In this document: one piece after another, positions 1 to 64,000 of the stretch
How the letters are laid out: every line of letters begins with the position of its first letter
Numbering within the stretch: position 1 is the stretch's first letter
From: Desulfobacca acetoxidans DSM 11109
Lineage (GTDB): Bacteria > Desulfobacterota > Desulfobaccia > Desulfobaccales > Desulfobaccaceae
Reading direction: 5' to 3'
Assembly (NCBI RefSeq): GCF_000195295.1
Contig: NC_015388.1
Span: forward strand, 2,852,001-2,916,000
DNA length: 64,000 nucleotides
Notes under the pieces: model-generated
Databases searched by the model: none
What the model was told of the DNA's origin: nothing
The model's input: only the letters and a program-made list of their open reading frames with translations
Made by a program: the position numbers and the translations under genes

Positions 1-222
1 CCCGGCCGCCGCCTGCACCGTTACCTGCCTTCCTTTGGCCTGCATGACCAGGTAAGGATCCCATCCCATAATAGAATAGCGGGAACAATCCAGAGAGCCC
101 CCGGAGAGCAGCAGCATGGCATAGGGCGTCCGCCGCAGACCCCAAAAAAGGTTCTCCAGACCGCCAGGACCGGCCGGCAGGCTTAGAGGTCGGATAATCA
201 GATCAACAACCCGCCCTACCAT
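1..222 (-). CDS. pabB: PabB, aminodeoxychorismate synthase component I (N-terminal part, cut by window edge)
   Basis: Only the first 74 codons are inside the window; the gene continues to the left. The visible N-terminus contains PYAMLLLSGG, then CSRYSIMGWDP, the typical opening of chorismate-using PabB/TrpE proteins, in which the peptide is threatened to be short and PabB-like rather than TrpE-like. PabB converts chorismate to 4-amino-4-deoxychorismate in the cytoplasm for folate synthesis, using ammonia from PabA. The ATG at 222 lies 4 nt beyond the stop of the upstream amidotransferase gene (TGA at 229-227), with an AGGA some 13 nt before it, so the two are co-transcribed and probably co-translated. 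TrpE cannot be excluded from this fragment alone. Confidence 0.75.
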   Translation of the reverse strand, partial: MVGRVVDLIIRPLSLPAGPGGLENLFWGLRRTPYAMLLLSGGSLDCSRYSIMGWDPYLVMQAKGRQVTVQAAAG

Positions 223-226
223 GATA

Positions 227-886
227 TCAAAACTGTCCTGCCACGGCAGGCAAGGAAAAAGCAGCCGAGGTGGTTCGTTTAAGTCCGGAAAGCCTCCCTA
301 CCGGCGCCTTGACCGCGAACCCCGGCGCCAGCCGCAGGAAATTAGCGGCCAGCTCCCGGCCGTACTCGGTAAGAAAAGACTCCGGGTGGAACTGCACCCC
401 ATGGAGAGGATAACTCCAGTGGCTCAGTCCCATAATCACCCCATCAGCGCTGTAAGCCGTGACCATGAGCTCCTTGGAAGCCGGGCGGACCATAAGGGAG
501 TGATATCGGGCAGCCCAGAACGGGCAGGGCAGCCCTTTAAACAATCCGATCCCTTGGTGGAAAATCTGATGTCGTTTGCCGTGCACCGGCACCGGGGCCG
601 GCTCGGTAACGCCCCCAAAGACTTCATTAATCGCCTGCATCCCTAAACAGACGCCCAGGATGGGAAGAGTTTTATAAAAGTGAGCGATAACCGCCTTGCT
701 AAGGCCAGCGTCCTGCGGCGCTTTGGGACCCGGAGAGATACAGAGCCAATCAGGCCGAAGGGCCTCAAGTTGGTTCAGGCTGACCTGGTCATGCCGGAAG
801 ACCATGACCTCAAGCTCGAATTCAAAAAATAGCTGCACTAGGTTATAGGTAAAAGAATCATAGTTATCGATAATCACCAGCCGCAT
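227..886 (-). CDS. pabA: Glutamine amidotransferase component (PabA/TrpG)
   Basis: Class I glutamine amidotransferase that releases ammonia from glutamine for the adjacent PabB-type synthase. The N-terminus LVIIDNYDSFTYNLVQ, the nucleophile motif GVCLGMQAI and the C-terminal GVQFHPES supply the Cys-His-Glu triad. The ATG at 886 is chosen because GGGGGTGATC stands directly before it. An in-frame ATG at 946 would add 20 residues encoded across a hairpin. About 30 C-terminal residues beyond the usual family end (after FLRLAPGF) look unstructured. PabA and TrpG cannot be told apart by sequence; the PabB-like neighbour favours folate, though such subunits often serve both pathways. Confidence 0.88.
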   Translation of the reverse strand: MRLVIIDNYDSFTYNLVQLFFEFELEVMVFRHDQVSLNQLEALRPDWLCISPGPKAPQDAGLSKAVIAHFYKTLPILGVCLGMQAINEVFGGVTEPAPVPVHGKRHQIFHQGIGLFKGLPCPFWAARYHSLMVRPASKELMVTAYSADGVIMGLSHWSYPLHGVQFHPESFLTEYGRELAANFLRLAPGFAVKAPVGRLSGLKRTTSAAFSLPAVAGQF

Positions 887-907
887 GATCACCCCCAGAA
901 AAGCAAA

Positions 908-934
908 AGGCCACCCACTGAGTCTGGGTGGCCT
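908..934 (-). terminator. GC-rich hairpin before pabA (terminator or attenuator)
   Basis: A perfect 10-bp stem AGGCCACCCA (908-917) pairs with TGGGTGGCCT (925-934) around a 7-nt loop. Read on the minus strand it is followed by TTTTGCTTTT. It can end transcription from the PHP gene upstream, or act as an attenuator in the pabA leader, because a promoter-like sequence lies between the PHP stop and the hairpin. Confidence 0.6.
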
Positions 935-957
935 GCGCCTGAACATAACTCACTTAT

Positions 958-985
958 ATTCTATTTAATCATCTCAAAAAGTCAA
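958..985 (-). promoter_or_regulatory. Candidate sigma-70 promoter for pabA
   Basis: On the minus strand TTGACT (985-980) is followed after 16 nt by TAGAAT (963-958). It starts immediately after the PHP gene stop and would give a leader containing the hairpin at 908-934. Confidence 0.5.
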
Positions 986-988
986 TTT

Positions 989-1858
989 TTAAATCTTGCG
1001 GCCTAATTTTGCCTTCAGTTTCTCCACCAGTTTATAGGTCATAAAGCGCTGCTGTCTAACCTGCCCTAATTCAATGCCCGGTTTATTAGCCCCGTGGAAA
1101 TCCGAACCTCCGGTGCAGAGCAACCCCCATTCTTCCGCCAACCGGATAAAGGTTTCCTGCATGTCGGCTGAGTGTTCCGGGTAATAAACCTCCAGGCCAA
1201 CCAGTCCCCAATCCCGCAACTGGCCCAGTATCATTTTAAAATGTTGGATTGAAGTGTACTGGAGAGTGAAAGGATGAGCTAGAGACGCCACTCCCCCGGA
1301 GTCGTTGATCAAGCCGATGGCTTCCTGCGGTGGAAAACGGAATTTTCTCACGTAGGCCGGACCGCTATTACCGATATACCGTTCAAAAGCCTCGTGCAGG
1401 TCGGCCACATAACCCTTATTGAGCAGGACCCGGGCAATGTGGGGTCGACCCATCTGCCCGCTGCCACTGACTGCGGCCACCTCCTCTAACGTGATATCAA
1501 TTCCCAACCGGCGTAATTTGGCAATAATCTGTGGATTACGCTCGGCTCGGGCCCGTTGCAGCACCTGAAGCCGCTCGGCCAATCTTCGGTTGCGAAAATC
1601 GATGAAATAGCCCAAGATGTGCATAGAGCCCGGTTCATGTTCGGCACTGATCTCGATACCCGGGATCACTTCCAGCCCAACTTCCTTACCGGCTGCCAGG
1701 GCCTCCTCCAGTCCGTCGACGGTGTCGTGATCGGTCAGGGCTATCGCCTGCAATCCTCGGGACTTGGCCTTGATCACCACTTCCCGCGGGGAAAATGACC
1801 CATCGGAAGCGGTTGAGTGCACGTGCAGATCAACATATACTGTAGATTTATCTTTCAT
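989..1858 (-). CDS. PHP-domain phosphoesterase of the TrpH/RNase AM type
   Basis: A 289-residue PHP-superfamily metal hydrolase. The metal-binding motifs are all visible: DLHVHSTASDG near residue 11, TDHDT near 43, GIEIS near 67, RPHIAR near 139, SLAHPF near 194 and GGSDFHG near 252. The length and the inserted RPHIAR segment match the YciV/TrpH family, whose E. coli member (RNase AM) is a 5'-3' exonuclease acting on short oligonucleotides and on 3',5'-bisphosphonucleotides. The substrate here is inferred from family only. The gene lies between cdd and pabA on the same strand, with its own spacing on both sides. Confidence 0.85.
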   Translation of the reverse strand: MKDKSTVYVDLHVHSTASDGSFSPREVVIKAKSRGLQAIALTDHDTVDGLEEALAAGKEVGLEVIPGIEISAEHEPGSMHILGYFIDFRNRRLAERLQVLQRARAERNPQIIAKLRRLGIDITLEEVAAVSGSGQMGRPHIARVLLNKGYVADLHEAFERYIGNSGPAYVRKFRFPPQEAIGLINDSGGVASLAHPFTLQYTSIQHFKMILGQLRDWGLVGLEVYYPEHSADMQETFIRLAEEWGLLCTGGSDFHGANKPGIELGQVRQQRFMTYKLVEKLKAKLGRKI

Positions 1859-2032
1859 TAAGCGTCTCAGTTACCAATGTCGGCTACCGTGGTCAGATGT
1901 CAGTAATGGGTAATTAGCAGAGATTATTGTAACACCTTACTGGTCTGAGAGGAACATCAATCTTAGTAAAAGGTGCAGATTAGAGTGGGGCAGGCGGGAT
2001 ACGCGCCTCATTTCTGAGGGACTTCCAATCAC

Positions 2033-2437
2033 TTAGGGTTGCCGAAATTCAAAGGGGTAAGGGAGCAACTGCTCCATGGTCGCCACCTGATAGTCCCCCT
2101 TCGTATTCGCCATAATAACCTGGCAGGCGGGGGCAAATTCCGCCAAAACCTGGCGGCAGAGGCCGCAGGGAGGAATCGGCTGTGGCGTGTCGGCAATTAC
2201 CACCAGGGCTGTTAGCTGCCGCTGACCGGCGGCTACTGCAGCAAAAATCGCCACCCGCTCAGCACACATGGAGGCGCCGAATGAGGCGTTTTCGACGTTG
2301 CAGCCGGTAAAAACCTGTCCGTCGCCTGTCAGCACCGCCGCCCCCACGCGAAAATCCCCGGAATAGGGGGCGTAGGCCGCCTCCCTTGCCTGCCGGGCGG
2401 CAGCCATTAACGTATGGATGAGAGGTTTATCCAACAT
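2033..2437 (-). CDS. cdd: Cytidine deaminase
   Basis: A 134-residue zinc-dependent cytidine/deoxycytidine deaminase of pyrimidine salvage in the cytoplasm. The family start AAYAPYSGDFRVGAAV, the NVENASFG substrate loop, the CAER motif with zinc Cys and catalytic Glu, and the second zinc motif PCGLCRQVL are present. The length is that of the homotetrameric class. It is flanked by spacers on both sides and shows no obvious operon partner. Confidence 0.95.
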   Translation of the reverse strand: MLDKPLIHTLMAAARQAREAAYAPYSGDFRVGAAVLTGDGQVFTGCNVENASFGASMCAERVAIFAAVAAGQRQLTALVVIADTPQPIPPCGLCRQVLAEFAPACQVIMANTKGDYQVATMEQLLPYPFEFRQP

Positions 2438-2465
2438 GGCATGTGCACAACCTGTAAGTCACCCC

Positions 2466-2526
2466 AAACCATAAAAATCACTTACCAATGGCACAGGCTT
2501 TCCAGCCTGTGCAGAAGGTATTTTCC
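2466..2526 (+). repeat. Dispersed hairpin repeat, family A (copy 1)
   Basis: An AAACCATAAAAAT stretch, then the palindrome GCACAGGCT-TTCC-AGCCTGTGC (2491-2512), then an AGGTATTTTCC tail. The same three-part unit recurs at about 21.9, 27.5, 31.6, 32.8, 39.7 and 49.5 kb, always between genes and always in this orientation. Confidence 0.75.
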
Positions 2527-2581
2527 GACCAGCAACTGAAAACTAAGAGCTTTATTTCTACGCACCGTATTCCTTCGTTGG

Positions 2582-3184
2582 TCAACCGAAAAGCCTCTGA
2601 AAACCGCTAATGGCCGCCTGCACATCGGGCCGGGTGACGACCGCCGAAATAGCGCAGATACCGTCGGCACCGGCTGCGATCACCGCCGGGGCGTTGTCCT
2701 GGTTGATGCCGCCAATAGCGATTAGGGGCAGGTTTACCCGGCGGCGGACTTCCCGCAGCAGACGCAGCCCGGCCGGCGCCCCGGCATCAGGTTTTGTATG
2801 GGTGGCAAAGATAGGGGCAACACCTAAATAATCGGCTCCCTGACGGGCTGCTTCCAAAGCCTGTTCCATGGTGTTGACCGTGATACCGATAATCTTTCCT
2901 GCTCCCAGCCAGCGGCGGGCCTCGCGGCAGGAAAGATCTTTTTGGCCTAAATGGACGCCGTCGGCCCCTACCGCCAACGCCACTTCTACCCGATCATTGA
3001 TGAGAAAGAACGCCCCTTGACATAACCGCCGCAGCAGCCTGGCCTCGGCAATCAAGGCAGCATCATCAGCCCATTTGTCACGGTATTGCACCACCCTGAC
3101 GCCAGCGGCCAGGGCACTCTGGACATCGCTAACATTACCGGCTCGGCTCAGTCTGGCGTCAGTGATAAAGTAGTAGCCCTTCAT
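2582..3184 (-). CDS. thiE: Thiamine-phosphate synthase
   Basis: A TIM-barrel enzyme that joins HMP pyrophosphate and hydroxyethylthiazole phosphate to give thiamine monophosphate. The 200 residues show VQYRDK, LINDRVEVALAVGADGVHLGQ, the phosphate loop region GVAPIFATHTKPDAG and LIAIGGIN, all typical of ThiE. The ATG overlaps the stop of thiM by 4 nt (ATGA), so the two are translationally coupled and together make a thiazole-salvage pair. Confidence 0.95.
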   Translation of the reverse strand: MKGYYFITDARLSRAGNVSDVQSALAAGVRVVQYRDKWADDAALIAEARLLRRLCQGAFFLINDRVEVALAVGADGVHLGQKDLSCREARRWLGAGKIIGITVNTMEQALEAARQGADYLGVAPIFATHTKPDAGAPAGLRLLREVRRRVNLPLIAIGGINQDNAPAVIAAGADGICAISAVVTRPDVQAAISGFQRLFG

Positions 3185-3984
3185 TCCGCCAGCTTCATCC
3201 TCTCCTGCAGAGTCGTTTCATCCAGATAAAAGAGGGCGTCAAGCAGTTTCTCTTTAAAGCTAACCGGTCCTAACGCTGTTTGAGCGGCGACTTCCGCCGC
3301 CACGCCAAAACAGGTCAGGGCGACTGCCGCCGCGACGGTCAGGTCAGGCTCCACCGCCGCAAAGGCGCCGATCACCGAGGCCGCCATACAACCGCCGCCT
3401 ACCACGTGTGCCATGATGGGGTGGCCATTTCGAACGAGATAAAGCCTGGCGGAATCGGCCACGATGTCCTCCGCCCCGGTGACCACCACCACCGACTGCC
3501 GTTCACGAGCCAGGGCTTGCGCCGTCTGGCGCAGGTCGAGAGCCACTGCGGCGGCATCCACGCCCCTGGTGCGCACCTGGGCGCCGCTCAGGCGGGCGAT
3601 CTCCGAAGCGTTGCCTTTCACAATATCAATACGGACCTCGTCAAACAGTCGCAGACAGGCTTCATCCCGCATGGCAGTGGACCCAGCGCCGCAGGCATCC
3701 AAAACTACCGGAATGCCTTGGGCATTGGCCGCTCGCACCGCCAGAAGCATGGCCTCAACCAACTCCCGCGTCAGGGTGCCGATATTGAGCACCAGGGAAG
3801 ACGCCAAGCCGGTCATTTCCGCTGCCTCCTCTCGGGCATGGGCCATCACCGGCGAGCCGCCGAGAACCTTCACTACCTGGGCGCAGTCGTAGATAGTCAC
3901 CCAATTGGTGATATGGTGTACCACCGGCTGGGTCTCACGCAGGCGCTGAAGCGCACCTGCGAGGTTGGGTACGGAACCCGTCAT
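3181..3984 (-). CDS. thiM: Hydroxyethylthiazole kinase
   Basis: Ribokinase-fold kinase that phosphorylates 4-methyl-5-(2-hydroxyethyl)thiazole in thiamine salvage. Recognised by HHITNWVT, the GGSPVMAHA segment, [30 protein letters not shown] and the catalytic-loop [13 protein letters not shown] near the C-terminus. At 267 residues it has the usual length. It overlaps glnS upstream (ATG within the glnS stop region, 4 nt) and thiE downstream (4 nt), giving an unbroken glnS-thiM-thiE transcript. Confidence 0.95.
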
Positions 3985-5681
3985 GGTGCTTTTACCTTCT
4001 TTTCTGATTCCTGGAGCTTGGCCCAGGCATCCCTTAGGGTTACCGTGCGGTTGAATATTAAATTGCCCTTGGTGGCATCCGGGTCAACGCAGAAATACCC
4101 TTGCCGCTCAAATTGGTAGTGGCTGCCTGGCGCGGCATTGGCCAGAGTCGGCTCCACCCAGCAAGGGCGGATGGTCTCGAGGGAGTTGGGGTTGAGGAAC
4201 TGTTTAAAGTCTCCCTCCTCCGCAGCCGGATGGGGAACGCTGAACAACCGGTCATAGAGGCGCACCTCTACCGGCAGGGCGTGGGCCGCCGATACCCAGT
4301 GCAGGGTGGCCTTGACCCGCCGCCCATCCGGGGCGTCACCACCCCGGGTTTCCGGATCATAGGTGCAGCGCAGTTCCACTACCTCGCCCGTGGCCGGATC
4401 TTTTACCATACCAATACATTTCAGGAAGAAGGCATAGCGCAGTCGCACCTCCCGCCCCGGGGAGAGCCGGAAAAACTTCTTGGGCGGTTCCTCCAGAAAA
4501 TCCTCCCGTTCAATGTACAACTCACGCGAGAAGGGAACCTTCCGGGTTCCGGCGGCCGGGTCTTCCGGGTTATTGATAGCCTCCAGCTCTTCCACCTGAC
4601 CCTCCGGATAGTTTTCGATCACCACCTTCAGGGGATGCAACACTGCCATGACCCGGGGGACCCAGCGGTTGAGCTCTTCACGGACACAATACTCCAAGAG
4701 CGCCAGATCCACCAGGTTTTCCCGTTTACCCACGCCGATGCGTTCGCAAAAGGTACGGATGGCGGCGGGCGGGTAGCCTCGGCGGCGCAGCCCGGCCAAG
4801 GTCGGCATCCGCGGATCGTCCCACCCATTGACCAGCCCTTCCTGCACCAACTGGATGAGCCGGCGTTTGCTGAGCACCGTATGGCTTAAGTTCAGGCGGG
4901 CGAATTCTAGCTGTTGCGGGTGATGAATCCCCAACTGCTCCAGATACCAGTCATAGAGTGCCCGATGGTCCTCATATTCCATGGTGCAGATGGAGTGGGT
5001 GATACCTTCGATGGAATCGCATTGGCCGTGAGCCCAATCATACATAGGGTAGATGCACCAGGAATCGCCGGTGCGGTGATGCGGATCATGCTTAATGCGG
5101 TACATCACCGGATCTCTCAGGTTGATATTGGGAGCAGCCATATCAATCTTGGCCCTGAGGGTGAGGGCGCCGTCGGGGAATTCCCCGGCCCGCATCCGGG
5201 CGAAGAGGTCCAGGTTTTCCGAAACCGGGCGGTTGCGATAAGGGCTCTCCTTTCCCGGCGCCGTCAGGGTACCGCGAAATTCCCGCATCTCCTCGGGACT
5301 CAAGGCACAAACAAAGGCCTTGCCAGCCTTGATCAATTGCACGGCCCAGTCATAGAGCTGTTCAAAATAATCAGAGGCGTAGTAGAGACGGTCATCCCAA
5401 TCAAACCCCAGCCAGTGCACGTCCGCCTGGATGGATTCGACATACTCCACTTCCTCTCGGCTCGGGTTGGTATCGTCAAAGCGGAAGTTGCAATAACCGC
5501 CAAAATCCGCCGCCAAACCGAAGTTCAGACAGATGGACTTGGCATGACCGATGTGGAGATAACCGTTGGGTTCGGGCGGGAAACGGGTGACCACCCGGCC
5601 GCCAAACTTGCCGGTGCGCAGATCCTCCTCCATGATATAGCGGATGAAATTGGGCAGCGGGGTGGCATGATGATTCTCCAT
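3981..5681 (-). CDS. glnS: Glutaminyl-tRNA synthetase
   Basis: Class I aminoacyl-tRNA synthetase, 566 residues, charging tRNA-Gln with glutamine. The HIGH box reads HIGHAKS near residue 43 and the KMSKS box VLSKRRL near residue 269; the central part carries [13 protein letters not shown], and the C-terminal beta-barrel anticodon domains follow. The enzyme implies direct Gln-tRNA charging rather than reliance on the GatCAB transamidation route only. AAGGAG stands before the ATG at 5681. The link to thiM/thiE through 4-nt overlaps has no obvious metabolic reason. Confidence 0.96.
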
Positions 5682-5885
5682 TCATATTCTCCTTGAAAAA
5701 TCATTTGCGTCATCTGAGGAACTATAGTTTAAAGCTTCCGGTTTCAGATTAAAATCAAAGATAATATTCTCAAGAGGTATTTTTGGGCAGACACGGATAT
5801 CATTATCTCTTCTCAAAACTTGAAGCTCATACTCTTCTTTCTAATTCGAGGGAAAAATGAACCCTTAGGGAGAAGATATTCAAGT

Positions 5886-6248
5886 TCATACATCGATATC
5901 TGAGGGAATTGGAGGCATAAACTGCTCTAAGAGGGGCAATAATTCGGGCAATTGCCTAGTGATAATTTCGCAGATCTCCTCCTCGTTGATAATTTCATAC
6001 TCATGGATAAGAACGTTCCGCAAAGCAATAATCTGTCGCCAAGGGATTTCCGGATGTTCTTGTTTAAAAGCCTTGGAAAGCTTGCGAGCTGTCTCTCCCA
6101 GAATCGCCAGATTGCGCTCAACAGCATCCTTGAGCAGGTCATTGTCTATAAAACTCGCGAAATTCTCATCTTTAATATAACCGATGATCTTTTCCCCAAC
6201 CTGAACCATATCGAAAAGAAAAGCCGGGTCTCGAGCCTCAAGTGGCAT
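5886..6248 (-). CDS. hepT: HepT-type HEPN toxin (DUF86)
   Basis: A small alpha-helical HEPN protein, about 120 residues from the ATG at 6248. The RNase-like motif RNVLIHEY matches the HepT R-x4-H-x-Y signature. HepT proteins act as toxic ribonucleases that are silenced when the partner MntA adds AMP to the Tyr of this motif; this is family knowledge. The start overlaps the end of the nucleotidyltransferase gene by 11 nt, the standard MntA-HepT arrangement. A longer reading frame from 6278 exists but would overlap mntA more deeply. Confidence 0.85.
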   Translation of the reverse strand: MPLEARDPAFLFDMVQVGEKIIGYIKDENFASFIDNDLLKDAVERNLAILGETARKLSKAFKQEHPEIPWRQIIALRNVLIHEYEIINEEEICEIITRQLPELLPLLEQFMPPIPSDIDV

Positions 6249-6543
6249 AAATAACCTTTTCGGTTGCCAAAATATCATGTCTCCGAAAGGGGTTGCGGAT
6301 ATTTTTTTTCTCTACCAGGTCAATCTGGCGGCCAAAGATGTCTGCTAACTCATCCAGCATGGCCAATCGGTTGGCCAATGTCATATGGACTCCCGGTTCC
6401 AGAGTAATCAAGACGTCAACATCGCTCTCCGGTCTGAAATCTTCTCGGAGTACTGAACCGAAGAGAGACATCTCCTTAATCTGCCAACGTCGGCAAAAAG
6501 CCTCGATTTTCGCCTGAGGGATATGAATGTTTCTCAGTTTCAT
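6238..6543 (-). CDS. mntA: MntA-type minimal nucleotidyltransferase antitoxin
   Basis: About 101 residues with the nucleotidyltransferase core LFGSVLREDFRPESDVDVLI (G-S-x10-D-x-D), the signature of MNT-fold antitoxins that AMPylate the cognate HEPN toxin. The ATG at 6543 is preferred over a GTG at 6546. It overlaps hepT. The pair and its flanks are more AT-rich than neighbouring genes, consistent with a transferred module. A second MNT/HEPN pair lies at 41.7-42.0 kb. Confidence 0.85.
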   Translation of the reverse strand: MKLRNIHIPQAKIEAFCRRWQIKEMSLFGSVLREDFRPESDVDVLITLEPGVHMTLANRLAMLDELADIFGRQIDLVEKKNIRNPFRRHDILATEKVIYAT

Positions 6544-6678
6544 CACTTTAACGAAGAATATCTAGGGTAAATGCCTTTGGCATATTTACTTTCTTCCTTC
6601 CCTGAAGTCGATATCGCTTTGATAATTATAACATTGCACATAAAATAACATAAACGCCAACAGTAAGAAATCAATACC

Positions 6679-8412
6679 ATGAAAAATCATGAAATTGCCA
6701 GAATCTTTCAGGTGATTGCGGAATATTTGGAAATGGAGGGGGTTCGCTTCAAACCCTATGCCTACCAGAAGGCCGCCCTCACGCTGGAGAACCTCAAGGA
6801 CAGCGTCGAAGATATCTACAACCAGGGCGGTCTTAAGGGTCTGAAGGCCATCCCCGGAGTGGGGGAGAGCATTGCCCAAAAGATCGAGGAGTATTTAAAC
6901 ACCGGGAAGATCGAGTATTATGAAGAGTTCCGGCGGAAATTGCCCATCGATTTGGATGCGCTGATCGCCGTAGAGGGCATGGGTCCGAAAAAGGCCAAGA
7001 TGCTCTTCGAGAAGCTGGGTATCACCAATCTCACCGAGTTAGAGGAGGCTGCCAGGTCTCATAAAATTGCCCCCTTAAAAGGATTCGGCGACAAGACGGA
7101 AGCCAACATCATAGAGGGCATCGAATTTGTCAAAAAAAGCACCGGCCGGTTTCTTTTGGGAGAAGTCCTGCCGCTGGCCGACCGGGTACTGGCAACCCTG
7201 CGAGCCCTGCCCGAGGTCCAGCGGGCCGATGTCGCCGGGTCCCTCAGGCGGATGAAAGAGACCATTGGCGACCTGGATTTCCTGGCGATTTCCTCCCAGC
7301 CGGAGAAGGTCATGGACTTCTTTGTCTCACAACCCGAAGTAGTCAAGGTCTATGGCCGCGGTCAGACCAAGTCCTCAGTCCGCCTGCGCCAGGGCGTAGA
7401 CATGGACCTGAGGGTGATCCCGCCCGGGAGCTACGGCGCCGCTCTGCAATATTTTTCCGGCTCCAAAGAACACAACATCGCCCTTCGGCAGATCGCCATC
7501 GACAAGGATTACAAACTCAACGAATACGGACTGTTCGAAGGAGACCGCATGATAGCCGGGGCGACCGAAGAAGAGGTCTACGCTAAACTCGGTCTTCCTT
7601 GGATACCCCCAGAACTGCGGGAGGACCGGGGTGAGATTCAGGCTGCTCAGGCCGGGACCCTCCCAACCCTGATTCGCTTGGAGGATATCAGGGGTGACCT
7701 GCACGTCCACTCCGCTTGGGATGGCGGGGTCAACTCAATCGCAGAAATTGCCCAGGCAGCAATGGCTCTAGGCTATGAATATGTCGGCATCTCGGATCAT
7801 ACCCAGTTCCTGCGCATCGAACACGGGTTGGATGAAAAACAACTGCGCCAGCGGAACCGGGAGATCGACGCCTTAAACGAAAAGTTGCGCCGGGCAGGCA
7901 AACACTTCACGGTCCTGAAAGGTTGTGAAGCCAACATCATGAATGACGGGTCGATCGATATAACGGATGAAGTCCTGGCGGAGCTGGACTATGTTATCGC
8001 CGGTATTCACTCCACCTTTCGCATGCCCCGGGTCGAAATGATGGCGCGGCTGCGAACCGCGATGAACAACCCTCACGTAGATATCATTGCCCATCCCACC
8101 GGCCGGATTTTAAAGAAACGGGAAGAATACGAGGTAGCGGTGGGTGAATTGCTCAAGATCGCCAGAGAAACCGGAACAATTCTAGAAATTAACTCCTATC
8201 CGGAACGCTTGGACCTCGGGGACAGCAATATCCTGGCAGCCAAACGGACGGGGGTCAAAATGATCATCAATACCGACGCCCACCATATCGATCAACTCCG
8301 TTACCTGCCCTACGGCATTGCCCAGGCGCGGCGGGGATGGGCGGAGAAGGATGATATTGTCAATGCCTGGGGACTAAAGAAATTTTTGGAATTCATGAAA
8401 CCTGGGCGCTAA
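6679..8412 (+). CDS. polX: DNA polymerase X family protein with C-terminal PHP domain
   Basis: A 577-residue bacterial PolX. The N-terminal helix-hairpin-helix region (LKAIPGVGESIAQKI near residue 58) is followed by the nucleotidyltransferase palm with AGSLRRMKETIGDLDFL near residue 196, then the C-terminal PHP domain with DLHVHSAWDGG near 340, ISDHTQF, HST, HPTGR and NTDAHH. In the family this protein fills short gaps in base-excision repair and the PHP domain gives 3'-5' exonuclease and AP-endonuclease activity. Length and domain order are normal. It stands alone between the HepT/MntA pair and a small unknown gene. Confidence 0.93.
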   Translation: MKNHEIARIFQVIAEYLEMEGVRFKPYAYQKAALTLENLKDSVEDIYNQGGLKGLKAIPGVGESIAQKIEEYLNTGKIEYYEEFRRKLPIDLDALIAVEGMGPKKAKMLFEKLGITNLTELEEAARSHKIAPLKGFGDKTEANIIEGIEFVKKSTGRFLLGEVLPLADRVLATLRALPEVQRADVAGSLRRMKETIGDLDFLAISSQPEKVMDFFVSQPEVVKVYGRGQTKSSVRLRQGVDMDLRVIPPGSYGAALQYFSGSKEHNIALRQIAIDKDYKLNEYGLFEGDRMIAGATEEEVYAKLGLPWIPPELREDRGEIQAAQAGTLPTLIRLEDIRGDLHVHSAWDGGVNSIAEIAQAAMALGYEYVGISDHTQFLRIEHGLDEKQLRQRNREIDALNEKLRRAGKHFTVLKGCEANIMNDGSIDITDEVLAELDYVIAGIHSTFRMPRVEMMARLRTAMNNPHVDIIAHPTGRILKKREEYEVAVGELLKIARETGTILEINSYPERLDLGDSNILAAKRTGVKMIINTDAHHIDQLRYLPYGIAQARRGWAEKDDIVNAWGLKKFLEFMKPGR

Positions 8413-8461
8413 AGCCTAAAACTGGCGTCTCAGAAATCAGTCGGGTGCCGGAGGATCAACC

Positions 8462-8812
8462 ATGAGCCGCTACATGCAGATCACAGTCACCGTTCGTCCC
8501 TATTATCAACCGGATCTGGCGGCGGCGTTTCCAAGACTGGCCCGCCACCTGGGCTTTCTCAATCCGGATATAGCACAGGCCAACCCGTCGCTCTTCGACC
8601 TGGCGGGGCAGGTGGATAAGCTTCTCTATTCCTATGATGGCACTCCTTTGAGAGAGATTCTTCTCAGACACCATAAAACGATCCGCCAACTGCACCAGGA
8701 TATCGAAGTGAATATTGCCGATTGGAATCTCGCCGCCGCTGACCGATTGCTCTACCGTCTGGAAGACATCTTCGACCGGCTGGAGTCTGAACTGGATTCG
8801 GTACCGCTGTAA
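8462..8812 (+). CDS. Small hypothetical protein (116 aa)
   Basis: I do not recognise the family. The plus-strand frame is favoured by GGAGGA eight bases before the ATG at 8462. The product is soluble, without signal peptide or membrane segment; the C-terminal half (LYRLEDIFDRLESEL) looks like an amphipathic helix or short coiled coil. A nearly co-extensive open frame on the minus strand has no ribosome site and is judged a shadow. It follows polX by 49 nt and may share its transcript. Confidence 0.6.
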   Translation: MSRYMQITVTVRPYYQPDLAAAFPRLARHLGFLNPDIAQANPSLFDLAGQVDKLLYSYDGTPLREILLRHHKTIRQLHQDIEVNIADWNLAAADRLLYRLEDIFDRLESELDSVPL

Positions 8813-9143
8813 CACTTCGCTATTCCAAGAGGAATTTCTTTCTGGTGAAAGTTGTTTAGAGGGCGATGCCTGGAACCCTCCTTATTCAAGAACCGCTCCC
8901 TCAAAGAAAGACCTCAATGCCGCCGCATACATGAGGGACGCCTGCCGGTACAAAACTTAGTCCTGCCCGACATCGCAAATTTACCTAAGTAACTGAATAA
9001 TGTAAAACTCTTTTGTGAGAAGTTGCACGATCTAATAGCCTGTATCTGTTGACATCGTTTTTTCAACCTGATACCATAATGACTATCTTTAGCCCTCCTG
9101 CAGTCAGAATCGCCGTCTACCTTAAATAGAGAAGATCAGTCCG
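8813..9143. other. Intergenic stretch with a promoter candidate
   Basis: No convincing gene. The frame of the upstream ORF region continues but lacks a ribosome site. The only readable signal is a promoter candidate at 9049-9077 for the histidine kinase gene. Confidence 0.5.
9049..9077 (+). promoter_or_regulatory. Candidate sigma-70 promoter of the hybrid histidine kinase
   Basis: A perfect TTGACA at 9049-9054, 17 nt, then TACCAT at 9072-9077, ending about 65 nt before the start codon at 9144. Confidence 0.5.
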
Positions 9144-11006
9144 ATGGAAGCTCCCTGGCGAGAGGTTGTCGAAAAGACTCATCTAGGTGTCTGGATTCTC
9201 GATTCGCAAGATCGTACCCTTTATACGAATGACCGTCTGAAAGTCTTGTTGGGATATTCCGCTGCCGAGATGCTGGGCCGGTCATTGGCGGAATTTATCG
9301 ATTCTTCTCAATGTATGCGCCTGTTATCTTCCCTGAAACAAAGCCAACCGGTACTCACCGACTTTTGTTTCCGCCGCCGGGACGGTAAAAATCTCTACCT
9401 GCTATTAGCGGCAAATCCTTTTTATGCTCGCGGCGGCGCCCTACATGGTACCCTGATCATGGTGGCGGATATTACTGAACGCAAACTGGTAGAGGAGCTA
9501 CTCTGGCGCCAGGCCCATATTGTCGATCAGATTTATGAAGCCGTTATATCGGTTGACCTGGAGGGATTTATTACGAGTTGGAATAACGGCGCCGAACGTC
9601 TCTTTGGCTATGTCGCCCGCGACATTATGGGAAAACCTCTTTTGCTGCTTTATCCGACGACCGATCCGGAGGATCTGATCTCCTCTCAGATCATGAAGGT
9701 CTTGGAAATAAAAGGTCTGTATGAAGCAGAGTTGCGGCTACGACGCCTGTCTGGCGACCTCTTTTATGCCCACCTGTCTCTGTCGCCCTTGAAAGATCGC
9801 GAGGGAAGACTCATCGGGGTTATTGTTACGGCGCGCGATATCTCCGAGCGCAAGAACCTGGAGAATGAATTGATCCGTACCAGTAAACTGGAGTCCATCG
9901 GTGTCTTGGCTGGCGGTATTGCCCATGACTTTAACAACCTGCTTACTGCAATTCTTGGCAATATCGCTATGGCCTCACTCAATGCCGACACCAAACCATT
10001 CGTGTTGGAACGCCTAGCTGAAGCCGAAAAAGCCTGCCTGCGGGCTCAAAACCTCACCCGGCAGCTCCTGACCTTCTCCAAGGGCGAAAAGCCCCGGAAA
10101 AAACTGGCATCTATCGGCGACCTGTTGAAAACCTCGGCCAGTTTGATGTTGCGGAGTTCCAACGTCCGGCGTCAGGCCAACATTCCTGAAGCGCTCTGGT
10201 GGGCCGAAGTAGATGAAGAACAGATCCAACAGGCCGTCAATCACCTGCTGATTAATGCCGATCAGGCCATGCCGCAGGGTGGCGTTATATATATCTTCGC
10301 CGAAAACTTTAAGATTGGCGAGGCGTCCCGGCTGCCCCTCACACCCGGCACCTATATCAAGATAACCATCCGGGATCAGGGCGTGGGCATCCTGCCGGAG
10401 CATCTGGATAAAGTCTTCGATCCCTTTTTCACCACCAAAAGGCGGGGCTCCGGATTGGGCCTTTCCACGGTTTATACCATCATTAAAAACCATGACGGAT
10501 ATATTACCGTCGAATCGACTCCTAACGGCGGTGCCACCTTCACCGTCTATCTGCCCGCCAGCCAAAAAAAGGGACCGCTCCTCAAAGAAAAGAAATTGCC
10601 GTTGACATTCGGTCGGGGCAAAATCTTACTCATGGACGACGAAGAAATGATTTTAGAGGTCTCCAGTGCTATGTTAAGAAGATTGGGCTACGAGGTCACC
10701 GCCGCCCAGGATGGGGCCGAAGCCATTTGTCTCTATCAGGAGGCAATGGAGGCTGGCACTCCCTTTGACGCCGTTATTTTAGACCTCACCGTTCCTGGCG
10801 GCCTGGGGGCAAGAGAAACTATCGGCGATCTCAAGCAGATCAACCCAGAGGCCAAGGTGATTGTCTCCAGCGGTTTTTTTGACGACCCGGTAATAGACAA
10901 TTTCTATGAGTCCGGTTTTGTCGGAATCATGCCCAAACCGTATAATATCACCCAACTCAGTGCCATGATGCACAAAATCTTCCAGAACCCTCGGCCGGTT
11001 TCCTAG
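9144..11006 (+). CDS. PAS-domain hybrid sensor histidine kinase
   Basis: A 620-residue soluble hybrid kinase. Two PAS domains (about 5-115 and 130-235, each followed by a PAC-like ITERK or ISERK end) precede a HisKA-like dimerisation region with the phospho-acceptor His in GGIAHDFNNLLT near residue 260, an ATPase domain with N box NADQAMP, G1 DQGVGI and G2 RGSGLGLS, and a C-terminal receiver (about 495-615) whose phospho-acceptor Asp is in VILDLTVPGG. There is no membrane segment, so the signal is probably cytoplasmic (redox, small ligand). No partner regulator is adjacent; output must go through phosphotransfer elsewhere. Ligand unknown. Confidence 0.92.
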   Translation: MEAPWREVVEKTHLGVWILDSQDRTLYTNDRLKVLLGYSAAEMLGRSLAEFIDSSQCMRLLSSLKQSQPVLTDFCFRRRDGKNLYLLLAANPFYARGGALHGTLIMVADITERKLVEELLWRQAHIVDQIYEAVISVDLEGFITSWNNGAERLFGYVARDIMGKPLLLLYPTTDPEDLISSQIMKVLEIKGLYEAELRLRRLSGDLFYAHLSLSPLKDREGRLIGVIVTARDISERKNLENELIRTSKLESIGVLAGGIAHDFNNLLTAILGNIAMASLNADTKPFVLERLAEAEKACLRAQNLTRQLLTFSKGEKPRKKLASIGDLLKTSASLMLRSSNVRRQANIPEALWWAEVDEEQIQQAVNHLLINADQAMPQGGVIYIFAENFKIGEASRLPLTPGTYIKITIRDQGVGILPEHLDKVFDPFFTTKRRGSGLGLSTVYTIIKNHDGYITVESTPNGGATFTVYLPASQKKGPLLKEKKLPLTFGRGKILLMDDEEMILEVSSAMLRRLGYEVTAAQDGAEAICLYQEAMEAGTPFDAVILDLTVPGGLGARETIGDLKQINPEAKVIVSSGFFDDPVIDNFYESGFVGIMPKPYNITQLSAMMHKIFQNPRPVS

Positions 11007-11019
11007 CATCCGGTACCTC

Positions 11020-12036
11020 ATGCCCCTTAGCGCTCTCCCGCTCCTGCTCTATCGGCAGGTTATAGTCTGCATCACCGTATCTGTTTTTTTCTGCTTTGCA
11101 GCCGCATGCCTGCCGGGTTGCGTCACGGTCAAAGTCTCGCTCTGGGAAGAGCCCGGCCCGCTGCAGGAAAAAGTCATCTCCGGCTACGGCCCGGATAAAA
11201 TTCTTCTCCTGGATATCTCCGGATTGTTGCTGGAACAAGCACCGGCAACGTGGCTTGGCGTCGGCAAACAGGTCAGTCTGCCGGCCCGCCTCAAAGAAGA
11301 GTTACAAAAAGCCGCCGCCGACCGCCGTCTCAAAGCATTGGTAGTACGCCTTCATAGCCCCGGAGGAACTGTTGCTGCCGCGGATCTGATCTACCATGAG
11401 CTGCAGCAATTTAAACAGCAACACCGTCTGCCTCTGGTAGTCAGCGTCCTGGGATTAGCCGCCTCCGGGGGCTATTACCTGGCGCAGGCCGCCGATGTCA
11501 TCGTAGCCCAACCCACCAGCCTTATCGGCTCCATCGGGGTCATCGCCCTCAAATTCAACCTCAAAGGACTTCTGAACCGATTCGGGGTGGAAACCGAACT
11601 GGTCAAAACCGGAAGATTAAAGGACCTCTGGTCTCCATTCCGGCCGGCCACCGCAGAAGAAGCCCGTATCATGCAAGCCCTTCTGGATGACTTTCACCGT
11701 CGCTTTGTCGCCGTCGTTGCCGCTGGCCGCAACTTTGATCCGGCTACCGCCCAGCGTCTGGGCGATGGCCGCCTTTTCACCGCCACTCAAGCTCTAGACC
11801 TCAACCTTGTCGACCAACTTGGTTATCTAGACGACGCTTTTAATCGTGCCAAAGAATTAGCCGGAATCGAAACAGCCCGGATCATCATGTACCATACTGC
11901 TGACAGCTATCGCGGCAACGTCTACGCCACTCCAATGCCTCAGCAGGGCTTAGGGGTACTTCCGGACCCCGTCTCTCCCACCCTAGCCCTGCCGCAGTTT
12001 TATTATCTCTGGTGGCCCCACCATCCGGCCCACTAG
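11020..12036 (+). CDS. sppA: SppA-type (S49) signal peptide peptidase
   Basis: A 338-residue serine protease of the ClpP/crotonase fold. The catalytic Ser lies in AASGGYYLA (S149) and the general-base Lys in KTGRLKDLWSP (about K201), the Ser/Lys dyad of short SppA proteins. These digest remnant signal peptides at the membrane; this is inferred. The N-terminus has one hydrophobic segment (about 13-33) ending in LPGC, so Cys34 could be a lipobox Cys, although Pro at -2 is unusual. A Pro-rich tail ends the protein. The gene starts 13 nt after the kinase stop, so both probably share a transcript. Confidence 0.88.
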   Translation: MPLSALPLLLYRQVIVCITVSVFFCFAAACLPGCVTVKVSLWEEPGPLQEKVISGYGPDKILLLDISGLLLEQAPATWLGVGKQVSLPARLKEELQKAAADRRLKALVVRLHSPGGTVAAADLIYHELQQFKQQHRLPLVVSVLGLAASGGYYLAQAADVIVAQPTSLIGSIGVIALKFNLKGLLNRFGVETELVKTGRLKDLWSPFRPATAEEARIMQALLDDFHRRFVAVVAAGRNFDPATAQRLGDGRLFTATQALDLNLVDQLGYLDDAFNRAKELAGIETARIIMYHTADSYRGNVYATPMPQQGLGVLPDPVSPTLALPQFYYLWWPHHPAH

Positions 12037-12369
12037 CGGCCCTCCTTTTATCTCAGATAAATCGCAAATTTCTCAAGGTTTCTTAAAAGAAGCCGATACT
12101 AGTAACAAACCTAGGGTTTCTCATATTTCTTATCAGGAAGAATTTCCCTATTCCTGTTCCTGGAAAAGATTGAGGCTCTTGAAAATATTAATTATTCTCC
12201 CTTGCCATTCTGAGTGTCACGAGGATTCCAAAGTTCTTTAGGGACTATGATCCTTCACCTTGTTTAAGATGGCCAAAACCGCTGTCTGGCAAGAGTCTCG
12301 GTTTTTAACTGTGTTTGGGGTTCCATACTATCCAGTTGTTTTTGACACGCCTCGATAGGAAGGGCAAAA
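12037..12369. other. Intergenic stretch without recognised features
   Basis: AT-rich spacer between sppA and flgM. I see no gene, tRNA or repeat in it. Confidence 0.5.
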
Positions 12370-12582
12370 ATGAAAAGCCTGAATATTACGATTACTTCAA
12401 CCCACCTCTCCTGCCAGGCCAATCTCCTGGGAAAAGCTTTCCATCGCCTACGCCAGGTTCCGGATATACGCCCCGAGAAGATTGGACCAATTGCCGCCGC
12501 AGTCCACAGCAACTCATATCCATTAGATTGTCGCAAAATTGCTGATCGCCTTATCGCTGGTCTTATTTTGGGTTGTTTTTAA
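12370..12582 (+). CDS. flgM: FlgM-like anti-sigma-28 factor
   Basis: A 70-residue protein whose C-terminal half, VPDIRPEKIGPIAAAVHS followed by SYPLDCRKIADRLIAG, follows the FlgM pattern (V/P-D-[IV]-R-x-E-K-[IV] ... Y-x-[VL]-D-x-x-K-I-A-x-[KR]-[LM]). FlgM holds the flagellar sigma factor FliA inactive until export through the hook-basal body. AGGAAGG lies 6-7 nt before the ATG at 12370, which supports translation. The N-terminus is short and divergent, and no flagellar gene is nearby. It could also be a FlgM-like regulator of a different sigma factor. Confidence 0.65.
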   Translation: MKSLNITITSTHLSCQANLLGKAFHRLRQVPDIRPEKIGPIAAAVHSNSYPLDCRKIADRLIAGLILGCF

Positions 12583-12936
12583 CTTCCTGACAATCTGGCG
12601 AATCCTTTCGAGATTGATAGGCTCGCAAAAGGATACGATTCAAGCTATCGCTGAGAAGATCACGCTGCCGTTAATTTGTATCACGTTAGTATTACAAAAT
12701 TAACCGCATCGCCCATTGAGGTGGGAGGATCAGAGTGAGGGATGAAAATGACGCTTTACGGATTCATCAATAGTCCCAGACTTTCGGCCGCCAGTACCCG
12801 CCGGAAAGCAATAGATTCTATTTTTATTTCGTTAGCAACTTGCCAAGGTTGCTGAAAATTGTTAGTATGGCAACATAGCCGCGGGATTAAGCCCTTTCCG
12901 AACGGCTAAATTCGACCATGTTTCAAGGAGGTAAGC
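12583..12936. other. Intergenic stretch with a possible hydrophobic micro-ORF and a promoter
   Basis: Contains the tail of a 54-codon hydrophobic frame (12539-12703, TTG start, overlapping flgM) that I do not call as a gene, and the promoter candidate at 12840-12868. Otherwise nothing recognised. Confidence 0.4.
12840..12868 (+). promoter_or_regulatory. Candidate sigma-70 promoter of the secreted 115-aa protein
   Basis: TTGCCA (12840-12845), 17-nt spacer, TAGTAT (12863-12868), about 70 nt before the start codon at 12937. Confidence 0.5.
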
Positions 12937-13284
12937 ATGAAAAAGAGTCGGTTGATTGTAGTCATGGTGGGCGTCCTGGTACTGGGGGCGTTTGTTACCG
13001 GAGCTCTGGCCCAAGGGAAGCTGCTATGCATCTCCCCGTATAAATCCCACCGTGGCGAGTCCACCGTGGATCAGTGTCTTGCCAAGGGTGATGAATTTGC
13101 TATCGTCGATCAGTACGGGGTCGTCCATATTCTTAACAAAAGGGAGGTGGAATTAACAAAGGCCTTTAATCCGCAAATATTCCAACAAAAAGCCTTCAGC
13201 ATAAAATATCAGGAACTGGCGCCAGAGGTTAAATTATTCGGCACCACGGTGAAGACCTCCCAGCCGAAGCCTAGCTCGCAGTAA
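12937..13284 (+). CDS. Small secreted protein (115 aa), unknown function
   Basis: A clear Sec signal peptide: KKSR, a hydrophobic core (about residues 7-22) and a GALAQG cleavage region, leaving a mature domain of about 90 residues. Two Cys (in LLCIS and DQCLA) could form a disulfide in the periplasm. The ribosome site AAGGAGGT is perfect and well spaced, and promoter and terminator are visible, so it is a well-expressed monocistronic gene. I do not recognise the family. Confidence 0.8.
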   Translation: MKKSRLIVVMVGVLVLGAFVTGALAQGKLLCISPYKSHRGESTVDQCLAKGDEFAIVDQYGVVHILNKREVELTKAFNPQIFQQKAFSIKYQELAPEVKLFGTTVKTSQPKPSSQ

Positions 13285-13330
13285 AGATTAGTTTAATTAC
13301 TAAGTTCAGAACCATCACATAGGTAGATTC

Positions 13331-13362
13331 AAGGAGCATCGCAGCACGGTGCTCCTTTTTTA
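13331..13362 (+). terminator. Rho-independent terminator
   Basis: Stem AAGGAGCA (13331-13338) with TGCTCCTT (13350-13357) followed by TTTT, 46 nt after the stop of the secreted 115-aa protein gene. Confidence 0.85.
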
Positions 13363-13369
13363 ATATCGG

Positions 13370-13684
13370 TCAGGCTGCAGAAACAGATTGATTGGTGGTC
13401 GGTTCCTTTAGCCGCTTCCCACACGCTGGGCAGAAAAGAAAATCACTGCCGATCCGATAGCGACAATTTGGGCAGAGATCCTCTCCATAATGGTCGGTTA
13501 ATGCGGAGGGCGGTACCAGGTCGGCGGGATAATGCACCGATCGCTGCAGATTAGTGTAGGCGCGTCTCCATTTATGAACCATCTGCCCCATTTTTTGACC
13601 ATATTCGGGGAGTTTTTCGGGGCCGAAAAGGATCAGGGCAAAAATCATAATGACTACCAATTCGGGGAAATCGATGCCAAACAA
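13370..13684 (-). CDS. TatA/TatB-family protein with C-terminal zinc ribbon
   Basis: A 104-residue protein. Residues 1-20 form the single TatA/B membrane helix, followed by the hinge FGPEKLPEYGQKMG and an amphipathic helix. In place of the usual acidic tail it ends in a zinc ribbon: Cys71, 74, 85 and 88 (CPNC ... CPAC, spacing C-x2-C-x10-C-x2-C). Tat proteins build the twin-arginine translocation pore that exports folded proteins. Start is a TTG at 13684 with AGGAGG 6-7 nt before it. It is 10 nt downstream of the sister gene. Glu in the hinge (GPEKLPE) hints at a TatB-like role. Confidence 0.82.
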   Translation of the reverse strand: MFGIDFPELVVIMIFALILFGPEKLPEYGQKMGQMVHKWRRAYTNLQRSVHYPADLVPPSALTDHYGEDLCPNCRYRIGSDFLFCPACGKRLKEPTTNQSVSAA

Positions 13685-13694
13685 CTCGCCCCTC

Positions 13695-13994
13695 CTAACC
13701 GTTGCCGGCCTCTTTCACTTTGTGGCCGCAATGGGGACAGAAAGCAAAATCCCCGCCTAGTTCTTTCTGACATTGGGGACAGAGCTTGACTGCAGTAACC
13801 GTCTGACTACCGGTCGCGGGAGAAGCCTTGGCCTCAGCCGAGGGCAGGGGCTCCGGTTCGGCTTCACTGGCTTTCTTAAATCCCCGTATAGCTTTGCCGA
13901 TACTGTCGCCTAACTCCGGCAACCGCTTGGGACCGAATAACAACAAAGCAATCACTAAAATGATGATCAGGGTAGTGATGTTATAACCAAACAT
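13695..13994 (-). CDS. tatA: TatA-family protein with C-terminal zinc ribbon
   Basis: A 99-residue TatA-like protein from the ATG at 13994 (GGAGAAATCC before it). It has the N-terminal membrane helix, FGPKRLPELGDSIGKAIRGF hinge and amphipathic helix, a Pro/Ala/Glu linker, and a zinc ribbon with Cys72, 75, 86 and 89 in the same C-x2-C-x10-C-x2-C spacing as its neighbour. The Tat core is unambiguous; a zinc ribbon is not part of normal TatA. The two genes look like a tandem duplication. No tatC is in the window. Confidence 0.88.
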   Translation of the reverse strand: MFGYNITTLIIILVIALLLFGPKRLPELGDSIGKAIRGFKKASEAEPEPLPSAEAKASPATGSQTVTAVKLCPQCQKELGGDFAFCPHCGHKVKEAGNG

Positions 13995-14118
13995 GGATTT
14001 CTCCAACCTTCTGCTTAATGTTGTTTTTATAGCAGATAATATATACTATGACAATAGGTTCTCATCAGCACTGCTTTATCTGGGTAACGCCTTGCAAAAA
14101 TCCCTGTTTTCAAAGGCC

Positions 14119-15420
14119 ATGGCATCGCCTCTGGATACCCGCCCCCTGGCGGCCCGCATGCGGCCCTCCTCTTTAGAGGAATTCGTCGGCCAGGAACAGA
14201 TTATCGGTCCGGGTCGGCTGTTGCGTCGGGCCATCGAGGCCGACCGGCTCTTTTCCTCCCTTATCTTCTGGGGCCCGCCGGGGTGCGGCAAAACCACCTT
14301 GGCCCAGATTATCGCCGGCGTCACCCGTAGTCATTTCGTTAGCCTGAGCGCAGTGCTCAGCGGCGTGAAAGACATCCGGGAAGTTGTGGCCCAGGCGGAA
14401 AAGAAACGGCTCCAACAACAGCGGACCATCGTGCTGATAGACGAAATTCATCGATTTAACAAAGCCCAACAGGACGCTCTGTTGCCTCATGTGGAAGCGG
14501 GGACCCTGATCCTTATCGGTGCTACTACCGAAAATCCGTATTTTGAAGTAATCGCGCCGCTGTTATCCCGGGCACGGGTATTCGTCTTCCAACCGCTCAC
14601 CGAGGAACAGATTCGCCTCTTATTGGATCGGGCTCTGCGGGACAGGCAACGGGGGTTGGGAACCTTTCCGGCGTCGCTGACTGATGATGCCTGGCGCTAT
14701 CTGGCCAGGATGGCCGGAGGCGATGGACGCAATGCCCTCAACGCCCTGGAGCTGGCGGTTTTGAGCACTCCCCCGGATGCCGAGGGAAACATTGTCATAC
14801 ATTTGGAAGAAGCCCAAGAGTCCATGCAAGCCCGGGTTCTGTTATATGACCGGGATGGCGACGCCCATTATGACACCATTTCAGCTTTCATTAAAAGCGT
14901 CCGCGGCTCCGCGGTGGACGCTGCGCTTTACTGGTTGGCCTGCATGATTCAGGCCGGTGAAGATCCGAAATTCATCGCCCGTCGGCTGCTGATCCTGGCC
15001 TCCGAAGACATCGGCCTAGCCGACCCAGAGGCCCTGGTTCAGGCCGTCGCCGCCGCCCAGGCTCTCACCTGGGTAGGCCTGCCTGAAGCGCAGTATCATC
15101 TCGCCCAGGCTACCATCTATCTCTCTCTGGCACCCAAGAGCAATTCCACCAAGGCCTATTTCGCCGCCTTGGATAAAGTAAAAGAAGCTGGCATTGCCCC
15201 TGTTCCCCCTTATATAAAAGACCCCCATCGCGATGGCAAGGCTCAGGGACACGGCCAAGGCTACAAATACCCCCACAACTATCCGGGACACTATGTTGAA
15301 CAGGCGTATCTGCCGGTGGAACTGTCGGCGGAAAACTTCTATGAGCCTGGAGAACAGGGGCGGGAAAAACAACTGGCTTCGGAGTGGCAAGCCCGGCGCG
15401 CCCGCAAAACGATCGACTGA
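14119..15420 (+). CDS. rarA: RarA/MgsA replication-associated recombination ATPase
   Basis: AAA+ clamp-loader-like ATPase acting at stalled replication forks. Starting at the ATG at 14119 (MASPLDTRPLA) it has 433 residues: FVGQEQIIGPGRLLRRAI, Walker A GPPGCGKTT, Walker B VLIDEIHRF, sensor 1 GATTENPYFEV, the SRARVFVF segment, and the C-terminal tetramerisation domain with DGDAHYDTISAFIKS and PKSNSTKAYFAA. An upstream in-frame ATG at 13993 would add 42 non-conserved residues overlapping the tatA leader and is rejected. It is divergent from tatA. Confidence 0.94.
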   Translation: MASPLDTRPLAARMRPSSLEEFVGQEQIIGPGRLLRRAIEADRLFSSLIFWGPPGCGKTTLAQIIAGVTRSHFVSLSAVLSGVKDIREVVAQAEKKRLQQQRTIVLIDEIHRFNKAQQDALLPHVEAGTLILIGATTENPYFEVIAPLLSRARVFVFQPLTEEQIRLLLDRALRDRQRGLGTFPASLTDDAWRYLARMAGGDGRNALNALELAVLSTPPDAEGNIVIHLEEAQESMQARVLLYDRDGDAHYDTISAFIKSVRGSAVDAALYWLACMIQAGEDPKFIARRLLILASEDIGLADPEALVQAVAAAQALTWVGLPEAQYHLAQATIYLSLAPKSNSTKAYFAALDKVKEAGIAPVPPYIKDPHRDGKAQGHGQGYKYPHNYPGHYVEQAYLPVELSAENFYEPGEQGREKQLASEWQARRARKTID

Positions 15421-15499
15421 TACCAATTATCCGGCAAACGTAGATTTCCACTGCCCGCAGCGAATCCTGGGTTCGCCTTAAAACTATTCAGCACCCAGG

Positions 15500-16150
15500 C
15501 TACCCCGTGATAAATCCATAAACGGTTCTGACCAAGGGATTCAGATACCCCTCGAAAATGCCGGTTGGATACAGGCGTTCGAATACCAGAAAGGCCACAA
15601 TCACCCAGGGGCCGATGAACTGCAGCTTTGTTTTCAACGGGGCAAGACGGTCGGATAAGAGGGCCACCAGGCAATTGCCAGCCGCCAGTGGGGGGATGGG
15701 GATGAGATTATACACGGCCACAGTGACGTTCACAGCCACAACCCCTAAAAAAATCTGAGGATGTAATTGCATTAAGGCCATGAGAATGCTAATCATGCTG
15801 GCCGCAATGCCGGCAGCCAACAGATTGGCCAGCGGCCCACTTAAGCGGGTGATAATGGTGTAGAGCTTAGGATGAGGAAAATTTTTCTCCTCAACGGAGA
15901 TCTGTTTCGGCCAACCGAAACCTCCCAACAAGAACGCTGCGGTTCCCAAAATGTCCAGGTGCAGGAAGGCATTGAAATGAAAGCGGTCTTTCGGAGCTTC
16001 GCGGCGGTCTCCCAAAACGGTGGCTAGGTATGCCTGACCCTCGGCATTGAAAAGCACCGAAAATAACATTCCCAAGATAAAACCGATCAGGCTCTCAATC
16101 TGGATGTTATGAAAATCAAAAAGATAGGGAACTGACGCCGCGGAAGCCAT
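15500..16150 (-). CDS. Site-2-protease (M50) homologue lacking catalytic residues
   Basis: A 216-residue polytopic membrane protein built like short M50 proteases: two hydrophobic segments, a HLDILGTAAFLL stretch followed by GFGWPKQISV (compare H-x-D-P-x-G and F-G-W-A-K-P in the family), RLSGPLANLLAA, and YNLIPIPPL. The metal-binding HExxH is replaced by NAEGQ (residues 35-39) and the third ligand Asp of the LDG motif by Ala (PLAAG, 154-158), so it should not bind zinc or cleave peptides. A scaffold or substrate-binding role is inferred. It ends 80 nt from the end of rarA, facing it. Confidence 0.78.
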   Translation of the reverse strand: MASAASVPYLFDFHNIQIESLIGFILGMLFSVLFNAEGQAYLATVLGDRREAPKDRFHFNAFLHLDILGTAAFLLGGFGWPKQISVEEKNFPHPKLYTIITRLSGPLANLLAAGIAASMISILMALMQLHPQIFLGVVAVNVTVAVYNLIPIPPLAAGNCLVALLSDRLAPLKTKLQFIGPWVIVAFLVFERLYPTGIFEGYLNPLVRTVYGFITG

Positions 16151-16187
16151 AGAACTCGCCTTACCTCCTCACCTTCACCCAAGCAAA

Positions 16188-16217
16188 GAGAAGGTAGGGT
16201 GTACCCCCTACCTTCTC
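16188..16217. terminator. Strong hairpin between the MFS gene and the M50-like gene
   Basis: GAGAAGGTAGGG (16188-16199) pairs perfectly with CCCTACCTTCTC (16206-16217). Read on the minus strand it lies 30 nt after the MFS stop and is followed by a short T-rich run; the plus side also has TTTTT close by. Confidence 0.7.
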
Positions 16218-16246
16218 TCGATTTTTCGCCTTGGCTTCAGGCGGAG

Positions 16247-17542
16247 TTATCTTTCACTTTCCAGCAGAGGCCGTTTCGTGGCCCAACTGAGCAGGACCGT
16301 TATCACGAGAATAATCGCGGAAATGATATAAGCCCAGTTCAGACTGCCGGTGATGTCTTTAATCGTGCCAGCCAGTCTGGCCATAAAGAAGCCCAAACCC
16401 CAGCCGATGAACACCAGACCGTAGTTGAAACCCAGGTTTTTGGGTCCAAAGAAGTCGGCCGTGAACGACGGCATCAGGGCCAGACCGCCGCCGTACTGCC
16501 AGTAAGCAATACCCACGGCCAGGAAGAGCAGGAAGACGCTGCCTGAAACGGTAATCCAGGGCATCAGGAAGAGGCACAGGGCCGAGACCAGACAGTTAAG
16601 GGCGTAGGCATTGCCGCGGCCGATCTTGTCAGAATACATGCCGGTGCCTACCCGCCCGAGGGCGTTGACCGCACCACCGAAGGAGACCAGGATCCAGGCG
16701 TTGGCCACCAGGAAAGGCACGCCTTTAGCTGCTTCCGCCAGGATCTTGGCGGCATTGGCGATAATCATCAGACCGGACTGGGTGGTGCCGATGAACATAA
16801 TGACCAAGGCATAGAATTGCCACGTCTTGACCATGTCGCCCGCACTCCAGTCGATGACGGTACCGGCGGCCTTCGGCGGCGCCGCGCCAGCTTTAACCAC
16901 CTGAACCGGCGGCACGTAGCCTTGGGGCGGCCAGGCCAGGAGCAGGCCAGCGATGATAACCACCACGGCAAATAAGATCCCCAGGAAGACAAAGCTATAA
17001 GTGATACCGCCTTGTAACAGGTAAGCCGCTAGCGGGCCGATATAGAGGGCAGCGCCGCCGTAGCCGCCGACGACCAATCCGGCGATCAAGCCACGTTTGT
17101 GGGGGCCGAACCATTTCAAAGCCGCCGGGGTGGGCGCGGCATAGCCGATGCCCATGCCAATGCCGCCGAAGATGCCGAAACCGACGATTAAACCGGCATA
17201 GCTCTTGGACACACCCGCGATAATACACCCGATGGCCAGGAAGAGACCGCCAGTGATAGCGCCGACTTTGGGACCGAACTTATCTTGGATGCGGCCTCCT
17301 GGAATCATGAATAAGGCAAAAATAAGGACGCACAACGAGAAAGGCGTGGCCGCCTCGGCATTGGTCAGGTATACCCAACCCTCATTCACTCCGGTCATGG
17401 CCTGACCGGCCATTTTTTCATTAATCAGCGCCTTGGCCCACACACTCCAGGCATACAAGATACCCAAGCAGAGGTTCACCGCGGTGCCCGCAAAGGTGAC
17501 TACCCATGCTTTTCCCGGAACTTTATCCACCGCACCTGTCAT
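16247..17542 (-). CDS. MFS transporter of the oxalate:formate antiporter (OFA) family
   Basis: A 431-residue protein with twelve predicted membrane segments. The N-terminal CLGILYAWSVWAK, GGRIQDKFGPK between helices 2 and 3, and the helix-4/5 region GIGYAAPTPAALKWFGPHKRGL are typical of the OFA family, whose members exchange small carboxylates such as oxalate, formate, lactate or acetate. The substrate here is not readable from the sequence; a monocarboxylate is a fair guess for an anaerobe. A sigma-54 type -24/-12 element lies 132 nt before the start, indicating activator-dependent expression. Confidence 0.87.
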   Translation of the reverse strand: MTGAVDKVPGKAWVVTFAGTAVNLCLGILYAWSVWAKALINEKMAGQAMTGVNEGWVYLTNAEAATPFSLCVLIFALFMIPGGRIQDKFGPKVGAITGGLFLAIGCIIAGVSKSYAGLIVGFGIFGGIGMGIGYAAPTPAALKWFGPHKRGLIAGLVVGGYGGAALYIGPLAAYLLQGGITYSFVFLGILFAVVVIIAGLLLAWPPQGYVPPVQVVKAGAAPPKAAGTVIDWSAGDMVKTWQFYALVIMFIGTTQSGLMIIANAAKILAEAAKGVPFLVANAWILVSFGGAVNALGRVGTGMYSDKIGRGNAYALNCLVSALCLFLMPWITVSGSVFLLFLAVGIAYWQYGGGLALMPSFTADFFGPKNLGFNYGLVFIGWGLGFFMARLAGTIKDITGSLNWAYIISAIILVITVLLSWATKRPLLESER

Positions 17543-18261
17543 AATTCCCTCCTCATCGATAAAGATAGCTATAAGGACTCCTTAGTTCGATAAAGCAACC
17601 TCACACTCCTGCCAATAAACCTTTTTCACCTCCTCCTTTGAAAGTTAGAAAGACGCATCATCCGTCCTTATATTGCAATATTTTTGCCATATTTGATACT
17701 AAAAGCTAAACTGGAGACCCCGTAGAAGACTTTTAGGACTTGGTGGCATGGCGGGTAGTCTAACCCGGATTCGGCTAAGTAGGCAGTTAAACAAGAGGAG
17801 CTGGCGCCTGAAGACACCAGGAGAATTGGAGGAAAAATTAACTGAAAATCATTTTTTATTGCTAAATCGCCTCATAAGATTGTTCAAAATACGCCCCGGA
17901 TTTGCCATGGCCCTATTGCTAAGACAAACCTCCCTGCTCCCCTTTGGTCTAAACATTCTAATATTTATTTCCAATAGTTAAGTGGAATATTAACCGCCGT
18001 CTTCAAAATACGGACAAAGAAGAAATCAGCGTAATTTATGAGAATTTTATTTTTAATCTTTAATTGACTCAAAAATTAATTTTTGATCACGGGTCGAAAA
18101 TAAGACTAGGTTCGTCCAATATTAAGACGTCTATGGATTTTTCTTCAATTGATTTTTTGTTATCTTAAGTATCAATAAGAATCTCCAATTGATGGCATGG
18201 AAGATTTTTCCACTGTTCAGCCCAAAACCTGCCGAAAGGGCAAGATGTACCGATACAATGA
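17543..18261. other. Long AT-rich intergenic region
   Basis: About 720 nt between the MFS start and the hemL stop. It holds the sigma-54 element at 17674-17689. I see no convincing coding frame, tRNA or repeat in the rest; activator binding sites for the sigma-54 promoter would be expected in it. Confidence 0.5.
17674..17689 (-). promoter_or_regulatory. Sigma-54 (RpoN) promoter upstream of the MFS gene
   Basis: On the minus strand TGGCAAAAATATTGCA: GG and GC dinucleotides exactly 10 nt apart, as in TGGCAC-N5-TTGCA. It lies 132 nt before the MFS start codon and points toward it. Confidence 0.65.
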
Positions 18262-19545
18262 CTACTTACAATCTAAGAGAGCTTTTTCGCCAGCCGACAG
18301 AGCCTTTTGCAGGTCTTCCGGGGAATGTGCCAGTGACACAAACCAGGCCTCAAATTGGGACGGGGGCAGATAGACCCCCTGAGCTAACATTGCCTGAAAA
18401 AACTGCTGGAATCGTCCCGTGTCACTGGTCTGAGCCTCCACCAGATTATTAACCGGACAATCGGTAAAGAATATCGTGAACATGGACCCTTCCCGGTTGA
18501 TGCGCAGGGGAAGCTTCATTAGATGAGCCAGGGCCGAAATCTGCTCTGTAAAATAGCAGCCTTTTTCCTCCAGATCTTCATAGGTCCCAGGTTCGGCAAG
18601 GATTTTTAAGGTTGCCAATCCGGCCGCCATGGCCAGCGGGTTGCCGGACAGAGTGCCGGCCTGGTAAACCGGCCCCACCGGCGCCATCTGTTCCATCAGG
18701 TCCCGCCGGCCACCATACGCCCCTACCGGCAGGCCGCCGCCGATAACTTTTCCCAGACAGGTAAGGTCAGGAGTGACCCCAAACTTTTTCTGGGCGCCGC
18801 CCCAGGCCACTCGAAACCCGGTAATCACCTCATCAAAGATAAGAACGATACTCCTCTGGTCACATAAGCGCCGCAGGCCCGGTAGGAAATCCGGCTGTGG
18901 GAGAACCACCCCCATATTACCGGCCACCGGTTCCACGATGAGGGCAGCGATATCCCCGGCATGGTGCTCCATTGCCTGCACTACAGCGTTCAGGTCATTG
19001 TAAGCTACCGAGATAGTAAGGGAGGCAATCTCCTCTGGTACGCCCGGGCTGCCGGGGATGCCCTGGGTGAGGACGCCGCTGCCCGCCTGTACCAGCAAGG
19101 TATCAGCGTGCCCGTGGTAGCCGCCGTCAAATTTGATGATTTTTTTCCGTCCAGTAGCCGCGCGCGCCAACCGCAGGGCGCTCATAGTCGCTTCCGTACC
19201 GGAATTAACCAGTCGGACCATCTCCAATCCCGAAACGGCATCGATCAATAAATCTGCCAGCTCTACTTCCGCCGGGGTGGGCGCGCCGTAGCTGGTACCG
19301 GCGGCAGCGGCCTTCTGTACCGCCTCCAAAACCTTGGGATGGGCATGGCCAACAATCATTGGGCCCCAGGATCCGACAAAATCGAGGTAAACGTTGCCAT
19401 CAACATCAATAATGTGCGGCCCCTGCGCCCGGGCGATAAACCGCGGCGACATTCCCATAGCCCGCCAAGCCCGCACCGGGCTGTTGACCCCACCCGGCAT
19501 CAGACGCCGGGCCTGCTGGAAAAGCTGTTCCGAATGTGTGATCAT
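18262..19545 (-). CDS. hemL: Glutamate-1-semialdehyde 2,1-aminomutase
   Basis: PLP enzyme that converts glutamate-1-semialdehyde to 5-aminolevulinate in the C5 tetrapyrrole pathway. About 427 residues from the ATG at 19545, chosen because AAGGA lies 6 nt before it in a run of three Met codons. Motifs: PGGVNSPVRAW, DFVGSWGPMIVGHAHP, VNSGTEATMSALRLAR, FDGGYHGHADTLL, LIFDEVITGFR and the PLP-Lys segment CLGKVIGGGLPVGAYGG. It lies downstream of a siroheme decarboxylase gene on the same strand, so the cluster is devoted to tetrapyrroles. Confidence 0.95.
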   Translation of the reverse strand: MITHSEQLFQQARRLMPGGVNSPVRAWRAMGMSPRFIARAQGPHIIDVDGNVYLDFVGSWGPMIVGHAHPKVLEAVQKAAAAGTSYGAPTPAEVELADLLIDAVSGLEMVRLVNSGTEATMSALRLARAATGRKKIIKFDGGYHGHADTLLVQAGSGVLTQGIPGSPGVPEEIASLTISVAYNDLNAVVQAMEHHAGDIAALIVEPVAGNMGVVLPQPDFLPGLRRLCDQRSIVLIFDEVITGFRVAWGGAQKKFGVTPDLTCLGKVIGGGLPVGAYGGRRDLMEQMAPVGPVYQAGTLSGNPLAMAAGLATLKILAEPGTYEDLEEKGCYFTEQISALAHLMKLPLRINREGSMFTIFFTDCPVNNLVEAQTSDTGRFQQFFQAMLAQGVYLPPSQFEAWFVSLAHSPEDLQKALSAGEKALLDCK

Positions 19546-19594
19546 CATCATTCCTTCATCAGTCCTGAGTGCTGAGCAAAAAACATAATCCGGA

Positions 19595-19622
19595 GGGTGG
19601 AAAAGCGAAGTGCATCCCACCA
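19595..19622. repeat. Dispersed hairpin repeat, family C
   Basis: GGTGGAAAAGCGAAG-TGCATCCCACC, an imperfect palindrome in the hemL/ahb spacer; a diverged copy in the opposite orientation is at 31681-31710. Confidence 0.55.
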
Positions 19623-19724
19623 TTCCAAGTCTTAAAGGCTATATGCTGTGGCAAGATTGAATATTATACCGCAATAATGCGGCACATCGTGACGGTCAAA
19701 CCCTTCTTCCCAAACCCCCGATAC

Positions 19725-20204
19725 TCATCGTTCCCGGTTTTGAAAATACCGCATCGTGGTTTTTTTTAATTCAACGTCGCTAAAGAGAAGTTCATAATCG
19801 GCAATGCCGGTCTGGGCGGCTAGACGCCGGGCGATCGCTTCGCATTCTTCCTGTGTCCGCCCGTGAATCATGGTAAACATATTATAGGGCCAGGGGCCCG
19901 CTACCTGGCGCTCATAACAGTGGGTTACTTCGCGGCAGGCGGCCATCAGATGGCCTACCCGCTCCACCTCCGCCGCCGGAACGACCCAGGCGGCCATGGC
20001 ATTTGCTTGAAAACCGGAGATGCGGTGCCTGATAGTGGCTCCGAAGCGTCGTATATAACCCTGCTCCATCAGATGCTGGATAACCGTTACCAGGATTTCT
20101 TCATCCAGTTCCAGTTCCGCCGCGATTTCTTGGAAAGGCCGCGAGCAGACCTCAAGATCCCGCTGGAGTCCGTGGACAACCTTTTTTTCCAATTCATTAA
20201 GCAT
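19725..20204 (-). CDS. ahbB: Siroheme decarboxylase subunit (AhbB-like, Lrp/AsnC fold)
   Basis: About 159 residues from the ATG at 20204. An N-terminal winged helix (NELEKKVVHGLQRDLEVCSRPF, IRRFGATIRHRISGF) precedes an Lrp-like alpha/beta domain with VTHCYERQVAGPWPYNMF and a C-terminal ELKKTTMRYF, the pattern of AhbA/AhbB/NirDLGH proteins. AhbAB removes two acetate side chains from siroheme to give didecarboxysiroheme in the alternative haem or d1 pathways. Usually A and B are adjacent; only one is here. Assignment to B rather than A rests on the RRFGA and KKT-x-M-x-YF ends. The start overlaps the ModE-like gene by 8 nt. Confidence 0.8.
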   Translation of the reverse strand: MLNELEKKVVHGLQRDLEVCSRPFQEIAAELELDEEILVTVIQHLMEQGYIRRFGATIRHRISGFQANAMAAWVVPAAEVERVGHLMAACREVTHCYERQVAGPWPYNMFTMIHGRTQEECEAIARRLAAQTGIADYELLFSDVELKKTTMRYFQNRER

Positions 20205-20562
20205 GTTGGACTGATCGACGCAGGAGCCGTAAAAAACTTCCTTTGTGCTCCTCACAAAACACTGCCATGTCTTGTTCCAGGGACAAGAACTCTTCGATAA
20301 ACAATCTGGCCAGCGGAGTCAGAATCAGCTTTTGCCCTCGCCCCTCTGCCGGTACCTTCTCCACCAGATGACGGCCCAACCGTTTTTCCGAGGATTTCAG
20401 CCGCCCCCAGGCCGCTCTATATGACATCCCCATCTTGCGGGCTGTCTCCGCCAAGGAGCCGTATTCCAGGATACCGCGTAAAAGTTCTACCCGGCCGCGG
20501 CCAAAAAGGACCTCCCCGTCCTGCTCCAACCAAACTTTATAGTGAATCTGTATATCCGACAT
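20197..20562 (-). CDS. ModE-like N-terminal HTH regulator
   Basis: A 121-residue protein made only of the LysR-type winged helix found at the ModE N-terminus: KVWLEQDGEVLFGRGRVELL, LAETARKMGMSYRAAWGRLKSSE, GGG-less RGQKLILTPLARLFIEEF. It lacks the C-terminal molybdate-binding domains, so metal sensing is not implied. It is probably a DNA-binding regulator; the 8-nt overlap with the siroheme decarboxylase gene couples its synthesis to tetrapyrrole enzymes. The target is unknown; autoregulation of this cluster is a reasonable inference. Confidence 0.8.
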   Translation of the reverse strand: MSDIQIHYKVWLEQDGEVLFGRGRVELLRGILEYGSLAETARKMGMSYRAAWGRLKSSEKRLGRHLVEKVPAEGRGQKLILTPLARLFIEEFLSLEQDMAVFCEEHKGSFLRLLRRSVQHA

Positions 20563-20774
20563 GATGACAATTGCACCTCGGCAATAATCAAGAATAATCC
20601 GGCAATCTATAGCTGCGTCGTCAAGAGGCGCGGCAGGTTGAAAATATTATAACACGATCACCGATGGCGAAAAAGCTTGACCTCGAGTTGACAATCTGCT
20701 ACATATTGGCAAGTAATCCTGGTAAGTTATAAGCACCGCGAGTATTGCCAGTCTACATGAGAATTGAGAAAGTG

Positions 20775-21401
20775 ATGCCTTTGGGCAACCGGACCCTGAT
20801 CCATACCTTTTCCCTGACCCTGGTGAGCATCCTGGCGTTGCTGTTCCTGCCCGAAGCCCTCCATGCCGAGAGGTTCATCCGGGTATGCAAAAAAGGGGTG
20901 ATTTGTTATTATTTTTCCAACCGGCCAACGCCAACCAGCCATATTGCCACATATGCCGGACGTGGCAGGATTAAACTCTGTGCCTCGACTGCCGGTCGGC
21001 GGCGGTCGGCCAGGGAACTGGAACCCCTGATCGAGGCGGCCAGCCGCCGGCATAATCTGCCGCCAGCGCTGATCAAGGCCGTCATCCGGGTTGAATCGAA
21101 CTTTAATCCTGCCGCCACTTCTCCCAAAGGCGCCCAAGGCCTGATGCAATTGATGCCGGGTACCGCCGAGCAATTACAGGTGAGCGATCCTTATGACGTT
21201 CAGGAAAACATCCACGGAGGAACTCGTTATCTCCGGATGTTATTGGAGAAATTCGGTTTTAAACTTCCTCTGGCCCTGGCTGCCTATAATGCCGGACCGC
21301 AAAGGGTAGAAAAGCGGCAGGATGTTCCCAACATCCCCGAGACCCAGGCCTTTGTCCGAGATGTCTGCCGTAATTACCTGCAGTATGATCGTCAGAATTA
21401 G
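20775..21401 (+). CDS. Lytic transglycosylase (SLT domain)
   Basis: A secreted peptidoglycan-cleaving enzyme. From the ATG at 20775 it has a signal peptide ending at ALHA, a roughly 50-residue basic linker with two Cys, and an SLT domain (about 75-205): catalytic Glu in IRVESNFNP, then SPKGAQGLMQLMPGTAE, NIHGGTRYLRMLL and LALAAYNAGPQRV. Starts at 20757 (ATG) or 20745 (TTG) are possible, but the signal peptide fits 20775 best. TTGACA at 20689 may be the -35 element. Confidence 0.9.
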   Translation: MPLGNRTLIHTFSLTLVSILALLFLPEALHAERFIRVCKKGVICYYFSNRPTPTSHIATYAGRGRIKLCASTAGRRRSARELEPLIEAASRRHNLPPALIKAVIRVESNFNPAATSPKGAQGLMQLMPGTAEQLQVSDPYDVQENIHGGTRYLRMLLEKFGFKLPLALAAYNAGPQRVEKRQDVPNIPETQAFVRDVCRNYLQYDRQN

Positions 21402-21526
21402 TGTAGGGTTGATATTGAGTCATTAATTCTGCTGCTTCTGTTTTCCCCCCAGACCTCTGTTCGGGTCTGAGCCGGGTTTTTTGGCGGTGCGGTCTTGTTA
21501 TCCCGGTTTATCGTCCCGGCTTCATG

Positions 21527-21769
21527 CTAGTCTGAAAAATAATCCATTTCGTCCGAATCATCCAGGATACTTTTATTGATGAATCGATAGAGACTACCGA
21601 CCCATTCCAATTCGTTGGCCAACTCCGAATTGGCGAAAATCCACTCTCCGTGGCGGTCTTTGGCTATGATGACAATTTCTTCGATGTCATCCAAATCCTG
21701 ATAGAACCTTTCCACAACTTCTTTTACAGACCTTTTGGCTTTTTCAAAAGGAATGATATTCTTTGTCAT
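21527..21769 (-). CDS. Small acidic hypothetical protein (80 aa)
   Basis: Unrecognised. An acidic protein with a PAS-like stretch VIIAKDRHGEWIFANSEL in the middle, which may be the beta-strand core of a minimal sensor domain, though that is a guess. Its start ATG at 21769 has AGGGAGAG upstream, a fair ribosome site. It stands alone. Confidence 0.65.
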   Translation of the reverse strand: MTKNIIPFEKAKRSVKEVVERFYQDLDDIEEIVIIAKDRHGEWIFANSELANELEWVGSLYRFINKSILDDSDEMDYFSD

Positions 21770-21860
21770 AACTCTCCCTAAGCAATCCTTATATCGTGGG
21801 CTGCCTATCTTTGCCGGACATACTATTTAATACTATCTGCCATGCTTGCAAAATCACCTA

Positions 21861-21922
21861 CAAACCATGAAAATGGTTTATTGCTAGCGCAGGCTTTCGA
21901 GCCTGTGCCGAGGTTATTTCCC
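21861..21922 (+). repeat. Dispersed hairpin repeat, family A (copy 2)
   Basis: CAAACCATGAAAATGG, then GCGCAGGCT-TTCG-AGCCTGTGC, then AGGTTATTTCC. It lies downstream of the 600-aa gene. Confidence 0.75.
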
Positions 21923-21981
21923 TGTACAAACAGGTATGAAGTATCCTTTAGAAATAGATTTTGTAGATGCCCCGTAGCCTG

Positions 21982-23784
21982 TTATTTAATCCGCTGACCG
22001 GAAATCTCCTGAGCCGCCGTCGGGTGAGAAGAAGACTCTCTCAGAAGGAGTCGGGCAAAAGTTCCTTCTTCTTCGGCTTTTTTTATCCGATGGCGATCAT
22101 GCAAAAGATCTTCTCGCAAGACCTGCAGTCGCCGAAGCATTATCCATAAGGTGCGTTTATAGTGATGTTGGGGTGCCTCGGTCAACTGGGCGATATTTTT
22201 TAAACAGGGGTTAGAGCCGATGAGCATGAGGATGGTCAGACACTTATCGAACAGATCGTCATAGTAATGAAGTATTTCCTCATAATTGTCTTCAATAAAC
22301 TCTATCGCCAGAGCCAGCATTTTGACCAGGGTCAGTCGATGATCGTACGGAGGACGCCGTAAGGCCAGTTTTTCCAGTTGTTGAATGTGATGTGATTGCT
22401 GCAAATAGGCGATCTTGGAGAGCACCTCGCGATGCAATTCAGGATATTTCTGAAAATACTGCTTGTTCTCCGGATTTAAAATATAGGTATGTAGGGTCTT
22501 CTTAAATTCTTCGAAGAACTCCCGGCTATAGGCCGTTAGGCGGCGCTGGTTTTTGCTCAGCCAGGCATACAAGAATTTCAGGCGGTCATCGTGATTTTTG
22601 GTAGAGTTGATTATACCTTCCTGTCGATAAGAAATCCCTCCGAGGTATTCGCCCCGAATGATATCGTTCAACGTCACCAGGAAGCTGCGCGTGTCTTTGA
22701 TAATATTTAAAGAGGTTCGCTCCCCGCTAATGGGGTGAATAAGCTCCTGTCTGATGACCGACAGGGCACGGTCCTCCTGGACATTATTACGGCCATATTT
22801 ATGCTGCATGTAGGTGACCTTGACAATCACCACCCGACGGTCGGCGTCTACGTAAAAGCCTTTTTCCCGCAGATTTTCATGGATATCCTGGCGATCCGAA
22901 TGCACTCGCACTAAGGCGGTTTTTTCCACTACCGGATACCGCTTCTGTTCCATGCCGTTCAAGCTGGTAATCACCCGGTCTGAGGCGCCCAACACCTTTA
23001 TAATATACTGTTCTTTCAGACGGCTTAATTTTCGGGCGAACAGGGCGCTGGAGGTGCGGCGCTCTGAAGAAATAGGGAAACCATAGAGCTCCATTAAAAA
23101 TTGATAGACAAAGGTGCGATGTTTTTCATACGAGGCATGATCCTTGAGCTTGAATTTGCCGATACGCCGGCCGAAGGTCTTCAATTCGGCATCTAAATCG
23201 GAAGGAAAAGAGGCATAGCAACCTAAAAGGCGAAAAACGCCGGTTTGGTCGCGGGCAATAACATGGGCTCGATCCATATGCAGCAGAAAAGCTAATACCT
23301 CTTCATAAGAGGACAGGTCGGTAAGATCGTGCTGTAGAAACCTGGCCTTGAAATCAACCCGCAGCTCCTTGGTCAGATGCGGCAGAAATTTCTCGAGGCT
23401 ATCCTTCTGCAATCGATCCCGGCTGCTCAGCCGGCGCGGCTTTACAGGTCCTTTATCCGCCGGAGCTTCGATCAGGCTGTGCAGGAGGTCAAACTGAAAT
23501 ACTTCCTGCTGGTACTCCAAAGGACGGTTGAGAACAATCATACTAAAGGAAGGCAGAAATTTATATTCGCAAAAATTAACTTCAAAAGAAGGCAGCAATT
23601 CCCGGCCGTCAATCAGGGGATATTCCCCATTATAAGGTTCCAATAGCCCCTTTTTGATATGAATATATTCCAAAAAATCTTTCAGGAGCTGACGATCCGT
23701 AATTTTTCTGCTTCCGGCCTGTACCTCCGCCAGGGAGATATTGTCGCCCAAACGCACTTCGGAGAAATAGGCAGGAAGACTCAC
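21982..23784 (-). CDS. Large hypothetical protein (600 aa)
   Basis: I do not recognise this family. It is a soluble, mostly alpha-helical, charged protein with no signal peptide, membrane segment or nucleotide-binding loop. The middle (about 270-380) has mixed beta character with VIVKVTYMQHKYGRNN; the C-terminal half is helical with a conserved-looking YDHRLTLVKMLALAIEFIEDNYEEI segment in two pieces. The tail is rich in Glu and Ser. It starts with GTG at 23784, 4 nt after yjbQ, in the pyrR operon, so it is co-expressed with YjbQ and the 409-aa unknown. It may be a lineage-specific RNA- or stress-related protein, but nothing in it proves that. Confidence 0.7.
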   Translation of the reverse strand: MSLPAYFSEVRLGDNISLAEVQAGSRKITDRQLLKDFLEYIHIKKGLLEPYNGEYPLIDGRELLPSFEVNFCEYKFLPSFSMIVLNRPLEYQQEVFQFDLLHSLIEAPADKGPVKPRRLSSRDRLQKDSLEKFLPHLTKELRVDFKARFLQHDLTDLSSYEEVLAFLLHMDRAHVIARDQTGVFRLLGCYASFPSDLDAELKTFGRRIGKFKLKDHASYEKHRTFVYQFLMELYGFPISSERRTSSALFARKLSRLKEQYIIKVLGASDRVITSLNGMEQKRYPVVEKTALVRVHSDRQDIHENLREKGFYVDADRRVVIVKVTYMQHKYGRNNVQEDRALSVIRQELIHPISGERTSLNIIKDTRSFLVTLNDIIRGEYLGGISYRQEGIINSTKNHDDRLKFLYAWLSKNQRRLTAYSREFFEEFKKTLHTYILNPENKQYFQKYPELHREVLSKIAYLQQSHHIQQLEKLALRRPPYDHRLTLVKMLALAIEFIEDNYEEILHYYDDLFDKCLTILMLIGSNPCLKNIAQLTEAPQHHYKRTLWIMLRRLQVLREDLLHDRHRIKKAEEEGTFARLLLRESSSHPTAAQEISGQRIK

Positions 23785-23788
23785 GAGT

Positions 23789-24187
23789 TCAACCCTGGAG
23801 AAACTTGACTTTTACCTGCCGCCGGCGTGGACCGTCAAACTCACACAGAAAGATTCCCTGCCAGGTCCCCAGTACCAGGCGCCCCGACTCGATCAGGACT
23901 GCTGCCGTGGAACCGGTGAGCGTAGTCTTGATATGGGCCGGAGAATTGCCCTCGGCATGTCGGTACGGTTCATCCGCCCGTATGATCTTGTTCAACACCA
24001 TCAAAATATCGGCTTTGACACTCGGATCGGCATTCTCATTAATCGTGATCCCGGCAGTGGTGTGTGGGGAATACAAAAAGCAGACGCCATCCATGGGGCC
24101 GTGCCTGGCAACCAGATCCCGTATCGCCGCAGTTATATCCAGCAGCTCGGTGGATGCGTTGGTTTTGACCTCCAAGGTGTAGGTCAT
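23789..24187 (-). CDS. yjbQ: YjbQ/UPF0047 family protein
   Basis: About 132 residues from the ATG at 24187, with AAGGAGACAATC before it. The family signature is clear: DGVCFLYSPHTTAGITINENADP, HAEGNSPAHIKTTLTGS and LGTWQGIFLCEFDGPR. YjbQ-type proteins have weak thiamine-phosphate-synthase activity, but their physiological role is unsettled. It sits between two large unknown genes in the pyrR operon, 16 nt after the 409-aa gene. Confidence 0.92.
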   Translation of the reverse strand: MTYTLEVKTNASTELLDITAAIRDLVARHGPMDGVCFLYSPHTTAGITINENADPSVKADILMVLNKIIRADEPYRHAEGNSPAHIKTTLTGSTAAVLIESGRLVLGTWQGIFLCEFDGPRRRQVKVKFLQG

Positions 24188-24203
24188 GATTGTCTCCTTA
24201 CCA

Positions 24204-25433
24204 CTAAGCATCGGTAATAATTAAGCCTTGACGTTCCTGTGATTGTTGCGCCTGGCTCTCCTTGGCCGCATCATACATTTCTTTCAGCGGCCGCATCAAC
24301 AGATTGGCAAGGAAAGGGTTTTTCTGTTCCAGGATAGTGCGTTCCCGCAACAGGTCCTCCCCGGCGGCTTGAGCCTGCCGGGCCAGATGCGGCCTGCCGG
24401 TATGGTCCAGATAATAGGCCATCTCCAACAGACGTTGACTCAACAGGCGAGTTTTCTCAAACGGGAAGAATTCTTGATGGGCTTCCTCCATGACCCTTGC
24501 CATCCGGGAGATGCGTTGCTCGGGAGAGAGGATGAGGGGACTCTCATCGATCGCAACGATCTTTTCCAGCCAGGGCGTCAATTCCTCGGAGCTAAAGTTC
24601 CAATTCCAGAAATCTTCCTCTTTTAACAACTCTCCTGCTTCTTTCAAGTACTGTGCAGCTTCGTCAACATCTAACTCGGGGAGAAGTTCTGTAAGGTCAG
24701 GTGCTTCCTCCAGGGGTAGCCGCTTCAATAACTGCGAACGCACCTTCTTGTAGGCGGCGCCTCCCTCCTCGGAAGCGTCCGGCTGGAGCTGGTAGGCATT
24801 CTCAATGAGTTTTAGGGCATAGGAAGCCGGAACCTCCACGAGTTCTCCCGGCATGTTTCTCCTGGTGTCCTCGAGGTATTTTTTAGCCCCTTTTTTGCTG
24901 ATCTGAAGCAGGTAAGCATCTTTGAGGCCCTCACTATCGTTGCAGATCGCCAGGAAGAGATAAAAAGTCATTCTTTCCCAGGGCAATTGCAGAATAACCA
25001 TACGGCTGCCATTGCCTTCAATGCGGCTGACATAACCACGCCCCGGTTCCGGGCTGACCGGCGGGAGTAGCATCGGCGCAGTCTCCGGCTTGAGCAACTC
25101 TGCCGGAATCTTTACCCCCTCGGTTTTTAAACGGTGATAGGCCTTTCTTAGAGCCTTCTTGAGAGATTTATTTGTGCTGCCCCCGAAATGCGCCTGTAAA
25201 ACCTCCGGCAGGAGCGGGTGCGTCATTCGCGCCAGGGCCTCGAGCAGGGCCAGTTCAACCGGCGGCTCACCCACCGGATTGGCTGCCAATAATTCTATAA
25301 TGTGGTGTCTGTCTGCCTGACTCAGGAGGGCCTCATGCACCTTAACTGCCACCGGACTTATGACTTCACGTATTTCAGCAGGCAGGCTGGCCAGAAACCT
25401 GGCCGCCGACCGTGGCAATAAATCTTCTCCCAT
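24204..25433 (-). CDS. Hypothetical protein (409 aa)
   Basis: Unrecognised. Predicted soluble and largely alpha-helical. The N-terminal third contains HEAT-like helices and the segment GGSTNKSLKKALRKAYHRLKTEG in two pieces; a beta-rich middle (GYVSRIEGNGSRMVILQ, then MTFYLFLAICNDSEGLKDAY) resembles a small regulatory domain; the C-terminal half is acidic helices with EELTPWLEKI. No catalytic motif is evident. It begins 5 nt after pyrR and precedes yjbQ by 16 nt, so it belongs to that transcript. Confidence 0.72.
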   Translation of the reverse strand: MGEDLLPRSAARFLASLPAEIREVISPVAVKVHEALLSQADRHHIIELLAANPVGEPPVELALLEALARMTHPLLPEVLQAHFGGSTNKSLKKALRKAYHRLKTEGVKIPAELLKPETAPMLLPPVSPEPGRGYVSRIEGNGSRMVILQLPWERMTFYLFLAICNDSEGLKDAYLLQISKKGAKKYLEDTRRNMPGELVEVPASYALKLIENAYQLQPDASEEGGAAYKKVRSQLLKRLPLEEAPDLTELLPELDVDEAAQYLKEAGELLKEEDFWNWNFSSEELTPWLEKIVAIDESPLILSPEQRISRMARVMEEAHQEFFPFEKTRLLSQRLLEMAYYLDHTGRPHLARQAQAAGEDLLRERTILEQKNPFLANLLMRPLKEMYDAAKESQAQQSQERQGLIITDA

Positions 25434-25438
25434 GTATC

Positions 25439-25996
25439 TTACCCTTTATTTCTGGGGGCGGTTTCAATAACCACCTCATCAGTACGCCCCATTTCCGTCA
25501 GATAGACATTAACTCTCTGGCCGCCGACTAGCGCCAAGGTGCGGCCGACGAAGTCAGGACAAATGGGCAGTTCCCTTCCACCCCGGTCGACAAGGACCGC
25601 CAGCTCAATCCGCCGTGGTCGGCCAAAGTCCGTCAGGGCATCCATAGCGGCCCGCACGGTTCGACCGGTAAATAAGACATCATCGACCAACACCACATCG
25701 ATATCGTCCAGAGAGAAGTCCAGTTCGGTCTTACCTACCTGAGGTTTGTGGCTGATGCGGGTCCAATCGTCCCGGTAGAGGGTAATATCCAGAATCCCCA
25801 CCGGTACGGCTACCGAGGTGCGTATCTGAATCATCTCTCCCAACCGCTGAGCCAAAAAGGCCCCGCCGGTGCGAATACCCACCAATGCCAGAGAAGATAG
25901 ATCAACATTTTTTTCCAATATGGCATCGGCAAGCAGGTTGAGCGTCCGGTGTACCTCTAACGTTGGCATGGCTACTATTTTCTGCACTTCTTCCAT
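25439..25996 (-). CDS. pyrR: PyrR, pyrimidine operon attenuator / uracil phosphoribosyltransferase
   Basis: A 185-residue type I phosphoribosyltransferase. The PRPP-binding loop VVLVDDVLFTGRTVRAAM, the substrate region VGIRTGGAFLAQRL and PVGILDITLYRDD are diagnostic. In Gram-positives PyrR binds pyr mRNA; in proteobacteria its RNA role is less clear and it may serve mainly as a uracil phosphoribosyltransferase. No pyrimidine gene adjoins. It is the first gene of a four-gene operon with two unknown proteins and YjbQ. Confidence 0.92.
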   Translation of the reverse strand: MEEVQKIVAMPTLEVHRTLNLLADAILEKNVDLSSLALVGIRTGGAFLAQRLGEMIQIRTSVAVPVGILDITLYRDDWTRISHKPQVGKTELDFSLDDIDVVLVDDVLFTGRTVRAAMDALTDFGRPRRIELAVLVDRGGRELPICPDFVGRTLALVGGQRVNVYLTEMGRTDEVVIETAPRNKG

Positions 25997-26163
25997 AAAA
26001 AATCCTATCAGAAAATAAGGCCCTTAAAGCGGGATATCCTCCATTACTAACGCAACGGCGCCCCACCGTGGCCACAGTATTGTCAAAAAATGGTTGGCAA
26101 GAGAAGAATTTTCTTTTAAAGTAACACGTTATCAACCTTCAGGCAATAGTTCTTTTTAGATGT

Positions 26164-26188
26164 GTAGGGCGAATCTCGTATTCGCCCT
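26164..26188. repeat. Dispersed hairpin repeat, family B (copy 1)
   Basis: GTAGGGCGAATCTCG-TATTCGCCCT, an interrupted palindrome 39 nt before the glycosyltransferase start. Related units occur at 39.8, 44.2 and 50.6 kb. Confidence 0.6.
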
Positions 26189-26226
26189 CAACTGCTCCAA
26201 CACCGGCTTACACGGCGCGCCATATC

Positions 26227-27414
26227 ATGGTTAAACAGATAACTCTGCTGCACATTGTCACAGTGCCGGAAACCTTTACTTTTTTTCGGGGTCAGATAGC
26301 CTTCATGAAAAAACGAGGGTTTCGTATCCATGGGGTTGCCTCTCCCGGGAAGGAGCTGTCTGCCGTCATTAAAAGAGAACAGATTCCCGTAACCCCCATT
26401 GTCATGCCCCGTCGAATAACACCTTGGGCGGATCTCAAGGCTTTGCTTCAGCTCTACAGATTGTGCCGACGCCTTCGCCCTGACATTGTTCACGCCCACA
26501 CCCCCAAAGGAGGTCTTCTGGGAGTAATCGCCGCCCGGTTAGCCGGCGCCAGAGTCATTATGTATGGACTGCGAGGCCTCCCCTTTGTAACCGCCACCGG
26601 ATTGAAAAGGCGATTGCTCTGCTGGACGGAGATGATTGCTTGTGGCTGGGCCCATCGCGTCGTGGCGGTGAGCCGCGCTATCCGACAGACCATTATTGAA
26701 ACAGGCCTCTGTCCAGCCGATAAGATCGTGGTCCTGGCAAACGGCAGCAGCAATGGGGTAGATTCTCAGGTTCGTTTTAATCCGGGTCTATTGCCGCCCC
26801 ATTGCCGGGAAACCCTCCGGCAGCAATATAACATCCCGTTAGATTCTCTCGTAGTTGGCTTCGTTGGACGGATTGTGCGGGATAAAGGAATAATTGAACT
26901 GGAGGCATCCTGGAGGGAATTGCGGCGGAGATTCCCCGAACTTTTGTTGCTCCTGGTCGGCGACTTGGAGACCCAGGATCCCATCCCTGCCGAAGTATGG
27001 CAACGCTTGCAAGCTGACCCCAAAGTCATCATCACCGGCTGGGTAAATGATCTGGCGCCTTTTTATGCCGCCATGGATATCATGGTTCTACCCACCTACC
27101 GGGAAGGGTTCCCAAACACCCCGTTGGAAGCCGCCGCCATGAGAATACCTGTCGTTACCACCTCGGTTGATGGCTGCCCCGAAGCCACCCTAAGCGAGAT
27201 CACCGGGATTATCGTCCCCCCCAGGAATAGCCCGGCCCTGACTATGGCGATCGAAAGGCTTATCTTGAATCCAGACCTGGGCAAGCGGATGGGAGAGGCC
27301 GGGCGGGAATGGGTGGTACAACAGTTTCGGCCGGTTCTGGTCTGGCAGGCGCTATATGAGCAATATCTTGAGCTCTTGCAGGCCTCTTCCCCTGAATCCG
27401 CTCCATACCAATAA
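26227..27414 (+). CDS. GT4-family glycosyltransferase
   Basis: A 395-residue GT-B fold transferase. Rossmann-type N-terminus (LLHIVTVPETFTFFRGQIAFM), DIVHAHTPKGGLLGVIAARL, and C-terminal nucleotide-sugar site with VGRIVRDKGI, VLPTYREGFPNTPLEAAAM (the E-x7-E motif) and EAGREWV. The N-terminal half resembles enzymes of capsule, O-antigen or exopolysaccharide synthesis; acceptor and sugar are unknown. It is not in a polysaccharide cluster. No good ribosome site precedes the ATG at 26227, and a dispersed repeat ends close before it. Confidence 0.85.
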   Translation: MVKQITLLHIVTVPETFTFFRGQIAFMKKRGFRIHGVASPGKELSAVIKREQIPVTPIVMPRRITPWADLKALLQLYRLCRRLRPDIVHAHTPKGGLLGVIAARLAGARVIMYGLRGLPFVTATGLKRRLLCWTEMIACGWAHRVVAVSRAIRQTIIETGLCPADKIVVLANGSSNGVDSQVRFNPGLLPPHCRETLRQQYNIPLDSLVVGFVGRIVRDKGIIELEASWRELRRRFPELLLLLVGDLETQDPIPAEVWQRLQADPKVIITGWVNDLAPFYAAMDIMVLPTYREGFPNTPLEAAAMRIPVVTTSVDGCPEATLSEITGIIVPPRNSPALTMAIERLILNPDLGKRMGEAGREWVVQQFRPVLVWQALYEQYLELLQASSPESAPYQ

Positions 27415-27483
27415 TCTTTCACCATCCGGCAACTGCTTTTGGAGGTGAAAGAGTCTAATTGTCATTACCTGCAGGTCACCCGC

Positions 27484-27545
27484 CGACCATGAAAATCATC
27501 TTCTGGTAGCACAGGCCTTCCAGCCTGTGCAGAGGGTATTTTCCA
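27484..27545 (+). repeat. Dispersed hairpin repeat, family A (copy 3)
   Basis: CGACCATGAAAATCATC, then GCACAGGCC-TTCC-AGCCTGTGC, then AGGGTATTTTCC, nearly identical to copy 1 in its palindrome and tail. Confidence 0.8.
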
Positions 27546-27618
27546 TCATGCGGCTCATTCCAGATCCTGTTGCAAGACAGAAACCGCAAGTCCGGGATCA
27601 TCAAGGGCTCCTCATGAC

Positions 27619-27636
27619 GCAGACCTGGAGGTCTGC
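27619..27636. repeat. Short perfect palindrome
   Basis: GCAGACCTGGAGGTCTGC forms a perfect hairpin; it resembles another class of short intergenic hairpin, but only one copy was noticed here. Confidence 0.45.
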
Positions 27637-27739
27637 ACTACCGTTTTTCTGGTACAACAGCCGCTGCCTGACAGAACAATATGATCTTATTGCCTGTGCA
27701 ATCGCTATTTTCATGGTAACAAACGGAAACCGGAAACCA

Positions 27740-28195
27740 CTATCCGGCGGTATTCTCCGCTTGAACCTCTATTTTTATGGCAGCCCGGACTTCAGGGTGC
27801 AGTTTGATGACAGCCTCGTGCACCCCAAGGGTCTTGATCGGTTCAGGCATATCGATCTTCTTCCGGTCAATGTCCAGTCCCAGTTTCGCCAGGGCCTCAG
27901 CGATATGAACGTTAGTAACTGAACCGTAAAGACGCTCGGATTCTCCCACGCGTTGTTGAATGGTCAGGGTAATTTCCTCCAAGCGGGCGGCCATAGCCTT
28001 GGCCTGATCGATCTCTTTGGCATGCTGCGCCAGAAGGCGGGCCCGCTGCTGTTCAAAACGGGCCAGATTGCCTTTAGTGGCCTCCAGCGCCTTGCCCTGA
28101 GGAATGAGATAGTTGCGGCCATAGCCGGGAGTAACGTCAACAATAGAGCCTATAGTGCCTAGGCTAGGGATCTCATCAATTAAGATAACTTTCAC
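27740..28195 (-). CDS. rplI: Ribosomal protein L9
   Basis: Large-subunit protein L9, 151 residues from a GTG at 28195, with GAGGT 8 nt before it. The N-terminal domain VKVILIDEIPSLGTIG ... VTPGYGRNYLIPQGKA is diagnostic and is joined by a long helix to the C-terminal rRNA-binding domain (GSVTNVHIAEAL). The longer frame to 28294 reads into the leader and is rejected. It is the last gene of the rpsF-rpsR-DUF2232-rplI operon. Confidence 0.95.
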   Translation of the reverse strand: MKVILIDEIPSLGTIGSIVDVTPGYGRNYLIPQGKALEATKGNLARFEQQRARLLAQHAKEIDQAKAMAARLEEITLTIQQRVGESERLYGSVTNVHIAEALAKLGLDIDRKKIDMPEPIKTLGVHEAVIKLHPEVRAAIKIEVQAENTAG

Positions 28196-28253
28196 GTAAT
28201 TATACCTCATTATTAAATGTGCGTGGCTTTCCCGAAATGAAGGCCATGTGGGA

Positions 28254-29207
28254 TTACAACTCGGGTGGAGGCCGATGCAGATGGCGGAAATCAAACCAGA
28301 GATCGGTAAGCCCGATGAGCACCACCAGGAAAATTGCCGGCTTTATCAGCACGAGCAGCACATAACTGGACCAGCGAAAAAACCGCGGTACCTGAAAACG
28401 CTGAAAAATAAAGACTATGATGGCCAACCCCTGAAAAAAATAGAGCATTCCGCTCAGCAACAGGAGGTTTACACCGATCATATTGAGCAGATGGATCGGC
28501 GCCAACAGCAGAAAACCGGCGCCGATAAAAATGAAAACCAACCAACCGGGGGAGCCCCAACAGCTTAGCGGTCCTCCCTGTTTCCTCCAAGCGGCGCTAT
28601 CCCCGAGGCGCTGGCTGAGAACATAGTTAAGCAAAACCACCACCATATTATTTATCAGGAGCAAAGCCGGGGTTATTTGAATAATATAGGCACTCGCCAC
28701 TTCTGCGTTCAGACCGGAGAGCGCCATTTCCTTCTCAAGCAGATGCTCTTTTTGGAGGAGTTGCACAATCGCCGTCCAAAATTCCTGTACCGCCTGCTGC
28801 AAATACTCTATCGGCGTTAAATTTTGCTGCCAGGCATGGAGGGAAAAAACGCCAACCTCCAAAATTGCTACCAGGATAGCGGCACCGCCTATAACCACTT
28901 CGAGACGGTCCTGCCAGTTCATCAGTAAACTCAGGATAAAGGCAACCGCCGCCATCTGCAGAAATGGCAGCAACTCGGCCTTAAAGCCGAAAAAATGCTC
29001 GGCGTAGTAAATAATGCTAATCCCGGCGCCTACCAATAAACTTCCCGCTAGCCAGCCACTGCGATGGATTACCAGGATCGTCGGCAAAGGCATCAGGGCG
29101 CCGATCATCAGGCCGGCGATGGGGAGCTGGATGGAGGCGTAATACAATAGGAGAAGTGCCAAAAGACCATTGACGACGATGATAATCGGGACCCGCAAGG
29201 CCTCCAC
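28254..29207 (-). CDS. DUF2232 (YybS-like) membrane protein
   Basis: About 317 residues with roughly eight hydrophobic segments. Its place between rpsR and rplI and the membrane pattern (two short N-terminal helices, PIAGLMIGALMPLP, a long central hydrophilic helix, and a hydrophobic C-terminal third) match the DUF2232/YybS family, which often sits in this ribosomal operon. Function is unknown; a transport role is only guessed in the family. A GTG at 29207 with TGGAGG 9 nt before it is preferred to a TTG at 29228. Confidence 0.8.
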   Translation of the reverse strand: MEALRVPIIIVVNGLLALLLLYYASIQLPIAGLMIGALMPLPTILVIHRSGWLAGSLLVGAGISIIYYAEHFFGFKAELLPFLQMAAVAFILSLLMNWQDRLEVVIGGAAILVAILEVGVFSLHAWQQNLTPIEYLQQAVQEFWTAIVQLLQKEHLLEKEMALSGLNAEVASAYIIQITPALLLINNMVVVLLNYVLSQRLGDSAAWRKQGGPLSCWGSPGWLVFIFIGAGFLLLAPIHLLNMIGVNLLLLSGMLYFFQGLAIIVFIFQRFQVPRFFRWSSYVLLVLIKPAIFLVVLIGLTDLWFDFRHLHRPPPEL

Positions 29208-29244
29208 AATGTCTCGCCTCCAGTGCAATACGGCCGGGCTCTGT

Positions 29245-29502
29245 CTACCCTTGAATCATACTGGCCGCATACGGCATTAAGGCTAAATGTCTGGCCCGCT
29301 TTATGGCAAGGGTGACCTTACGTTGATGGCGAGCGCAATTGCCCGATATGCGGCGGGGAATAATCTTGCCCCGCTCAGTGATAAAATGTCGCAAGGTATT
29401 CACGTCCTTATGGTCGATAACGAGTTTGCTGTCCACACAGAAACGGCATACTTTCCGCCGGTGAAAAATGGGGCGGCGTTTTCTTTTCGGAACGATGGCC
29501 AT
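29245..29502 (-). CDS. rpsR: Ribosomal protein S18
   Basis: An 85-residue small-subunit protein S18, recognised from [32 protein letters not shown] and [25 protein letters not shown]. The Cys in CRFC and NCAR suggest a zinc-binding (C+) form. It starts 3 nt after the rpsF stop. Confidence 0.97.
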
Positions 29503-29505
29503 CTG

Positions 29506-29967
29506 TTATTCCTCCGATGTCTCAGGTTCGACCGCAACCGGAATCTCCTCGGCAACCGCCGGGGAGGCAGCGACAGATTCTTGAGCTGGCGCTTCTTCAG
29601 GTACTTCAGGAGTGGGCCCGGCTTCCGCCTGCGGTTTGACCTTAGCGGCTATTTCCGCCTTCAAGGCCTCAACGTCAACATTTTCCCCGGTTTTCACGGA
29701 AAGAAAACGGAGGATGCGATCATCGATCTTGAGGTTGCGCTCGAATTCCGCCAACCCCGCCGGCACCCCGGCAAAATCAAGCAAAACGTAGTATCCCTGG
29801 TGAAATTTTTTGATCTTGTAAGCCAGGCGACGTCGGCCCCAATCTTCCAACTTGAGTTGGACGCCGTTTTGAGCGCCGACTATCCCCGTAAACTTATCGA
29901 TGACACTATGGGTCTCGTCATCGCCAAGATCAGGGTTGATAATAAAAATCGTTTCGTACCGATTCAT
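29506..29967 (-). CDS. rpsF: Ribosomal protein S6 with acidic tail
   Basis: S6 core in the first 95 residues (NRYETIFIINPDLGDDE, LAYKIKKFHQGYYVLLDFAG, LKIDDRILRFLSV). A further 55 residues rich in Ala, Pro and Glu follow; such tails occur in several lineages, and E. coli S6 is modified with Glu at its C-terminus. AGGAGG lies before the ATG. It heads the rpsF-rpsR-DUF2232-rplI operon. Confidence 0.95.
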   Translation of the reverse strand: MNRYETIFIINPDLGDDETHSVIDKFTGIVGAQNGVQLKLEDWGRRRLAYKIKKFHQGYYVLLDFAGVPAGLAEFERNLKIDDRILRFLSVKTGENVDVEALKAEIAAKVKPQAEAGPTPEVPEEAPAQESVAASPAVAEEIPVAVEPETSEE

Positions 29968-30027
29968 CTGTCCTCCTTATGGATTTTTAGCCCTGGATGA
30001 AAACCAGAGCAAGGAGCAAAGTTATAA

Positions 30028-30056
30028 TTTTAAATAAAAAAGGGGGCTAATGTCAA
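30028..30056 (-). promoter_or_regulatory. Strong sigma-70 promoter of the rpsF operon
   Basis: On the minus strand TTGACA (30056-30051), 17-nt spacer, TTAAAA (30033-30028), about 60 nt before rpsF. Confidence 0.7.
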
Positions 30057-30091
30057 GATTTAGCATCAAAATATATTACTTTTCGCTTCTT

Positions 30092-30115
30092 ATACCAATG
30101 CGGTAAAATTGGTAT
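30092..30115. terminator. Possible terminator of the lipoprotein gene
   Basis: ATACCAAT (30092-30099) and ATTGGTAT (30108-30115) form an 8-bp stem 25 nt after the stop of the 30140 gene; no long T run, so weak. Confidence 0.4.
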
Positions 30116-30139
30116 GAGACCTTGGGGCACTACTGCCGG

Positions 30140-30760
30140 TCATTCCAGGATGAAACTATGATCCTGCGAATCCATCGCTTTTTCTCCCAGAATTTTGGTC
30201 CACACGGTGTAAACCCCGGCCAGCAGAGGGCTGGGCAAGGTAAGGGTAACGCGGTCGCCAAACGTACCATTCGGTTTGTTGAGCATTATCTGGCTGGCCG
30301 GCAGAGCTGGCTTGCCGCTAAATTTGACTTCCCGGATGATAGTGAGGCTGTTCACCTGGTCCCGAGGAGATAAAATAGTATAAGTAGCACTAAGAGTGAT
30401 CTGTCCACCCTGCCGGACCCGTACCGGATTGATCGCAGCCTTTTCCAGATAGACCAATTCTCCCCGGTCTTTCGTATAGCTGTATTCCTGCGCGGCCTCC
30501 GGTCCGTTCCGGACGAAAGATTCCTGGTGATCAATGTACAAAGGACACTTGATAGCCAAATTCGGTGAGGGGCTGCAGGTAGAGCTGATGATGGCGCCCA
30601 TGGCCGAGCCGACATTCACCCGACCGATGGCCGCCGGCATAACCGGCTGAGAGCGAGTCCTCGTAGGAGCAGGCATCGTCTCGGAACAGCCGACCCCAAC
30701 CAGCGTGAATATCATCATAAGATGCCAGGGATCGCACCAGAGGCGCCTGCTTTTTAGCAT
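30140..30760 (-). CDS. Lipoprotein paralogue without glycine zipper
   Basis: About 206 residues from the ATG at 30760, which has GGGAGGT before it. The signal peptide ends in LVGVGC, a probable lipobox (Gly at -3 is unusual). The C-terminal 120 residues (YSYTKDRGELVYLEKAAI, then GQITLSATYTIL, LTIIREVKF, LNKPNGTFGDRVTL, AGVYTVWTKIL) form a beta-sandwich-like domain shared with the next gene upstream. The two are tandem paralogues; this copy has lost the Gly-rich middle of its sister. Outer-membrane or periplasmic role is inferred; function unknown. Confidence 0.72.
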   Translation of the reverse strand: MLKSRRLWCDPWHLMMIFTLVGVGCSETMPAPTRTRSQPVMPAAIGRVNVGSAMGAIISSTCSPSPNLAIKCPLYIDHQESFVRNGPEAAQEYSYTKDRGELVYLEKAAINPVRVRQGGQITLSATYTILSPRDQVNSLTIIREVKFSGKPALPASQIMLNKPNGTFGDRVTLTLPSPLLAGVYTVWTKILGEKAMDSQDHSFILE

Positions 30761-30900
30761 TGATACCTCCCAGACGTTACCGCTATGCTGCATTGATGCA
30801 TTCCTTTTCTCCTTCATCCTTTGTACAGTTGCTGCCTGGACCGTTAGCGACCATCTTTAGCGGAGAAATTCCCCTTACCGCCCAGCAGTGCCTAAAATGA

Positions 30901-31536
30901 TCATTCCACGGTGAAGGAACTCGCCCGCTCATCCATGGCCCGATCGGTCAACACCTTGGTAACCACCGAATAGTCTCCTCGGGGAAATTCCTTAGGAATT
31001 GCGAGACTTACCTGATCAACGAAGGTGCCGTTCGGTTTGGTCAGGCGGACCTGGTCAGGATTGAGGACGCGTTGACTGCCCGATTGCACCTCACGAATGA
31101 GGGTAACGTTATTGGGTTGGCCAGAACCGGAGAGCAGGGTATACGTAGCGCTCAGATTAATGGTGTCTCCGGCCTTTACCCTGGACGGCTTTAACTCCAC
31201 GTTTTCGATGGAGACGATATCTCCCCGTCCCGGGCTATAATTGTAGGTTTCGGCCGCCATCTGGGCGTCCCGGGTTTGAGATTCCTTGTGTTTGGCATAG
31301 AGGAATCCACCCACGCCGCCTACAATAGCGCCTGTGGCAGCCCCAACCCAGGCGCCGGTGCCAGCGCTCCCAGTGGCTGCGCCAATAATTGATCCCAGGG
31401 CTGAACCGACTGCGGCGCCTCCCAGGGCGCCAGCCCCGGTGGAACGGGCCGGATCATAGTGACCATTCGTAGCGCAGCCAGCACCCGTGATCACAAAAAG
31501 CACGACCAATGTATAAATCAAAAGCTGACGTTTCAT
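30901..31536 (-). CDS. Glycine-zipper lipoprotein
   Basis: About 211 residues from the ATG at 31536 (CAGGAGGCGGTC before it). A lipoprotein-like signal ends at ITGAGC; residues about 30-85 form a glycine-zipper membrane segment (GAGALGGAAVGSALGSIIG, GAATGAIVGGVGGFLY); the C-terminal domain (YNYSPGRGDIVSIENVEL, INLSATYTLL, VTLIREVQ, LTKPNGTFVDQVSLAIP, GDYSVVTKVL) is homologous to the downstream gene. Glycine zippers of this kind are found in outer-membrane-associated proteins. Function unknown. Confidence 0.78.
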   Translation of the reverse strand: MKRQLLIYTLVVLFVITGAGCATNGHYDPARSTGAGALGGAAVGSALGSIIGAATGSAGTGAWVGAATGAIVGGVGGFLYAKHKESQTRDAQMAAETYNYSPGRGDIVSIENVELKPSRVKAGDTINLSATYTLLSGSGQPNNVTLIREVQSGSQRVLNPDQVRLTKPNGTFVDQVSLAIPKEFPRGDYSVVTKVLTDRAMDERASSFTVE

Positions 31537-31613
31537 GACCGCCTCCTGCAGAGAAAATGAATACCAGTTTCTGCCTGTCCTGCAACCAATTGTCATTCTC
31601 CAAAAAGCACCTG

Positions 31614-31675
31614 CAAACCACAGAAATCAACCGCCGGTAATTTAGGCTTTCCAGCCGGTGCGCAGTCTTTTTCTC
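31614..31675 (+). repeat. Dispersed hairpin repeat, family A (copy 4)
   Basis: CAAACCACAGAAAT, then TTTAGGCT-TTCC-AGCCGGTGC and a CTTTTTCTC tail; the most diverged palindrome of the family. Confidence 0.6.
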
Positions 31676-31680
31676 ATTGC

Positions 31681-31710
31681 GGCGGGATGTGCTTCGCTTT
31701 CCCGCCCTAC
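31681..31710. repeat. Dispersed hairpin repeat, family C (copy 2)
   Basis: GGCGGGATGTGCTTCGC-TTTCCCGCCCTAC, an imperfect palindrome related to the unit at 19595-19622 in reverse orientation. Confidence 0.5.
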
Positions 31711-31748
31711 CAGCTGAAAACTGTAAAACATCCGGCTCAGAGGCGAAA

Positions 31749-32177
31749 CTAGCCCAGACCTCGGTCTGGCTGCCTGGCCTTCAGAAAACTATCCAAGATA
31801 CCGTTGATAAACGCCCCGGAGTTCTCCGCCCCGAAACGTTTGCCCAATTCCACGGCTTCATTGACTACCACTTTGGGCGGCACCTCTGGACAGTGAAGCA
31901 GTTCAAAGATCGCCAGACGCAGGATATTGCGGTCGACGCTGGCCATCCGCTCCAAACGCCAGTGCTGTGAAAAACGGGAAATATAGGCATCCAGCTCTTC
32001 GCAATGTCCTCTGACCCCGGCTACCAGCCGATGGAAATAAGCCGAGTTCCGTTCCTCCGAATGGAAATGCTCCCAAAAAAGCGCCGCCGCTCCCTCAACC
32101 TCCCGTCCGGTAATCTCAATCTGATACAGACATTGCAGGGCTCGTTCCCGAGCCAGACTTTTTCCAGGGCGGCTCAC
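31749..32177 (-). CDS. nusB: Transcription antitermination protein NusB
   Basis: A 142-residue NusB that joins NusE/S10 at boxA to allow antitermination of rRNA operons. The signature ARERALQCLYQIE, the central RLVAGVRGH, and the C-terminal LRLAIFELLHCPEVPPKVVVNEAVELGKRFG and SGAFINGILD are clear. GTG start. It follows ribH by 6 nt; the ribH-nusB order is common in bacteria. Confidence 0.96.
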   Translation of the reverse strand: MSRPGKSLARERALQCLYQIEITGREVEGAAALFWEHFHSEERNSAYFHRLVAGVRGHCEELDAYISRFSQHWRLERMASVDRNILRLAIFELLHCPEVPPKVVVNEAVELGKRFGAENSGAFINGILDSFLKARQPDRGLG

Positions 32178-32183
32178 CAGGCG

Positions 32184-32654
32184 CTAAGCTCCGATCTGGC
32201 GCAGCAGGTGAACCATTTCCACGGCAGCTTCAGCCGCGGCAAAACCCTTATTGCCCGCCTTGCTCCCGGATCGCTCAATGGCCTGATCCAGGGTATCGGT
32301 AGTTATGATCCCAAAGAGCACTGGTACGCCAGTATCCAGAGAGACCGAAGCGATGCCTTTACTGACTTCTGCCGCCACATAATCAAAATGGGGCGTGGAA
32401 CCGCGAATGACCGCGCCCAGGCAGATGACTGCATCAAATTTTTTTGACTGTGCCAGCCGTTTGGCTACCAAAGGTATCTCAAAGGCCCCTGGAACCTTAT
32501 AGACCACCAGATCTTCCTCCTGAGCCCCGCGGCGGATCAGGCTGTCTACCGCTCCTCCCAAAAGCCGCTCGACAAAAATATCATTAAAACGGCTGACCAC
32601 CAGCGCGAACTTCATCCCTTCGGCCAACAGGTTGCCTTCTACGGTCTTAATCAT
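32184..32654 (-). CDS. ribH: 6,7-dimethyl-8-ribityllumazine synthase
   Basis: Penultimate enzyme of riboflavin synthesis, condensing ribitylaminouracil with dihydroxybutanone phosphate. About 156 residues from the ATG at 32654, with AGAGGAT 6-8 nt before it; a GTG at 32660 is too close to the ribosome site. Motifs: [48 protein letters not shown] and [18 protein letters not shown]. It lies between ribBA and nusB. Confidence 0.95.
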
Positions 32655-32760
32655 AGCCACATCCTCTTTCCACTGCAGCGCCCTCTGAATAGCAGCACGG
32701 ACTTCCTCTCCCGAACCGCGATTATTATTTGGGTAATTGCCATTGCCTATCGGCTACCCG

Positions 32761-32820
32761 CAAACCATGAAAATCGCCTGCCGCTAGCGCAGGCTTTCTA
32801 GCCTGTGCAGCATTTTTTCT
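32761..32820 (+). repeat. Dispersed hairpin repeat, family A (copy 5)
   Basis: CAAACCATGAAAATCG, CTAGCGCAGGCT-TTCT-AGCCTGTGC and a TTTTTTCT tail, in the ribBA-ribH spacer. Confidence 0.8.
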
Positions 32821-32883
32821 CTCAGCTCGACACTCGGCACTTATTTCTCTGACTAACTGGAAACTGTATTTCCTTGGCGACGG

Positions 32884-34086
32884 TTATACCAAGTCGAGAA
32901 TGTGCCCCATTTTCATGCACTTGGTACGCAGATATTTCAGATTTTTCGGATTGGGGGGAACTTCCAAAGGCACCCGCTCTACCATCGTAAGGCCATATCC
33001 CTCCAGACCGATAATCTTCTTGGGGTTGTTGGTCATGAGACGCATTTTACGCACCCCCAGATCTCGCAGGATTTGCGCCCCGATGCCATAGTCTCGCAGA
33101 TCCGCCTTAAATCCTAAAGCCTCATTCGCCTCAACGGTGTCGGCGCCCTGGTCCTGGAGTTCATAAGCCCTGAGCTTGTTAACCAGACCGATGCCCCGCC
33201 CCTCTTGGCGCATATACAGGATGACCCCGGTTCCCTCGGCGTCAACTTTTTGCATGGCCGAGATCAATTGGTCGCCGCAATCGCACCGCAGAGAGCCCAG
33301 GACATCACCGGTCAGACACTCGGAATGGACCCGCACCAGGACCGGCATCTCAGGTTTGATCTCGCCTTTGACCAGGGCCACGTGCTGTTCCGCATCCACA
33401 TCGTTTTCATAGGCAATCACGGTGAATTCCCCGTGATAGGTAGGGAGCTTGGCCGTGGCCCGACGCCGCACGAAGGATTCATGGCGCAGCCGGTAGGCTA
33501 CCAGATCGGCAATCGTTGCAATTTTCAGGTTGTGTTCGGCGGCAAAAACTTCGAGATCAGGCATGCGGGCCATCGTCCCATCGTCTTTCATGATTTCGCA
33601 GATGACCGCAGCTTCTTTCAGACCTCCCAACCGCGCCAGGTCCACTGAGCCCTCGGTCTGACCGGTGCGTACCAACACGCCGCCCTTGCGCGCCCGCAAC
33701 GGGAAGACATGGCCGGGACTGACAATGTCCTCGGGTTTGGCATTGTCTCTCACCGCCGTCAGAATAGTAGTGGCCCGGTCTGCCGCGGAGATGCCGGTCG
33801 TAACGCCCCGCTTGGCTTCGATAGAGACTGTAAAAGCAGTCTTAAAGGGGGAGGTATTCTGACTGACCATCATGGGAATCCGCAGCCGCTCAATAATCTC
33901 CTGATTTAAAGCCAAACAGATGAGGCCGCGGCCAAAACGGGCCATGAAGTTTATCGCTTCGGGGGTAACCTTTTCCGCTGCCATCGTGAGGTCACCCTCA
34001 TTTTCCCGGTCCTCGTCATCCACTAGTATGATCATTTTACCCTGTTGAATATCTGTAATAACTTCTTCGATCGGTGAGATCGGCAT
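32884..34086 (-). CDS. ribBA: Bifunctional DHBP synthase / GTP cyclohydrolase II
   Basis: A 400-residue fusion for the two entry steps of riboflavin synthesis. The N-terminal RibB domain (1-200) has [29 protein letters not shown], and [16 protein letters not shown] with [14 protein letters not shown]; the C-terminal RibA domain has [21 protein letters not shown] (three-Cys zinc site), [11 protein letters not shown], and MTNNPKKI. Both sets of catalytic residues look intact, so both activities are expected. It lies between ribE and ribH. Confidence 0.97.
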
Positions 34087-34212
34087 TACCTTTACCTCTA
34101 ATCATGGAATTTAAAATGCCAAAGCGGCTCGCACAAAAGTGGCAACCTCTTCCAAACGTTCGATTTCCAGAGATAATCAATCTATCAGGGCGGGGTCGCC
34201 CCATCCTTACAC

Positions 34213-34860
34213 TCAGAGAAAACCGTGGCGGGCCAATAGTTCGTGAGTAACAGTGCCTTCCGAGCTCTGGCGCTGTGGTGACAGCAGTTTTTCGACGTAC
34301 TTGCCGATGATATCAGTTTCGACATTCAGCCGGTCTCCTGGACGCACCTCGATCAGGGTGGTGTGGCGAGCAGTGAAAGGAATGATGTTGACGCTGAATT
34401 CATCTCCGGTACAGGAATTTACCGTTAGGCTGACGCCGTCCAGGGCAATAGAGCCCTTCTCAATAACGTAACGGCTCCAATTATCCGTCAGGCGGATGAC
34501 GCACTGCAGGTGTTGCGGGCGGACCATTTTTTTCACCAGTTGGCCGACGCAATCGATATGCCCGCTGACGATATGCCCGCCCAGACGGTCGCCAACCCGC
34601 AGCGCCCTCTCGATATTGACCCGGTCGCCAACTCTCTTGGCCGCCAGACTGGTCCGACGCACGGTTTCAGGGGAGACCTCAACCGTAAAAGTTCGAGCTG
34701 TCAATTCAACTACCGTCAAACACGGGCCACTGACCGCGATCGAGTCGCCCGGCTTGACTTCGGTCAGATTGAAGGGCGCAGTAAGACTGAGACGCAGGCC
34801 TTCAGCCTCTCTGGCAATCGCGGTGATTTCGCCGATCCCTTCTACCAGTCCGGTAAACAT
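34213..34860 (-). CDS. ribE: Riboflavin synthase alpha subunit
   Basis: A 215-residue two-barrel enzyme making riboflavin from two lumazines. The ATG at 34860 (MFTGLVEGIGEI) is the family start; a frame extending to 34971 has no conserved residues. The duplicated halves each carry a GDSIAVSGPCLTV- or GSIALDGVSLTV-like segment and a GDRLNVE segment; SGHIDCVG joins them. First gene of ribE-ribBA-ribH-nusB; I see no FMN riboswitch upstream. Confidence 0.96.
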   Translation of the reverse strand: MFTGLVEGIGEITAIAREAEGLRLSLTAPFNLTEVKPGDSIAVSGPCLTVVELTARTFTVEVSPETVRRTSLAAKRVGDRVNIERALRVGDRLGGHIVSGHIDCVGQLVKKMVRPQHLQCVIRLTDNWSRYVIEKGSIALDGVSLTVNSCTGDEFSVNIIPFTARHTTLIEVRPGDRLNVETDIIGKYVEKLLSPQRQSSEGTVTHELLARHGFL

Positions 34861-35070
34861 CTCGATTGTGTCGCTCCCCACTCGTAATAGTCTTATTTTA
34901 CACAATGTATCAGGGAAAAGATATCCCCTGCGGAGAAAAAACGCCAGCCTTTGGTTAGCAACCGTTGCCACTGTCAGCTAATGACCTTAGACTGTTCACC
35001 TTTAAGCTTTTACGTCAGGGAAATCTTGACCGTTAATTGAGTTTTCTATAAGTTAACACAGGGGTGAGTT

Positions 35071-35415
35071 ATGCGCAGCTCAAAAATTGCCCTTCTCCTG
35101 TCTGCTTTTGTCTTTCCGGGGTTGGGTCAGGTCTACAAACATGAAGTAAAGAAAGGCGTGTTCCTGATCCTGGCGTCATCCCTATTGTTGGGCGCCGTGG
35201 TTCTGGGGTTTTTTATTATCTCCAGTTACCATTATGCCGAGATCTTGGCCCAGACCGCCTCTCCGGAAGCCGTGGCGGAAACGCAACTGCGGCAGATGCT
35301 GGTCAGGGTCATGACGCATCCCTTCATCCTTTTCACGTTTGGGCTGCTCTTGGCCACCTGGCTCTACAGCATTTTTGATGCCGGGCGGCAGGGAAGGCCA
35401 TCCCAGGAGGATTAA
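35071..35415 (+). CDS. Small membrane protein (114 aa)
   Basis: Two or three membrane helices. The start LSAFVFPGLGQVYKHEVKKGVF is typical of small proteins with a PGLGQ-Y motif (TM2/DUF5683-like), then a loop of about 35 residues, then a final helix FTFGLLLATWLYSIFDAGR. The ATG has AGGGGTGAG before it. It abuts the protease gene with no spacer, so it may help place or regulate the protease; function unknown. Confidence 0.78.
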   Translation: MRSSKIALLLSAFVFPGLGQVYKHEVKKGVFLILASSLLLGAVVLGFFIISSYHYAEILAQTASPEAVAETQLRQMLVRVMTHPFILFTFGLLLATWLYSIFDAGRQGRPSQED

Positions 35416-36243
35416 ATGACGAGCTTGACCGAAATTTTCTGGCTGTTCCTGATTATTATAGCCTTGCAACCGATGCTCCGGCAGAAAATTCTCAACTCTG
35501 CCCGTCAGCGCCTGATTGCCCGTCTGGAAAAAACGCGAGGTTCGCGGGTTATCCTCCTGGTCCATCGGCAGGAGACCATGAGTTTTTTGGGCGTGCCCAT
35601 CTTTCGCTATATCGACGTCAACGATTCCGAACAGGTACTGCGGGCCATACATCTCACCGACCCTGAAGTGCCTCTCGACATCATCATGCATACTCCAGGC
35701 GGATTGGTCCTGGCCTCTATGCAGATTGCCCGGGCCATCCACCGCCATCCCGGCAAAACCACCGTCTTTGTGCCGCATTACGCCATGTCCGGCGGGACGC
35801 TCATCGCCCTGGCGGCTGACGAGATCGTTATGTGCGAGGATGCGGTTCTGGGGCCGGTCGATCCTCAATTAGGCCAATTCCCGGCCGCCTCGCTGTTGCG
35901 CGCCGTAGCCCGCAAACCCCTGCACGCTATCGATGATAATACCTTGATCCTGGCAGATCAGGCCGAAAAGGCCATCTGGCAGATCCGGGAAGATGTCCGC
36001 AAGTTCCTCTCCGATACCATGGCTCCGGAAAAAGCCGATGAATTGGCGCGGTTGATGTCCGAAGGCACCTGGACCCATGACCACCCCATCTCCTTTGAGG
36101 AGGCCGGGCATTTAGGGTTGCCGGTAATGAGCGACATGCCCAAAGAAGTCCTGGAACTCATGGAACTCTTTCCCCAACCCGTCCGGCAGCAGCCAGCCGT
36201 CGAATATCTGCCGGCGCCCCGTAAATTTGATCATCCCCGCTAA
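35416..36243 (+). CDS. SDH-family (ClpP-class) membrane serine protease
   Basis: A 275-residue protein with one N-terminal membrane helix (about 5-20) and a ClpP/crotonase-type domain: HTPGGLVLASMQIARAI and the nucleophile Ser125 in YAMSGGTLIALAAD, followed by LGPVDPQLGQFPA. This fits the SDH proteinase family (PF01972 type) of periplasmic-facing serine proteases. Partner residues are not certain from sequence. It begins 1 nt after the small membrane protein, with CAGGAGGA before its ATG. Confidence 0.85.
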   Translation: MTSLTEIFWLFLIIIALQPMLRQKILNSARQRLIARLEKTRGSRVILLVHRQETMSFLGVPIFRYIDVNDSEQVLRAIHLTDPEVPLDIIMHTPGGLVLASMQIARAIHRHPGKTTVFVPHYAMSGGTLIALAADEIVMCEDAVLGPVDPQLGQFPAASLLRAVARKPLHAIDDNTLILADQAEKAIWQIREDVRKFLSDTMAPEKADELARLMSEGTWTHDHPISFEEAGHLGLPVMSDMPKEVLELMELFPQPVRQQPAVEYLPAPRKFDHPR

Positions 36244-36269
36244 GTTTTTAGTATCCTGGAGGAATCAGC

Positions 36270-36602
36270 ATGAAACAATACGTCTTGGATGAGATCAGCC
36301 GCCCGGACATCTCTCGGATCAAAACCTATCTGGACGAACATGCTCAGCCCTCCGGCCTGGAAGGCATCTGGTGGGTGGAATTGAGTGAGGAGCAGCTCAG
36401 TAAAATCCAGAAAGCTCACCCGGATTGTCAACCTCACTGTTTTGCGGTGGAATTAGGCCGGAACTTTGTTAAATTCGAGTTTCTCATCCGCAGCCGCCGT
36501 ACTATGCGTTGCGCGTGCATCGGTTATGCTACCGAGACGCAGCGGCATTGGATCATGGAATTTGCCGACCGGTTGGCAGACGCTCTAGAACTGAAGACCT
36601 GA
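36270..36602 (+). CDS. Conserved hypothetical protein (110 aa)
   Basis: Unrecognised soluble protein. CTGGAGGA lies before the ATG at 36270, 26 nt after the protease stop, so it is the third gene of that transcript. A short hydrophobic WWVEL stretch, two Cys-rich spots (PDCQPHC, MRCACIG) and an amphipathic C-terminal helix are visible. Possible metal binding through the Cys residues is only a guess. Confidence 0.72.
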   Translation: MKQYVLDEISRPDISRIKTYLDEHAQPSGLEGIWWVELSEEQLSKIQKAHPDCQPHCFAVELGRNFVKFEFLIRSRRTMRCACIGYATETQRHWIMEFADRLADALELKT

Positions 36603-36621
36603 GAGCGATGTAGAGGCGTTT

Positions 36622-37446
36622 TCACCGCCCTCGTAATCGGTTCTTTACCTCTTCCCAGACGGTATCCATCTCCTCCAGGCTGGCGGTTTCGGGTGTCTTC
36701 CCCTGTTTCAGCAGGGCCCTTTCCACAAGGTGAAACCGCTTAATAAATTTGTGAATGGTGCGGCGTAACGCTCCCTCGGAATCAATGTGCAAGAACCGGG
36801 CTACGTTGACCAGACAGAATAGTAGATCTCCCAGCTCTTCTTCCTGATGGTCCGAATCGGCTGCCTGGAGCGCCTCGCGAAATTCAGCCAGCTCCTCTTC
36901 AAATTTGTCGAGCACCCCGTGGATATCGGGCCAGTCGAATCCTACCCGGGCTGCCGCTTCGCCCAAACGCTGGGCCTGCCTGAGGGCCGGTTGTCCCGGA
37001 GATACTTCGGCCAGCAGGGATTTTGCCTCGGCTTTCCCCTCGGCCGCCTTGGCCCGCTGCCAGATGGAGCGCAAGTCCTCCAGGGTCTCGGCCTTTTCCT
37101 GACCAAAGACGTGAGGATGACGATGGATCATCTTGCCCCGAATCCCCTCAATAACTTCGGTAAGGGAAAAATCACCGTGCTCCCGATACATTTCACTCAG
37201 CATGACAATGTGCAGCAGGACGTCTCCCAGTTCTTCCTGAATTTTATCCGGCTCGCGGGAATCCAGGGCCTCTACCAGCTCATAGGCCTCTTCCAGCATA
37301 TAGGTTTTTAAGGTATCCGGAGTCTGTTTGGCATCCCAGGGACAGCCCCCCGGTCCCCGCAAGCGGCGGATGACCTCTACCAAAGCGCTGAGCGCCGCCG
37401 CCGGAGTTACCTGTTTTTCTAGCCCATGGGGAAGTGGTACAGACAT
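36622..37446 (-). CDS. mazG: MazG nucleoside triphosphate pyrophosphohydrolase
   Basis: A 274-residue MazG with two all-alpha domains. The N-terminal domain has CPWDAKQTPDTLKTYMLEEAYEL and ELGDVLLHIVML, with E-x2-E and E-x2-D metal ligands; the C-terminal domain repeats the pattern (EEELGDLLFCLVNVARF). MazG hydrolyses non-canonical and canonical NTPs to NMP and PPi. The ATG at 37446 with GAGGAG before it is preferred; it starts 1 nt after the cvpA stop. Confidence 0.93.
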   Translation of the reverse strand: MSVPLPHGLEKQVTPAAALSALVEVIRRLRGPGGCPWDAKQTPDTLKTYMLEEAYELVEALDSREPDKIQEELGDVLLHIVMLSEMYREHGDFSLTEVIEGIRGKMIHRHPHVFGQEKAETLEDLRSIWQRAKAAEGKAEAKSLLAEVSPGQPALRQAQRLGEAAARVGFDWPDIHGVLDKFEEELAEFREALQAADSDHQEEELGDLLFCLVNVARFLHIDSEGALRRTIHKFIKRFHLVERALLKQGKTPETASLEEMDTVWEEVKNRLRGR

Positions 37447-37447
37447 C

Positions 37448-38002
37448 TTACGTCTCCTCTGCCGGGGCCCCGGATTTCTTTCTGCCACCCCAATCCCGCT
37501 CAAACTGTAAGGCCCGCTCTTTTACCTTCTGCTTAAACTCTTCCGGCAACAGTTTCAGAGTCTGGTTGTACATACCTTTTAAATAAGGCGCTGATACCGA
37601 GTCCTGCAATAATTTTGAGTCCTTGGGGACCATCAAAGCAATTACCGTCAAGAGAAACCCCAGGATCACGGCCCCTTTTAGAAGCCCGAAAACCCCTCCC
37701 AACAAACGGTCAACCGGTCCCAGATAGAGGTAGGCCAGAAACCGATGCAGCAGATGACCCATAATCCTGACCAGCCAATACACCAAGATAAAAATGATCA
37801 AAAAACTGATTATCCGGCTGTAGAGTGGCGTATGTACCCACTGGGAGATCAGCCGGGCCAGTCTCAGGTAGTAATTGGCAGCAACAATCAACCCCGTCAC
37901 CAAACCGATGATAACGGCCATCTCCTGCAGCAGCCCCCGGTAATATCCCCGGAGTCCTACGAGTAGCAAGATTACAACAATACCTAAATCTAACAGGTTC
38001 AT
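37448..38002 (-). CDS. cvpA: CvpA family membrane protein
   Basis: A 184-residue protein with four membrane helices: LLDLGIVVILLLVGLRGYYRGLLQEM, a second helix near 33-50, IISFLIIFILVYWLVRIMGH, and DRLLGGVFGLLKGAVILGFL, all typical of the CvpA/colicin V production family. Function is not well known; members help envelope homeostasis. It lies directly upstream of mazG. Confidence 0.88.
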   Translation of the reverse strand: MNLLDLGIVVILLLVGLRGYYRGLLQEMAVIIGLVTGLIVAANYYLRLARLISQWVHTPLYSRIISFLIIFILVYWLVRIMGHLLHRFLAYLYLGPVDRLLGGVFGLLKGAVILGFLLTVIALMVPKDSKLLQDSVSAPYLKGMYNQTLKLLPEEFKQKVKERALQFERDWGGRKKSGAPAEET

Positions 38003-38324
38003 GCATGTGCTCGTGGTAAGAGAAATAGAGTTACTACTGCGGCGATGCTATATTATACCAGTTCATTGAAAAATGGAATCAAAATTTACATAACTGATTG
38101 ATATTAATTATAGTGTTGGTTAGCAAACCGTCGCTGTAATGCGAATCCGATATTGCTCCCAACACCGGCTGAAATAAATAAGAGGCCGGCAGTTGTTAAC
38201 TTCCCGGCCTCTAACATCGGTAAAGAGCAATAAGATTTACAGGATGTCCTTATAAAGGGGCGGAAGCAATCCGGATCTACATCTTTACCACTATAAAACC
38301 TGTACTCCCTAATACAGGTTTTTC
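38003..38324. other. Intergenic stretch with a terminator
   Basis: Holds the hairpin at 38180-38212 and an AT-rich segment with no coding frame recognised. Confidence 0.5.
38180..38212 (-). terminator. Terminator of the TPR protein gene
   Basis: AGAGGCCGG and CCGGCCTCT form a 9-bp stem around a 14-15 nt loop. On the minus strand it is followed by TTATTTATTTC, about 110 nt after the stop at 38325. Confidence 0.65.
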
Positions 38325-38813
38325 TTACTTCATTTTGGGCACGTCTTTGGGAATATCCGCGGGTTTGGGGCCCATTTTGGCGGCCAGTTTCTTTTTGTTG
38401 TCGGCAATCACACCTGAAATCGTGCTTTTTGGGGTAGTGGTCTTCTCAGGTTTCACTGCTGAACAGAGGCCGCCGATGAGACATACCTGATCCACTTTGT
38501 ATAAATACTGATCGGCGTATTTCTCGGCATTGGTCAGATAGGTCATGGCATCCTGCATCTTCCCCTGTTTTTCCATCAGGACGGCCATATTATTGTTGGC
38601 ATATGGGTTGTAAAAATCAGCCTTGATGACTTTTTCGAATTCCACCTGGGCAGCGTCATACTTGCCCTTGGACATAAATTCATACCCCTGAAACAGCGGA
38701 GTAAAGATATCATCCCCCATCTGCCGGGGCTGCGCCGCCGCCGGAGCGACCAGAGCGACCCCGATAAAACCGATGAATGCTAAAACTGAAAAGATTTTTA
38801 TGAAGCGCCGCAT
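38325..38813 (-). CDS. Secreted TPR-repeat protein
   Basis: About 162 residues from the ATG at 38813 (AAGGAGGT before it). A signal peptide ends at AAAQ; then one or two TPR units (LFQGYEFMSKGKYDAAQVEFEKV, ANNNMAVLMEKQGKMQDAM in pieces). Two Cys in VCLIGGLCS may form a disulfide. The C-terminus is Pro/Lys-rich. A periplasmic protein-interaction role is inferred. Function unknown. Confidence 0.82.
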   Translation of the reverse strand: MRRFIKIFSVLAFIGFIGVALVAPAAAQPRQMGDDIFTPLFQGYEFMSKGKYDAAQVEFEKVIKADFYNPYANNNMAVLMEKQGKMQDAMTYLTNAEKYADQYLYKVDQVCLIGGLCSAVKPEKTTTPKSTISGVIADNKKKLAAKMGPKPADIPKDVPKMK

Positions 38814-38989
38814 AATTACCTCCTTGTTAAATATCATCATCTAGGTCCAAACGCCCCTTCACCCCATATAATAAGGTTAGAATTAATTTAGTCAAGAATA
38901 AAACAACGAAACCGATATTTTTCAGACTTCCGACAACCGAGCCGTTACGCTCGCCATACCTGGTCATAATGCTTGACTACTGTTTCACC

Positions 38990-39613
38990 TTATTCCTGTC
39001 GCATGGCGCTGCGAGAACCGCCCACGTTTTTAAACACAGCCTGAAAGTTGCGATACAGACTCTTATTATACCTGATGCGGTGACACTTCTTGAGATAGCG
39101 GTTCTTATCGGGGTTGTCCGGCAATAAATCCAGACCCTCCCAACCTTGCGGGCGGGGAAAGGCATAATAAGGATATGCCTTCGGGATGCCGCGCACATAC
39201 GCCACCTGCGGGATCACCCATTCCGAGCGGGCCAGATACACCCGGTGCATACCGTCATTGATGAGATGCGCCAGCGAGCCGTCGGCTTCGAAAGACTCCT
39301 CGACAACCGGGGGATACAGATCGTAATCCACCAGGTCGCCATTTTTTTCTCTGACCGTATAGGTAACAAAACCGTTCAGTTGAAACATATCCATCCCGTG
39401 CTCCCGGAGACTCCAGCGCAGTTCCTGCACCTTGCGCAATTCCGTCAACCAGATATAGTTCTGCGGCGGGTGCAGATAGTTGGTATGTATCTGCTCCAGG
39501 GAGATGAGGGCGGGCTGATAGATTAATACCTCGGGCTGCTCCTGCAACGGCACCCGCCGCAGTCGGGCGATGAGTTCAATCTCGGGATGATGTTTCACCT
39601 GGACAATTTCCAT
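38990..39613 (-). CDS. Hypothetical protein with DGxHR (ParB/sulfiredoxin-like) motif
   Basis: A 207-residue soluble protein. The central segment SLAHLINDGMHRVYLARSEW has the D-G-x-H-R motif (D120-R124) seen in ParB/sulfiredoxin-fold proteins, here used for nucleotide or nucleic-acid processing. The fold call rests mostly on that motif. The N-terminus LRRVPLQEQPEVL is basic. It lies 190 nt downstream of a thymidylate-synthase-like gene on the same strand, with a family A repeat between, and is the last gene of the accessory island. Confidence 0.55.
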   Translation of the reverse strand: MEIVQVKHHPEIELIARLRRVPLQEQPEVLIYQPALISLEQIHTNYLHPPQNYIWLTELRKVQELRWSLREHGMDMFQLNGFVTYTVREKNGDLVDYDLYPPVVEESFEADGSLAHLINDGMHRVYLARSEWVIPQVAYVRGIPKAYPYYAFPRPQGWEGLDLLPDNPDKNRYLKKCHRIRYNKSLYRNFQAVFKNVGGSRSAMRQE

Positions 39614-39660
39614 TATTAGCCAACCCTTTCTTATCAGTTGTCATAACCTATCAGCCACCT

Positions 39661-39723
39661 ACGAACCATGAAAACGGTTTACCGGCGGCGCCGGCTTGCA
39701 AGCCTGTTCAGGAGTTATTTTCC
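39661..39723 (+). repeat. Dispersed hairpin repeat, family A (copy 6)
   Basis: CGAACCATGAAAACGG, GGCGCCGGCT-TGCA-AGCCTGTTC and AGTTATTTTCC, between the DGxHR gene and the thymidylate-synthase-like gene. Confidence 0.75.
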
Positions 39724-39770
39724 GTATAACGGTATCATAGCAAGACGCTATCCAGCTCAGATATCTGTCT

Positions 39771-39795
39771 GTAGGGGAGGATCTTGTATTTGCCC
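39771..39795. repeat. Dispersed hairpin repeat, family B (copy 2)
   Basis: GTAGGGGAGGATCTTG-TATTTGCCC, a half-conserved unit close to the end of the thymidylate-synthase-like gene. Confidence 0.5.
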
Positions 39796-39802
39796 AAACA
39801 AC

Positions 39803-41278
39803 TCATTCCTGTTCAAATTCCCGGCCGGTCCGCAAACACTCCTCCGCCCGCGTCAACTGCCGGCCCAAGTAGATGGCATGATTCAGATCCGAGAGGGCCA
39901 GGTCCCGAGCCAATTGATGCTGCAATCGGACCGCCTTTCTGTCACGGTATTCTTTCAAGGTGACATCGCCGTAGCGATGCTCCACCAGGATCTCGCCCTC
40001 ATCCAGACTGATCCTGAAATAACCGCAAGGGTCTTCCCGGATGCCAAAAGGTCGGCGGCCGACCACGGCCAGGGCCCGGTCCAACTCTTTGCGATCGATG
40101 CTGATGGAATGGCTCACCACGGTAATCGGGCCAATGGGCATACCTAATCTTAGGGCCACCCATTGCTGCAATGCCATGAGACCGTAGACGTTGGGCAGCC
40201 AGGCATCCAGGGCGTTGTGGGTCCGGAAGGTGGCCGTGAGGGTAAGCTTTTCGTCAAAGCGGCGAAAAAATGAAGATACAAAGCAAGGCTGGCCCTTAGG
40301 ATTTATCAGGTCACGGTTGTTGTCCCACAAGGTGAGGTAGGCCTTGCGGTCCTCTGGGTCTGCTCGGAGGCGCTCCAAACAGGCTTTAAGATTATCAGCC
40401 CCGAAATAGGCCCGCAACCGATTGCCGTAGCTGTAGGTTTCGTCGGCCCCTTTCTCCCCCCGCAGAAAATCCCGCTGATACGTCCGCAGCTTCTCCGGAT
40501 CAAAGTGAAATTCCCTTAGGGCCTCCTCCGGGTCAAAGACCGGCCGCTGAATCACCACCTTGACATTCTGCAGCTCCAACCGCTCCCCTTTGGCCAGACG
40601 GACGGGGTGGGCAAAACGGCTGATGATAAAAAGCAGCTCCTGCCAGGCCTCCAGAAAAGTGTCCCGCACGATGGTATGGGCCTGGGGGCAACTGGGAAAA
40701 TGCGAAATGCTCACCCGGGGCAAAGCAATTTCCTGCCGGTCCTTTTCTGTAACCGGCGCCTGCTTCTCTGGCCGCCAGCCATTAAAAAACTCCCGTATCC
40801 GGGCGAGCGTCCCGTCGTCCTTGGGCTCCCCCAGCCAACACACGCGCGGCGTTGCCAGGAAATGTTCACTTCGCACGAGGCTGTCTATCAGGCGGTTCGT
40901 GCCGACTATCCGGCACGTCGAAACTTGTTCCCCGGAGGTCAGGGGCTCATAGGAGACCAGCGGTGAGGCCCCATATTCCAACCCCTCGGCAAAAAACTTC
41001 TGCAATTCTTCCAGCGAACCTGACCGGTTCCGGCCGCAGACCACCAGGGTCTGAATCTGGGGATTATATAACAGATTCCGCAGCAGCTCCCGCAGGCCAT
41101 TGCCATACAGGGTGCCGAAGACCGCAATGGGCGAAGTGGCCGCATCGAGGTCAACCCCGGCCTGCCGAAAACGCTCCCTGACATAATCCACCTTCGACCA
41201 CAGGGTAAGGACGCCGATGGTCCCGGCGGGATTGACGATGGTAAGTTTGTCCTGGAAGTAGAGGGGGATGAAGTTCAC
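39803..41278 (-). CDS. Thymidylate-synthase-like protein with MtrA-like N-terminal domain
   Basis: A 491-residue two-domain protein. Residues about 9-100 (KLTIVNPAGTIGVLTLW, then SPIAVFGTLYGNGLRELLRNLL, LVVCGRNRSGS) resemble the MtrA/DUF4346 domain known from methanogen methyltransferases. Residues about 200-485 follow the thymidylate synthase pattern: TYSYGNRLRAYFG near 281, RKAYLTLWDNNRDL near 311, a Cys at 332 in GQPCF (TS has PPCH), and FRTHNALDAWLPN matching R-S-x-D ... N. A dUMP- or dCMP-modifying role is inferred. Start is a GTG at 41278 overlapping the HEPN stop (GTGA), so translation is coupled to the MNT/HEPN genes. Confidence 0.7.
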   Translation of the reverse strand: MNFIPLYFQDKLTIVNPAGTIGVLTLWSKVDYVRERFRQAGVDLDAATSPIAVFGTLYGNGLRELLRNLLYNPQIQTLVVCGRNRSGSLEELQKFFAEGLEYGASPLVSYEPLTSGEQVSTCRIVGTNRLIDSLVRSEHFLATPRVCWLGEPKDDGTLARIREFFNGWRPEKQAPVTEKDRQEIALPRVSISHFPSCPQAHTIVRDTFLEAWQELLFIISRFAHPVRLAKGERLELQNVKVVIQRPVFDPEEALREFHFDPEKLRTYQRDFLRGEKGADETYSYGNRLRAYFGADNLKACLERLRADPEDRKAYLTLWDNNRDLINPKGQPCFVSSFFRRFDEKLTLTATFRTHNALDAWLPNVYGLMALQQWVALRLGMPIGPITVVSHSISIDRKELDRALAVVGRRPFGIREDPCGYFRISLDEGEILVEHRYGDVTLKEYRDRKAVRLQHQLARDLALSDLNHAIYLGRQLTRAEECLRTGREFEQE

Positions 41279-41685
41279 GAGTCTATTTTACGATCAATCA
41301 AAGCTTTGAGTTCCGAATAGATTTTTCCAGCCTCAGTCAAGGCCTTTTGGGCTTCGGCCAAACCGGGCATACCTTCGGGTAATAATCCTATTTCTTGCGG
41401 GTAGCGGCTGTCAAGATAGATATCGTTTAAAAACCTGAGCGCTTCGGCATCCATATCGATACCGAATCCTAAGGCCTCTTCTGCCTTTTGTCGCAGCCGG
41501 ATTAGATTGTGGCTCCGGGGGATTGGCTGACGGCGTGCCGCCAGGACAGCTTTTAAGGCTTTTTCGGCACATTGCTGGGCGTGAAAGCAAGTCATCGTGA
41601 ATATTCCAGCCGCCAGCAGAATTTCAGCGCTCCGCAAGTCATCAAAGGCAAATTGCAGCCAATTTTCATGAAGGTTTTCGGTCAT
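41275..41685 (-). CDS. HEPN-domain protein
   Basis: About 136 residues from the ATG at 41685. The helical pattern FAFDDLRSAEILLAAGIF, CFHAQQCAEKALKAVLA and LDSRYPQE is that of HEPN proteins that accompany MNT nucleotidyltransferases. It overlaps the MNT gene by 20 nt and the thymidylate-synthase-like gene by 4 nt. In this class the HEPN protein usually binds or is modified by the MNT partner; no R-x4-6-H RNase motif is clear apart from RSHNL, so toxicity is uncertain. Confidence 0.8.
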   Translation of the reverse strand: MTENLHENWLQFAFDDLRSAEILLAAGIFTMTCFHAQQCAEKALKAVLAARRQPIPRSHNLIRLRQKAEEALGFGIDMDAEALRFLNDIYLDSRYPQEIGLLPEGMPGLAEAQKALTEAGKIYSELKALIDRKIDS

Positions 41686-42007
41686 AGACAGTGACGCCGG
41701 TGGCCAAAATATGATGGAGAAAAGATGAGGGATGATCCTTGAATCGTTCCACCTCCTCTGGAGTGTAGAAGAGGATATCCAGACCAATATTTTTATCCAG
41801 GTCGTGCAACAACCGCCTGACTTTTAAACGCCGGTCCAAAGGCCGCTCCCGGGAAGGGGCAATGATCAGGATATCAATATCACTATACTCATCCGTTCTG
41901 CCGGTCACCTGCGACCCGAACAGGACAATTTTTTCCAGATCGATCTGCCCGGTCAGCTTCTGGATGATTTCGTTGATGAGTTTATTCAACTCTCCATGAA
42001 AGATCAT
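41666..42007 (-). CDS. MNT-type nucleotidyltransferase
   Basis: About 113 residues from the ATG at 42007, which is 6 nt after GAGGAG. The core LFGSQVTGRTDEYSDIDILI is G-S-x9-10-D-x-D, the catalytic signature of minimal nucleotidyltransferases. With the overlapping HEPN gene it makes a two-gene cassette different from the MntA/HepT pair at 6 kb. Its 5' region is part of a 64-bp segment that is repeated at 43.1 kb. Confidence 0.82.
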   Translation of the reverse strand: MIFHGELNKLINEIIQKLTGQIDLEKIVLFGSQVTGRTDEYSDIDILIIAPSRERPLDRRLKVRRLLHDLDKNIGLDILFYTPEEVERFKDHPSSFLHHILATGVTVYDRKPS

Positions 42008-42058
42008 GCTCATCTCCTCGGACTCTAAACTTTTCTCCCGGTAATTGCAATCGGCTCA
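41995..42058. repeat. Near-perfect 64-bp direct repeat, copy 1
   Basis: Covers the last codons of a gene fragment (ending GRKV-stop), the ribosome site GAGGAG and the first codons (MIFH) of the MNT gene. Copy 2 at 43078-43142 has the same three parts before a HicB remnant. Confidence 0.85.
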
Positions 42059-42357
42059 CCCGCCGGTTCGAAAGCCGGATTATCGCCGGCATACTGCTGC
42101 CAGCGGATTTTGTTGCGCTCTTTCCCCAGGAGTTTTATGTCGTCAGTCTGTGCTATAGAGGGTGCCGCAGAAATTGGGGAGGAGCCAGGATCAAGGTTAA
42201 CCCCGGCCTGGCGGAAGCGTTCCATAAAGTAGTCCACCTTGGACCATAGGGTGAGCACGGCGATGGTCCCGGCGGGATTGACAATGGTCAGTTTATCCTG
42301 GAAGTAGAGGGCGATGAAGTTCTTAGGAGTATTTAGAATATTCACGCTCAGGCTCAA
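42025..42357 (-). pseudogene. Remnant of a second thymidylate-synthase-like gene
   Basis: The first 55 or so codons repeat the N-terminus of the 39803 protein (NFIALYFQDKLTIVNPAGTI, VLTLWSKVDYFMERFRQAG) and then break at SSPIS into an unrelated tail ending in GEPIAITGRKV. The TTG at 42357 overlaps the relE stop. It is read as a truncated duplicate joined to a foreign 3' end. Confidence 0.75.
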
Positions 42358-42635
42358 TAGACCTCTTTATGGGTTCCCAGCGTTAACAATAGTATTGCTT
42401 CTTTTCCCTGGAAAGTAACAAAATCAAATAGTATCCTTAGATCGTAATCGACGCTGCAGGCCCAAGAGCCCTCTAATTTGCCCTTTAACTTATGGGTTTT
42501 CAGCTTGGGATGAAAAGCATTTTCAGCCAATAGCTCGAGGGTTGAATGAAATTCCCTAATGATATCAGGGTTCTTTTTAACTAATTTTTGAGCCGCCCGC
42601 ACGAAAGCCGGAGAACGAAGGAGCGGGCGTTTCAC
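42354..42635 (-). CDS. RelE/ParE-superfamily toxin
   Basis: A 93-residue toxin-like protein, LLRSPAFVRAAQKLVKKNP, LKTHKLKGKLEGSWACSVDYDLRILFDF, ILLLTLGTHKEVY. This is the RelE/YafQ fold, an mRNA interferase that cuts in the ribosomal A site in studied cases. It overlaps the upstream antitoxin-like gene by 4 nt. Confidence 0.85.
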   Translation of the reverse strand: MKRPLLRSPAFVRAAQKLVKKNPDIIREFHSTLELLAENAFHPKLKTHKLKGKLEGSWACSVDYDLRILFDFVTFQGKEAILLLTLGTHKEVY

Positions 42636-42847
42636 GATAAAATTTCCCTTATTAATTCATCCGGAGTGACTTCCTGACATTTCCCACCTGCAAATTCTTG
42701 CTTCGCCACCTGAATTTCCCGGGCGATTTCGTCCCGCCGCTGTTCTGCAAGCCGACGGTTCAGGAGGTCAATAAGGGCCTCTTGATCCTCTCGGCTTAAC
42801 TGAGCAACTGCTTCTAATAGGTCACCAAAGCTCATGGCATTTTCCAT
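42632..42847 (-). CDS. Antitoxin partner of the RelE-type toxin
   Basis: About 71 residues from the ATG at 42847 (GGAG nine nt before it); a start at 42862 is possible. Helical and charged, with FGDLLEAVAQLSREDQEALIDLL and a toxin-wrapping tail VTPDELIREILS. Position directly before the toxin with a 4-nt overlap identifies it as the cognate antitoxin. Confidence 0.75.
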   Translation of the reverse strand: MENAMSFGDLLEAVAQLSREDQEALIDLLNRRLAEQRRDEIAREIQVAKQEFAGGKCQEVTPDELIREILS

Positions 42848-42952
42848 ACATTTAAACTCCATTTAACCATATTTTCATACAGAGACCATAAACGGCAATT
42901 GTCCTTGATTAGTTGTCAAACTCTGCCCGGCTTTCTGAACCTCCGCCCACAG

Positions 42953-43090
42953 TCACGCCGTAATCGCCTCTTTGATATCGTCCCGGGCTTCTTTTTCATC
43001 ACGCCCCTGGGAAACACACCCCGGCAATGTGGGGCATTACGCCACTATCCAGCCGTCTTCAACTTGCTCTAATGTTACATGAAAGATCAT
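42953..43090 (-). pseudogene. HicB-like antitoxin remnant with in-frame stop
   Basis: The frame from ATG 43090 to TGA 42953 reads MIFHVTLEQVEDGWIVA, a TAA, then CPTLPGCVSQGRDEKEAR and DDIKEAITA. The HicB N-terminal domain is plain (DGxIVAxCPxLPGC-V-S-Q-G); the codon that should be Glu is a stop. No HicA partner is present. Confidence 0.75.
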
Positions 43091-43142
43091 GCTCATCTCC
43101 TCCAAACTCTAAACTTTTCTCCCGGTAATTGCAATCGGCTCA
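43078..43142. repeat. Near-perfect direct repeat, copy 2
   Basis: 65 bp almost identical to 41995-42058, with a 1-nt indel next to the ribosome site. Its left edge contains the HicB remnant start; its right edge coincides with the point where the CARF regulator gene is cut. Confidence 0.85.
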
Positions 43143-43937
43143 ATTATATATAATTACCCTCAGTCGTTCATCTTTAGCTGTTGCCACGATCCCACAGAAA
43201 TTGATGGCAATGAACCGGTCGGCGGGACGGCCGCTGAGCCGGTGGAGAAACCGGGCAAAGAGCTCCTTGCCCGTGCCGGTCTCCCCCAGGATCAGGACCG
43301 GAACGTCCGATGGGGCCAGCAGCGCCCCGGTTTCCAGGGCCTTGACGACGCTCGGATGATCGCCCACAATGCCGCTCTGCCTGATGGCCGTCTCCAGGTC
43401 CAGCGGTTTTACGTCCGCAATCTCAGGTGCCGCCAGGCAACTGCGCACCACCGGAAAGCCGGGCTGGGTCAGGTCCACCTCCTCCAGGAGGGGCCTCTCG
43501 GCCGTGACAAATTTCGGCGGCCGGATATGCAGCAGCGTGGCCGGCAGTTCCCCCGCCGCGGCCAGCAGCAGCCAGCAGGCGTGCATCTGCGGGGTGCCCG
43601 AGGCCACCGAGATGAAATAGGTGGCCCGGGGATGCGCCGAACTGATCTCCTGGAAATGACGGCGCAAGCCGGTCAGGATCGCCAGGTAGTCCGTGGGATC
43701 GTTGAGCGGTAGATCTCTCACTTCCAGGCGAATATTGGGATACTGTTCTTTTAATGCCGTGGTAGTGAGTCGGGTGTTTTGCCGGGTGTTCGGCGTGTCA
43801 AAGAGAATGACCTCATCAAAGTTTCGGACTGCCAGCAGGGACAGAATGGGCCCGGGCACCTCCTCGCCGCCAATAAGGCCCAAGGTGTAAGGATCATGGA
43901 AGCCGGTAAAGGTGAGGAGGATATTCATTTTGTTCAT
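43140..43937 (-). pseudogene. Truncated CARF-like / sigma-54 AAA+ activator (RtcR type)
   Basis: Residues 1-150 form a CARF-like domain (ILLTFTGFHDPY, DTPNTRQNTRLTT, YFISVASGTPQMHACWLLL), as in RtcR-type regulators that sense RNA-derived or nucleotide signals. A linker is followed by the start of the AAA+ sigma-54 interaction domain with Walker A GETGTGKE at 218. It breaks after FIAINFCG with an unrelated tail, exactly at the end of the 65-bp repeat. Walker B, sensor 2, GAFTGA and the helix-turn-helix are lost, so it cannot activate sigma-54. Confidence 0.8.
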
Positions 43938-44116
43938 GAGGCTGCCTTCGTCGCGCGCGGCGCCGTTTGGAACCAGTGGAGGATCAAAAGACCATAGGCC
44001 TTTTCGGATTGCAGAAAGGCATGGAGTGGTCTAGTGATTTATGAATGAAAATATAGCATTAATATCAAATCACCGTCAAATGCAGTTTTTTGTTTTGGGG
44101 TCAATCTTGTACGAAT

Positions 44117-44146
44117 GAAGGTGGTGCCAGCTTTTCAGCCGGCACG
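44117..44146 (+). repeat. Variant hairpin related to family A
   Basis: GTGCCAGCT-TTTC-AGCCGGCAC with the flank GGTG; resembles the family A palindrome but lacks its usual tail. Confidence 0.45.
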
Positions 44147-44235
44147 CTGATGCACCGGCCAGGAGGCCTAGGCCACCAATGATTCTTTTATGCTTCGTTG
44201 TGTTCTTGAGAACATGTGAACTTGTATATCCCCAC

Positions 44236-44309
44236 TGTAGGGGCGAATCTTGTATTTGCCCTTCGTATTCGACCCTATGCGGTGGGCGAACACAAGGTTC
44301 GCCCCTACA
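44236..44309. repeat. Large inverted repeat, family B (copy 3)
   Basis: Two family B units head to head: TGTAGGGGCGAATCTTG and ...GGTTCGCCCCTACA, forming a 74-nt hairpin with an 11-bp outer stem. Confidence 0.65.
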
Positions 44310-44445
44310 TTCCAATAATTTTTTAAAATGCTAACCGGTACTATGGTAATCTCGCCCCAGGGGGAAAGAAAACGGGCAAAAACGAGCACCGGGCGTTATA
44401 CTATCGCATAAGTTTCATGTTCAGCAATCACAACGAAGCTTAAAA

Positions 44446-44476
44446 AATCAGGTGCACAGGCTCTCTAGCCTGTGTC
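44446..44476 (+). repeat. Dispersed hairpin repeat, family A (partial copy)
   Basis: GTGCACAGGCT-CTCT-AGCCTGTG without the 3' tail, just before the Ntn hydrolase gene. Confidence 0.6.
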
Positions 44477-44549
44477 TGGGCGCGCCGGCTGGAAAGGTGG
44501 CGCCACCATCTTTCCTGCAAGGCATCACGGGCTGCAGAAGGGAGGGGTC

Positions 44550-45257
44550 ATGACGCTTATCTTGGGTCTGGCGGCAGTGGACGGCATTGTCCTGGCTTCC
44601 GATGGCCAGGTGACAACGGGAGAAGTGCGTTCGCCGGGGAAAAAGATCTTTCCTTTAAGCAACAGTATCCTCTGGGCAGCGGCCGGGGAATTATCACTCA
44701 TTCAGAGGGTGCAGGAGCGCCTGACGGCCCTGCCTTTGGACGCCTCCCTGGCCAATCTTAGGGACCAGATCGGCGAGCTGATCAAAAACTGCGTTTCGGA
44801 ACTGCTACAGATGGACTTCCGTTCCCAATTTCTGACCCTGGATCAAGACCGCCTGATCCAGTTGCATAATGCCGAATTTATTTTTGCCGAATACAGCAGA
44901 AAACCCGAACTGCTGCATCTGAGCGTCTTCGGTTCGCCGGAGTGGATCACTCAGCGGCCTTTTGTAGCCGGCAACGGCGATCTCTTCGCCTATGCCCTGC
45001 TTAGCAAGTATCAACCCCAGCATCTCAAACTGGAGCAGGCCACCCTCCTGGCCTATAAAGTAGTGGAGGAAGCCATCGAAGTGGGGGCCTACGGCATCGG
45101 CGGGCCGATCGATCTCTGGCTGCTTTCGGCGGCGGGAGTAAAAAAACTCAGCACCGCAGAACTCCATAACCTTGCCGCACACGCCAGAAAACTCCGCAAA
45201 CAAGAGATCGAACTATTGCAGAATCTGGCGCCAGAAACCATTGCCCCCGGCAGATAG
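44550..45257 (+). CDS. Proteasome-like Ntn hydrolase (stand-alone)
   Basis: A 235-residue protein from the ATG at 44550, with GGAGGGGTC directly before it. After Met removal the N-terminus is TLILGLAAVDGIVLASDGQVTTG, matching proteasome beta/HslV: Thr1 nucleophile, Asp17 (ASDGQ) and a Lys (PGKKIFPL). LWAAAGELSLIQRV corresponds to the first helix. It is longer than HslV and has no HslU neighbour. Peptidase activity is likely by analogy; substrate and partner ATPase are unknown. Codon use is like the neighbours. It stands between the decayed island and the Pst region. Confidence 0.7.
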   Translation: MTLILGLAAVDGIVLASDGQVTTGEVRSPGKKIFPLSNSILWAAAGELSLIQRVQERLTALPLDASLANLRDQIGELIKNCVSELLQMDFRSQFLTLDQDRLIQLHNAEFIFAEYSRKPELLHLSVFGSPEWITQRPFVAGNGDLFAYALLSKYQPQHLKLEQATLLAYKVVEEAIEVGAYGIGGPIDLWLLSAAGVKKLSTAELHNLAAHARKLRKQEIELLQNLAPETIAPGR

Positions 45258-45354
45258 TATCTAGCGCGCGCAATTTACACCGTTTCCGGTTTAATAGTAT
45301 CCTAATATGAGCTGGCTGTGGTCCGGGCAGGTTGCAGGCAGGTCGAAATCGGCA

Positions 45355-46122
45355 CTAGCCGTACTTCCCGGAAACGTAATCCTCGGTGCGGCTGTCCTTG
45401 GGGCGGGTGAAGATGGCGGAGGTAGGGCCGAACTCCACCAGGTCGCCCAGCAGCATGAACCCGGTATCGGTGGAGACCCGGGCCGCCTGCTGCATGTTGT
45501 GGGTGACGATGATAATCGTATACTCCTTGACCAATTCCTGCATTAATTCCTCAAGTTGCAGGGTAGCCAGGGGGTCCAGGGCCGAACAGGGTTCGTCCAT
45601 CAGCAAAATTTCTGGCTCTACGGCCAGCAGACGGGCTATACAGAGGCGCTGCTGCTGCTCTTCGGTAAGGGACAGAGCCGATTGCTGCAACCGGTCCCGT
45701 AATTCCTGCCACAAATGCACCGCCTCCAGCGACCGCACCAGGATCTCTTCCAATTCCTTCTTATGCGGCCGTCCATGCAGCGTCGGCCCATAGACGATAT
45801 TATCGTAAATGGAGAGCGGAAAGGGGTTGGGCCGCTGAAAGACCATCCCCACCTTCTTGCGCAACTGGATCAGGTTGGTGTCCCGACGATAGATGTTATC
45901 GCCGTCAATCAGCACCTGGCCGGTAATCGATACGCCATCGATCAGATCATTCATCCGGTTTAACACCCGGAGCAGGGTCGATTTGCCGCAACCGGACGGC
46001 CCGATCAACGCCGTAATCCTCTGCCGCACGAAAGAGGCATCGATATTCTTCAGGGCATGAAAACTGCCGTAATATAAATCCAAGTGGCGGATAGTGATAA
46101 TGTCGTTCGGCATACTCATCAT
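45355..46122 (-). CDS. pstB: PstB-like ATPase with degenerate signature (PstB1b)
   Basis: A 255-residue phosphate-transporter ATPase. Walker [10 protein letters not shown] (41-49), Q-loop Gln96 in VFQRP, Walker B with D176/E177, D-loop SALD, and H-loop His208 in VTHN are canonical. The signature LSGGQ is LTEEQ (152-156), which should not clamp ATP bound to a partner. It is the last gene of the phoU-pstS-pstC-pstA-pstB-pstB set, 70 nt after its sister. Role: energise phosphate import through PstC/PstA at the membrane, probably as a heterodimer. Confidence 0.92.
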   Translation of the reverse strand: MMSMPNDIITIRHLDLYYGSFHALKNIDASFVRQRITALIGPSGCGKSTLLRVLNRMNDLIDGVSITGQVLIDGDNIYRRDTNLIQLRKKVGMVFQRPNPFPLSIYDNIVYGPTLHGRPHKKELEEILVRSLEAVHLWQELRDRLQQSALSLTEEQQQRLCIARLLAVEPEILLMDEPCSALDPLATLQLEELMQELVKEYTIIIVTHNMQQAARVSTDTGFMLLGDLVEFGPTSAIFTRPKDSRTEDYVSGKYG

Positions 46123-46191
46123 TATTTTTTCAGCAACGGCCTAAAAATAAGCACTGCTTTCCCTTTTCCCTCTACCCTCTTCCCGTTCTTC

Positions 46192-46965
46192 TTATCCAAA
46201 CCGCCCCGATATATAATCATCAGTCCGTTTGTCTTTGGGGGCCATGAAGACTTCCGGGGTAACGCCGTATTCGATGAGGCGGCTCATCAGCAAGAAGGCC
46301 ACTTTGTCCGAACATCGGGCGATCTGTTTGGTGTTGTTGCTCACCAGGATGATGGTAAAATCTTTCTTCAACTCTGTCAGCGTCTCCTCGATGCGAGCCG
46401 TGGAGATCGGATCCAGGCCACTGGTCGGCTCGTCCAAGAGAATCACTTCCGGTTGCATGGCCAGTGTCCGCGCCAGACAGAGTCGCTGCTGCTGACCCCC
46501 CGAAAGTTTCAGGGCCGAATCGTGCAGACGGTCTTTAACTTCCGGCCATAATTGCGCCGCTTTCAGACTGAACTCTACCAGTTCATCCAAGACCGCTTTC
46601 GATCTTTTGCCATGCATCCGGGGGGCGAAGGCCAGGTTCTCGTAAATAGAACGGGGTAGAGGCGTCGGCTTGGCGAAGACCATACCCACCCGCCGGCGCA
46701 GTTCATCGACGTTACAATCTCTGGCGAGGATATCTTCGCCGTCCAGGTGGACACTGCCTTCTACCCTGGCGCCGCTCACCAGATCACTCATCCGGTTGAG
46801 CACCCGTAAAAATGTTGTCTTGCCGCTCTTGGACGGACCCATCAATCCGAGAATCTCGCCCTGCCGGATGTCCAACCGGAGGTCCTCTATGGCTTGACGC
46901 TGGCCATAATAAAAGTTTAGGTCGCGTACCTGAATTTTAATCGGCCAGGTAGAATCTTTTAGCAT
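46192..46965 (-). CDS. pstB: PstB-like ATPase with degenerate Q- and H-loops (PstB1a)
   Basis: A 257-residue ATPase. Walker A GPSKSGKTT (43-51; third Gly of the canonical loop replaced by Lys), signature LSGGQ (154-158) and Walker B D178/E179 are intact. The Q-loop Gln is Ala98 (VFAKP) and the H-loop His is Asn210 (VSNN), so its own site is unlikely to hydrolyse ATP. It starts 5 nt after pstA. Together with the downstream PstB the lost motifs are complementary. Confidence 0.92.
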   Translation of the reverse strand: MLKDSTWPIKIQVRDLNFYYGQRQAIEDLRLDIRQGEILGLMGPSKSGKTTFLRVLNRMSDLVSGARVEGSVHLDGEDILARDCNVDELRRRVGMVFAKPTPLPRSIYENLAFAPRMHGKRSKAVLDELVEFSLKAAQLWPEVKDRLHDSALKLSGGQQQRLCLARTLAMQPEVILLDEPTSGLDPISTARIEETLTELKKDFTIILVSNNTKQIARCSDKVAFLLMSRLIEYGVTPEVFMAPKDKRTDDYISGRFG

Positions 46966-46969
46966 ATCA

Positions 46970-47806
46970 TTAACTATATCTGCGAATGAACCGCTGCATC
47001 AGGCTATAGGCGCTGATGTTGATCAGGAGGATGGAGATGATCAAGATGGCCGCGGTCCCGTAAGCATTAGGCATGGACAACCCCTCCCGGGCCAGAATAT
47101 AAAAGTGCACCGCCATGGAACGCCCCGAATCAAAGAGCGTGGCCGGCAACCGCAACGAAGCCCCCGCAGTAAACAACACCACGGCGGTCTCCCCGATCGA
47201 CCGGCCGATACTTAACACAATGCCGGTCATAATTCCCGGCAGGGCGCAGGGCAGCACCACCCGGGTGATGGTCCGCCACTTCCCTATTCCTAAAGAATAG
47301 CAGACATCGTGATACTCTCGGGGCACGGCCTTCAGAGCCTCCTCACTGGTGCGAATAATCGTCGGCAGCACCATAATAGCCAGACTCAGTCCCCCGGACA
47401 ACATCGACCAGCCCAAGTTTAGCTTGATGACAAAGAGCACAAAACCAAAGAGGCCCAAGATTATCGACGGTACTCCCGCCAGACACTCCGCCCCAAATCG
47501 GATCAGGCGGGTAACCCAGCCTTCCCGCGTGTATTCCGTCAGATAAATAGCGGTTCCCACTCCCAGCGGCGAGGCCACCGCCAGGGCTACCAAGGTCAAG
47601 TAGATGGTAGTAACAATGGTCGGGAAGATCCCCCCGGCCCGTCCCATGTCTTCGATATCATGGAACAAAAAGTGAAACGTGACCTGGGGTAGGCCTTTGA
47701 CTGAGATAAAGGCGATGATAAATATCAGGAAAAAGAGGGTCAGTCCGGTGAGGCTCCAGAGCAGGCTTTTCATCAGCCGCTGCGTCAGAAACGGGTCAAT
47801 CCGCAT
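46970..47806 (-). CDS. pstA: Phosphate ABC transporter permease PstA (system 1)
   Basis: A 278-residue permease with six membrane helices. The N-terminal cytoplasmic end, LVALAVASPLGVGTAIYLTEY, GVPSIILGLFGF, and the EAA-like coupling loop SEEALKAVPREYHDVCYSLGIGKWRTI are typical of PstA. It starts 9 nt after pstC and pairs with it to form the membrane channel for phosphate. Confidence 0.92.
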   Translation of the reverse strand: MRIDPFLTQRLMKSLLWSLTGLTLFFLIFIIAFISVKGLPQVTFHFLFHDIEDMGRAGGIFPTIVTTIYLTLVALAVASPLGVGTAIYLTEYTREGWVTRLIRFGAECLAGVPSIILGLFGFVLFVIKLNLGWSMLSGGLSLAIMVLPTIIRTSEEALKAVPREYHDVCYSLGIGKWRTITRVVLPCALPGIMTGIVLSIGRSIGETAVVLFTAGASLRLPATLFDSGRSMAVHFYILAREGLSMPNAYGTAAILIISILLINISAYSLMQRFIRRYS

Positions 47807-47815
47807 GGTTTGGCC

Positions 47816-48655
47816 TTATTTCCGCCCGGCAATGAGCGTTGCTGCCGTATTCAGGATCATGATAATGATAAACAGGATGATGCCGGTGGCAAAGAGCCCT
47901 TCGCGGTGGGCGCCGGAGGCGTAGCCCAGTTCCAGAGCGATATTGCTGGTCAGAGTGCGCACCGGGTCCAGGATGGAGGTAGGAATCTTCAAGGCGTTGC
48001 CGGCCACCATAATCACTGCCATCGTCTCGCCGATGGCTCTCCCCATGCCCAAAATAATGGCGGTGATGATGCCGGAACGGGCGGCTGGCAACACCAGCTT
48101 GCGTACCGTCTGCCATTGGGTGGCCCCCAGCGCAATAGAACCTTCACGATAGATGGCCGGTACCGCATTGATAGCGTCAATGGAGATACTGATCACCGTC
48201 GGTAGGATCATAATCCCGAGGATCAACGCCGCCGCCAGCAGCGACAAGCCCGGCCCCCCCAGATAATTACGGATAAGCGGCACCAGCAGCACCACCCCCA
48301 GGAAGCCATAAACCACCGACGGTATGCCTGCCAAGAGTTCTATCGTGGGTTTGAGGATCCTGGTCAGAGACGGCGGTGAAAACTCCGCCAATACAATGGC
48401 GCAGGCCAGGGCCAGCGGCACCCCAAAGATCATGGCCCCGAGGGTCACGTACAGGGAAGACAGGATCATGGCCAAAATGCCGAAATGACCTTTGGTGGGC
48501 GCCCAGTGAGCCCCTAAGACAAAATTGTGAATCCCGGTTGTAACGATTACCGGCATCCCTTCCAAAAAGATAAAAATAGTGATGAGCAATAAGGACCCGA
48601 TGGCCGACATAGCCAAAAGCAGGAGAACTTTTTCGATCAGTTTTTCGTTACCCAT
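47816..48655 (-). CDS. pstC: Phosphate ABC transporter permease PstC (system 1)
   Basis: About 279 residues from the ATG at 48655. Six helices with GVPLALACAIVLAEFSP, LAGIPSVVYGFLGVVLLVP and the coupling loop DAINAVPAIYREGSIALGATQWQTV. A longer frame to 48694 reads through the end of pstS and is rejected. It follows pstS by 7 nt. Confidence 0.92.
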   Translation of the reverse strand: MGNEKLIEKVLLLLAMSAIGSLLLITIFIFLEGMPVIVTTGIHNFVLGAHWAPTKGHFGILAMILSSLYVTLGAMIFGVPLALACAIVLAEFSPPSLTRILKPTIELLAGIPSVVYGFLGVVLLVPLIRNYLGGPGLSLLAAALILGIMILPTVISISIDAINAVPAIYREGSIALGATQWQTVRKLVLPAARSGIITAIILGMGRAIGETMAVIMVAGNALKIPTSILDPVRTLTSNIALELGYASGAHREGLFATGIILFIIIMILNTAATLIAGRK

Positions 48656-48662
48656 TCTTGGC

Positions 48663-49475
48663 TCACTGCTCGCCGATGCTGACCAGACCTTCATTTTCCA
48701 AAATCAACTGCCCTTTGCGGCTTAAAACATAATCATTAAATTCCTTGGCAATGCCGGTCGGCCGATCCAAGGTCACAAAGAGAAACCGCCGGGTAAGTTT
48801 ATACTCACCCTTCTTGATGTTCTGGCTCGTGGGGCTGACCCCGTCAATGGCCAACGCCTTTACCTGGTGATTCACGAGACCGCAGGAGATATAACCGATG
48901 GCATAGGGATCCGTAGCCACAATCTCCCGGACGGCGCCATTGGAATCCTGCACCAGGGCCGAAGGGGTGATCTCGGTTTTACCCATAACCAACTCTTCAA
49001 AGGCAGTGCGGGTACCGGACCCTTCTTCTCGCGTGATTACATGGATGCCGTGGGCCGGCAAACCCAAGGCCGACCAATTGTGCAAGCTGCTGGTAAAGAT
49101 GCGCCGCAGATCCTCTAAAGAGAGGTCGGTCAATCCCGAGGTGGGATGGACGATAACGGCGATGCCGTCAAAAGCAATGACTGTCTCCCAGAGTTTTTTT
49201 TCCGCCGGAGTTAACTCCCGAGATGAGGCCCCGATGTCTGCCGCACGCTGCTGCACTGCCATGATGCCGGCGCTAGACCCCCCTCCCTGAACATTGATAA
49301 GGCAGCCGGCACACTTTTGCATATAGACCTCCGCCAGCTTTTCGGCGAAGGGCTGCACCGAAGTAGACCCGGCAATGGTCAGCGTTTGCCCCTGTCTTTC
49401 GCTGCGGCCGCAGCCTAAGATCAGACCGGCCAGCAGCAGAAACGATATCAATAGCTTATTCCTGATAATATTCAC
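48663..49475 (-). CDS. pstS: Phosphate-binding lipoprotein PstS (system 1)
   Basis: A 270-residue periplasmic binding protein. The signal ends at LILGC, a lipobox, so it is membrane-anchored. AGSTSVQPFAEKLAEVYM, GGGSSAGIMAVQQ, GASSRELTPAEKK and EEGSGTRTAFEE are phosphate-contact segments of PstS. GTG start. It lies between phoU and pstC on the minus strand. Confidence 0.92.
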   Translation of the reverse strand: MNIIRNKLLISFLLLAGLILGCGRSERQGQTLTIAGSTSVQPFAEKLAEVYMQKCAGCLINVQGGGSSAGIMAVQQRAADIGASSRELTPAEKKLWETVIAFDGIAVIVHPTSGLTDLSLEDLRRIFTSSLHNWSALGLPAHGIHVITREEGSGTRTAFEELVMGKTEITPSALVQDSNGAVREIVATDPYAIGYISCGLVNHQVKALAIDGVSPTSQNIKKGEYKLTRRFLFVTLDRPTGIAKEFNDYVLSRKGQLILENEGLVSIGEQ

Positions 49476-49490
49476 GACCTATCAATCACC

Positions 49491-49553
49491 CGCGATTCAT
49501 AAGGAGCAACAGCCGGTGGACCGGCTTCCAGCCGATGCAGAAGTTATTTTCCT
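49491..49553 (+). repeat. Dispersed hairpin repeat, family A (copy 7)
   Basis: CGATTCATAAGGAG, ATGGACCGGCT-TCC-AGCCGATGC-like arms and AAGTTATTTTCC, between pstS and phoU of system 1. Confidence 0.6.
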
Positions 49554-49611
49554 CCAACTCGGAACTCAATACCTGCTTCCCAACAAAGGTTTAGGCCGCC
49601 CCCCCCCTCGA

Positions 49612-50319
49612 TCAATGGAACTCCTCATCCAGATAATCCAACGTCGCCTTCTGATGACGGATAATTCGACCCTTTACCATAAAGACCACCATCTCACAGA
49701 TATGCACCGCATGGTCGCCAATGCGCTCCAGGAATTTAGAAATCATAAAGGTCCGCATGATGTTGTGCATTGACTGCAGATCCCTTCCTTGCATCCGTTT
49801 CACCGCCTCCCAAAGGCTGTCCTGGTAGATCCGGTCTATCGCCTGATCCCTCCGGGCCGTCTGCAGAGCCAGCTCCGCGTCCCAATTGATAAAGGCCCTG
49901 AGACTGTTCTCTAACAGTTCTTGAACCTTAACTGCCATGCTGAGCTGAGGGGTTAAATCGATGGAGTTTTCCATAGCGGCAATCAGGTCCAGGGCATAGC
50001 GGCTGATGTTGCCGGCCAGATCGCCGATCCGCTCCAAAGTAGTGATGATCTTCATGGCGGTAGTGATAAAACGCAGGTCGGTGGCTGCCGGCTGATACAG
50101 GGCGATCATGGTCAAACAGCTCTCGTCGATATCTACCTCCAAAGAGTTGATCTGCTGATCCCCTTCAATGGTCGCCAGGGCCGGCCCTTCTTCCCAGGTC
50201 TCCAGACTGATGCAGGCCTGAGCGATGGCATTGGCTACCATCTCCCCCAAACTCAAAATTTTGCTTCGCAAAGTTTGGAGGTCATTTTCAAATTTGCGGC
50301 TGACATGTTCTCGCGGCAA
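49612..50319 (-). CDS. phoU: PhoU regulator (system 1)
   Basis: A 235-residue PhoU with two three-helix bundles and the metal-binding ERIGDLA and ERIGDHA repeats (near residues 96 and 197), the second ending VHICEMVVF. PhoU links Pst transport to PhoR, holding Pho genes off when phosphate is plentiful. It is first of the minus-strand operon, and starts with TTG at 50319 about 11 nt after GAGGAGG. Confidence 0.92.
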   Translation of the reverse strand: MPREHVSRKFENDLQTLRSKILSLGEMVANAIAQACISLETWEEGPALATIEGDQQINSLEVDIDESCLTMIALYQPAATDLRFITTAMKIITTLERIGDLAGNISRYALDLIAAMENSIDLTPQLSMAVKVQELLENSLRAFINWDAELALQTARRDQAIDRIYQDSLWEAVKRMQGRDLQSMHNIMRTFMISKFLERIGDHAVHICEMVVFMVKGRIIRHQKATLDYLDEEFH

Positions 50320-50395
50320 GACGAGATCATCCTCCTCGCCATGAAGATGTTTACCGGGAAACGACGTTCCCCGAGCAGATTTATATTATATTATG

Positions 50396-50412
50396 CTAAC
50401 ATTAATCTAACA
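50396..50412 (+). promoter_or_regulatory. Candidate Pho box upstream of phoU1
   Basis: CTAACA at 50396-50401 and 50407-50412, an 11-bp period direct repeat. The surrounding 19 nt match the pstS2 site in 18 positions. It lies 77 nt upstream of phoU; on the minus side an AT-rich -10-like TATAAT follows. Confidence 0.6.
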
Positions 50413-50450
50413 ATAAACCAATGCAATTATCCTTATAATTGCGTCAGCCA

Positions 50451-50490
50451 CAAACCGTGAGATTTGTTTACCGGCGCTCCAAACTATCTC
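50451..50490 (+). repeat. Family A repeat, eroded copy
   Basis: CAAACCGTGAGATTTG with GGCGCT but without the palindrome arms or tail. Confidence 0.45.
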
Positions 50491-50599
50491 CCTTCTGCCA
50501 ATTCCTCTACCATTCTTCCCTGTTACCGGATATAATACCGTGGCTGACCTGTACCGCAACCAACGGGGGGTTAAAGCTTCTGTAACACCCCAGTTGTTT

Positions 50600-50625
50600 G
50601 GGGCGAAGATAAGATTCGCCCCTAC
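50600..50625. repeat. Dispersed hairpin repeat, family B (copy 4)
   Basis: GGGGCGAAGATAAG-ATTCGCCCCTAC, an interrupted palindrome. Confidence 0.6.
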
Positions 50626-50772
50626 GGATGGGCCTGTCGGTGCTGCAGTGCTGCTAGAGTGGGCACCGGCCACCCCTTCCTTGGTCTATGCTCTCAGATG
50701 GCTGAGGTATTACTGGCTTTTTATTTTCACTCTATTTTTTAGCCGAAAACCGTGAACGATAAAAGTGCAATC

Positions 50773-50817
50773 CTAACAAAGAAATTGTTGTCTCCTAACA
50801 TTCGCATGCCATACTAT
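50773..50817 (+). promoter_or_regulatory. Candidate Pho box and -10 for phoBR
   Basis: CTAACA at 50773-50778 and 50795-50800 (22 bp apart, two 11-bp periods), then 11 nt, then TACTAT at 50812-50817 as -10, with phoB ATG at 50853. Confidence 0.6.
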
Positions 50818-50852
50818 TAATATTTCGCTTGTTTTTTGTCGGGAGGCAGTTA

Positions 50853-51539
50853 ATGGCCAAAGAACATATTCTCGTGGTGGACGACGAAGAGGACATCCTC
50901 GAGTTGGTCCGCTATAATCTCACCAAAGAAGGTTATCGGGTGACCGCCGTCGCTACCGGTGAAGAGGCATTAAGAACAGCCCACTCGATCCACCCAGAGC
51001 TCATCCTGCTGGATTTAATGCTGCCGGGAGTAGATGGCCTGGAGGTCTGTCGGAAGTTGAAGCAAGACCCCAAGACCAGCCACGTGCCGATCATTATGCT
51101 GAGCGCCAAGGGCGAGGAGGCGGATATTGTCACCGGCCTGGAGTTAGGTGCCGCCGACTACGTCACCAAACCTTTCAGTCCCCGCGTCCTGATTGCCCGG
51201 CTGCGGGCGGTCCTCAGGCGCCGGTCGGCCGAACCCCTGTCCGAAAGCGCCCCTCTTACCATCCATGATCTGGTAATTCATCCCGGCCGACATGAAGTAT
51301 TGATCCAGGGGCAACAGGTGGATTTGACCGTCACTGAATTCCGCCTGCTCCACATGCTGGCCCGCCGTCCCGGGTGGGTGTTTACCCGGTCCCAGATCGT
51401 CAATACCGTTCACGGCGATGATTATCCCGTTTCCGACCGCTCCGTGGATGTCCAGGTAGTCGGTCTGAGAAAAAAATTAGGCGCCCTGGGAGATTACATC
51501 GAAACGGTGCGGGGCGTCGGCTACCGCTTTAAAGAATAA
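50853..51539 (+). CDS. phoB: Phosphate response regulator PhoB
   Basis: A 228-residue OmpR/PhoB-class regulator from the ATG at 50853 (GGGAGG before it). Receiver with VVDDEEDILELV, phospho-acceptor Asp in LILLDLMLPGVDG, and PF at KPFSPR; winged-helix domain with TVTEFRLLHMLARRPG and RSQIVNTVHGDD, SDRSVDVQVVGLRKKLG. It activates the Pst operons under phosphate limitation. It starts the phoBR pair. Confidence 0.96.
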   Translation: MAKEHILVVDDEEDILELVRYNLTKEGYRVTAVATGEEALRTAHSIHPELILLDLMLPGVDGLEVCRKLKQDPKTSHVPIIMLSAKGEEADIVTGLELGAADYVTKPFSPRVLIARLRAVLRRRSAEPLSESAPLTIHDLVIHPGRHEVLIQGQQVDLTVTEFRLLHMLARRPGWVFTRSQIVNTVHGDDYPVSDRSVDVQVVGLRKKLGALGDYIETVRGVGYRFKE

Positions 51540-51543
51540 TCCT

Positions 51544-53319
51544 GTGCGCCGCAAGAAAATCATCTGGCATCTCTACCCGCCTTTTTTAGGCATTACCCTG
51601 ATATCTCTATTGGTGACCACCGTCTACGTCACCAGGTTCTGGCGCCAGCTTTATCAGGAACAGCTTACCACCGACTTGGTCAAACAGGCCCGATTGGCCG
51701 AGGCCCAGATCAATCCCCTCCTCAATGCTTACGAGTACTCATCTCTGGATGAATCGGCTAAATACCTGGGCCAACAGACCGGCATCCGGTTTACGGTGAT
51801 GCTCCCGGACGGGAAAGTCGTAGGCGACTCCGCTTACGACCCCGCAAAGATGGAAAATCACGCCGACCGGCCGGAATTTCAGGAGGCCCGCAAAGGCGCC
51901 GTCGGCATCTCCGTCCGGCAGAGCTACACCCTGGAGGAGCGCATGATCTATGCCGCCCTCCCCATCAGGGTCAAGGACCGCATCACCGGCATCATGCGGG
52001 CCGCTCTGCCGGTCACCTATGTGGACAAAATTCTCCGCGAGATCTATCTAAAAATCATCGCTGGCGGCCTGGTTATCATTCTAGTGGCCGCAATCGTTAT
52101 TTACAGCATCACTCGGCGTTTGAGCCGCCCCCTGACCGAAATCAACCGCGGGGCCGAAAGGTTCGCCCGGGGTGACCTGAGCAGCAAGGTGCCGGTGCCC
52201 GAAGCCGCGGAGCTGGCCAGTCTGGCCGAGGCCTTAAATAATATGGCGGCGCAGCTGGACGACCGCTTTCGCACCATCCTGCGGCAGCGTCAGGAACAGG
52301 AGGCCATTCTCGCCAGCATGGTCGAGGGCGTCGTGGCAGTGGACATGAATGACCGCCTCATCACCCTCAATAAGGCCGGCAGCCGCCTCCTTATGGTCAA
52401 CCCTGAAGTAGCCAAGGGGCAAAGCATCCAGGAAATCATCCGCAATCAGGAACTCCAAAGGTTTTTGCAGCAGACACGCACCGCCACCATACCGGTGGAA
52501 GGAGAGTTAACGCTCAACGGTCTGAGTGAGCGCATTATTCAATTACATGGCAGTAAACTCTTGGACGCCCAGGGCAAGGTCATCGGCGTCCTGTTGGTCA
52601 TGAACGACGTCACCAAAATGCGGCGTTTGGAACGGATCCGGCGAGATTTCGTGGCCAATGTCTCACATGAACTGCGAACCCCGATCACCTCTATCAAGGG
52701 CTTTGTCGAAACCTTGCAATCCGGCGCCATTTATGAACCTGACAACGCCGTCCACTTTTTAAATATCATGGCGCGACAGGCCGATCGCTTGAATCAAATT
52801 ATCGAAGACCTGCTCACGCTCTCTCGCATCGAACAGGAAGAGGAAGAGGGCAAAGTCACTCTAACCTGGAAACCGCTGAAAACCGTTCTGCAGGCGGCTA
52901 TCCAGGTATGCGAGGTCAGAGCCGCCGAAAAGCAGATCACCATCTCTCTCTCCTGCCCCGACAATCTGCAGGCCCGCATCAATCCCCCGTTGCTGGAGGA
53001 AGCGGTGGTCAATCTGATCGATAATGCCATAAAATACAGCCCGCCGGAAACCGCCGTTGCCGTAACGGCCGAACCGGCCACCGAAAAAGTCCTCATCCGG
53101 GTGCGGGATCAGGGTCGAGGCATCGCCCTAGAACACCTCCCCCGCCTGTTTGAACGGTTTTACCGCGTCGACACCAGCCGCAGCCGCAAAGTAGGCGGCA
53201 CCGGCCTCGGCCTTGCCATCGTCAAACACATCGCCCAGGCCCATGACGGCTGGGTCACGGTGGACAGCACCTTAGGCCAGGGGAGTGTCTTCACCCTGCA
53301 CCTCCCCCTGTCGGCCTAA
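51544..53319 (+). CDS. phoR: Phosphate sensor histidine kinase PhoR
   Basis: A 591-residue kinase starting at a GTG 4 nt after the phoB stop. Membrane helix near 10-35, a periplasmic sensor (about 36-165, Cache-like) with DGKVVGDSAYDP, second helix near 170-195, HAMP (RRLSRPLTEINRGAERFARGD), a PAS domain (about 250-355), then HisKA with FVANVSHELRTPITSIKG and ATPase with NLIDNAIKYS, VRDQGRGIA and GTGLGLAI. Many PhoR lack a large periplasmic domain; this one may sense an envelope signal as well as PstU-PhoU state. Confidence 0.93.
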   Translation: MRRKKIIWHLYPPFLGITLISLLVTTVYVTRFWRQLYQEQLTTDLVKQARLAEAQINPLLNAYEYSSLDESAKYLGQQTGIRFTVMLPDGKVVGDSAYDPAKMENHADRPEFQEARKGAVGISVRQSYTLEERMIYAALPIRVKDRITGIMRAALPVTYVDKILREIYLKIIAGGLVIILVAAIVIYSITRRLSRPLTEINRGAERFARGDLSSKVPVPEAAELASLAEALNNMAAQLDDRFRTILRQRQEQEAILASMVEGVVAVDMNDRLITLNKAGSRLLMVNPEVAKGQSIQEIIRNQELQRFLQQTRTATIPVEGELTLNGLSERIIQLHGSKLLDAQGKVIGVLLVMNDVTKMRRLERIRRDFVANVSHELRTPITSIKGFVETLQSGAIYEPDNAVHFLNIMARQADRLNQIIEDLLTLSRIEQEEEEGKVTLTWKPLKTVLQAAIQVCEVRAAEKQITISLSCPDNLQARINPPLLEEAVVNLIDNAIKYSPPETAVAVTAEPATEKVLIRVRDQGRGIALEHLPRLFERFYRVDTSRSRKVGGTGLGLAIVKHIAQAHDGWVTVDSTLGQGSVFTLHLPLSA

Positions 53320-53545
53320 ACCGAATGACGATGACAGTCTTACCCCTCCATTTTTCTGACAGAATTCTAATCCCCAGCTCACGACGTTTAAATATCCATT
53401 CCTTAATCTAGCTATTCAAAGATCAAAGTTTCGTGTACCGAGTCCTGAATGGATTTCCTTTCATATCAATCTTGAACCTTTAATCTCGAAACTCGAAACC
53501 CAAAATTCCAAGACCAGGCCATCATCACCAATAATTAATGAATAG

Positions 53546-53562
53546 CTAACAGTAATCTAACA
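53546..53562 (+). promoter_or_regulatory. Candidate Pho box upstream of pstS (system 2)
   Basis: CTAACA at 53546-53551 and 53557-53562, 11-bp period, 39 nt before the pstS start codon. No clear -10 follows. Confidence 0.6.
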
Positions 53563-53600
53563 AAAATAAAACAAACTAAAACAAAAGGAGGAGTCTGTAC

Positions 53601-54638
53601 ATGAAGAAAGTGGTCGGTTTACTGACAATATTGGCCTGCCTGGGGTTGCCGCTCTTAGCCCAGGCCGAGGTCACGATTAATGGCGCCGGGGCATCCTTCC
53701 CATATCCGGTCTATGCCAAATGGGCGCACAAGTATTACGAGTTGAATAAAGTTAAGATAAATTATCAGTCGATCGGTTCGGGCGGCGGCATCGCCCAGAT
53801 TAAGGCCAAGACCGTGGATTTTGGCGGTTCTGATGATCCTTTGAAACCTGAAAATCTCCAGAAGGATAATCTGGTGCAGTTCCCCACTTTAATGGGCGGC
53901 GTGGTGCCGATCATCAATCTTAAGGGAGTGGACGCCGGACAGATTACCCTGTCTTCCGAAGTCTTGGCTGATATCTTTCTCGCCAAGATCAAAAACTGGA
54001 ATGACCCGGCTATCGTCAAGCTGAACCCCAAAGTCAAATTGCCCAATCAGGCCATTACCGTCGTACATCGGGCCGATGGTTCCGGAACTACCTGGATTTT
54101 TACCAATTATCTGAGCAAGGTCTCCAAGGAGTGGAAAGAGAAGGTCGGCAACGCTAAGTCCGTATCCTGGCCCACTGGCGTCGGCGCCAAAGGCAATGAA
54201 GGCGTCGCCAACAACGTCAAGCAGGTGGAAGGCGGCATCGGCTACGTTGAGTACGCTTATGCCACCATCAACAAGATTCCGCATGCCAACCTCATCAACC
54301 GTTCCGGCAAAGCCGTGGCTCCGGGAACAGAGAGCTTTAGCGCTGCCGCAGCCGCCGCCGATTGGAAGACAGCTCCCGGTTTTTATATGGTACTCACGGA
54401 TTTGCCGGGCGAAAAGACCTGGCCCATCGTCGGCGCCACCTTCATCCTGGTGCAAAACGAACAGCCTGATCCCGATAAGGCCAAGACCATGCTCAAATTC
54501 TTCGAGTGGTGTTATAAACATGGAGACGCCATCGCCGAAGAACTGCATTATGTTCCTATGCCCGATAGCGTCGTGGGCATCATTGCAGAGGCCTGGACCA
54601 AGGAGATTAAGTCTGGCAATAAACCTGTATGGCCATAG
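53601..54638 (+). CDS. pstS: Phosphate-binding protein PstS (system 2)
   Basis: A 345-residue periplasmic phosphate-binding protein with a normal Sec signal ending at AQAEV. Phosphate-contact segments TINGAGASFPYPVYAKW, SIGSGGGIAQI, DFGGSDDPL and RADGSGTTWIF are canonical, closest to the E. coli type and unlike the short lipoprotein PstS of system 1. AAAGGAGGAG stands before the ATG. It heads the plus-strand pst operon. Confidence 0.95.
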   Translation: MKKVVGLLTILACLGLPLLAQAEVTINGAGASFPYPVYAKWAHKYYELNKVKINYQSIGSGGGIAQIKAKTVDFGGSDDPLKPENLQKDNLVQFPTLMGGVVPIINLKGVDAGQITLSSEVLADIFLAKIKNWNDPAIVKLNPKVKLPNQAITVVHRADGSGTTWIFTNYLSKVSKEWKEKVGNAKSVSWPTGVGAKGNEGVANNVKQVEGGIGYVEYAYATINKIPHANLINRSGKAVAPGTESFSAAAAAADWKTAPGFYMVLTDLPGEKTWPIVGATFILVQNEQPDPDKAKTMLKFFEWCYKHGDAIAEELHYVPMPDSVVGIIAEAWTKEIKSGNKPVWP

Positions 54639-54776
54639 TCTGCCACAAATACCGATTGCTCAAACTTTTGTCCTTTATGTTTTCTTGGACCTCCTTGAGG
54701 GACTAAGCATCATCTACCATTCATGGGTTCAATGGATATCCTCTCGCCTTTGGGAATCAGGGTGAGAAGTCTGAAA

Positions 54777-54799
54777 GGGGGCGCGGTGCACCGTGCCCC
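54777..54799 (+). repeat. Hairpin between pstS and pstC (system 2)
   Basis: GGGGGCGCGGTGCACCGTG-CCCC, a GC-rich imperfect palindrome in the 215-nt spacer; resembles another class of short intergenic hairpin and could limit read-through from pstS to pstC. Confidence 0.55.
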
Positions 54800-54853
54800 T
54801 ACGCCTTGAATACCAAACTACGTTCCCGTGGATTTCAAAAAGGTATCGTGTAT

Positions 54854-55819
54854 ATGTCTCGACCTCTGGAGATGACCAGAGCCGCGCAGGAAAAAACCCC
54901 TTTAAGGGTGAACGCCGATGCCGTCTTTAAGTGGATAACCGTAATCGCCACCCTGGTTATCCCTTTAATCATGGCGGGTATTTTTTGGGAACTTTTCAGT
55001 CTTTCCTGGCTGGCGCTCAAGACCTTTTCCTGGCGCTTTTTCATCACCGAAACCTGGAACCCGGTGACCCAGACCTTTGGGGCTGCCAGCAGTATTTACG
55101 GTACGGTAGTCTCTACCCTCATTGCCATGGCCCTGGCGGCGCCGATGAGCATCGTCATCGCTCTGTTTCTGGTGGAACTCGCCCCGCCTCGGGTCAGTAA
55201 AGTGGTGAGCACCCTGATTGAATTGCTGGCGGCCATCCCCAGCATTATCTACGGCATGTGGGGGCTGTTTATCTTCGCCCCCTTCATGGCCAACTATGTG
55301 CAGCCCTTTTTAGGCCGCACCCTCGGTTTCCTGCCTTTATTCGAAGGGCCACCCATGGGGATCGGCATGCTTACCGCCGGGATCATCCTGGCCTTTATGA
55401 TCCTGCCATTTATCACTGCCATCTGCCGGGACGTCTTCGCTTTGGTGCCGGCCGTAATGAAGGAATCCGGCTACGGCGTCGGCGCCACTACTTGGGAGGT
55501 GACCTACAAGATTACTATTCCCTACGGCGCCGTCGGGGTCCTGGGGGCGCTCTTCCTGGGTCTGGGAAGGGCGCTGGGTGAAACCATGGCCGTGACCTTC
55601 GTCATCGGCAACACTCACAGGATTGCCCTTTCTCTCTTTGCCCCTGGCAACAGCATCGCCTCTTCGCTGGCCAATGAATTTGCCGAAGCCACCGAACCGA
55701 TCTATATCAGCTCCCTCATCGCCTTAGGTCTGGTGCTCTTTGTTTTCACCTTTATTGTTCAGATGATATCGCAACTCATGCTGCGGCGTTTGTACCGCAC
55801 GTGGAGTATCAAAATATGA
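54854..55819 (+). CDS. pstC: Phosphate ABC transporter permease PstC (system 2)
   Basis: About 321 residues from the ATG at 54854; a TTG at 54806 is possible but less well placed. Six helices with PMSIVIALFLVELAP, LAAIPSIIYGMWGLFIFAP and the coupling loop DVFALVPAVMKESGYGVGATTWEV. It overlaps pstA by 4 nt (ATGA). Confidence 0.94.
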   Translation: MSRPLEMTRAAQEKTPLRVNADAVFKWITVIATLVIPLIMAGIFWELFSLSWLALKTFSWRFFITETWNPVTQTFGAASSIYGTVVSTLIAMALAAPMSIVIALFLVELAPPRVSKVVSTLIELLAAIPSIIYGMWGLFIFAPFMANYVQPFLGRTLGFLPLFEGPPMGIGMLTAGIILAFMILPFITAICRDVFALVPAVMKESGYGVGATTWEVTYKITIPYGAVGVLGALFLGLGRALGETMAVTFVIGNTHRIALSLFAPGNSIASSLANEFAEATEPIYISSLIALGLVLFVFTFIVQMISQLMLRRLYRTWSIKI

Positions 55820-56661
55820 TTTCTCGGCCGGCTACCGGACGTCGCCTCGTTAATCTGCTGATCAGCATGATAGCCGCTATCGCCGCCTGTCTAGGTATCT
55901 TTATCCTTCTGTGGATCACGCTGATGTTGGCCTATAAGGGACTGCCGGCGCTCAACCTGGATTTTTTTAGCAAAAACCCCACCCCGCCCATGGTAGCCGG
56001 CGGAGGTCTGGCCAATGCCATCCTCGGGACCCTGCTGTTGACTTTTTTGGCCACCGTGATGGCCGTGCCCATCGGTCTTTTAGCCGGGGTCTGTCTGGGC
56101 GAATTTGGGCAACACTCCAAATTGGCCGAGGTCTGCCGCTTCGCCTCCAATGTCTTAACCGGCATGCCCTCGATCATCGTTGGGGTGTTTGTCTACGGTT
56201 TGTTGGTCCTGACGACCGGCAATTTTTCGGGATTTGCCGGAGCCGTGGCCCTGGCGATTATCATGCTTCCCGTCGTGGCTCGCACTACCGAGGACATGCT
56301 CCGTCTGGTACCTGATCCGCTGCGGGAATCGGCGCTAGCCATGGGCTGCCCCCGTTGGCGGGTAACCCTGGCCATTGTCTTCCGCGCCGCCCGCTCCGGC
56401 ATTATGACCGGGGTGCTGCTTGGCGTGGCGCGGGTCAGCGGCGAGACCGCACCACTCCTGTTCACCGCCCTCAACAGCCCCTACATGATAAGTTCTTTAA
56501 TGCAGCCAACCCCCAACCTGACTGTTACTATCTTCAATTATGCCATGTCTCCGTATGAAGACTGGCAGAGGCTGGCCTGGGGTGCCTCCCTCTTAATCAC
56601 CGCCTCCATTCTGGTCCTGAACCTGCTGGCCCGCCTCACTTTTGGAGAAAAAAAGCGATGA
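55816..56661 (+). CDS. pstA: Phosphate ABC transporter permease PstA (system 2)
   Basis: About 281 residues from the ATG at 55816; a GTG at 55801 reads from inside pstC and is rejected. Six helices, [30 protein letters not shown] and the coupling loop [25 protein letters not shown]. It overlaps pstC upstream and pstB downstream by 4 nt each. Confidence 0.94.
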
Positions 56662-57506
56662 CCGCCACCCGACCGAAAGAACAACCAAACAAACGTTCTC
56701 TCATAAAAAACGCCGAGATCGCCGAAGTCATTCGAGAGGCAGCGCCGCATACCGGGGCCAAGATTTCGGCCCGCGTTCTTAACTTCTTCTATGGCGACAA
56801 TCAAGCCCTCTTTGACAATAACCTGGATATCGCCAAAAATCGGGTGACCGCCATTATCGGGCCTTCAGGTTGCGGCAAATCGACCCATATCAGAATTTAT
56901 AACCGTATCTTTGAACTCTATCGGGACCAACGGGCGGTCGGCGAGGTCATTCTCGATGGCAAAAATATCCTGGCGCCGGATACCGACGTCCTTGAACTGC
57001 GCCGTCGGGTAGGTATGATCTTTCAAAAACCGACGCCCTTCCCCATGAGTATCATCGATAACATCGCCTTCGGCCTAAAGCTGCATTACAAACTGAGTCG
57101 GAGCGAGACTGCCGACCGAGTCGAGGACGCCCTGCGCAAGGCCGCTATCTGGGATGAAGTAAAAGATTCCCTGCACAAACCCGGAACTGCCCTCTCCGGC
57201 GGTCAGCAGCAGCGACTCTGTATTGCCCGGGCTATCGTGGTGGAACCTGAAGTCTTGCTCATGGATGAACCCTGTTCGGCCATCGACCCCATTGCCACCA
57301 ACAAAATTGAAGAACTCATCCATGAGCTCAAAACCATTTACACCATTGCGATTGTCACTCACAATATGCAGCAGGCGGCCCGTGTTTCTGACTATACCGC
57401 ATTTTTCTTCTCCGGCAGGATCATCGAATTCGGCGCCACCAAACAGATCTTTACCAATCCGGCCAACAAACAGACGGAAGAATACATTACCGGCCGCTTC
57501 GGATAA
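56658..57506 (+). CDS. pstB: Phosphate ABC transporter ATPase PstB (system 2, canonical)
   Basis: A 282-residue ATPase with every motif intact: Walker [11 protein letters not shown]-loop FQKP, signature LSGGQ, Walker B LLMDEP and H-loop VTHN. The N-terminus carries about 35 extra residues. In contrast to the PstB pair of system 1 it can form a symmetric homodimer. Start ATG overlaps the pstA stop. Confidence 0.95.
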
Positions 57507-57749
57507 CATCAGGCCTAATGGTCGCTCACCGACCCCAAAACCGGTAACGGCTGCCAAAAACAGTCCGTTTTTTAGTCAGCACAATAATGGTTGCATTTTC
57601 ACAATCAGCAGAATAAAATCTTGGCGGAAAGCCCGATCTGACCTCGTAAGCCTGCTGTTTTAAGCGGTTATGATGATCAGCCTGACCTTGATCTGCACGG
57701 CAGGGCCAGGGAAAGCCGTAGACGCCCGCCTCAGCTAAGGATTATCCTT

Positions 57750-58460
57750 ATGACCAGGACACTCGAACTAGAAATTAACTTTTTGAAAAAGAAAATCCTC
57801 TCCGTCTGCACCATTGTGGAAGAAAACGTCCGCGACGCCGTCAAGGCCCTGGTAAAACGCGATACTGACCTGGCTGCTAAAGTGATTGATGCGGATGAGG
57901 AAATCGATGCCCTGGAAGTGGAAATCGAAGAAGAATGTCTGAAGACCCTGGCCTTGCATCAACCGGTGGCCAGAGACCTGCGCTTCATCATTGCCGTCTT
58001 CAATATCAACAACGACTTGGAGCGTATCGGTGATCTGGCCGTCAACATCGCCGAACGAGCCATGTCTCTGGCTTCCTGCGCCAACATCGATATCCCGTTC
58101 GACTATACCAGTATGGCCGAAAAAGTTCTGCTCATGGTGAAAAAAAGCCTTGATGCCCTGGTGCAGATGAACCCCGAACTCGGACGGGAAGTGTGTGAGG
58201 AAGATGATGAGGTCGACGTGATGAACCGGGAGGCTTACTCAAAAGTCCAGGAGCGTATCCGCCTGTACCCCGAGAGAGTGGACTGTCTGATTCAGCTTCC
58301 TGCCATCTCCAGCGAACTGGAGCGCATCGCCGATCACGCCACCAATATCGCCGAAGAAGTGATTTACCTGGCCAAGGGGGAGATTGTCCGCCACAAAATC
58401 GAAAAACCCCAGCTTCGGGTGGTCAAATCAGAGACAGGCAATAACTTCGAAACCAAATAA
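57750..58460 (+). CDS. phoU: PhoU regulator (system 2)
   Basis: A 236-residue PhoU: duplicated three-helix bundles with LERIGDLAVNIAERAM near 92 and LERIADHATNIAEEVI near 195; the second has IAD for IGD. It lies 243 nt after pstB on the same strand, with AAGGATT upstream of the ATG, and is likely part of the pst operon. Confidence 0.92.
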   Translation: MTRTLELEINFLKKKILSVCTIVEENVRDAVKALVKRDTDLAAKVIDADEEIDALEVEIEEECLKTLALHQPVARDLRFIIAVFNINNDLERIGDLAVNIAERAMSLASCANIDIPFDYTSMAEKVLLMVKKSLDALVQMNPELGREVCEEDDEVDVMNREAYSKVQERIRLYPERVDCLIQLPAISSELERIADHATNIAEEVIYLAKGEIVRHKIEKPQLRVVKSETGNNFETK

Positions 58461-58490
58461 TTGCCCCAAAAACCCAGCTTACCACACCCC

Positions 58491-59819
58491 TCAAAGCCTC
58501 GCCAGCCACGCCTCCAGGGCCTCCAGGGCCCGTTGGGCATACGCCGCGCCGCGCCCCTTCTTCGGCACCCGGCCCGGCAACGCAGGGAATAAGCCGAAAT
58601 TCACATTCATCGGCTGAAAATCCCTGACCTCAGTATTTGTAATATGGCGCACCAAGGCCCCCATGGCCGTTTCCGGCGGCGGGCTGAGCAGCGGCTGCTG
58701 CCGGGCTAGGCGGGCGGCGTTGACCCCGGCCAGCCAGCCCATAGCGGTGGACTCCAGATACCCCTCTACGCCGGTTATCTGCCCCCCCAGGAAGAGCTGC
58801 GGTCTGGCAGCAAAATTCAGGAAGCGGGTGAGTAGTCCAGGGGAGTGGATAAAGGTATTGCGGTGCACGCTCCCCAAACGGGCAAATTCTGCCTGCTCCA
58901 ATCCCGGCAGGAGCCGCAGCACCCGCCGCTGTTCCCCGTATTTCAGACGCGTCTGAAACCCTACCAGATTATAGAGTTCTCCTTCCCGGTTTTCCTGGCG
59001 AAGCTGCACTACCGCAAAAGGCTGCCGACCGGTGTGGGGGTCCATCAAACCCACCGGTTTCATGGGTCCGAAGAGCAGGGTCTGATATCCCCGAGCCGCC
59101 ATGACTTCGATAGGCAGACACCCCTCAAAAAAACGGGCCTCTTCGAATGTCCGCAGCGGCATCAGCTCAGCCGTAGTCAAGGCCTGATAAAAAGTCTGAT
59201 AATCCGCTTCCGTCAGGGGACAGTTGAGATAATCGTCCCCCGCCCCATAGCGGGAGGCCCGGAAGACTATGTCGTGGTTGATGGAATCAGCAAAGACAAT
59301 GGGAGAGATGGCGTCATAGAAATGCAACTGTTCCCTGCCGGTCAGCTCCCTCAATGACTCCGCCATGGAATCGGTCGTGAGCGGACCGGTAGCGATAACC
59401 GCCGGTTCGGAAAAATTCAGGGCCGTAACTTCCTGCCGGACAATCTCAACGTCCGGCTGTTCTGCCAATGCCTCGGTAATGAATCTGGCAAAGGCCTGCC
59501 GATCCACGGCCAGGGCCTTGCCTGCCGGCACCCGACTCGCCGCTGCTGCCCCCATGATCAGCGAACCCAAGCGGCGCAGTTCATTTTTCAACAGACCGAT
59601 GGCGCTGTCAGGTGCCTCCGAGCGCAGGGAGTTGCTGCAGACCAGCTCACCCAACAGGGGTGACTGATGTGCCGGAGAAAATCTCTCCGGCTTCATCTCG
59701 AACAGGCACACCCGTACACCCTGACGCTGCGCCTGCCAGGCCGCTTCCGCCCCCGCCAGGCCTCCGCCGACAATATTAATCAGTGCCGGGTTCGTCAAGG
59801 TCCGGCTCCGTGTAGCCAC
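58491..59819 (-). CDS. trmFO: TrmFO, folate-dependent tRNA-m5U54 methyltransferase
   Basis: A 442-residue FAD enzyme that makes m5U54 in the tRNA T loop from methylenetetrahydrofolate. NIVGGGLAGAEAAWQ is the FAD-binding loop; EMKPERFSPAHQSP, ELVCSNSLRSE (catalytic Cys), MGAAAASRVPAGKALAVDR, LDPHTGRQPFAVVQL-like PVGLMDPHTGR, and GQITGVEGYLESTAMG are characteristic. Start: a GTG at 59819 overlapping topA by 44 nt, or a TTG at 59798 with CGGAG 8 nt before it. Confidence 0.95.
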   Translation of the reverse strand: MATRSRTLTNPALINIVGGGLAGAEAAWQAQRQGVRVCLFEMKPERFSPAHQSPLLGELVCSNSLRSEAPDSAIGLLKNELRRLGSLIMGAAAASRVPAGKALAVDRQAFARFITEALAEQPDVEIVRQEVTALNFSEPAVIATGPLTTDSMAESLRELTGREQLHFYDAISPIVFADSINHDIVFRASRYGAGDDYLNCPLTEADYQTFYQALTTAELMPLRTFEEARFFEGCLPIEVMAARGYQTLLFGPMKPVGLMDPHTGRQPFAVVQLRQENREGELYNLVGFQTRLKYGEQRRVLRLLPGLEQAEFARLGSVHRNTFIHSPGLLTRFLNFAARPQLFLGGQITGVEGYLESTAMGWLAGVNAARLARQQPLLSPPPETAMGALVRHITNTEVRDFQPMNVNFGLFPALPGRVPKKGRGAAYAQRALEALEAWLARL

Positions 59820-62067
59820 AGCTCTTCTGTGGACAGGCCAGGATCTTGCCCTGTTTTTTTAATTCCTTGCGAACCATGACCGGAAAGCCACATTGCGGGC
59901 AGGCCTTGGCCACCGGGGGGTAATTGAGGGCATAGGTACATTCCGGATAGTTGCTGCAACCGTAAAAGACTCCCCGCTTAGATTTCCTGGCCCGCAGGAC
60001 TCCGGTACAATCCGGTTGCGGACAGGGAACTGCCTCCACCTCTCCTTCCTCCTCCTGTAAACTGCGGGTATAACGGCATTTGGGATACCCCGGACAGGCC
60101 AGGAACGGGCCGAAGCGGCCCTGCTTGGCCACCAGGGTCTGCCCGCATTTCGGACAGACCTCGGTTATCTCCGGCAGATCGGGGGCGGGGACGTTATTTT
60201 TTTCTTCCGGAACAATCCGCCCCTGCTCATCACGACTGAAATTCCGGGTGTAGCGGCATTCCGGGTACCCTGAACATCCCAGGAATTCTCCCGTCTTGCC
60301 CCACTTGATCAGCAGCTCGGCGCCGCATTGCGGACATGTCAGGCCGGTGGCCAGGCTCTTGACCCGAGGCATGACCTGTTTGGCCTCCTGCAACTCCTGG
60401 GAAAAGGAGCCATAAAAATCCCGCAGGACCTCCTGCCAGATAACCTCCCCCTCAGCAACGGCGTCCAGGCGGTCCTCCAGATTGGCGGTAAAACCGACAT
60501 TCATAATCTTCGGAAAACTGGCCACCAACAGGTCGTTAATCATTAAACCGAGTTCCGTAGGCTTAAACCCAGCCTTGATCTTGGCGACATAGAGCCGCCC
60601 CAGAATAACGCTGAGGATCGTAGCATAAGTGCTGGGTCGGCCGATCCCTTGTTTTTCCAGCTCCTTAATCAGGGTAGCTTCAGTATAGCGCGGCGGCGGT
60701 TGGGTAAAATGCTGTTTTGGTTCGAGTTGTAGCAATTCCAACAGCTCGCCGACTTTCAAGGGCGGCAGTTTGATATCTTCTTCTTCTCCCGCCGCGTCAG
60801 GAGTTTCCTCATAGAGCACGGTGAAGCCGGGGAACTTTACGACGGTGCCGGTGGCCCGAAAAGTGTAATGATTTGCCGAAATGTCGGCAGTAGTAACCAG
60901 CAGCCGGGCCGGCTCCATCTGACTGGCGACGAACCGCTTCCAGATGAGTTCGTAGAGTCGCAGTTCGTCTTTCTCCAAAAACGGCGCCACCGCAGCCGGC
61001 GTGCGGCTGACATCGGTGGGGCGGATGGCCTCATGGGCCTCTTGCGCCGTCTTCCGACTCTTGTAAGCATTGGGTTTGGCCGGAAGATAATCCGGACCGA
61101 ATTCCTGCCGGATAAAATCCCGCACTGCGGCAACAGCCTCACCCGCCACCCGGGTGGAATCGGTGCGCATATACGTGATCAGACCCACCGGTCCGGCCGC
61201 ACCTAAATCCTTCCCTTCATACAACCGTTGCGCCACCTGCATGGTCTTCTTGGCCGCAAACCGCAGCTTGCGGCTGGCCTCCTGTTGCATGGTGCTGGTA
61301 ATAAAAGGCGGCAAGGGTTTTTTCTGGCGCTCCTTCTGTTCGACGGCGGTTACCGTGTACTGCGCTCCCTCGAGGGCGGCTACCACCGCTTGGGTCTGTT
61401 CGGCTTTGGCCAGTTCAAGCTTCTTGCCCTTGTACCTAATAAGCTTAGCCTGGAACGGAGGCGGCTGCTCGGCCTTGAGATGGGCCGTCAGAGACCAGTA
61501 TTCCTGCGAAACGAAGGCCAAAATCTCCCGCTCCCGGTCACAGATCAACCGCAGGGCCACGGATTGCACGCGGCCGGCGCTCAATCCCCGCTTGACCTTC
61601 TCCCACAGCAGGGGTGAAATCTGATAGCCTACCAATCGATCCAGGATGCGGCGGGCCTGTTGGGCTTCATACCGGGGCCGATTGAGCTCCATCGGCTTGG
61701 CCAGGGCCTCCTGAATGGCCCTGGGGGTCAACTCATAGAACAAGACTCGGTGGAATCGATGTTTGCCGCTTTTTAATACCTCGGCAATGTGCCAGGCGAT
61801 AGCCTCACCCTCACGGTCGGGGTCCGGCCCTAAGTAGATATCTTCAACATCATGCGCCGCTCGCTTTAAATCCTGAATCGTCTTAGTCTTCCCGTCAATG
61901 GTGACGTACTTGGGAATAAAATTTTTCTCCACATCCACGCCCAGCTCTTTTTTGGGCAGGTCCTTGATGTGTCCCACCGAAGCGCGCACCTCGAAGTCTT
62001 TGCCTAGATATTTCTGCAGAGTCCTGGCCTTGGCCGGGGATTCAACGATGAGTAATGATTTGGTCAT
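59776..62067 (-). CDS. topA: DNA topoisomerase I
   Basis: A 763-residue type IA topoisomerase relaxing negative supercoils. The TOPRIM domain starts LLIVESPAKARTLQKYLG, with the DPDREGEAIAWHI metal motif; the active-site Tyr is in VGLITYMRTDS; the C-terminus carries four zinc ribbons of the CPxCG ... CSGYPEC type (last one ends CPQKSC). Four zinc fingers is a common length for the family. It lies upstream of trmFO and dprA on the same strand. Confidence 0.96.
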   Translation of the reverse strand: MTKSLLIVESPAKARTLQKYLGKDFEVRASVGHIKDLPKKELGVDVEKNFIPKYVTIDGKTKTIQDLKRAAHDVEDIYLGPDPDREGEAIAWHIAEVLKSGKHRFHRVLFYELTPRAIQEALAKPMELNRPRYEAQQARRILDRLVGYQISPLLWEKVKRGLSAGRVQSVALRLICDREREILAFVSQEYWSLTAHLKAEQPPPFQAKLIRYKGKKLELAKAEQTQAVVAALEGAQYTVTAVEQKERQKKPLPPFITSTMQQEASRKLRFAAKKTMQVAQRLYEGKDLGAAGPVGLITYMRTDSTRVAGEAVAAVRDFIRQEFGPDYLPAKPNAYKSRKTAQEAHEAIRPTDVSRTPAAVAPFLEKDELRLYELIWKRFVASQMEPARLLVTTADISANHYTFRATGTVVKFPGFTVLYEETPDAAGEEEDIKLPPLKVGELLELLQLEPKQHFTQPPPRYTEATLIKELEKQGIGRPSTYATILSVILGRLYVAKIKAGFKPTELGLMINDLLVASFPKIMNVGFTANLEDRLDAVAEGEVIWQEVLRDFYGSFSQELQEAKQVMPRVKSLATGLTCPQCGAELLIKWGKTGEFLGCSGYPECRYTRNFSRDEQGRIVPEEKNNVPAPDLPEITEVCPKCGQTLVAKQGRFGPFLACPGYPKCRYTRSLQEEEGEVEAVPCPQPDCTGVLRARKSKRGVFYGCSNYPECTYALNYPPVAKACPQCGFPVMVRKELKKQGKILACPQKSCGYTEPDLDEPGTD

Positions 62068-62178
62068 ATAGTATCACTTAAATTTTAAACATTTATGAAG
62101 CACCGGTGCTCCCGCCGGTATCCCGACGCCCGGATGCCTCCACTATTATTTAACCGAAAACGGCGGATTATATGGCTC

Positions 62179-63279
62179 TTAGTCGGCCAGGAGAAAAAAC
62201 TTCCCGGGCAGTTCCCGCACCAATCCCTGAAGTTCCAACAGGGTCAGGCGGCTCATAACCTCTCCGGCGGCCAGCCCCGAGGTTCGAATAAGGTCATCCA
62301 ACTGCACCGGAGCGTTGCTTAAGTGGGCAATGATCGGGTCTTCAATCCGGGCGGACGGGGTCGGGACCTTGGCCTCGGCCATCATAGGGCTGCTCCGGTG
62401 CAAGGTAGTAAACTCATCAAGGATATCCGCTGCCGACTGAACTAATTTGGCGCCCTGTTGAATCCAACGATGCGGTCCGATACTCCCCGGCGAGTCGATG
62501 GGACCCGGAACGGCAAAGACCTCTCGTCCCTGTTCCAGCGCATAATGAGCCGTAATATGAGCACCGCTCTGGCTGCCGGCCTCCACCACCACCACGCCGC
62601 GAGACAGGCCGCTGATGATCCGGTTGCGAATCGGAAAATTTCTCCCTTCGGGCGCCGCCCCCAGAGGAAATTCGCTAACCAAAGCCCCGTTCTCGCTAAT
62701 CTGCTGATATAATGCTTTATTTTCTTGTGGATAAATAACGTCTAAACCACAGCCCAAAACCGCCAGCGTGCGGCCGCCGGAGTCTAAAGCCCCCTGATGG
62801 GCGGCAGTATCGATCCCCCGAGCCAGACCGCTGACAATGGTAACCTGATGTCGGCTGAGTTCAACAGCCAGCCGATGGCTGGTGCGGCGGCCATAATAAC
62901 TCGGTTTGCGGCTGCCGATGATGGCTATGCCTGTCTCATCGGCCGGGCTGAGAGACCCTCTGACGTAAATAAACGGCGGGGCATAAGGAATATCCCGCAG
63001 CAGCACCGGAAACCGCACGTCCGAAAAGGTTATTACCTCCCCGCCCAATCTGACCAAGTGCTCCAGGGCGGCATCCCAGCGAGGCCAATCGTTGAAGTCG
63101 CAAATGGCCTGAGCTATGGCCGGACTGACCCCCTTGACCTGAATCAGCTCCTCATAAGGCGCTTGAAACACCAGGTCCGGGGAAGTAAAGCGCTTGAGCA
63201 GGCGGTGAAAGATCACTACCCCTAGTCCTGGTATGGAACGGAGGGCCATCCAGATTACCGTGCTGGCCGGTTCCACCAT
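62179..63279 (-). CDS. dprA: DNA-processing protein DprA
   Basis: About 366 residues from the ATG at 63279 (a TTG at 63285 overlaps the preceding gene). A helical SAM-like N-terminus, the Rossmann core with IAIIGSRKPSYYGRRTSHRL, SGLARGIDTAAHQGAL, LAVLGCGLDVIYPQEN, SEFPLGAAPEGRNFPIRNRIISGLS and VVEAGSQSGAHITAHYALEQGREVFAVPG, and a C-terminal winged helix. DprA loads RecA on incoming single-stranded DNA in transformation. Confidence 0.95.
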   Translation of the reverse strand: MVEPASTVIWMALRSIPGLGVVIFHRLLKRFTSPDLVFQAPYEELIQVKGVSPAIAQAICDFNDWPRWDAALEHLVRLGGEVITFSDVRFPVLLRDIPYAPPFIYVRGSLSPADETGIAIIGSRKPSYYGRRTSHRLAVELSRHQVTIVSGLARGIDTAAHQGALDSGGRTLAVLGCGLDVIYPQENKALYQQISENGALVSEFPLGAAPEGRNFPIRNRIISGLSRGVVVVEAGSQSGAHITAHYALEQGREVFAVPGPIDSPGSIGPHRWIQQGAKLVQSAADILDEFTTLHRSSPMMAEAKVPTPSARIEDPIIAHLSNAPVQLDDLIRTSGLAAGEVMSRLTLLELQGLVRELPGKFFLLAD

Positions 63280-63281
63280 AG

Positions 63282-64000
63282 TCAACCGACCTGAGAGGCG
63301 GCAGCCGCCAGGGCGGCGCTGGCAGTTTCAAGCTGCTCCAGGCGCCGGGCTAGATCAACTAACTGCTGACGCCGCTCCGCTTTCTGATGGCTTTGTTCCG
63401 TGAGAGCCTCCTGGAAACCCTCAAAATCCAACAACAGCGCCGTCAGCGATGATTTCAGGGCACTTTCCTGACTCTGGGCCAGATGCTCCAGCAAGGGAAA
63501 GAAGTAGCGGAATTTTAATCCCTCGTTATAATCCAGGAGGCTGGCTGCCATTTCCCCCAGGGTCTGAGTTTTGATGGTTTGCAGCGCATCCGCCAGAGAG
63601 GCCCGGAGGCGGTCCGGCTTCGGTTTGGACGCCTGCTTGCGCCAGAGTTTTTTCAGACGCCCGAGGGCTTCGCCCACCAGGTTGATCCCGAAGCGCAGCA
63701 GGGCTTCGCTGCGGATCCGCCAACTGAGGCTGATCTCCAGAGAAAACAACTTGGGCTGGAGGGCTTCGGGTTTGGTCCACGGACTTGTTGCAACTCGCGG
63801 AGCCGTGGCCGGGATGCCCAAGCCCTCGATCTCCTGATAATAGAGGTTGAGGGCGTCTTGCAGGGGACTCAAGAGCGGCTCCAAAACCTGGGTCAGCCGC
63901 TTTTGCAGCCACTCTTCTTGCAATCTGATAAAATCCAGGATTTTCAGGTTAATCTCTTCCGTCAAAAACAATAGCAAGCGCTGCTGAAAAGTTTGATAAA
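63282..64000 (-). CDS. C-terminal part of a large helical protein, perhaps dynamin-like GTPase (5' end outside window)
   Basis: The frame is open to the right window edge, so the visible 239 codons are a C-terminus. Long amphipathic helices (LQEEWLQKRLTQVLEPLLSPL, then SEALLRFGINLVGEALGRL, HQKAERRQQLVDLARRLEQLE) resemble the stalk of bacterial dynamin-like GTPases; no GTPase motif is visible because the N-terminus is missing. The stop TGA overlaps the start of dprA (TTG/ATG region), so the two are coupled. Confidence 0.6.
   Translation of the reverse strand, partial: YQTFQQRLLLFLTEEINLKILDFIRLQEEWLQKRLTQVLEPLLSPLQDALNLYYQEIEGLGIPATAPRVATSPWTKPEALQPKLFSLEISLSWRIRSEALLRFGINLVGEALGRLKKLWRKQASKPKPDRLRASLADALQTIKTQTLGEMAASLLDYNEGLKFRYFFPLLEHLAQSQESALKSSLTALLLDFEGFQEALTEQSHQKAERRQQLVDLARRLEQLETASAALAAAASQVG

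Follow-up and report, generated by a model that had tools for sequence, protein, structure and literature searches.

A thymidylate synthase-fold protein with MtrA-like and DUF4346 domains as the probable dTMP synthase of Desulfobacca acetoxidans

Cells cannot do without dTMP synthesis, for which two solutions are established, ThyA and ThyX. How does Desulfobacca acetoxidans, which grows with acetate as sole carbon source, obtain its dTMP? In the complete genome of this bacterium (3,282,536 bp), the ThyX profile (PF02511) has no match at E ≤ 1, and the thymidylate synthase (TS) profile PF00303 has a single match, a gene which fuses a TS-like domain to two other domains and is itself not matched by PF02511. 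Looking for thyA and thyX elsewhere in the genome, as the preliminary description of the locus had proposed, thus returned no second ThyA and no ThyX. The genome search also found no FolA and no thymidine kinase (PF00265), and we rejected thymidine salvage in D. acetoxidans because of the missing kinase.

The fusion gene lies at 39803..41278 on the minus strand of the window, by which we mean the whole 64,000-nucleotide stretch of DNA analyzed, and encodes a 491-aa protein with a GTG start (stop codon included in the coordinates). The preliminary description had the ORF coordinates exactly right, and the fusion containing Cys332 that it reported is real; its strand is minus, where there is a single 491-aa ORF, the plus strand of 39803-41278 being interrupted by stops. 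The protein is composed of an MtrA-like domain (residues ~8-170), a TS fold (202-412) and a PF14251 domain (415-491), in that order. Its Pfam E-values and the existence of 53 full-length relatives (28-75% identity) without internal stops show that the ORF does not arise by chance. Together with the window protein these relatives make a set of 54 full-length sequences, in which PF14251 and TIGR03283 are each matched by 54/54, PF00303 by 53/54 and an MtrA model by 29/54; in a Chloroflexota relative the MtrA, TS and PF14251 models are all matched above their cut-offs. Our search of the open-access literature, with subscription papers outside its scope, found no paper on an MtrA-TS-DUF4346 fusion, although the domain arrangement may already appear in automatically compiled databases. 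PPR-repeat matches returned by a single-sequence PDB search were spurious.

MtrA-DUF4346 proteins without a TS domain are present in bacteria (L016, L102 and L111), and their existence suggests that such a protein gave rise to the fusion when a TS domain entered between its halves. In the Chloroflexota, one fusion has Arg in place of the Cys (L098), L101/L122 has a decayed TS domain, and L102 has no TS between the MtrA-like and DUF4346 parts. These Cys-less and TS-less proteins suggest that the outer MtrA-like/DUF4346 module does something independent of TS.

Residues 202-412 (40043..40675, minus strand) are assigned to the TS fold by both profiles and structure prediction. PF00303 matches residues 284-452 (E 1.2e-7, 31.6 bits compared with a cut-off of 24.3), and the NCBIfam model of methanogen TS, TIGR03283, matches residues 207-397 (E 2e-31) with a score that does not reach its equivalog cut-off (109 versus 174.55 bits). 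AlphaFold2 modeling with the 54-sequence alignment gave a mean pLDDT of 90 and a pTM of 0.64, so the domains are well predicted and their mutual arrangement is less certain; with only 12 close relatives the prediction had been of low quality over the TS and DUF4346 regions (pLDDT 69.5). Model residues 194-412 align with TS-fold proteins with Z-scores of 20-24.7 over ~200 residues (rmsd 1.7-2.6), the highest belonging to AfhB (PDB code 9iqu, 24.7), MilA (5jnh, 22.7) and L. casei TS (21.2), and Foldseek agrees with the assignment. The TS region placed at 200-485 by the preliminary description is thereby confirmed, with its end moved to near residue 412. A shared TS fold proves no function by itself.

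The active site retains the core of the TS machinery. Five residues (E. coli numbering) are invariant in all 54 sequences of our alignment A2: Cys146 (C332, codon 40283..40285, minus strand), Arg166 (R352), Asn177 (N363), Arg126 (R311) and Tyr94 (Y284). The nucleophile site reads P331-C332-F333, with the Cys in the catalytic place as first described, and R311-K312 are found where an SRR-like segment had been noted. R352, which had been read as the start of an R-S-x-D motif, does correspond to Arg166; the segment is R352-T-H-N355, and its Asp is not conserved. With structural matches to TS-fold proteins at Z up to 24.7 and a Cys in 54/54 sequences, the original TS assignment was not refuted on either of the grounds proposed for it. 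The same description considered normal dTMP synthesis doubtful on the grounds that PCH is replaced by PCF. Across the 54 sequences the equivalent of His147 is F or L, and the short archaeal-type TS proteins from Desulfobacterota and Dehalococcoidia that we compared regularly have PCL; judged by these sequences, PCF or PCL in place of PCH is a trait of the archaeal-type TS group. The doubt is also countered by the complete genome, which offers no TS candidate besides the fusion, and by dUMP-producing neighbor genes in several lineages.

The fusion appears to fill the role of sole TS in several unrelated bacterial phyla. A pattern-based, non-exhaustive scan of a named collection returned full-length fusions from Desulfobacterota, Armatimonadota, Acidobacteriota, Thiotrichaceae, Magnetococcales and Chloroflexota, a list that is a minimum; the carriers include relatives of Thiomargarita and Parabeggiatoa and magnetotactic Magnetococcales. 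Among 198 genomes of the phylum of D. acetoxidans, ThyX is found in 119 and in none of the 12 fusion carriers (Fisher p 9.5e-6), while some other TS is present in 170/186 non-carriers versus 0/12 carriers (p 5.6e-12). Both p-values ignore shared ancestry, the 12 carriers representing four families. A short or other PF00303 gene is present in 57/198 genomes, and classical ThyA in two of the 198, both with FolA. FolA is absent from 10/12 fusion carriers in this sample, and short archaeal-type TS genes in this phylum co-occur with it in 0/57 cases. The pattern extends to 45 further carriers from the named collection, spanning several phyla: ThyX is found in 0/45, and 40/45 have no second PF00303 match. 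Altogether, the 57 carriers checked include none with ThyX (0/57) and five with a second TS-like gene, three of which are ordinary-looking short ones; those of Desulfosoma and Desulfacinum have altered site residues. A clear thymidine kinase is absent in 54/57 carriers, with weak matches to longer proteins in some. TIGR03283 searches over eight archaeal genomes gave one usable match, which contains internal stops.

Some individual records deserve mention. The second short TS-like proteins of Desulfosoma and Desulfacinum (L127, L128) keep the Cys, have W-N for W-D and lack H-x-Y. Two divergent family members (L066, L067; 34-35% identity) have an ORF of 716-757 aa immediately 3' of the fusion gene. 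One record (L065) is titled Bordetella parapertussis; its nearest neighbors in the tree are Acidobacteriota, and it is probably a mislabeled metagenome bin.

Gene clustering connects the fusion to dUMP metabolism. A dCMP deaminase gene (PF00383) clusters with it in seven loci, from Syntrophobacterales-type bacteria, Armatimonadota and the divergent L067: it is immediately 5', often overlapping, in L043, L046, L048, L049 and L067, and L050 and L051 carry it within the fusion gene's cluster. A dCTP deaminase gene (PF22769) adjoins the fusion gene in Oscillochloris and lies immediately 3' of it in L068-L070, and another Chloroflexota lineage (L100) has a cluster with thymidine kinase and dCTP deaminase. 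These mutually unrelated enzymes all serve dUMP/dTMP supply, so the genomic context converges on that pathway. Two other recurrent neighbors are a HAD hydrolase gene, in several phyla, and a gene for a Parb-CE domain protein, which is found next to it at 13 loci from several phyla and is the conserved downstream partner in the window (38990..39613, minus strand; PF24392, E 1.6e-60).

The upstream side of the D. acetoxidans gene is occupied by genes of another kind, all on the minus strand. A HEPN gene (41275-41787) and a nucleotidyltransferase gene (41666-42013) form a toxin-antitoxin-like pair, and the HEPN stop overlaps the GTG start of the fusion gene (GTGA). Because of this overlap, a toxin-antitoxin transcript may be the template from which the TS gene, presumed to be essential, is translated. 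The pair (41275-42013) separates the intact fusion gene from a partial, frameshifted copy of its first ~55 codons located upstream (42163-42357; 81% nucleotide identity over 176 nt). Just 5' of the partial copy is a YafQ/RelE-type toxin gene (42354-42635; PF15738, E 2e-7), and an ORF for a truncated CARF (RtcR-like) and sigma-54 activator protein, with only the first 61/168 positions of the activator domain, lies at 43140-43937.

We consider it likely that the fusion protein is the de novo dTMP synthase of D. acetoxidans. It is the only candidate in the genome, other TSs are nearly absent from carriers, it is linked to dUMP genes, its catalytic residues are invariant and its predicted fold is that of TS. 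The protein would represent an archaeal-type branch of the ThyA fold in which TS was inserted between MtrA and DUF4346 halves. dUMP, supplied by dCMP or dCTP deaminase (a neighbor gene in several lineages), would bind in the TS domain, where R352 and, from the partner subunit, R311 would hold the phosphate and N363 the uracil, and Cys332 would attack C6. A methylene-level C1 unit from a tetrahydropterin, either H4folate or a modified form, would be transferred to C5 and then reduced to methyl. The DUF4346 domain (residues 415-491; 39806..40036, minus strand) is predicted to sit where the C-terminal tail of ThyA closes over folate, and probably helps hold the pterin. This domain, present in 54/54 members, scores 64.9 bits against a cut-off of 29.6 (PF14251, E 1.2e-17), and the name of the family, PterinBD-DUF4346, is what suggests putative pterin binding. 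The MtrA-like domain would not carry cobalamin but would have a structural role or bind a pterin. We infer the reaction itself, the C1 donor, the replacement of the Asp169, His207 and Tyr209 contacts, and pterin recycling without FolA.

Several observations count against a dTMP synthase. Asp169, His207 and Tyr209, constant in the other TSs compared, are altered at the sequence level in this branch; a ThyA-type oxidation of H4folate in cells without FolA needs another reductase; and five carriers have a second TS-like gene. Among related fusions in Chloroflexota, some no longer have the Cys or retain little of the TS domain, and the fusion may have other uses too. In 16/198 genomes there is no ThyA, ThyX or fusion, and there may be an unrecognized dTMP route. 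One of the 16 is G110, a 99% complete genome from the same family as D. acetoxidans, which lacks thymidine kinase as well.

The altered residues also bear on how a dTMP synthase of this kind would work. Asp169 of TS contacts the pterin. In the fusion its equivalent is Asn in 51/54 sequences, that of His207 is S, G or T in 51/54, and that of Tyr209 is Asp in 47/54 and Ser or Asn in four; three Oscillochloris proteins have the usual Asp, His and Tyr, which two further Chloroflexota fusions (L099, L100) also retain. The published catalytic and substrate-pocket residues of TS include Asp169 (PMC4304848), and of the two hydrogen bonds made to the 3'-OH of dUMP, one comes from Tyr209 (PMC4425018). 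In a quick tree, some of whose branches are long, the Asn/Ser/Asp set falls in one clade (SH-aLRT 100) covering Desulfobacterota, Armatimonadota, Acidobacteriota and Pseudomonadota, and the spread of a single clade over several phyla points, as far as sequences can tell, to horizontal transfer of the fusion gene.

A special case of the dTMP synthase reading, to which we give a lower probability, is a third chemical route, in which dUMP is converted to dTMP with C1 units or electrons not taken ThyA-style from methylene-H4folate, FolA is dispensable, and the DUF4346 and MtrA-like modules handle a different pterin or carrier. The protein could then be a third kind of dTMP synthase, a FolA-independent TS fold whose rebuilt pterin and sugar site is served by the two outer domains, possibly with a donor or reductant other than methylene-H4folate, and which spread horizontally across phyla. 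The change of Asp169 to Asn at the pterin contact, the loss of His207 and Tyr209, the missing FolA in most carriers tested and the fixation in every member of two extra domains from methanopterin biochemistry are all consistent with this. However, short archaeal-type TSs also occur without FolA (0/57) and yet those compared keep Asp169, His207 and Tyr209, so missing FolA alone demands no new chemistry, and Oscillochloris-type fusions carry both extra domains and still have the usual residues.

The remaining alternatives depart from dTMP synthesis by the TS domain. The product could be a modified base instead of dTMP if the protein hydroxymethylates or hydroxylates nucleotides in the manner of T4 gp42, MilA or AfhB, the last a flavin-dependent dCMP hydroxylase, and AfhB (9iqu, 9iqc) and MilA (5jnh) do score slightly ahead of ThyA structurally. 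The gap in Z may merely reflect the compactness of AfhB and MilA compared to ThyA, though, and the fusion is the only TS candidate in bacteria which need dTMP, its neighbor genes make dUMP, and the Asn177 equivalent is invariant. Asn177 of TS selects uracil over cytosine. We find this reading improbable, and the phage-like hydroxymethylation raised in the preliminary description does not fit cellular carriers that need dTMP and have an invariant N363; a phage-type modification enzyme was rejected as the main reading for these reasons. It is similarly hard to credit a protein that serves in regulation or as a scaffold, its TS domain being dead and dTMP coming from salvage or an unknown enzyme: the degenerate TS domains of L098 and L101 and the lack of a known TS in G110 speak for it, but C332, R352, N363, R311 and Y284 are invariant in 54 sequences, 54/57 carriers have no clear thymidine kinase, and the fusion and ThyX or ThyA are nearly mutually exclusive.

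The N-terminal domain (residues 1-185; 40724..41278, minus strand) is an MtrA-like Rossmann domain. The MtrA-type model NF002126 matches the window protein (E 9e-4) and 29/54 sequences, NCBIfam MtrA-type models match both ends of the window protein, the Pfam MtrA model matches four sequences, and a Chloroflexota relative matches PF04208 at E 2.9e-13; the window protein alone is below the reach of the Pfam model. In a profile search of the PDB with this domain, the MtrA structures 8q3v (E 6e-5), 5laa and 5l8x were the sole matches with E <0.02. Kinship to MtrA rests on these profile searches, as the structural search list was occupied by the TS domain and is uninformative on the N-terminus; they identify the domain as a homolog of MtrA (PF04208). 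Of the MtrA/DUF4346 region first placed at residues 9-100, the MtrA-like N-terminus stands, and DUF4346 is separate, at the C-terminus. The cobalt ligand of MtrA is His84 (PMC4915002), which aligns with Ser88 in a column of 51 Ser, two Ala and one Thr; at the G-H position of MtrA, the family has G-[S/A/T], or N or S as the preceding residue. A nucleotide- and C1-linked role, as originally proposed, remains very likely, and what falls is the MtrA-like part as methyl-carrying partner. Least probable of all is a corrinoid route, in which methyl-cobalamin on the domain related to the cobalamin subunit MtrA supplies a methyl that the TS domain passes to the nucleotide: the loss of the His84 ligand in 54/54 makes a corrinoid carrier unlikely, the family sequences showed no GAIPF-Y/F-xEN segment, the stretch of MtrA that is described as its most conserved, and corrinoid methyl transfer is not supported by them.

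As a candidate dTMP synthase, the fusion can be compared to several known systems. The closest profile relatives of its TS domain are the methanogen TS of TIGR03283 and the short, 220-250 aa TS-like proteins of Desulfobacterota and Dehalococcoidia. They share with it PC-L/F for PCH, carriers without FolA, and the Cys, Arg166 and Asn177, but are single-domain proteins and, in those compared, retain Asp169, His207 and Tyr209. Classical ThyA (PF00303) has the same fold, nucleophile Cys, phosphate Arg and uracil Asn; unlike it, the fusion has extra N- and C-terminal domains, is not paired with FolA, is changed at His147, Asp169, His207 and Tyr209, and cannot be aligned in the Glu58/Trp80 region. 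MtrA, the cobalamin subunit of methyl-H4MPT:CoM methyltransferase, has a homologous N-terminal Rossmann domain, whereas the fusion is without the cobalt-binding His84 and has TS inserted ahead of DUF4346. MilA (CMP hydroxymethylase) and AfhB share the TS fold and give the best structural scores, but at ~20% identity, and they act on cytosine nucleotides, make other products and come from an antibiotic pathway or phage. ThyX is an alternative dTMP synthase replacing ThyA, often in genomes without FolA, but has an unrelated fold and occurs together with the fusion in 0/57 carriers. What is unusual in the fusion is its fixed three-domain form, its altered pterin and sugar contacts and its life without FolA. 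It is a clear candidate for the missing essential enzyme of an acetate-grown bacterium without ThyA or ThyX, and of relatives in several phyla, and the combination of altered pterin and 3'-OH contacts with missing FolA makes C1-donor supply and recycling in archaeal-type TS testable in one bacterial gene.

Follow-up and report, generated by a model that had tools for sequence, protein, structure and literature searches.

BPH and Anbu are stand-alone homologues of the proteasome in which Thr1, Asp17 and the Lys are in place, yet in the parts of the papers drawn on here both are inert on standard peptide substrates (PMC5777263, PMC6376114, PMC5666114). BPH is described there as a protein with an elongated pore loop whose start Met is removed to expose Thr1; the exposed Thr1 reacts with epoxomicin, while peptides and casein are not cleaved (PMC5777263). 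In Anbu the start Met is removed before Thr1 as well, and tests with three standard substrates (PMC6376114) and with a standard set (PMC5666114) revealed no activity. Its gene forms an operon with transglutaminase, ATP-grasp and Alpha-E genes (PMC5666114), and its subunits assemble into a split ring, while connectase is a monomeric ligase (PMC8665760). Homologues without an unfoldase have precedent (PMC8665760, PMC5777263). In the sections cited, Fuchs et al. 2021 list 22 further proteasome homologues, prokaryotic and in some cases from phages, whose function and AAA+ partners are not known; the authors state that their genome contexts were uninformative and revealed no AAA+ partner (PMC8665760).

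The window analysed here is a stretch of 64,000 nucleotides of the chromosome of Desulfobacca acetoxidans DSM 11109 (NC_015388.1, positions 2,852,001 to 2,916,000). One of its genes encodes an uncharacterised, distinct member of the known proteasome-like family, which the genome carries besides HslUV (Table 1). A preliminary description of this DNA had placed the gene at 44550-45257 and given the protein a Met-Thr start, and both were confirmed: the frame, for 235 aa, runs from the ATG at 44550 to a stop ending at 45257, and Met-Thr is found in 14 of 14 members of the family. The open reading frame listing also holds a longer, GTG-initiated alternative from 44472, and the frame is open between the GTG and the ATG. 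The ATG, which would leave the protein without a propeptide, appears much the likelier start, because a stretch resembling a ribosome-binding site precedes it and because in four orthologues (L014, L004, L005 and L008) the frame is open for no more than 3 to 6 codons ahead of the Met-Thr.

Table 1. Position in the window of the gene, its putative ribosome-binding site and the active-site and structural features of its product (residues numbered from Thr1 for the catalytic positions; family counts from the 14-row alignment)
Feature	Position	Strand	Basis or conservation
PF00227 Ntn-hydrolase gene, 235 aa	44550..45257, including stop	+	ATG start; Pfam, orthologues, predicted fold
gggaggggtc, ribosome-binding-like	44540..44549	+	Immediately 5' of the ATG; read by eye
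Thr2 codon (Thr1 after Met removal), candidate nucleophile	44553..44555	+	Invariant, 14/14
Asp17 codon	44601..44603	+	Invariant, 14/14
Lys31 codon, equivalent to proteasome Lys33	44643..44645	+	Invariant, 14/14; archaeal beta alignment
Gly45 codon, equivalent to oxyanion-hole Gly47	44685..44687	+	Invariant, 14/14; alignment
Proteasome Ser129 position, Asn	44973..44975	+	Family: Ser 12/14, Asn 2/14
Proteasome Asp166 position, Gly	45084..45086	+	Family: Asp 9/14, Gly 5/14
Proteasome Ser169 position, Ile	45096..45098	+	Family: Leu 13/14, Ile in the window protein only
Predicted pore-loop site, residues 89-107, H1/H2 to strand S5	44814..44870	+	Model; 7/19 positions invariant in 14 rows
Predicted long C-terminal helix H5, residues 202-226	45153..45227	+	Model 2

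The protein matches the Pfam Proteasome model (PF00227) above its gathering cut-off (5.7e-11, 42.9 bits, cut-off 22.4). It stays far below the cut-offs of two NCBIfam models, the archaeal beta-subunit model TIGR03634 (2.1e-11, 43.8 bits, cut-off 224) and the HslV equivalog, where the match is marginal (E 0.19, 11.4 bits, cut-off 137). When profiles were matched to solved structures, archaeal beta subunits came out best (8.3e-11 and 1.3e-10). Aligned to solved beta subunits, the equivalents of Thr1, Asp17, Lys33 and Gly47 are kept in 14 of 14 members, in an alignment without the copy of genome G400, whose two parts lie on separate contigs (L018/L029 and L019). Two residues had been singled out before by counting from the Thr, and both choices hold: the Asp does stand at residue 17 and is invariant, and the Lys at position 31 is kept throughout, as against 12 of 14 for the neighbouring Lys30.

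The second network of the active site, a proton relay for the Thr1 amine, presents a different picture. The Ser129, Asp166 and Ser169 positions are all three replaced together in the window protein, by Asn, Gly and Ile, and at the Ser169 position the family is one residue longer than archaeal beta subunits in the alignment. For the proteasome, in the part of the study cited, an Ala in place of Asp166 reportedly blocks both autolysis and catalysis, and the activity of the yeast enzyme is much reduced by D166N (PMC4792962). Where maturation involves no autolysis, losing Asp166 could be tolerated as far as this step is concerned; a proton relay would still be needed for efficient hydrolysis. As HslV sequences also vary near the Asp166 position in the alignment, read by eye, a loss there need not mean inactivity. 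An alternative is that the protein is a non-proteolytic Ntn enzyme, a transpeptidase/ligase or an amidase, with one dedicated substrate, as connectase is in methanogens. Such an enzyme would agree with a first triad that is kept beside a second network that is eroded (Gly in 5/14, Asn in 2/14 and Leu or Ile in 14/14 members), with the joint change of all three positions in the window protein, and with the characterised stand-alone homologues, for which the accounts cited above give no measurable peptidase activity. Against it, nine of the 14 members retain Asp at position 166.

The predicted structure bears on the same alternative. A model built from an alignment of close orthologues only was poor (pLDDT 62.8), while a second one, built from a 37-row alignment with distant homologues, reached a pLDDT of 93.5 and a pTM of 0.89, so that a proteasome-beta sandwich fold can be predicted with confidence. 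The second model superposes best on 6bdf_1 (Z 25.0, 1.8 Å, 190 residues), then on the mycobacterial 5lzp_N (Z 24.6, 2.8 Å, 210 residues), on 1j2q_H (Z 24.4, 2.1 Å, 191 residues) and on Anbu 5nyw_J (Z 23.8, 2.4 Å, 213 residues); these top matches differ little. Residue 2 is the first residue aligned and lies opposite residue 1 of 6bdf_1 and 1j2q_H. The earlier assignment to a bacterial type calls for caution: the best profile matches are archaeal, in superposition the mycobacterial beta subunit is tied with archaeal ones, and Foldseek ranks eukaryotic beta5 chains first. Helices H1-H4 are present in the model (H1 at residues 48-58, H2 at 67-88), and strands 3 and 4 follow each other without an insertion. 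Connectase, as described, lacks H1 and H2 and carries a two-helix insertion between S3 and S4 (PMC8665760), and together with the retained Asp166 residues this makes a non-proteolytic enzyme a rather unlikely alternative. The pore-loop site was placed after the description in the same source (PMC8665760). The long C-terminal helix H5 is as in Anbu and bacterial proteasome beta subunits, the aligned range extending to residue 232 on Anbu 5nyw_J and to residue 229 on the mycobacterial 5lzp_N.

The protein had also been held to be distinct from HslV, with the advice to look for hslUV elsewhere. The chromosome is a single contig of 3,282,536 bases, and at E 0.001 PF00227 matches two of its genes, the window gene and, 144 kb away, hslV, which encodes a protein of 183 aa (C1:2752113-2752625; 1471-2022 of locus L001). 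A hslU gene directly follows hslV and a tyrosine-recombinase gene precedes it, both named by eye. HslV shares PF00227, the Thr nucleophile, the Asp and the Lys with the window protein; unlike the latter, it is only 183 residues long, has by eye a short leader before the Thr and adjoins hslU. In a 37-row tree, 13 HslV rows, picked from the HslV loci retrieved and cut back to the Pfam domain, group in a single clade (99/93) that excludes the window protein in 200 of 200 bootstrap trees. A divergent HslV that works with the HslU of this genome could be suspected from the common superfamily, from the presence of hslU (named by eye) and from a match to the PHROG 'peptidase HslV family' (2e-9), but is very improbable given that a separate hslV directly precedes hslU, that the HslV clade leaves the protein out, that the equivalog scores 11.4 bits against 137, and that the protein has 235 rather than 183 residues, with an extra C-terminal helix. 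The clade, the equivalog score and the separate hslV-hslU pair rule out that the window protein is HslV, and the protein was not found inside the HslV family with an HslU partner, the one outcome that would have spoken against the earlier view. Among the genomes of the order, for which the HslV relationship was checked, HslV occurs in 13 of 14 carriers of the window-type protein and in 11 of 15 non-carriers; the window-type protein therefore does not replace HslV, and neither excludes the other.

The statement that no hslU, Mpa/ARC or second subunit gene adjoins the gene also stands: none was seen when the frames of the window were read by eye (at least 90 aa between 38 and 52 kb, at least 200 aa across the whole window), and a Pfam scan of 22 nearby genes, a subset of the neighbours, revealed no unfoldase. 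The next alternative is a beta subunit of a true 20S proteasome. Archaeal 20S beta subunits (6bdf, 1j2q, 3h4p) have the same fold as the model (Z 23.8-25.0) and share with the window protein the equivalents of Thr1, Asp17, Lys33 and Gly47 and helices H1-H4, and the top profile and superposition matches are archaeal and actinobacterial proteasome beta subunits. However, the window protein has no alpha partner, no predicted propeptide and a longer C-terminal helix, its Asp17-to-Lys spacing is two residues shorter, it has Asn, Gly and Ile at the Ser129, Asp166 and Ser169 positions, and identity in the superpositions is 16-20%. The PF00227 search of the one-contig genome yielded HslV and the window gene and no alpha subunit, and a search with TIGR03689 found no Mpa/ARC over cut-off (best 233 bits against 504.75, a tandem-AAA protein). 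With the TIGR03634 score of 43.8 bits against 224, a true 20S proteasome is ruled out by these three results, and we regard a 20S beta subunit as extremely improbable.

The tandem-AAA protein, 715 aa long (G000:C1:2004096-2005496, locus L169), was considered as a partner. By eye we take it to be of the Cdc48/VAT type, with a neighbour that presumably resembles gas-vesicle GvpF/L, and for these two reasons it was not taken as such. Three other AAA genes were matched in the same search, of which two read by eye as FtsH and one as another AAA protein.

With Anbu (5nyw, 5nyj, 5loy) the window protein has in common that no unfoldase gene lies nearby and that the C-terminal helix is long. The transglutaminase/ATP-grasp/Alpha-E operon was not seen beside the window gene when its neighbours were read by eye, four Anbu-like rows of the same phylum (named by eye) form their own 100/100 clade apart from the window protein, and the Anbu profile matches the family over residues 1-54 only. 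When profiles of the groups were compared, the nearest was that of two unnamed homologues of the same phylum (L012, L129; probability 97.1), followed by L128 (88.2), HslV (78.0), Anbu (69.3), L133/L013 (56.9) and L058 (1.1). Among the homologues named in PMC8665760, PHD and WPH would be natural homes for the window protein, compared here by description only: in the part of the paper cited, PHD is named after Deltaproteobacteria and comprises 38 sequences at 70% identity, a coiled coil is predicted at the C-terminus of WPH, and OGP72033.1 and WP_040339656.1 are given as representatives. The 38 sequences of PHD would exceed what the 15 genomes found here could contribute.

By eye, the homologue L129 (G158:C37) would have Ser in place of Thr1. 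Genome G050, also a carrier of the family, holds a second divergent proteasome-like frame (L013 1495-2109) with Gly at the Thr1 position by eye, while its relative L133 (G356) keeps the Thr there, also by eye. The frame L058 (G167:C119:147-677), from the same phylum, matches PF00227 with 174 bits, far more than the 94.6 of the HslV in its genome, and is perhaps a true 20S proteasome subunit.

The family is narrow, being found in 14 of the 29 genomes of the order, the own genome included, and in one metagenome-assembled genome (MAG) of a phylum with four genomes in the collection. Within its own family of the order, D. acetoxidans is the only carrier among seven genomes (0/3 congeners, 0/6 other family genomes), while in the other family an orthologue is present in 13 of 22 genomes; twelve orthologues of the order are 53-64% identical to the window protein. 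Of 395 genomes drawn evenly from the phylum, nine gave strong profile matches (E <1e-100), all of them in the same order, and 17 others gave weak matches (8.6e-6 or worse) confined to part of the profile. When 84,980 species were scanned with the family alignment, at least 13 loci were obtained, twelve of them those of the order and one new (L032); since the scan used two short patterns only, this is a lower bound, and G050, present in the count for the order, was missed. The single-sequence scan of genome contigs gave no match. L032 is 48% identical and comes from the MAG, the only one of the four genomes of its phylum with a match; as the contig is only 4 kb long, it may be misbinned.

A mobile or viral origin was considered and dropped: plasmid records (72,556) and phage records (50,697) gave no match at E 0.01, viral contigs gave none with the single sequence, and PADLOC matched nothing in the window protein at E 0.1. 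In the 37-row tree the 14 family rows do not form one clade (3 changes), and the very long rows L128 and L058 fall among the members; the tree shows what the window protein is not, and one origin of the family is not proven by it. In it g7, g246 and g8 join the window protein, though the support is weak (75/92), which provides a lead that the gene was gained from another family of the order. The orthologues are under strong purifying selection, with dN/dS of 0.09-0.15 in all seven pairs compared, which were drawn from members other than the window protein.

The gene is convergent with the pst operon and on its other side adjoins a shortened RtcR-like regulator (43140-43937, minus strand). This has RtcR and Csm6-type CARF matches followed by 61 of the 168 positions of a sigma-54 domain, so that it ends inside the sigma-54 activator domain. 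In the congener G002 the block of pst, topA and dprA is syntenic (pstB 91%), and the 58 kb compared hold no such gene and no convincing remnant (best tblastn E 0.037). Nine window genes from 36.6-44 kb, on the far side of the gene, likewise had no match in these 58 kb. The position at the end of the synteny with the congener, the absence of a match in six of six other genomes of its own family and the replaced second-network residues would suit a relic, either catalytically dead or structural, or a gene that this genome is losing. However, the reading frame is intact and all four core residues are kept, and dN/dS is low in the seven orthologue pairs, the window protein being in none of them; we consider a relic unlikely.

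Two further observations concern the flanks. Between 45355 and 58460, by eye, phoB-phoR is flanked by two sets of genes for phosphate uptake that point in opposite directions, an arrangement conserved in G002. On the minus strand at 39803-42635, the start of a 491-aa protein (39803-41278) is by eye repeated in a 110-aa frame (42025-42357), around which lie a nucleotidyltransferase/HEPN-like pair and a RelE-like gene, also by eye; we read the segment as a partial duplication beside toxin-antitoxin-like genes.

Elsewhere the gene occupies other places. Of 13 related loci, six lie between dprA and topA-trmFO (in L026 the contig begins inside dprA), three beside sensor kinases and response regulators, three near xseA and one behind an OLD-like nuclease. 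In D. acetoxidans itself dprA-topA-trmFO is 13 kb away, with the slot there free of the window gene. The slot has other occupants: a weakly SNase-like gene in three of six cases (20.4 bits, narrowly missing the Pfam threshold of 21) and, in L027, Fic-like and short-chain dehydrogenase genes by eye. Because both slot contents and loci vary, a conserved dprA-topA operon was abandoned as a clue to function and the place is treated as a variable slot; an accessory gene fits better than part of a fixed operon. None of these contexts hints at a substrate. In L032 (402-3815, MAG AUK292) there is a four-base overlap between the homologue and a gene for a 152-aa protein (PADLOC PDC-M19A, 9.3e-14), and the latter gene lies behind one for an OLD-like AAA+TOPRIM nuclease (PADLOC Old, 9.3e-56), possibly a small defence module.

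We slightly favour the view that the window protein is an accessory, lineage-restricted, stand-alone Thr1 Ntn hydrolase that acts on selected substrates without an unfoldase of its own. Methionine aminopeptidase would remove Met1 and expose Thr1, the subunits would form homo-oligomers, and these may hydrolyse one or a few small or unfolded peptide or protein substrates without a dedicated AAA+ unfoldase, as proposed for BPH and Anbu. The residues of the window protein at the S1-pocket positions described in PMC5666114, Val20, Gly29, Ala43 and Leu47, would hint at a hydrophobic P1 preference. A selective processing enzyme seems more likely than a bulk degrader, because the proton-relay residues Ser129, Asp166 and Ser169 are Asn, Gly and Ile. 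The term self-compartmentalising peptidase, used in the preliminary description, remains putative and unproven, since BPH and Anbu are inert, the three second-network residues are replaced, and the relatives include the split ring of Anbu and the monomeric connectase.

A bolder and quite doubtful variant is that the branch of the window protein kept Thr1-Lys-Asp, lost the proton-relay network and became a dedicated non-degradative Ntn enzyme, either an amidase or the equivalent of connectase in bacteria, which travels as an accessory gene through variable slots and may have a role in stress or against phages. Were this true, the slots would include the dprA-topA interval and, in a single distant MAG, the place where the gene overlaps a small gene behind an OLD-like nuclease.

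Among the titles listed in searches of the open-licence literature, none concerned this family. 'HslV' would be the wrong annotation for the window gene, because a genuine hslUV is present besides it. For most prokaryotic proteasome-like homologues no substrate is known, and the stand-alone BPH and Anbu are silent in the assays of the sections cited. The family described here is a compact, alignable set of 14 full-length members in which the first triad is fixed while Asp166 is kept in nine and lost in five, and with this split the role of the second network in proteins other than the 20S proteasome can be tested directly.
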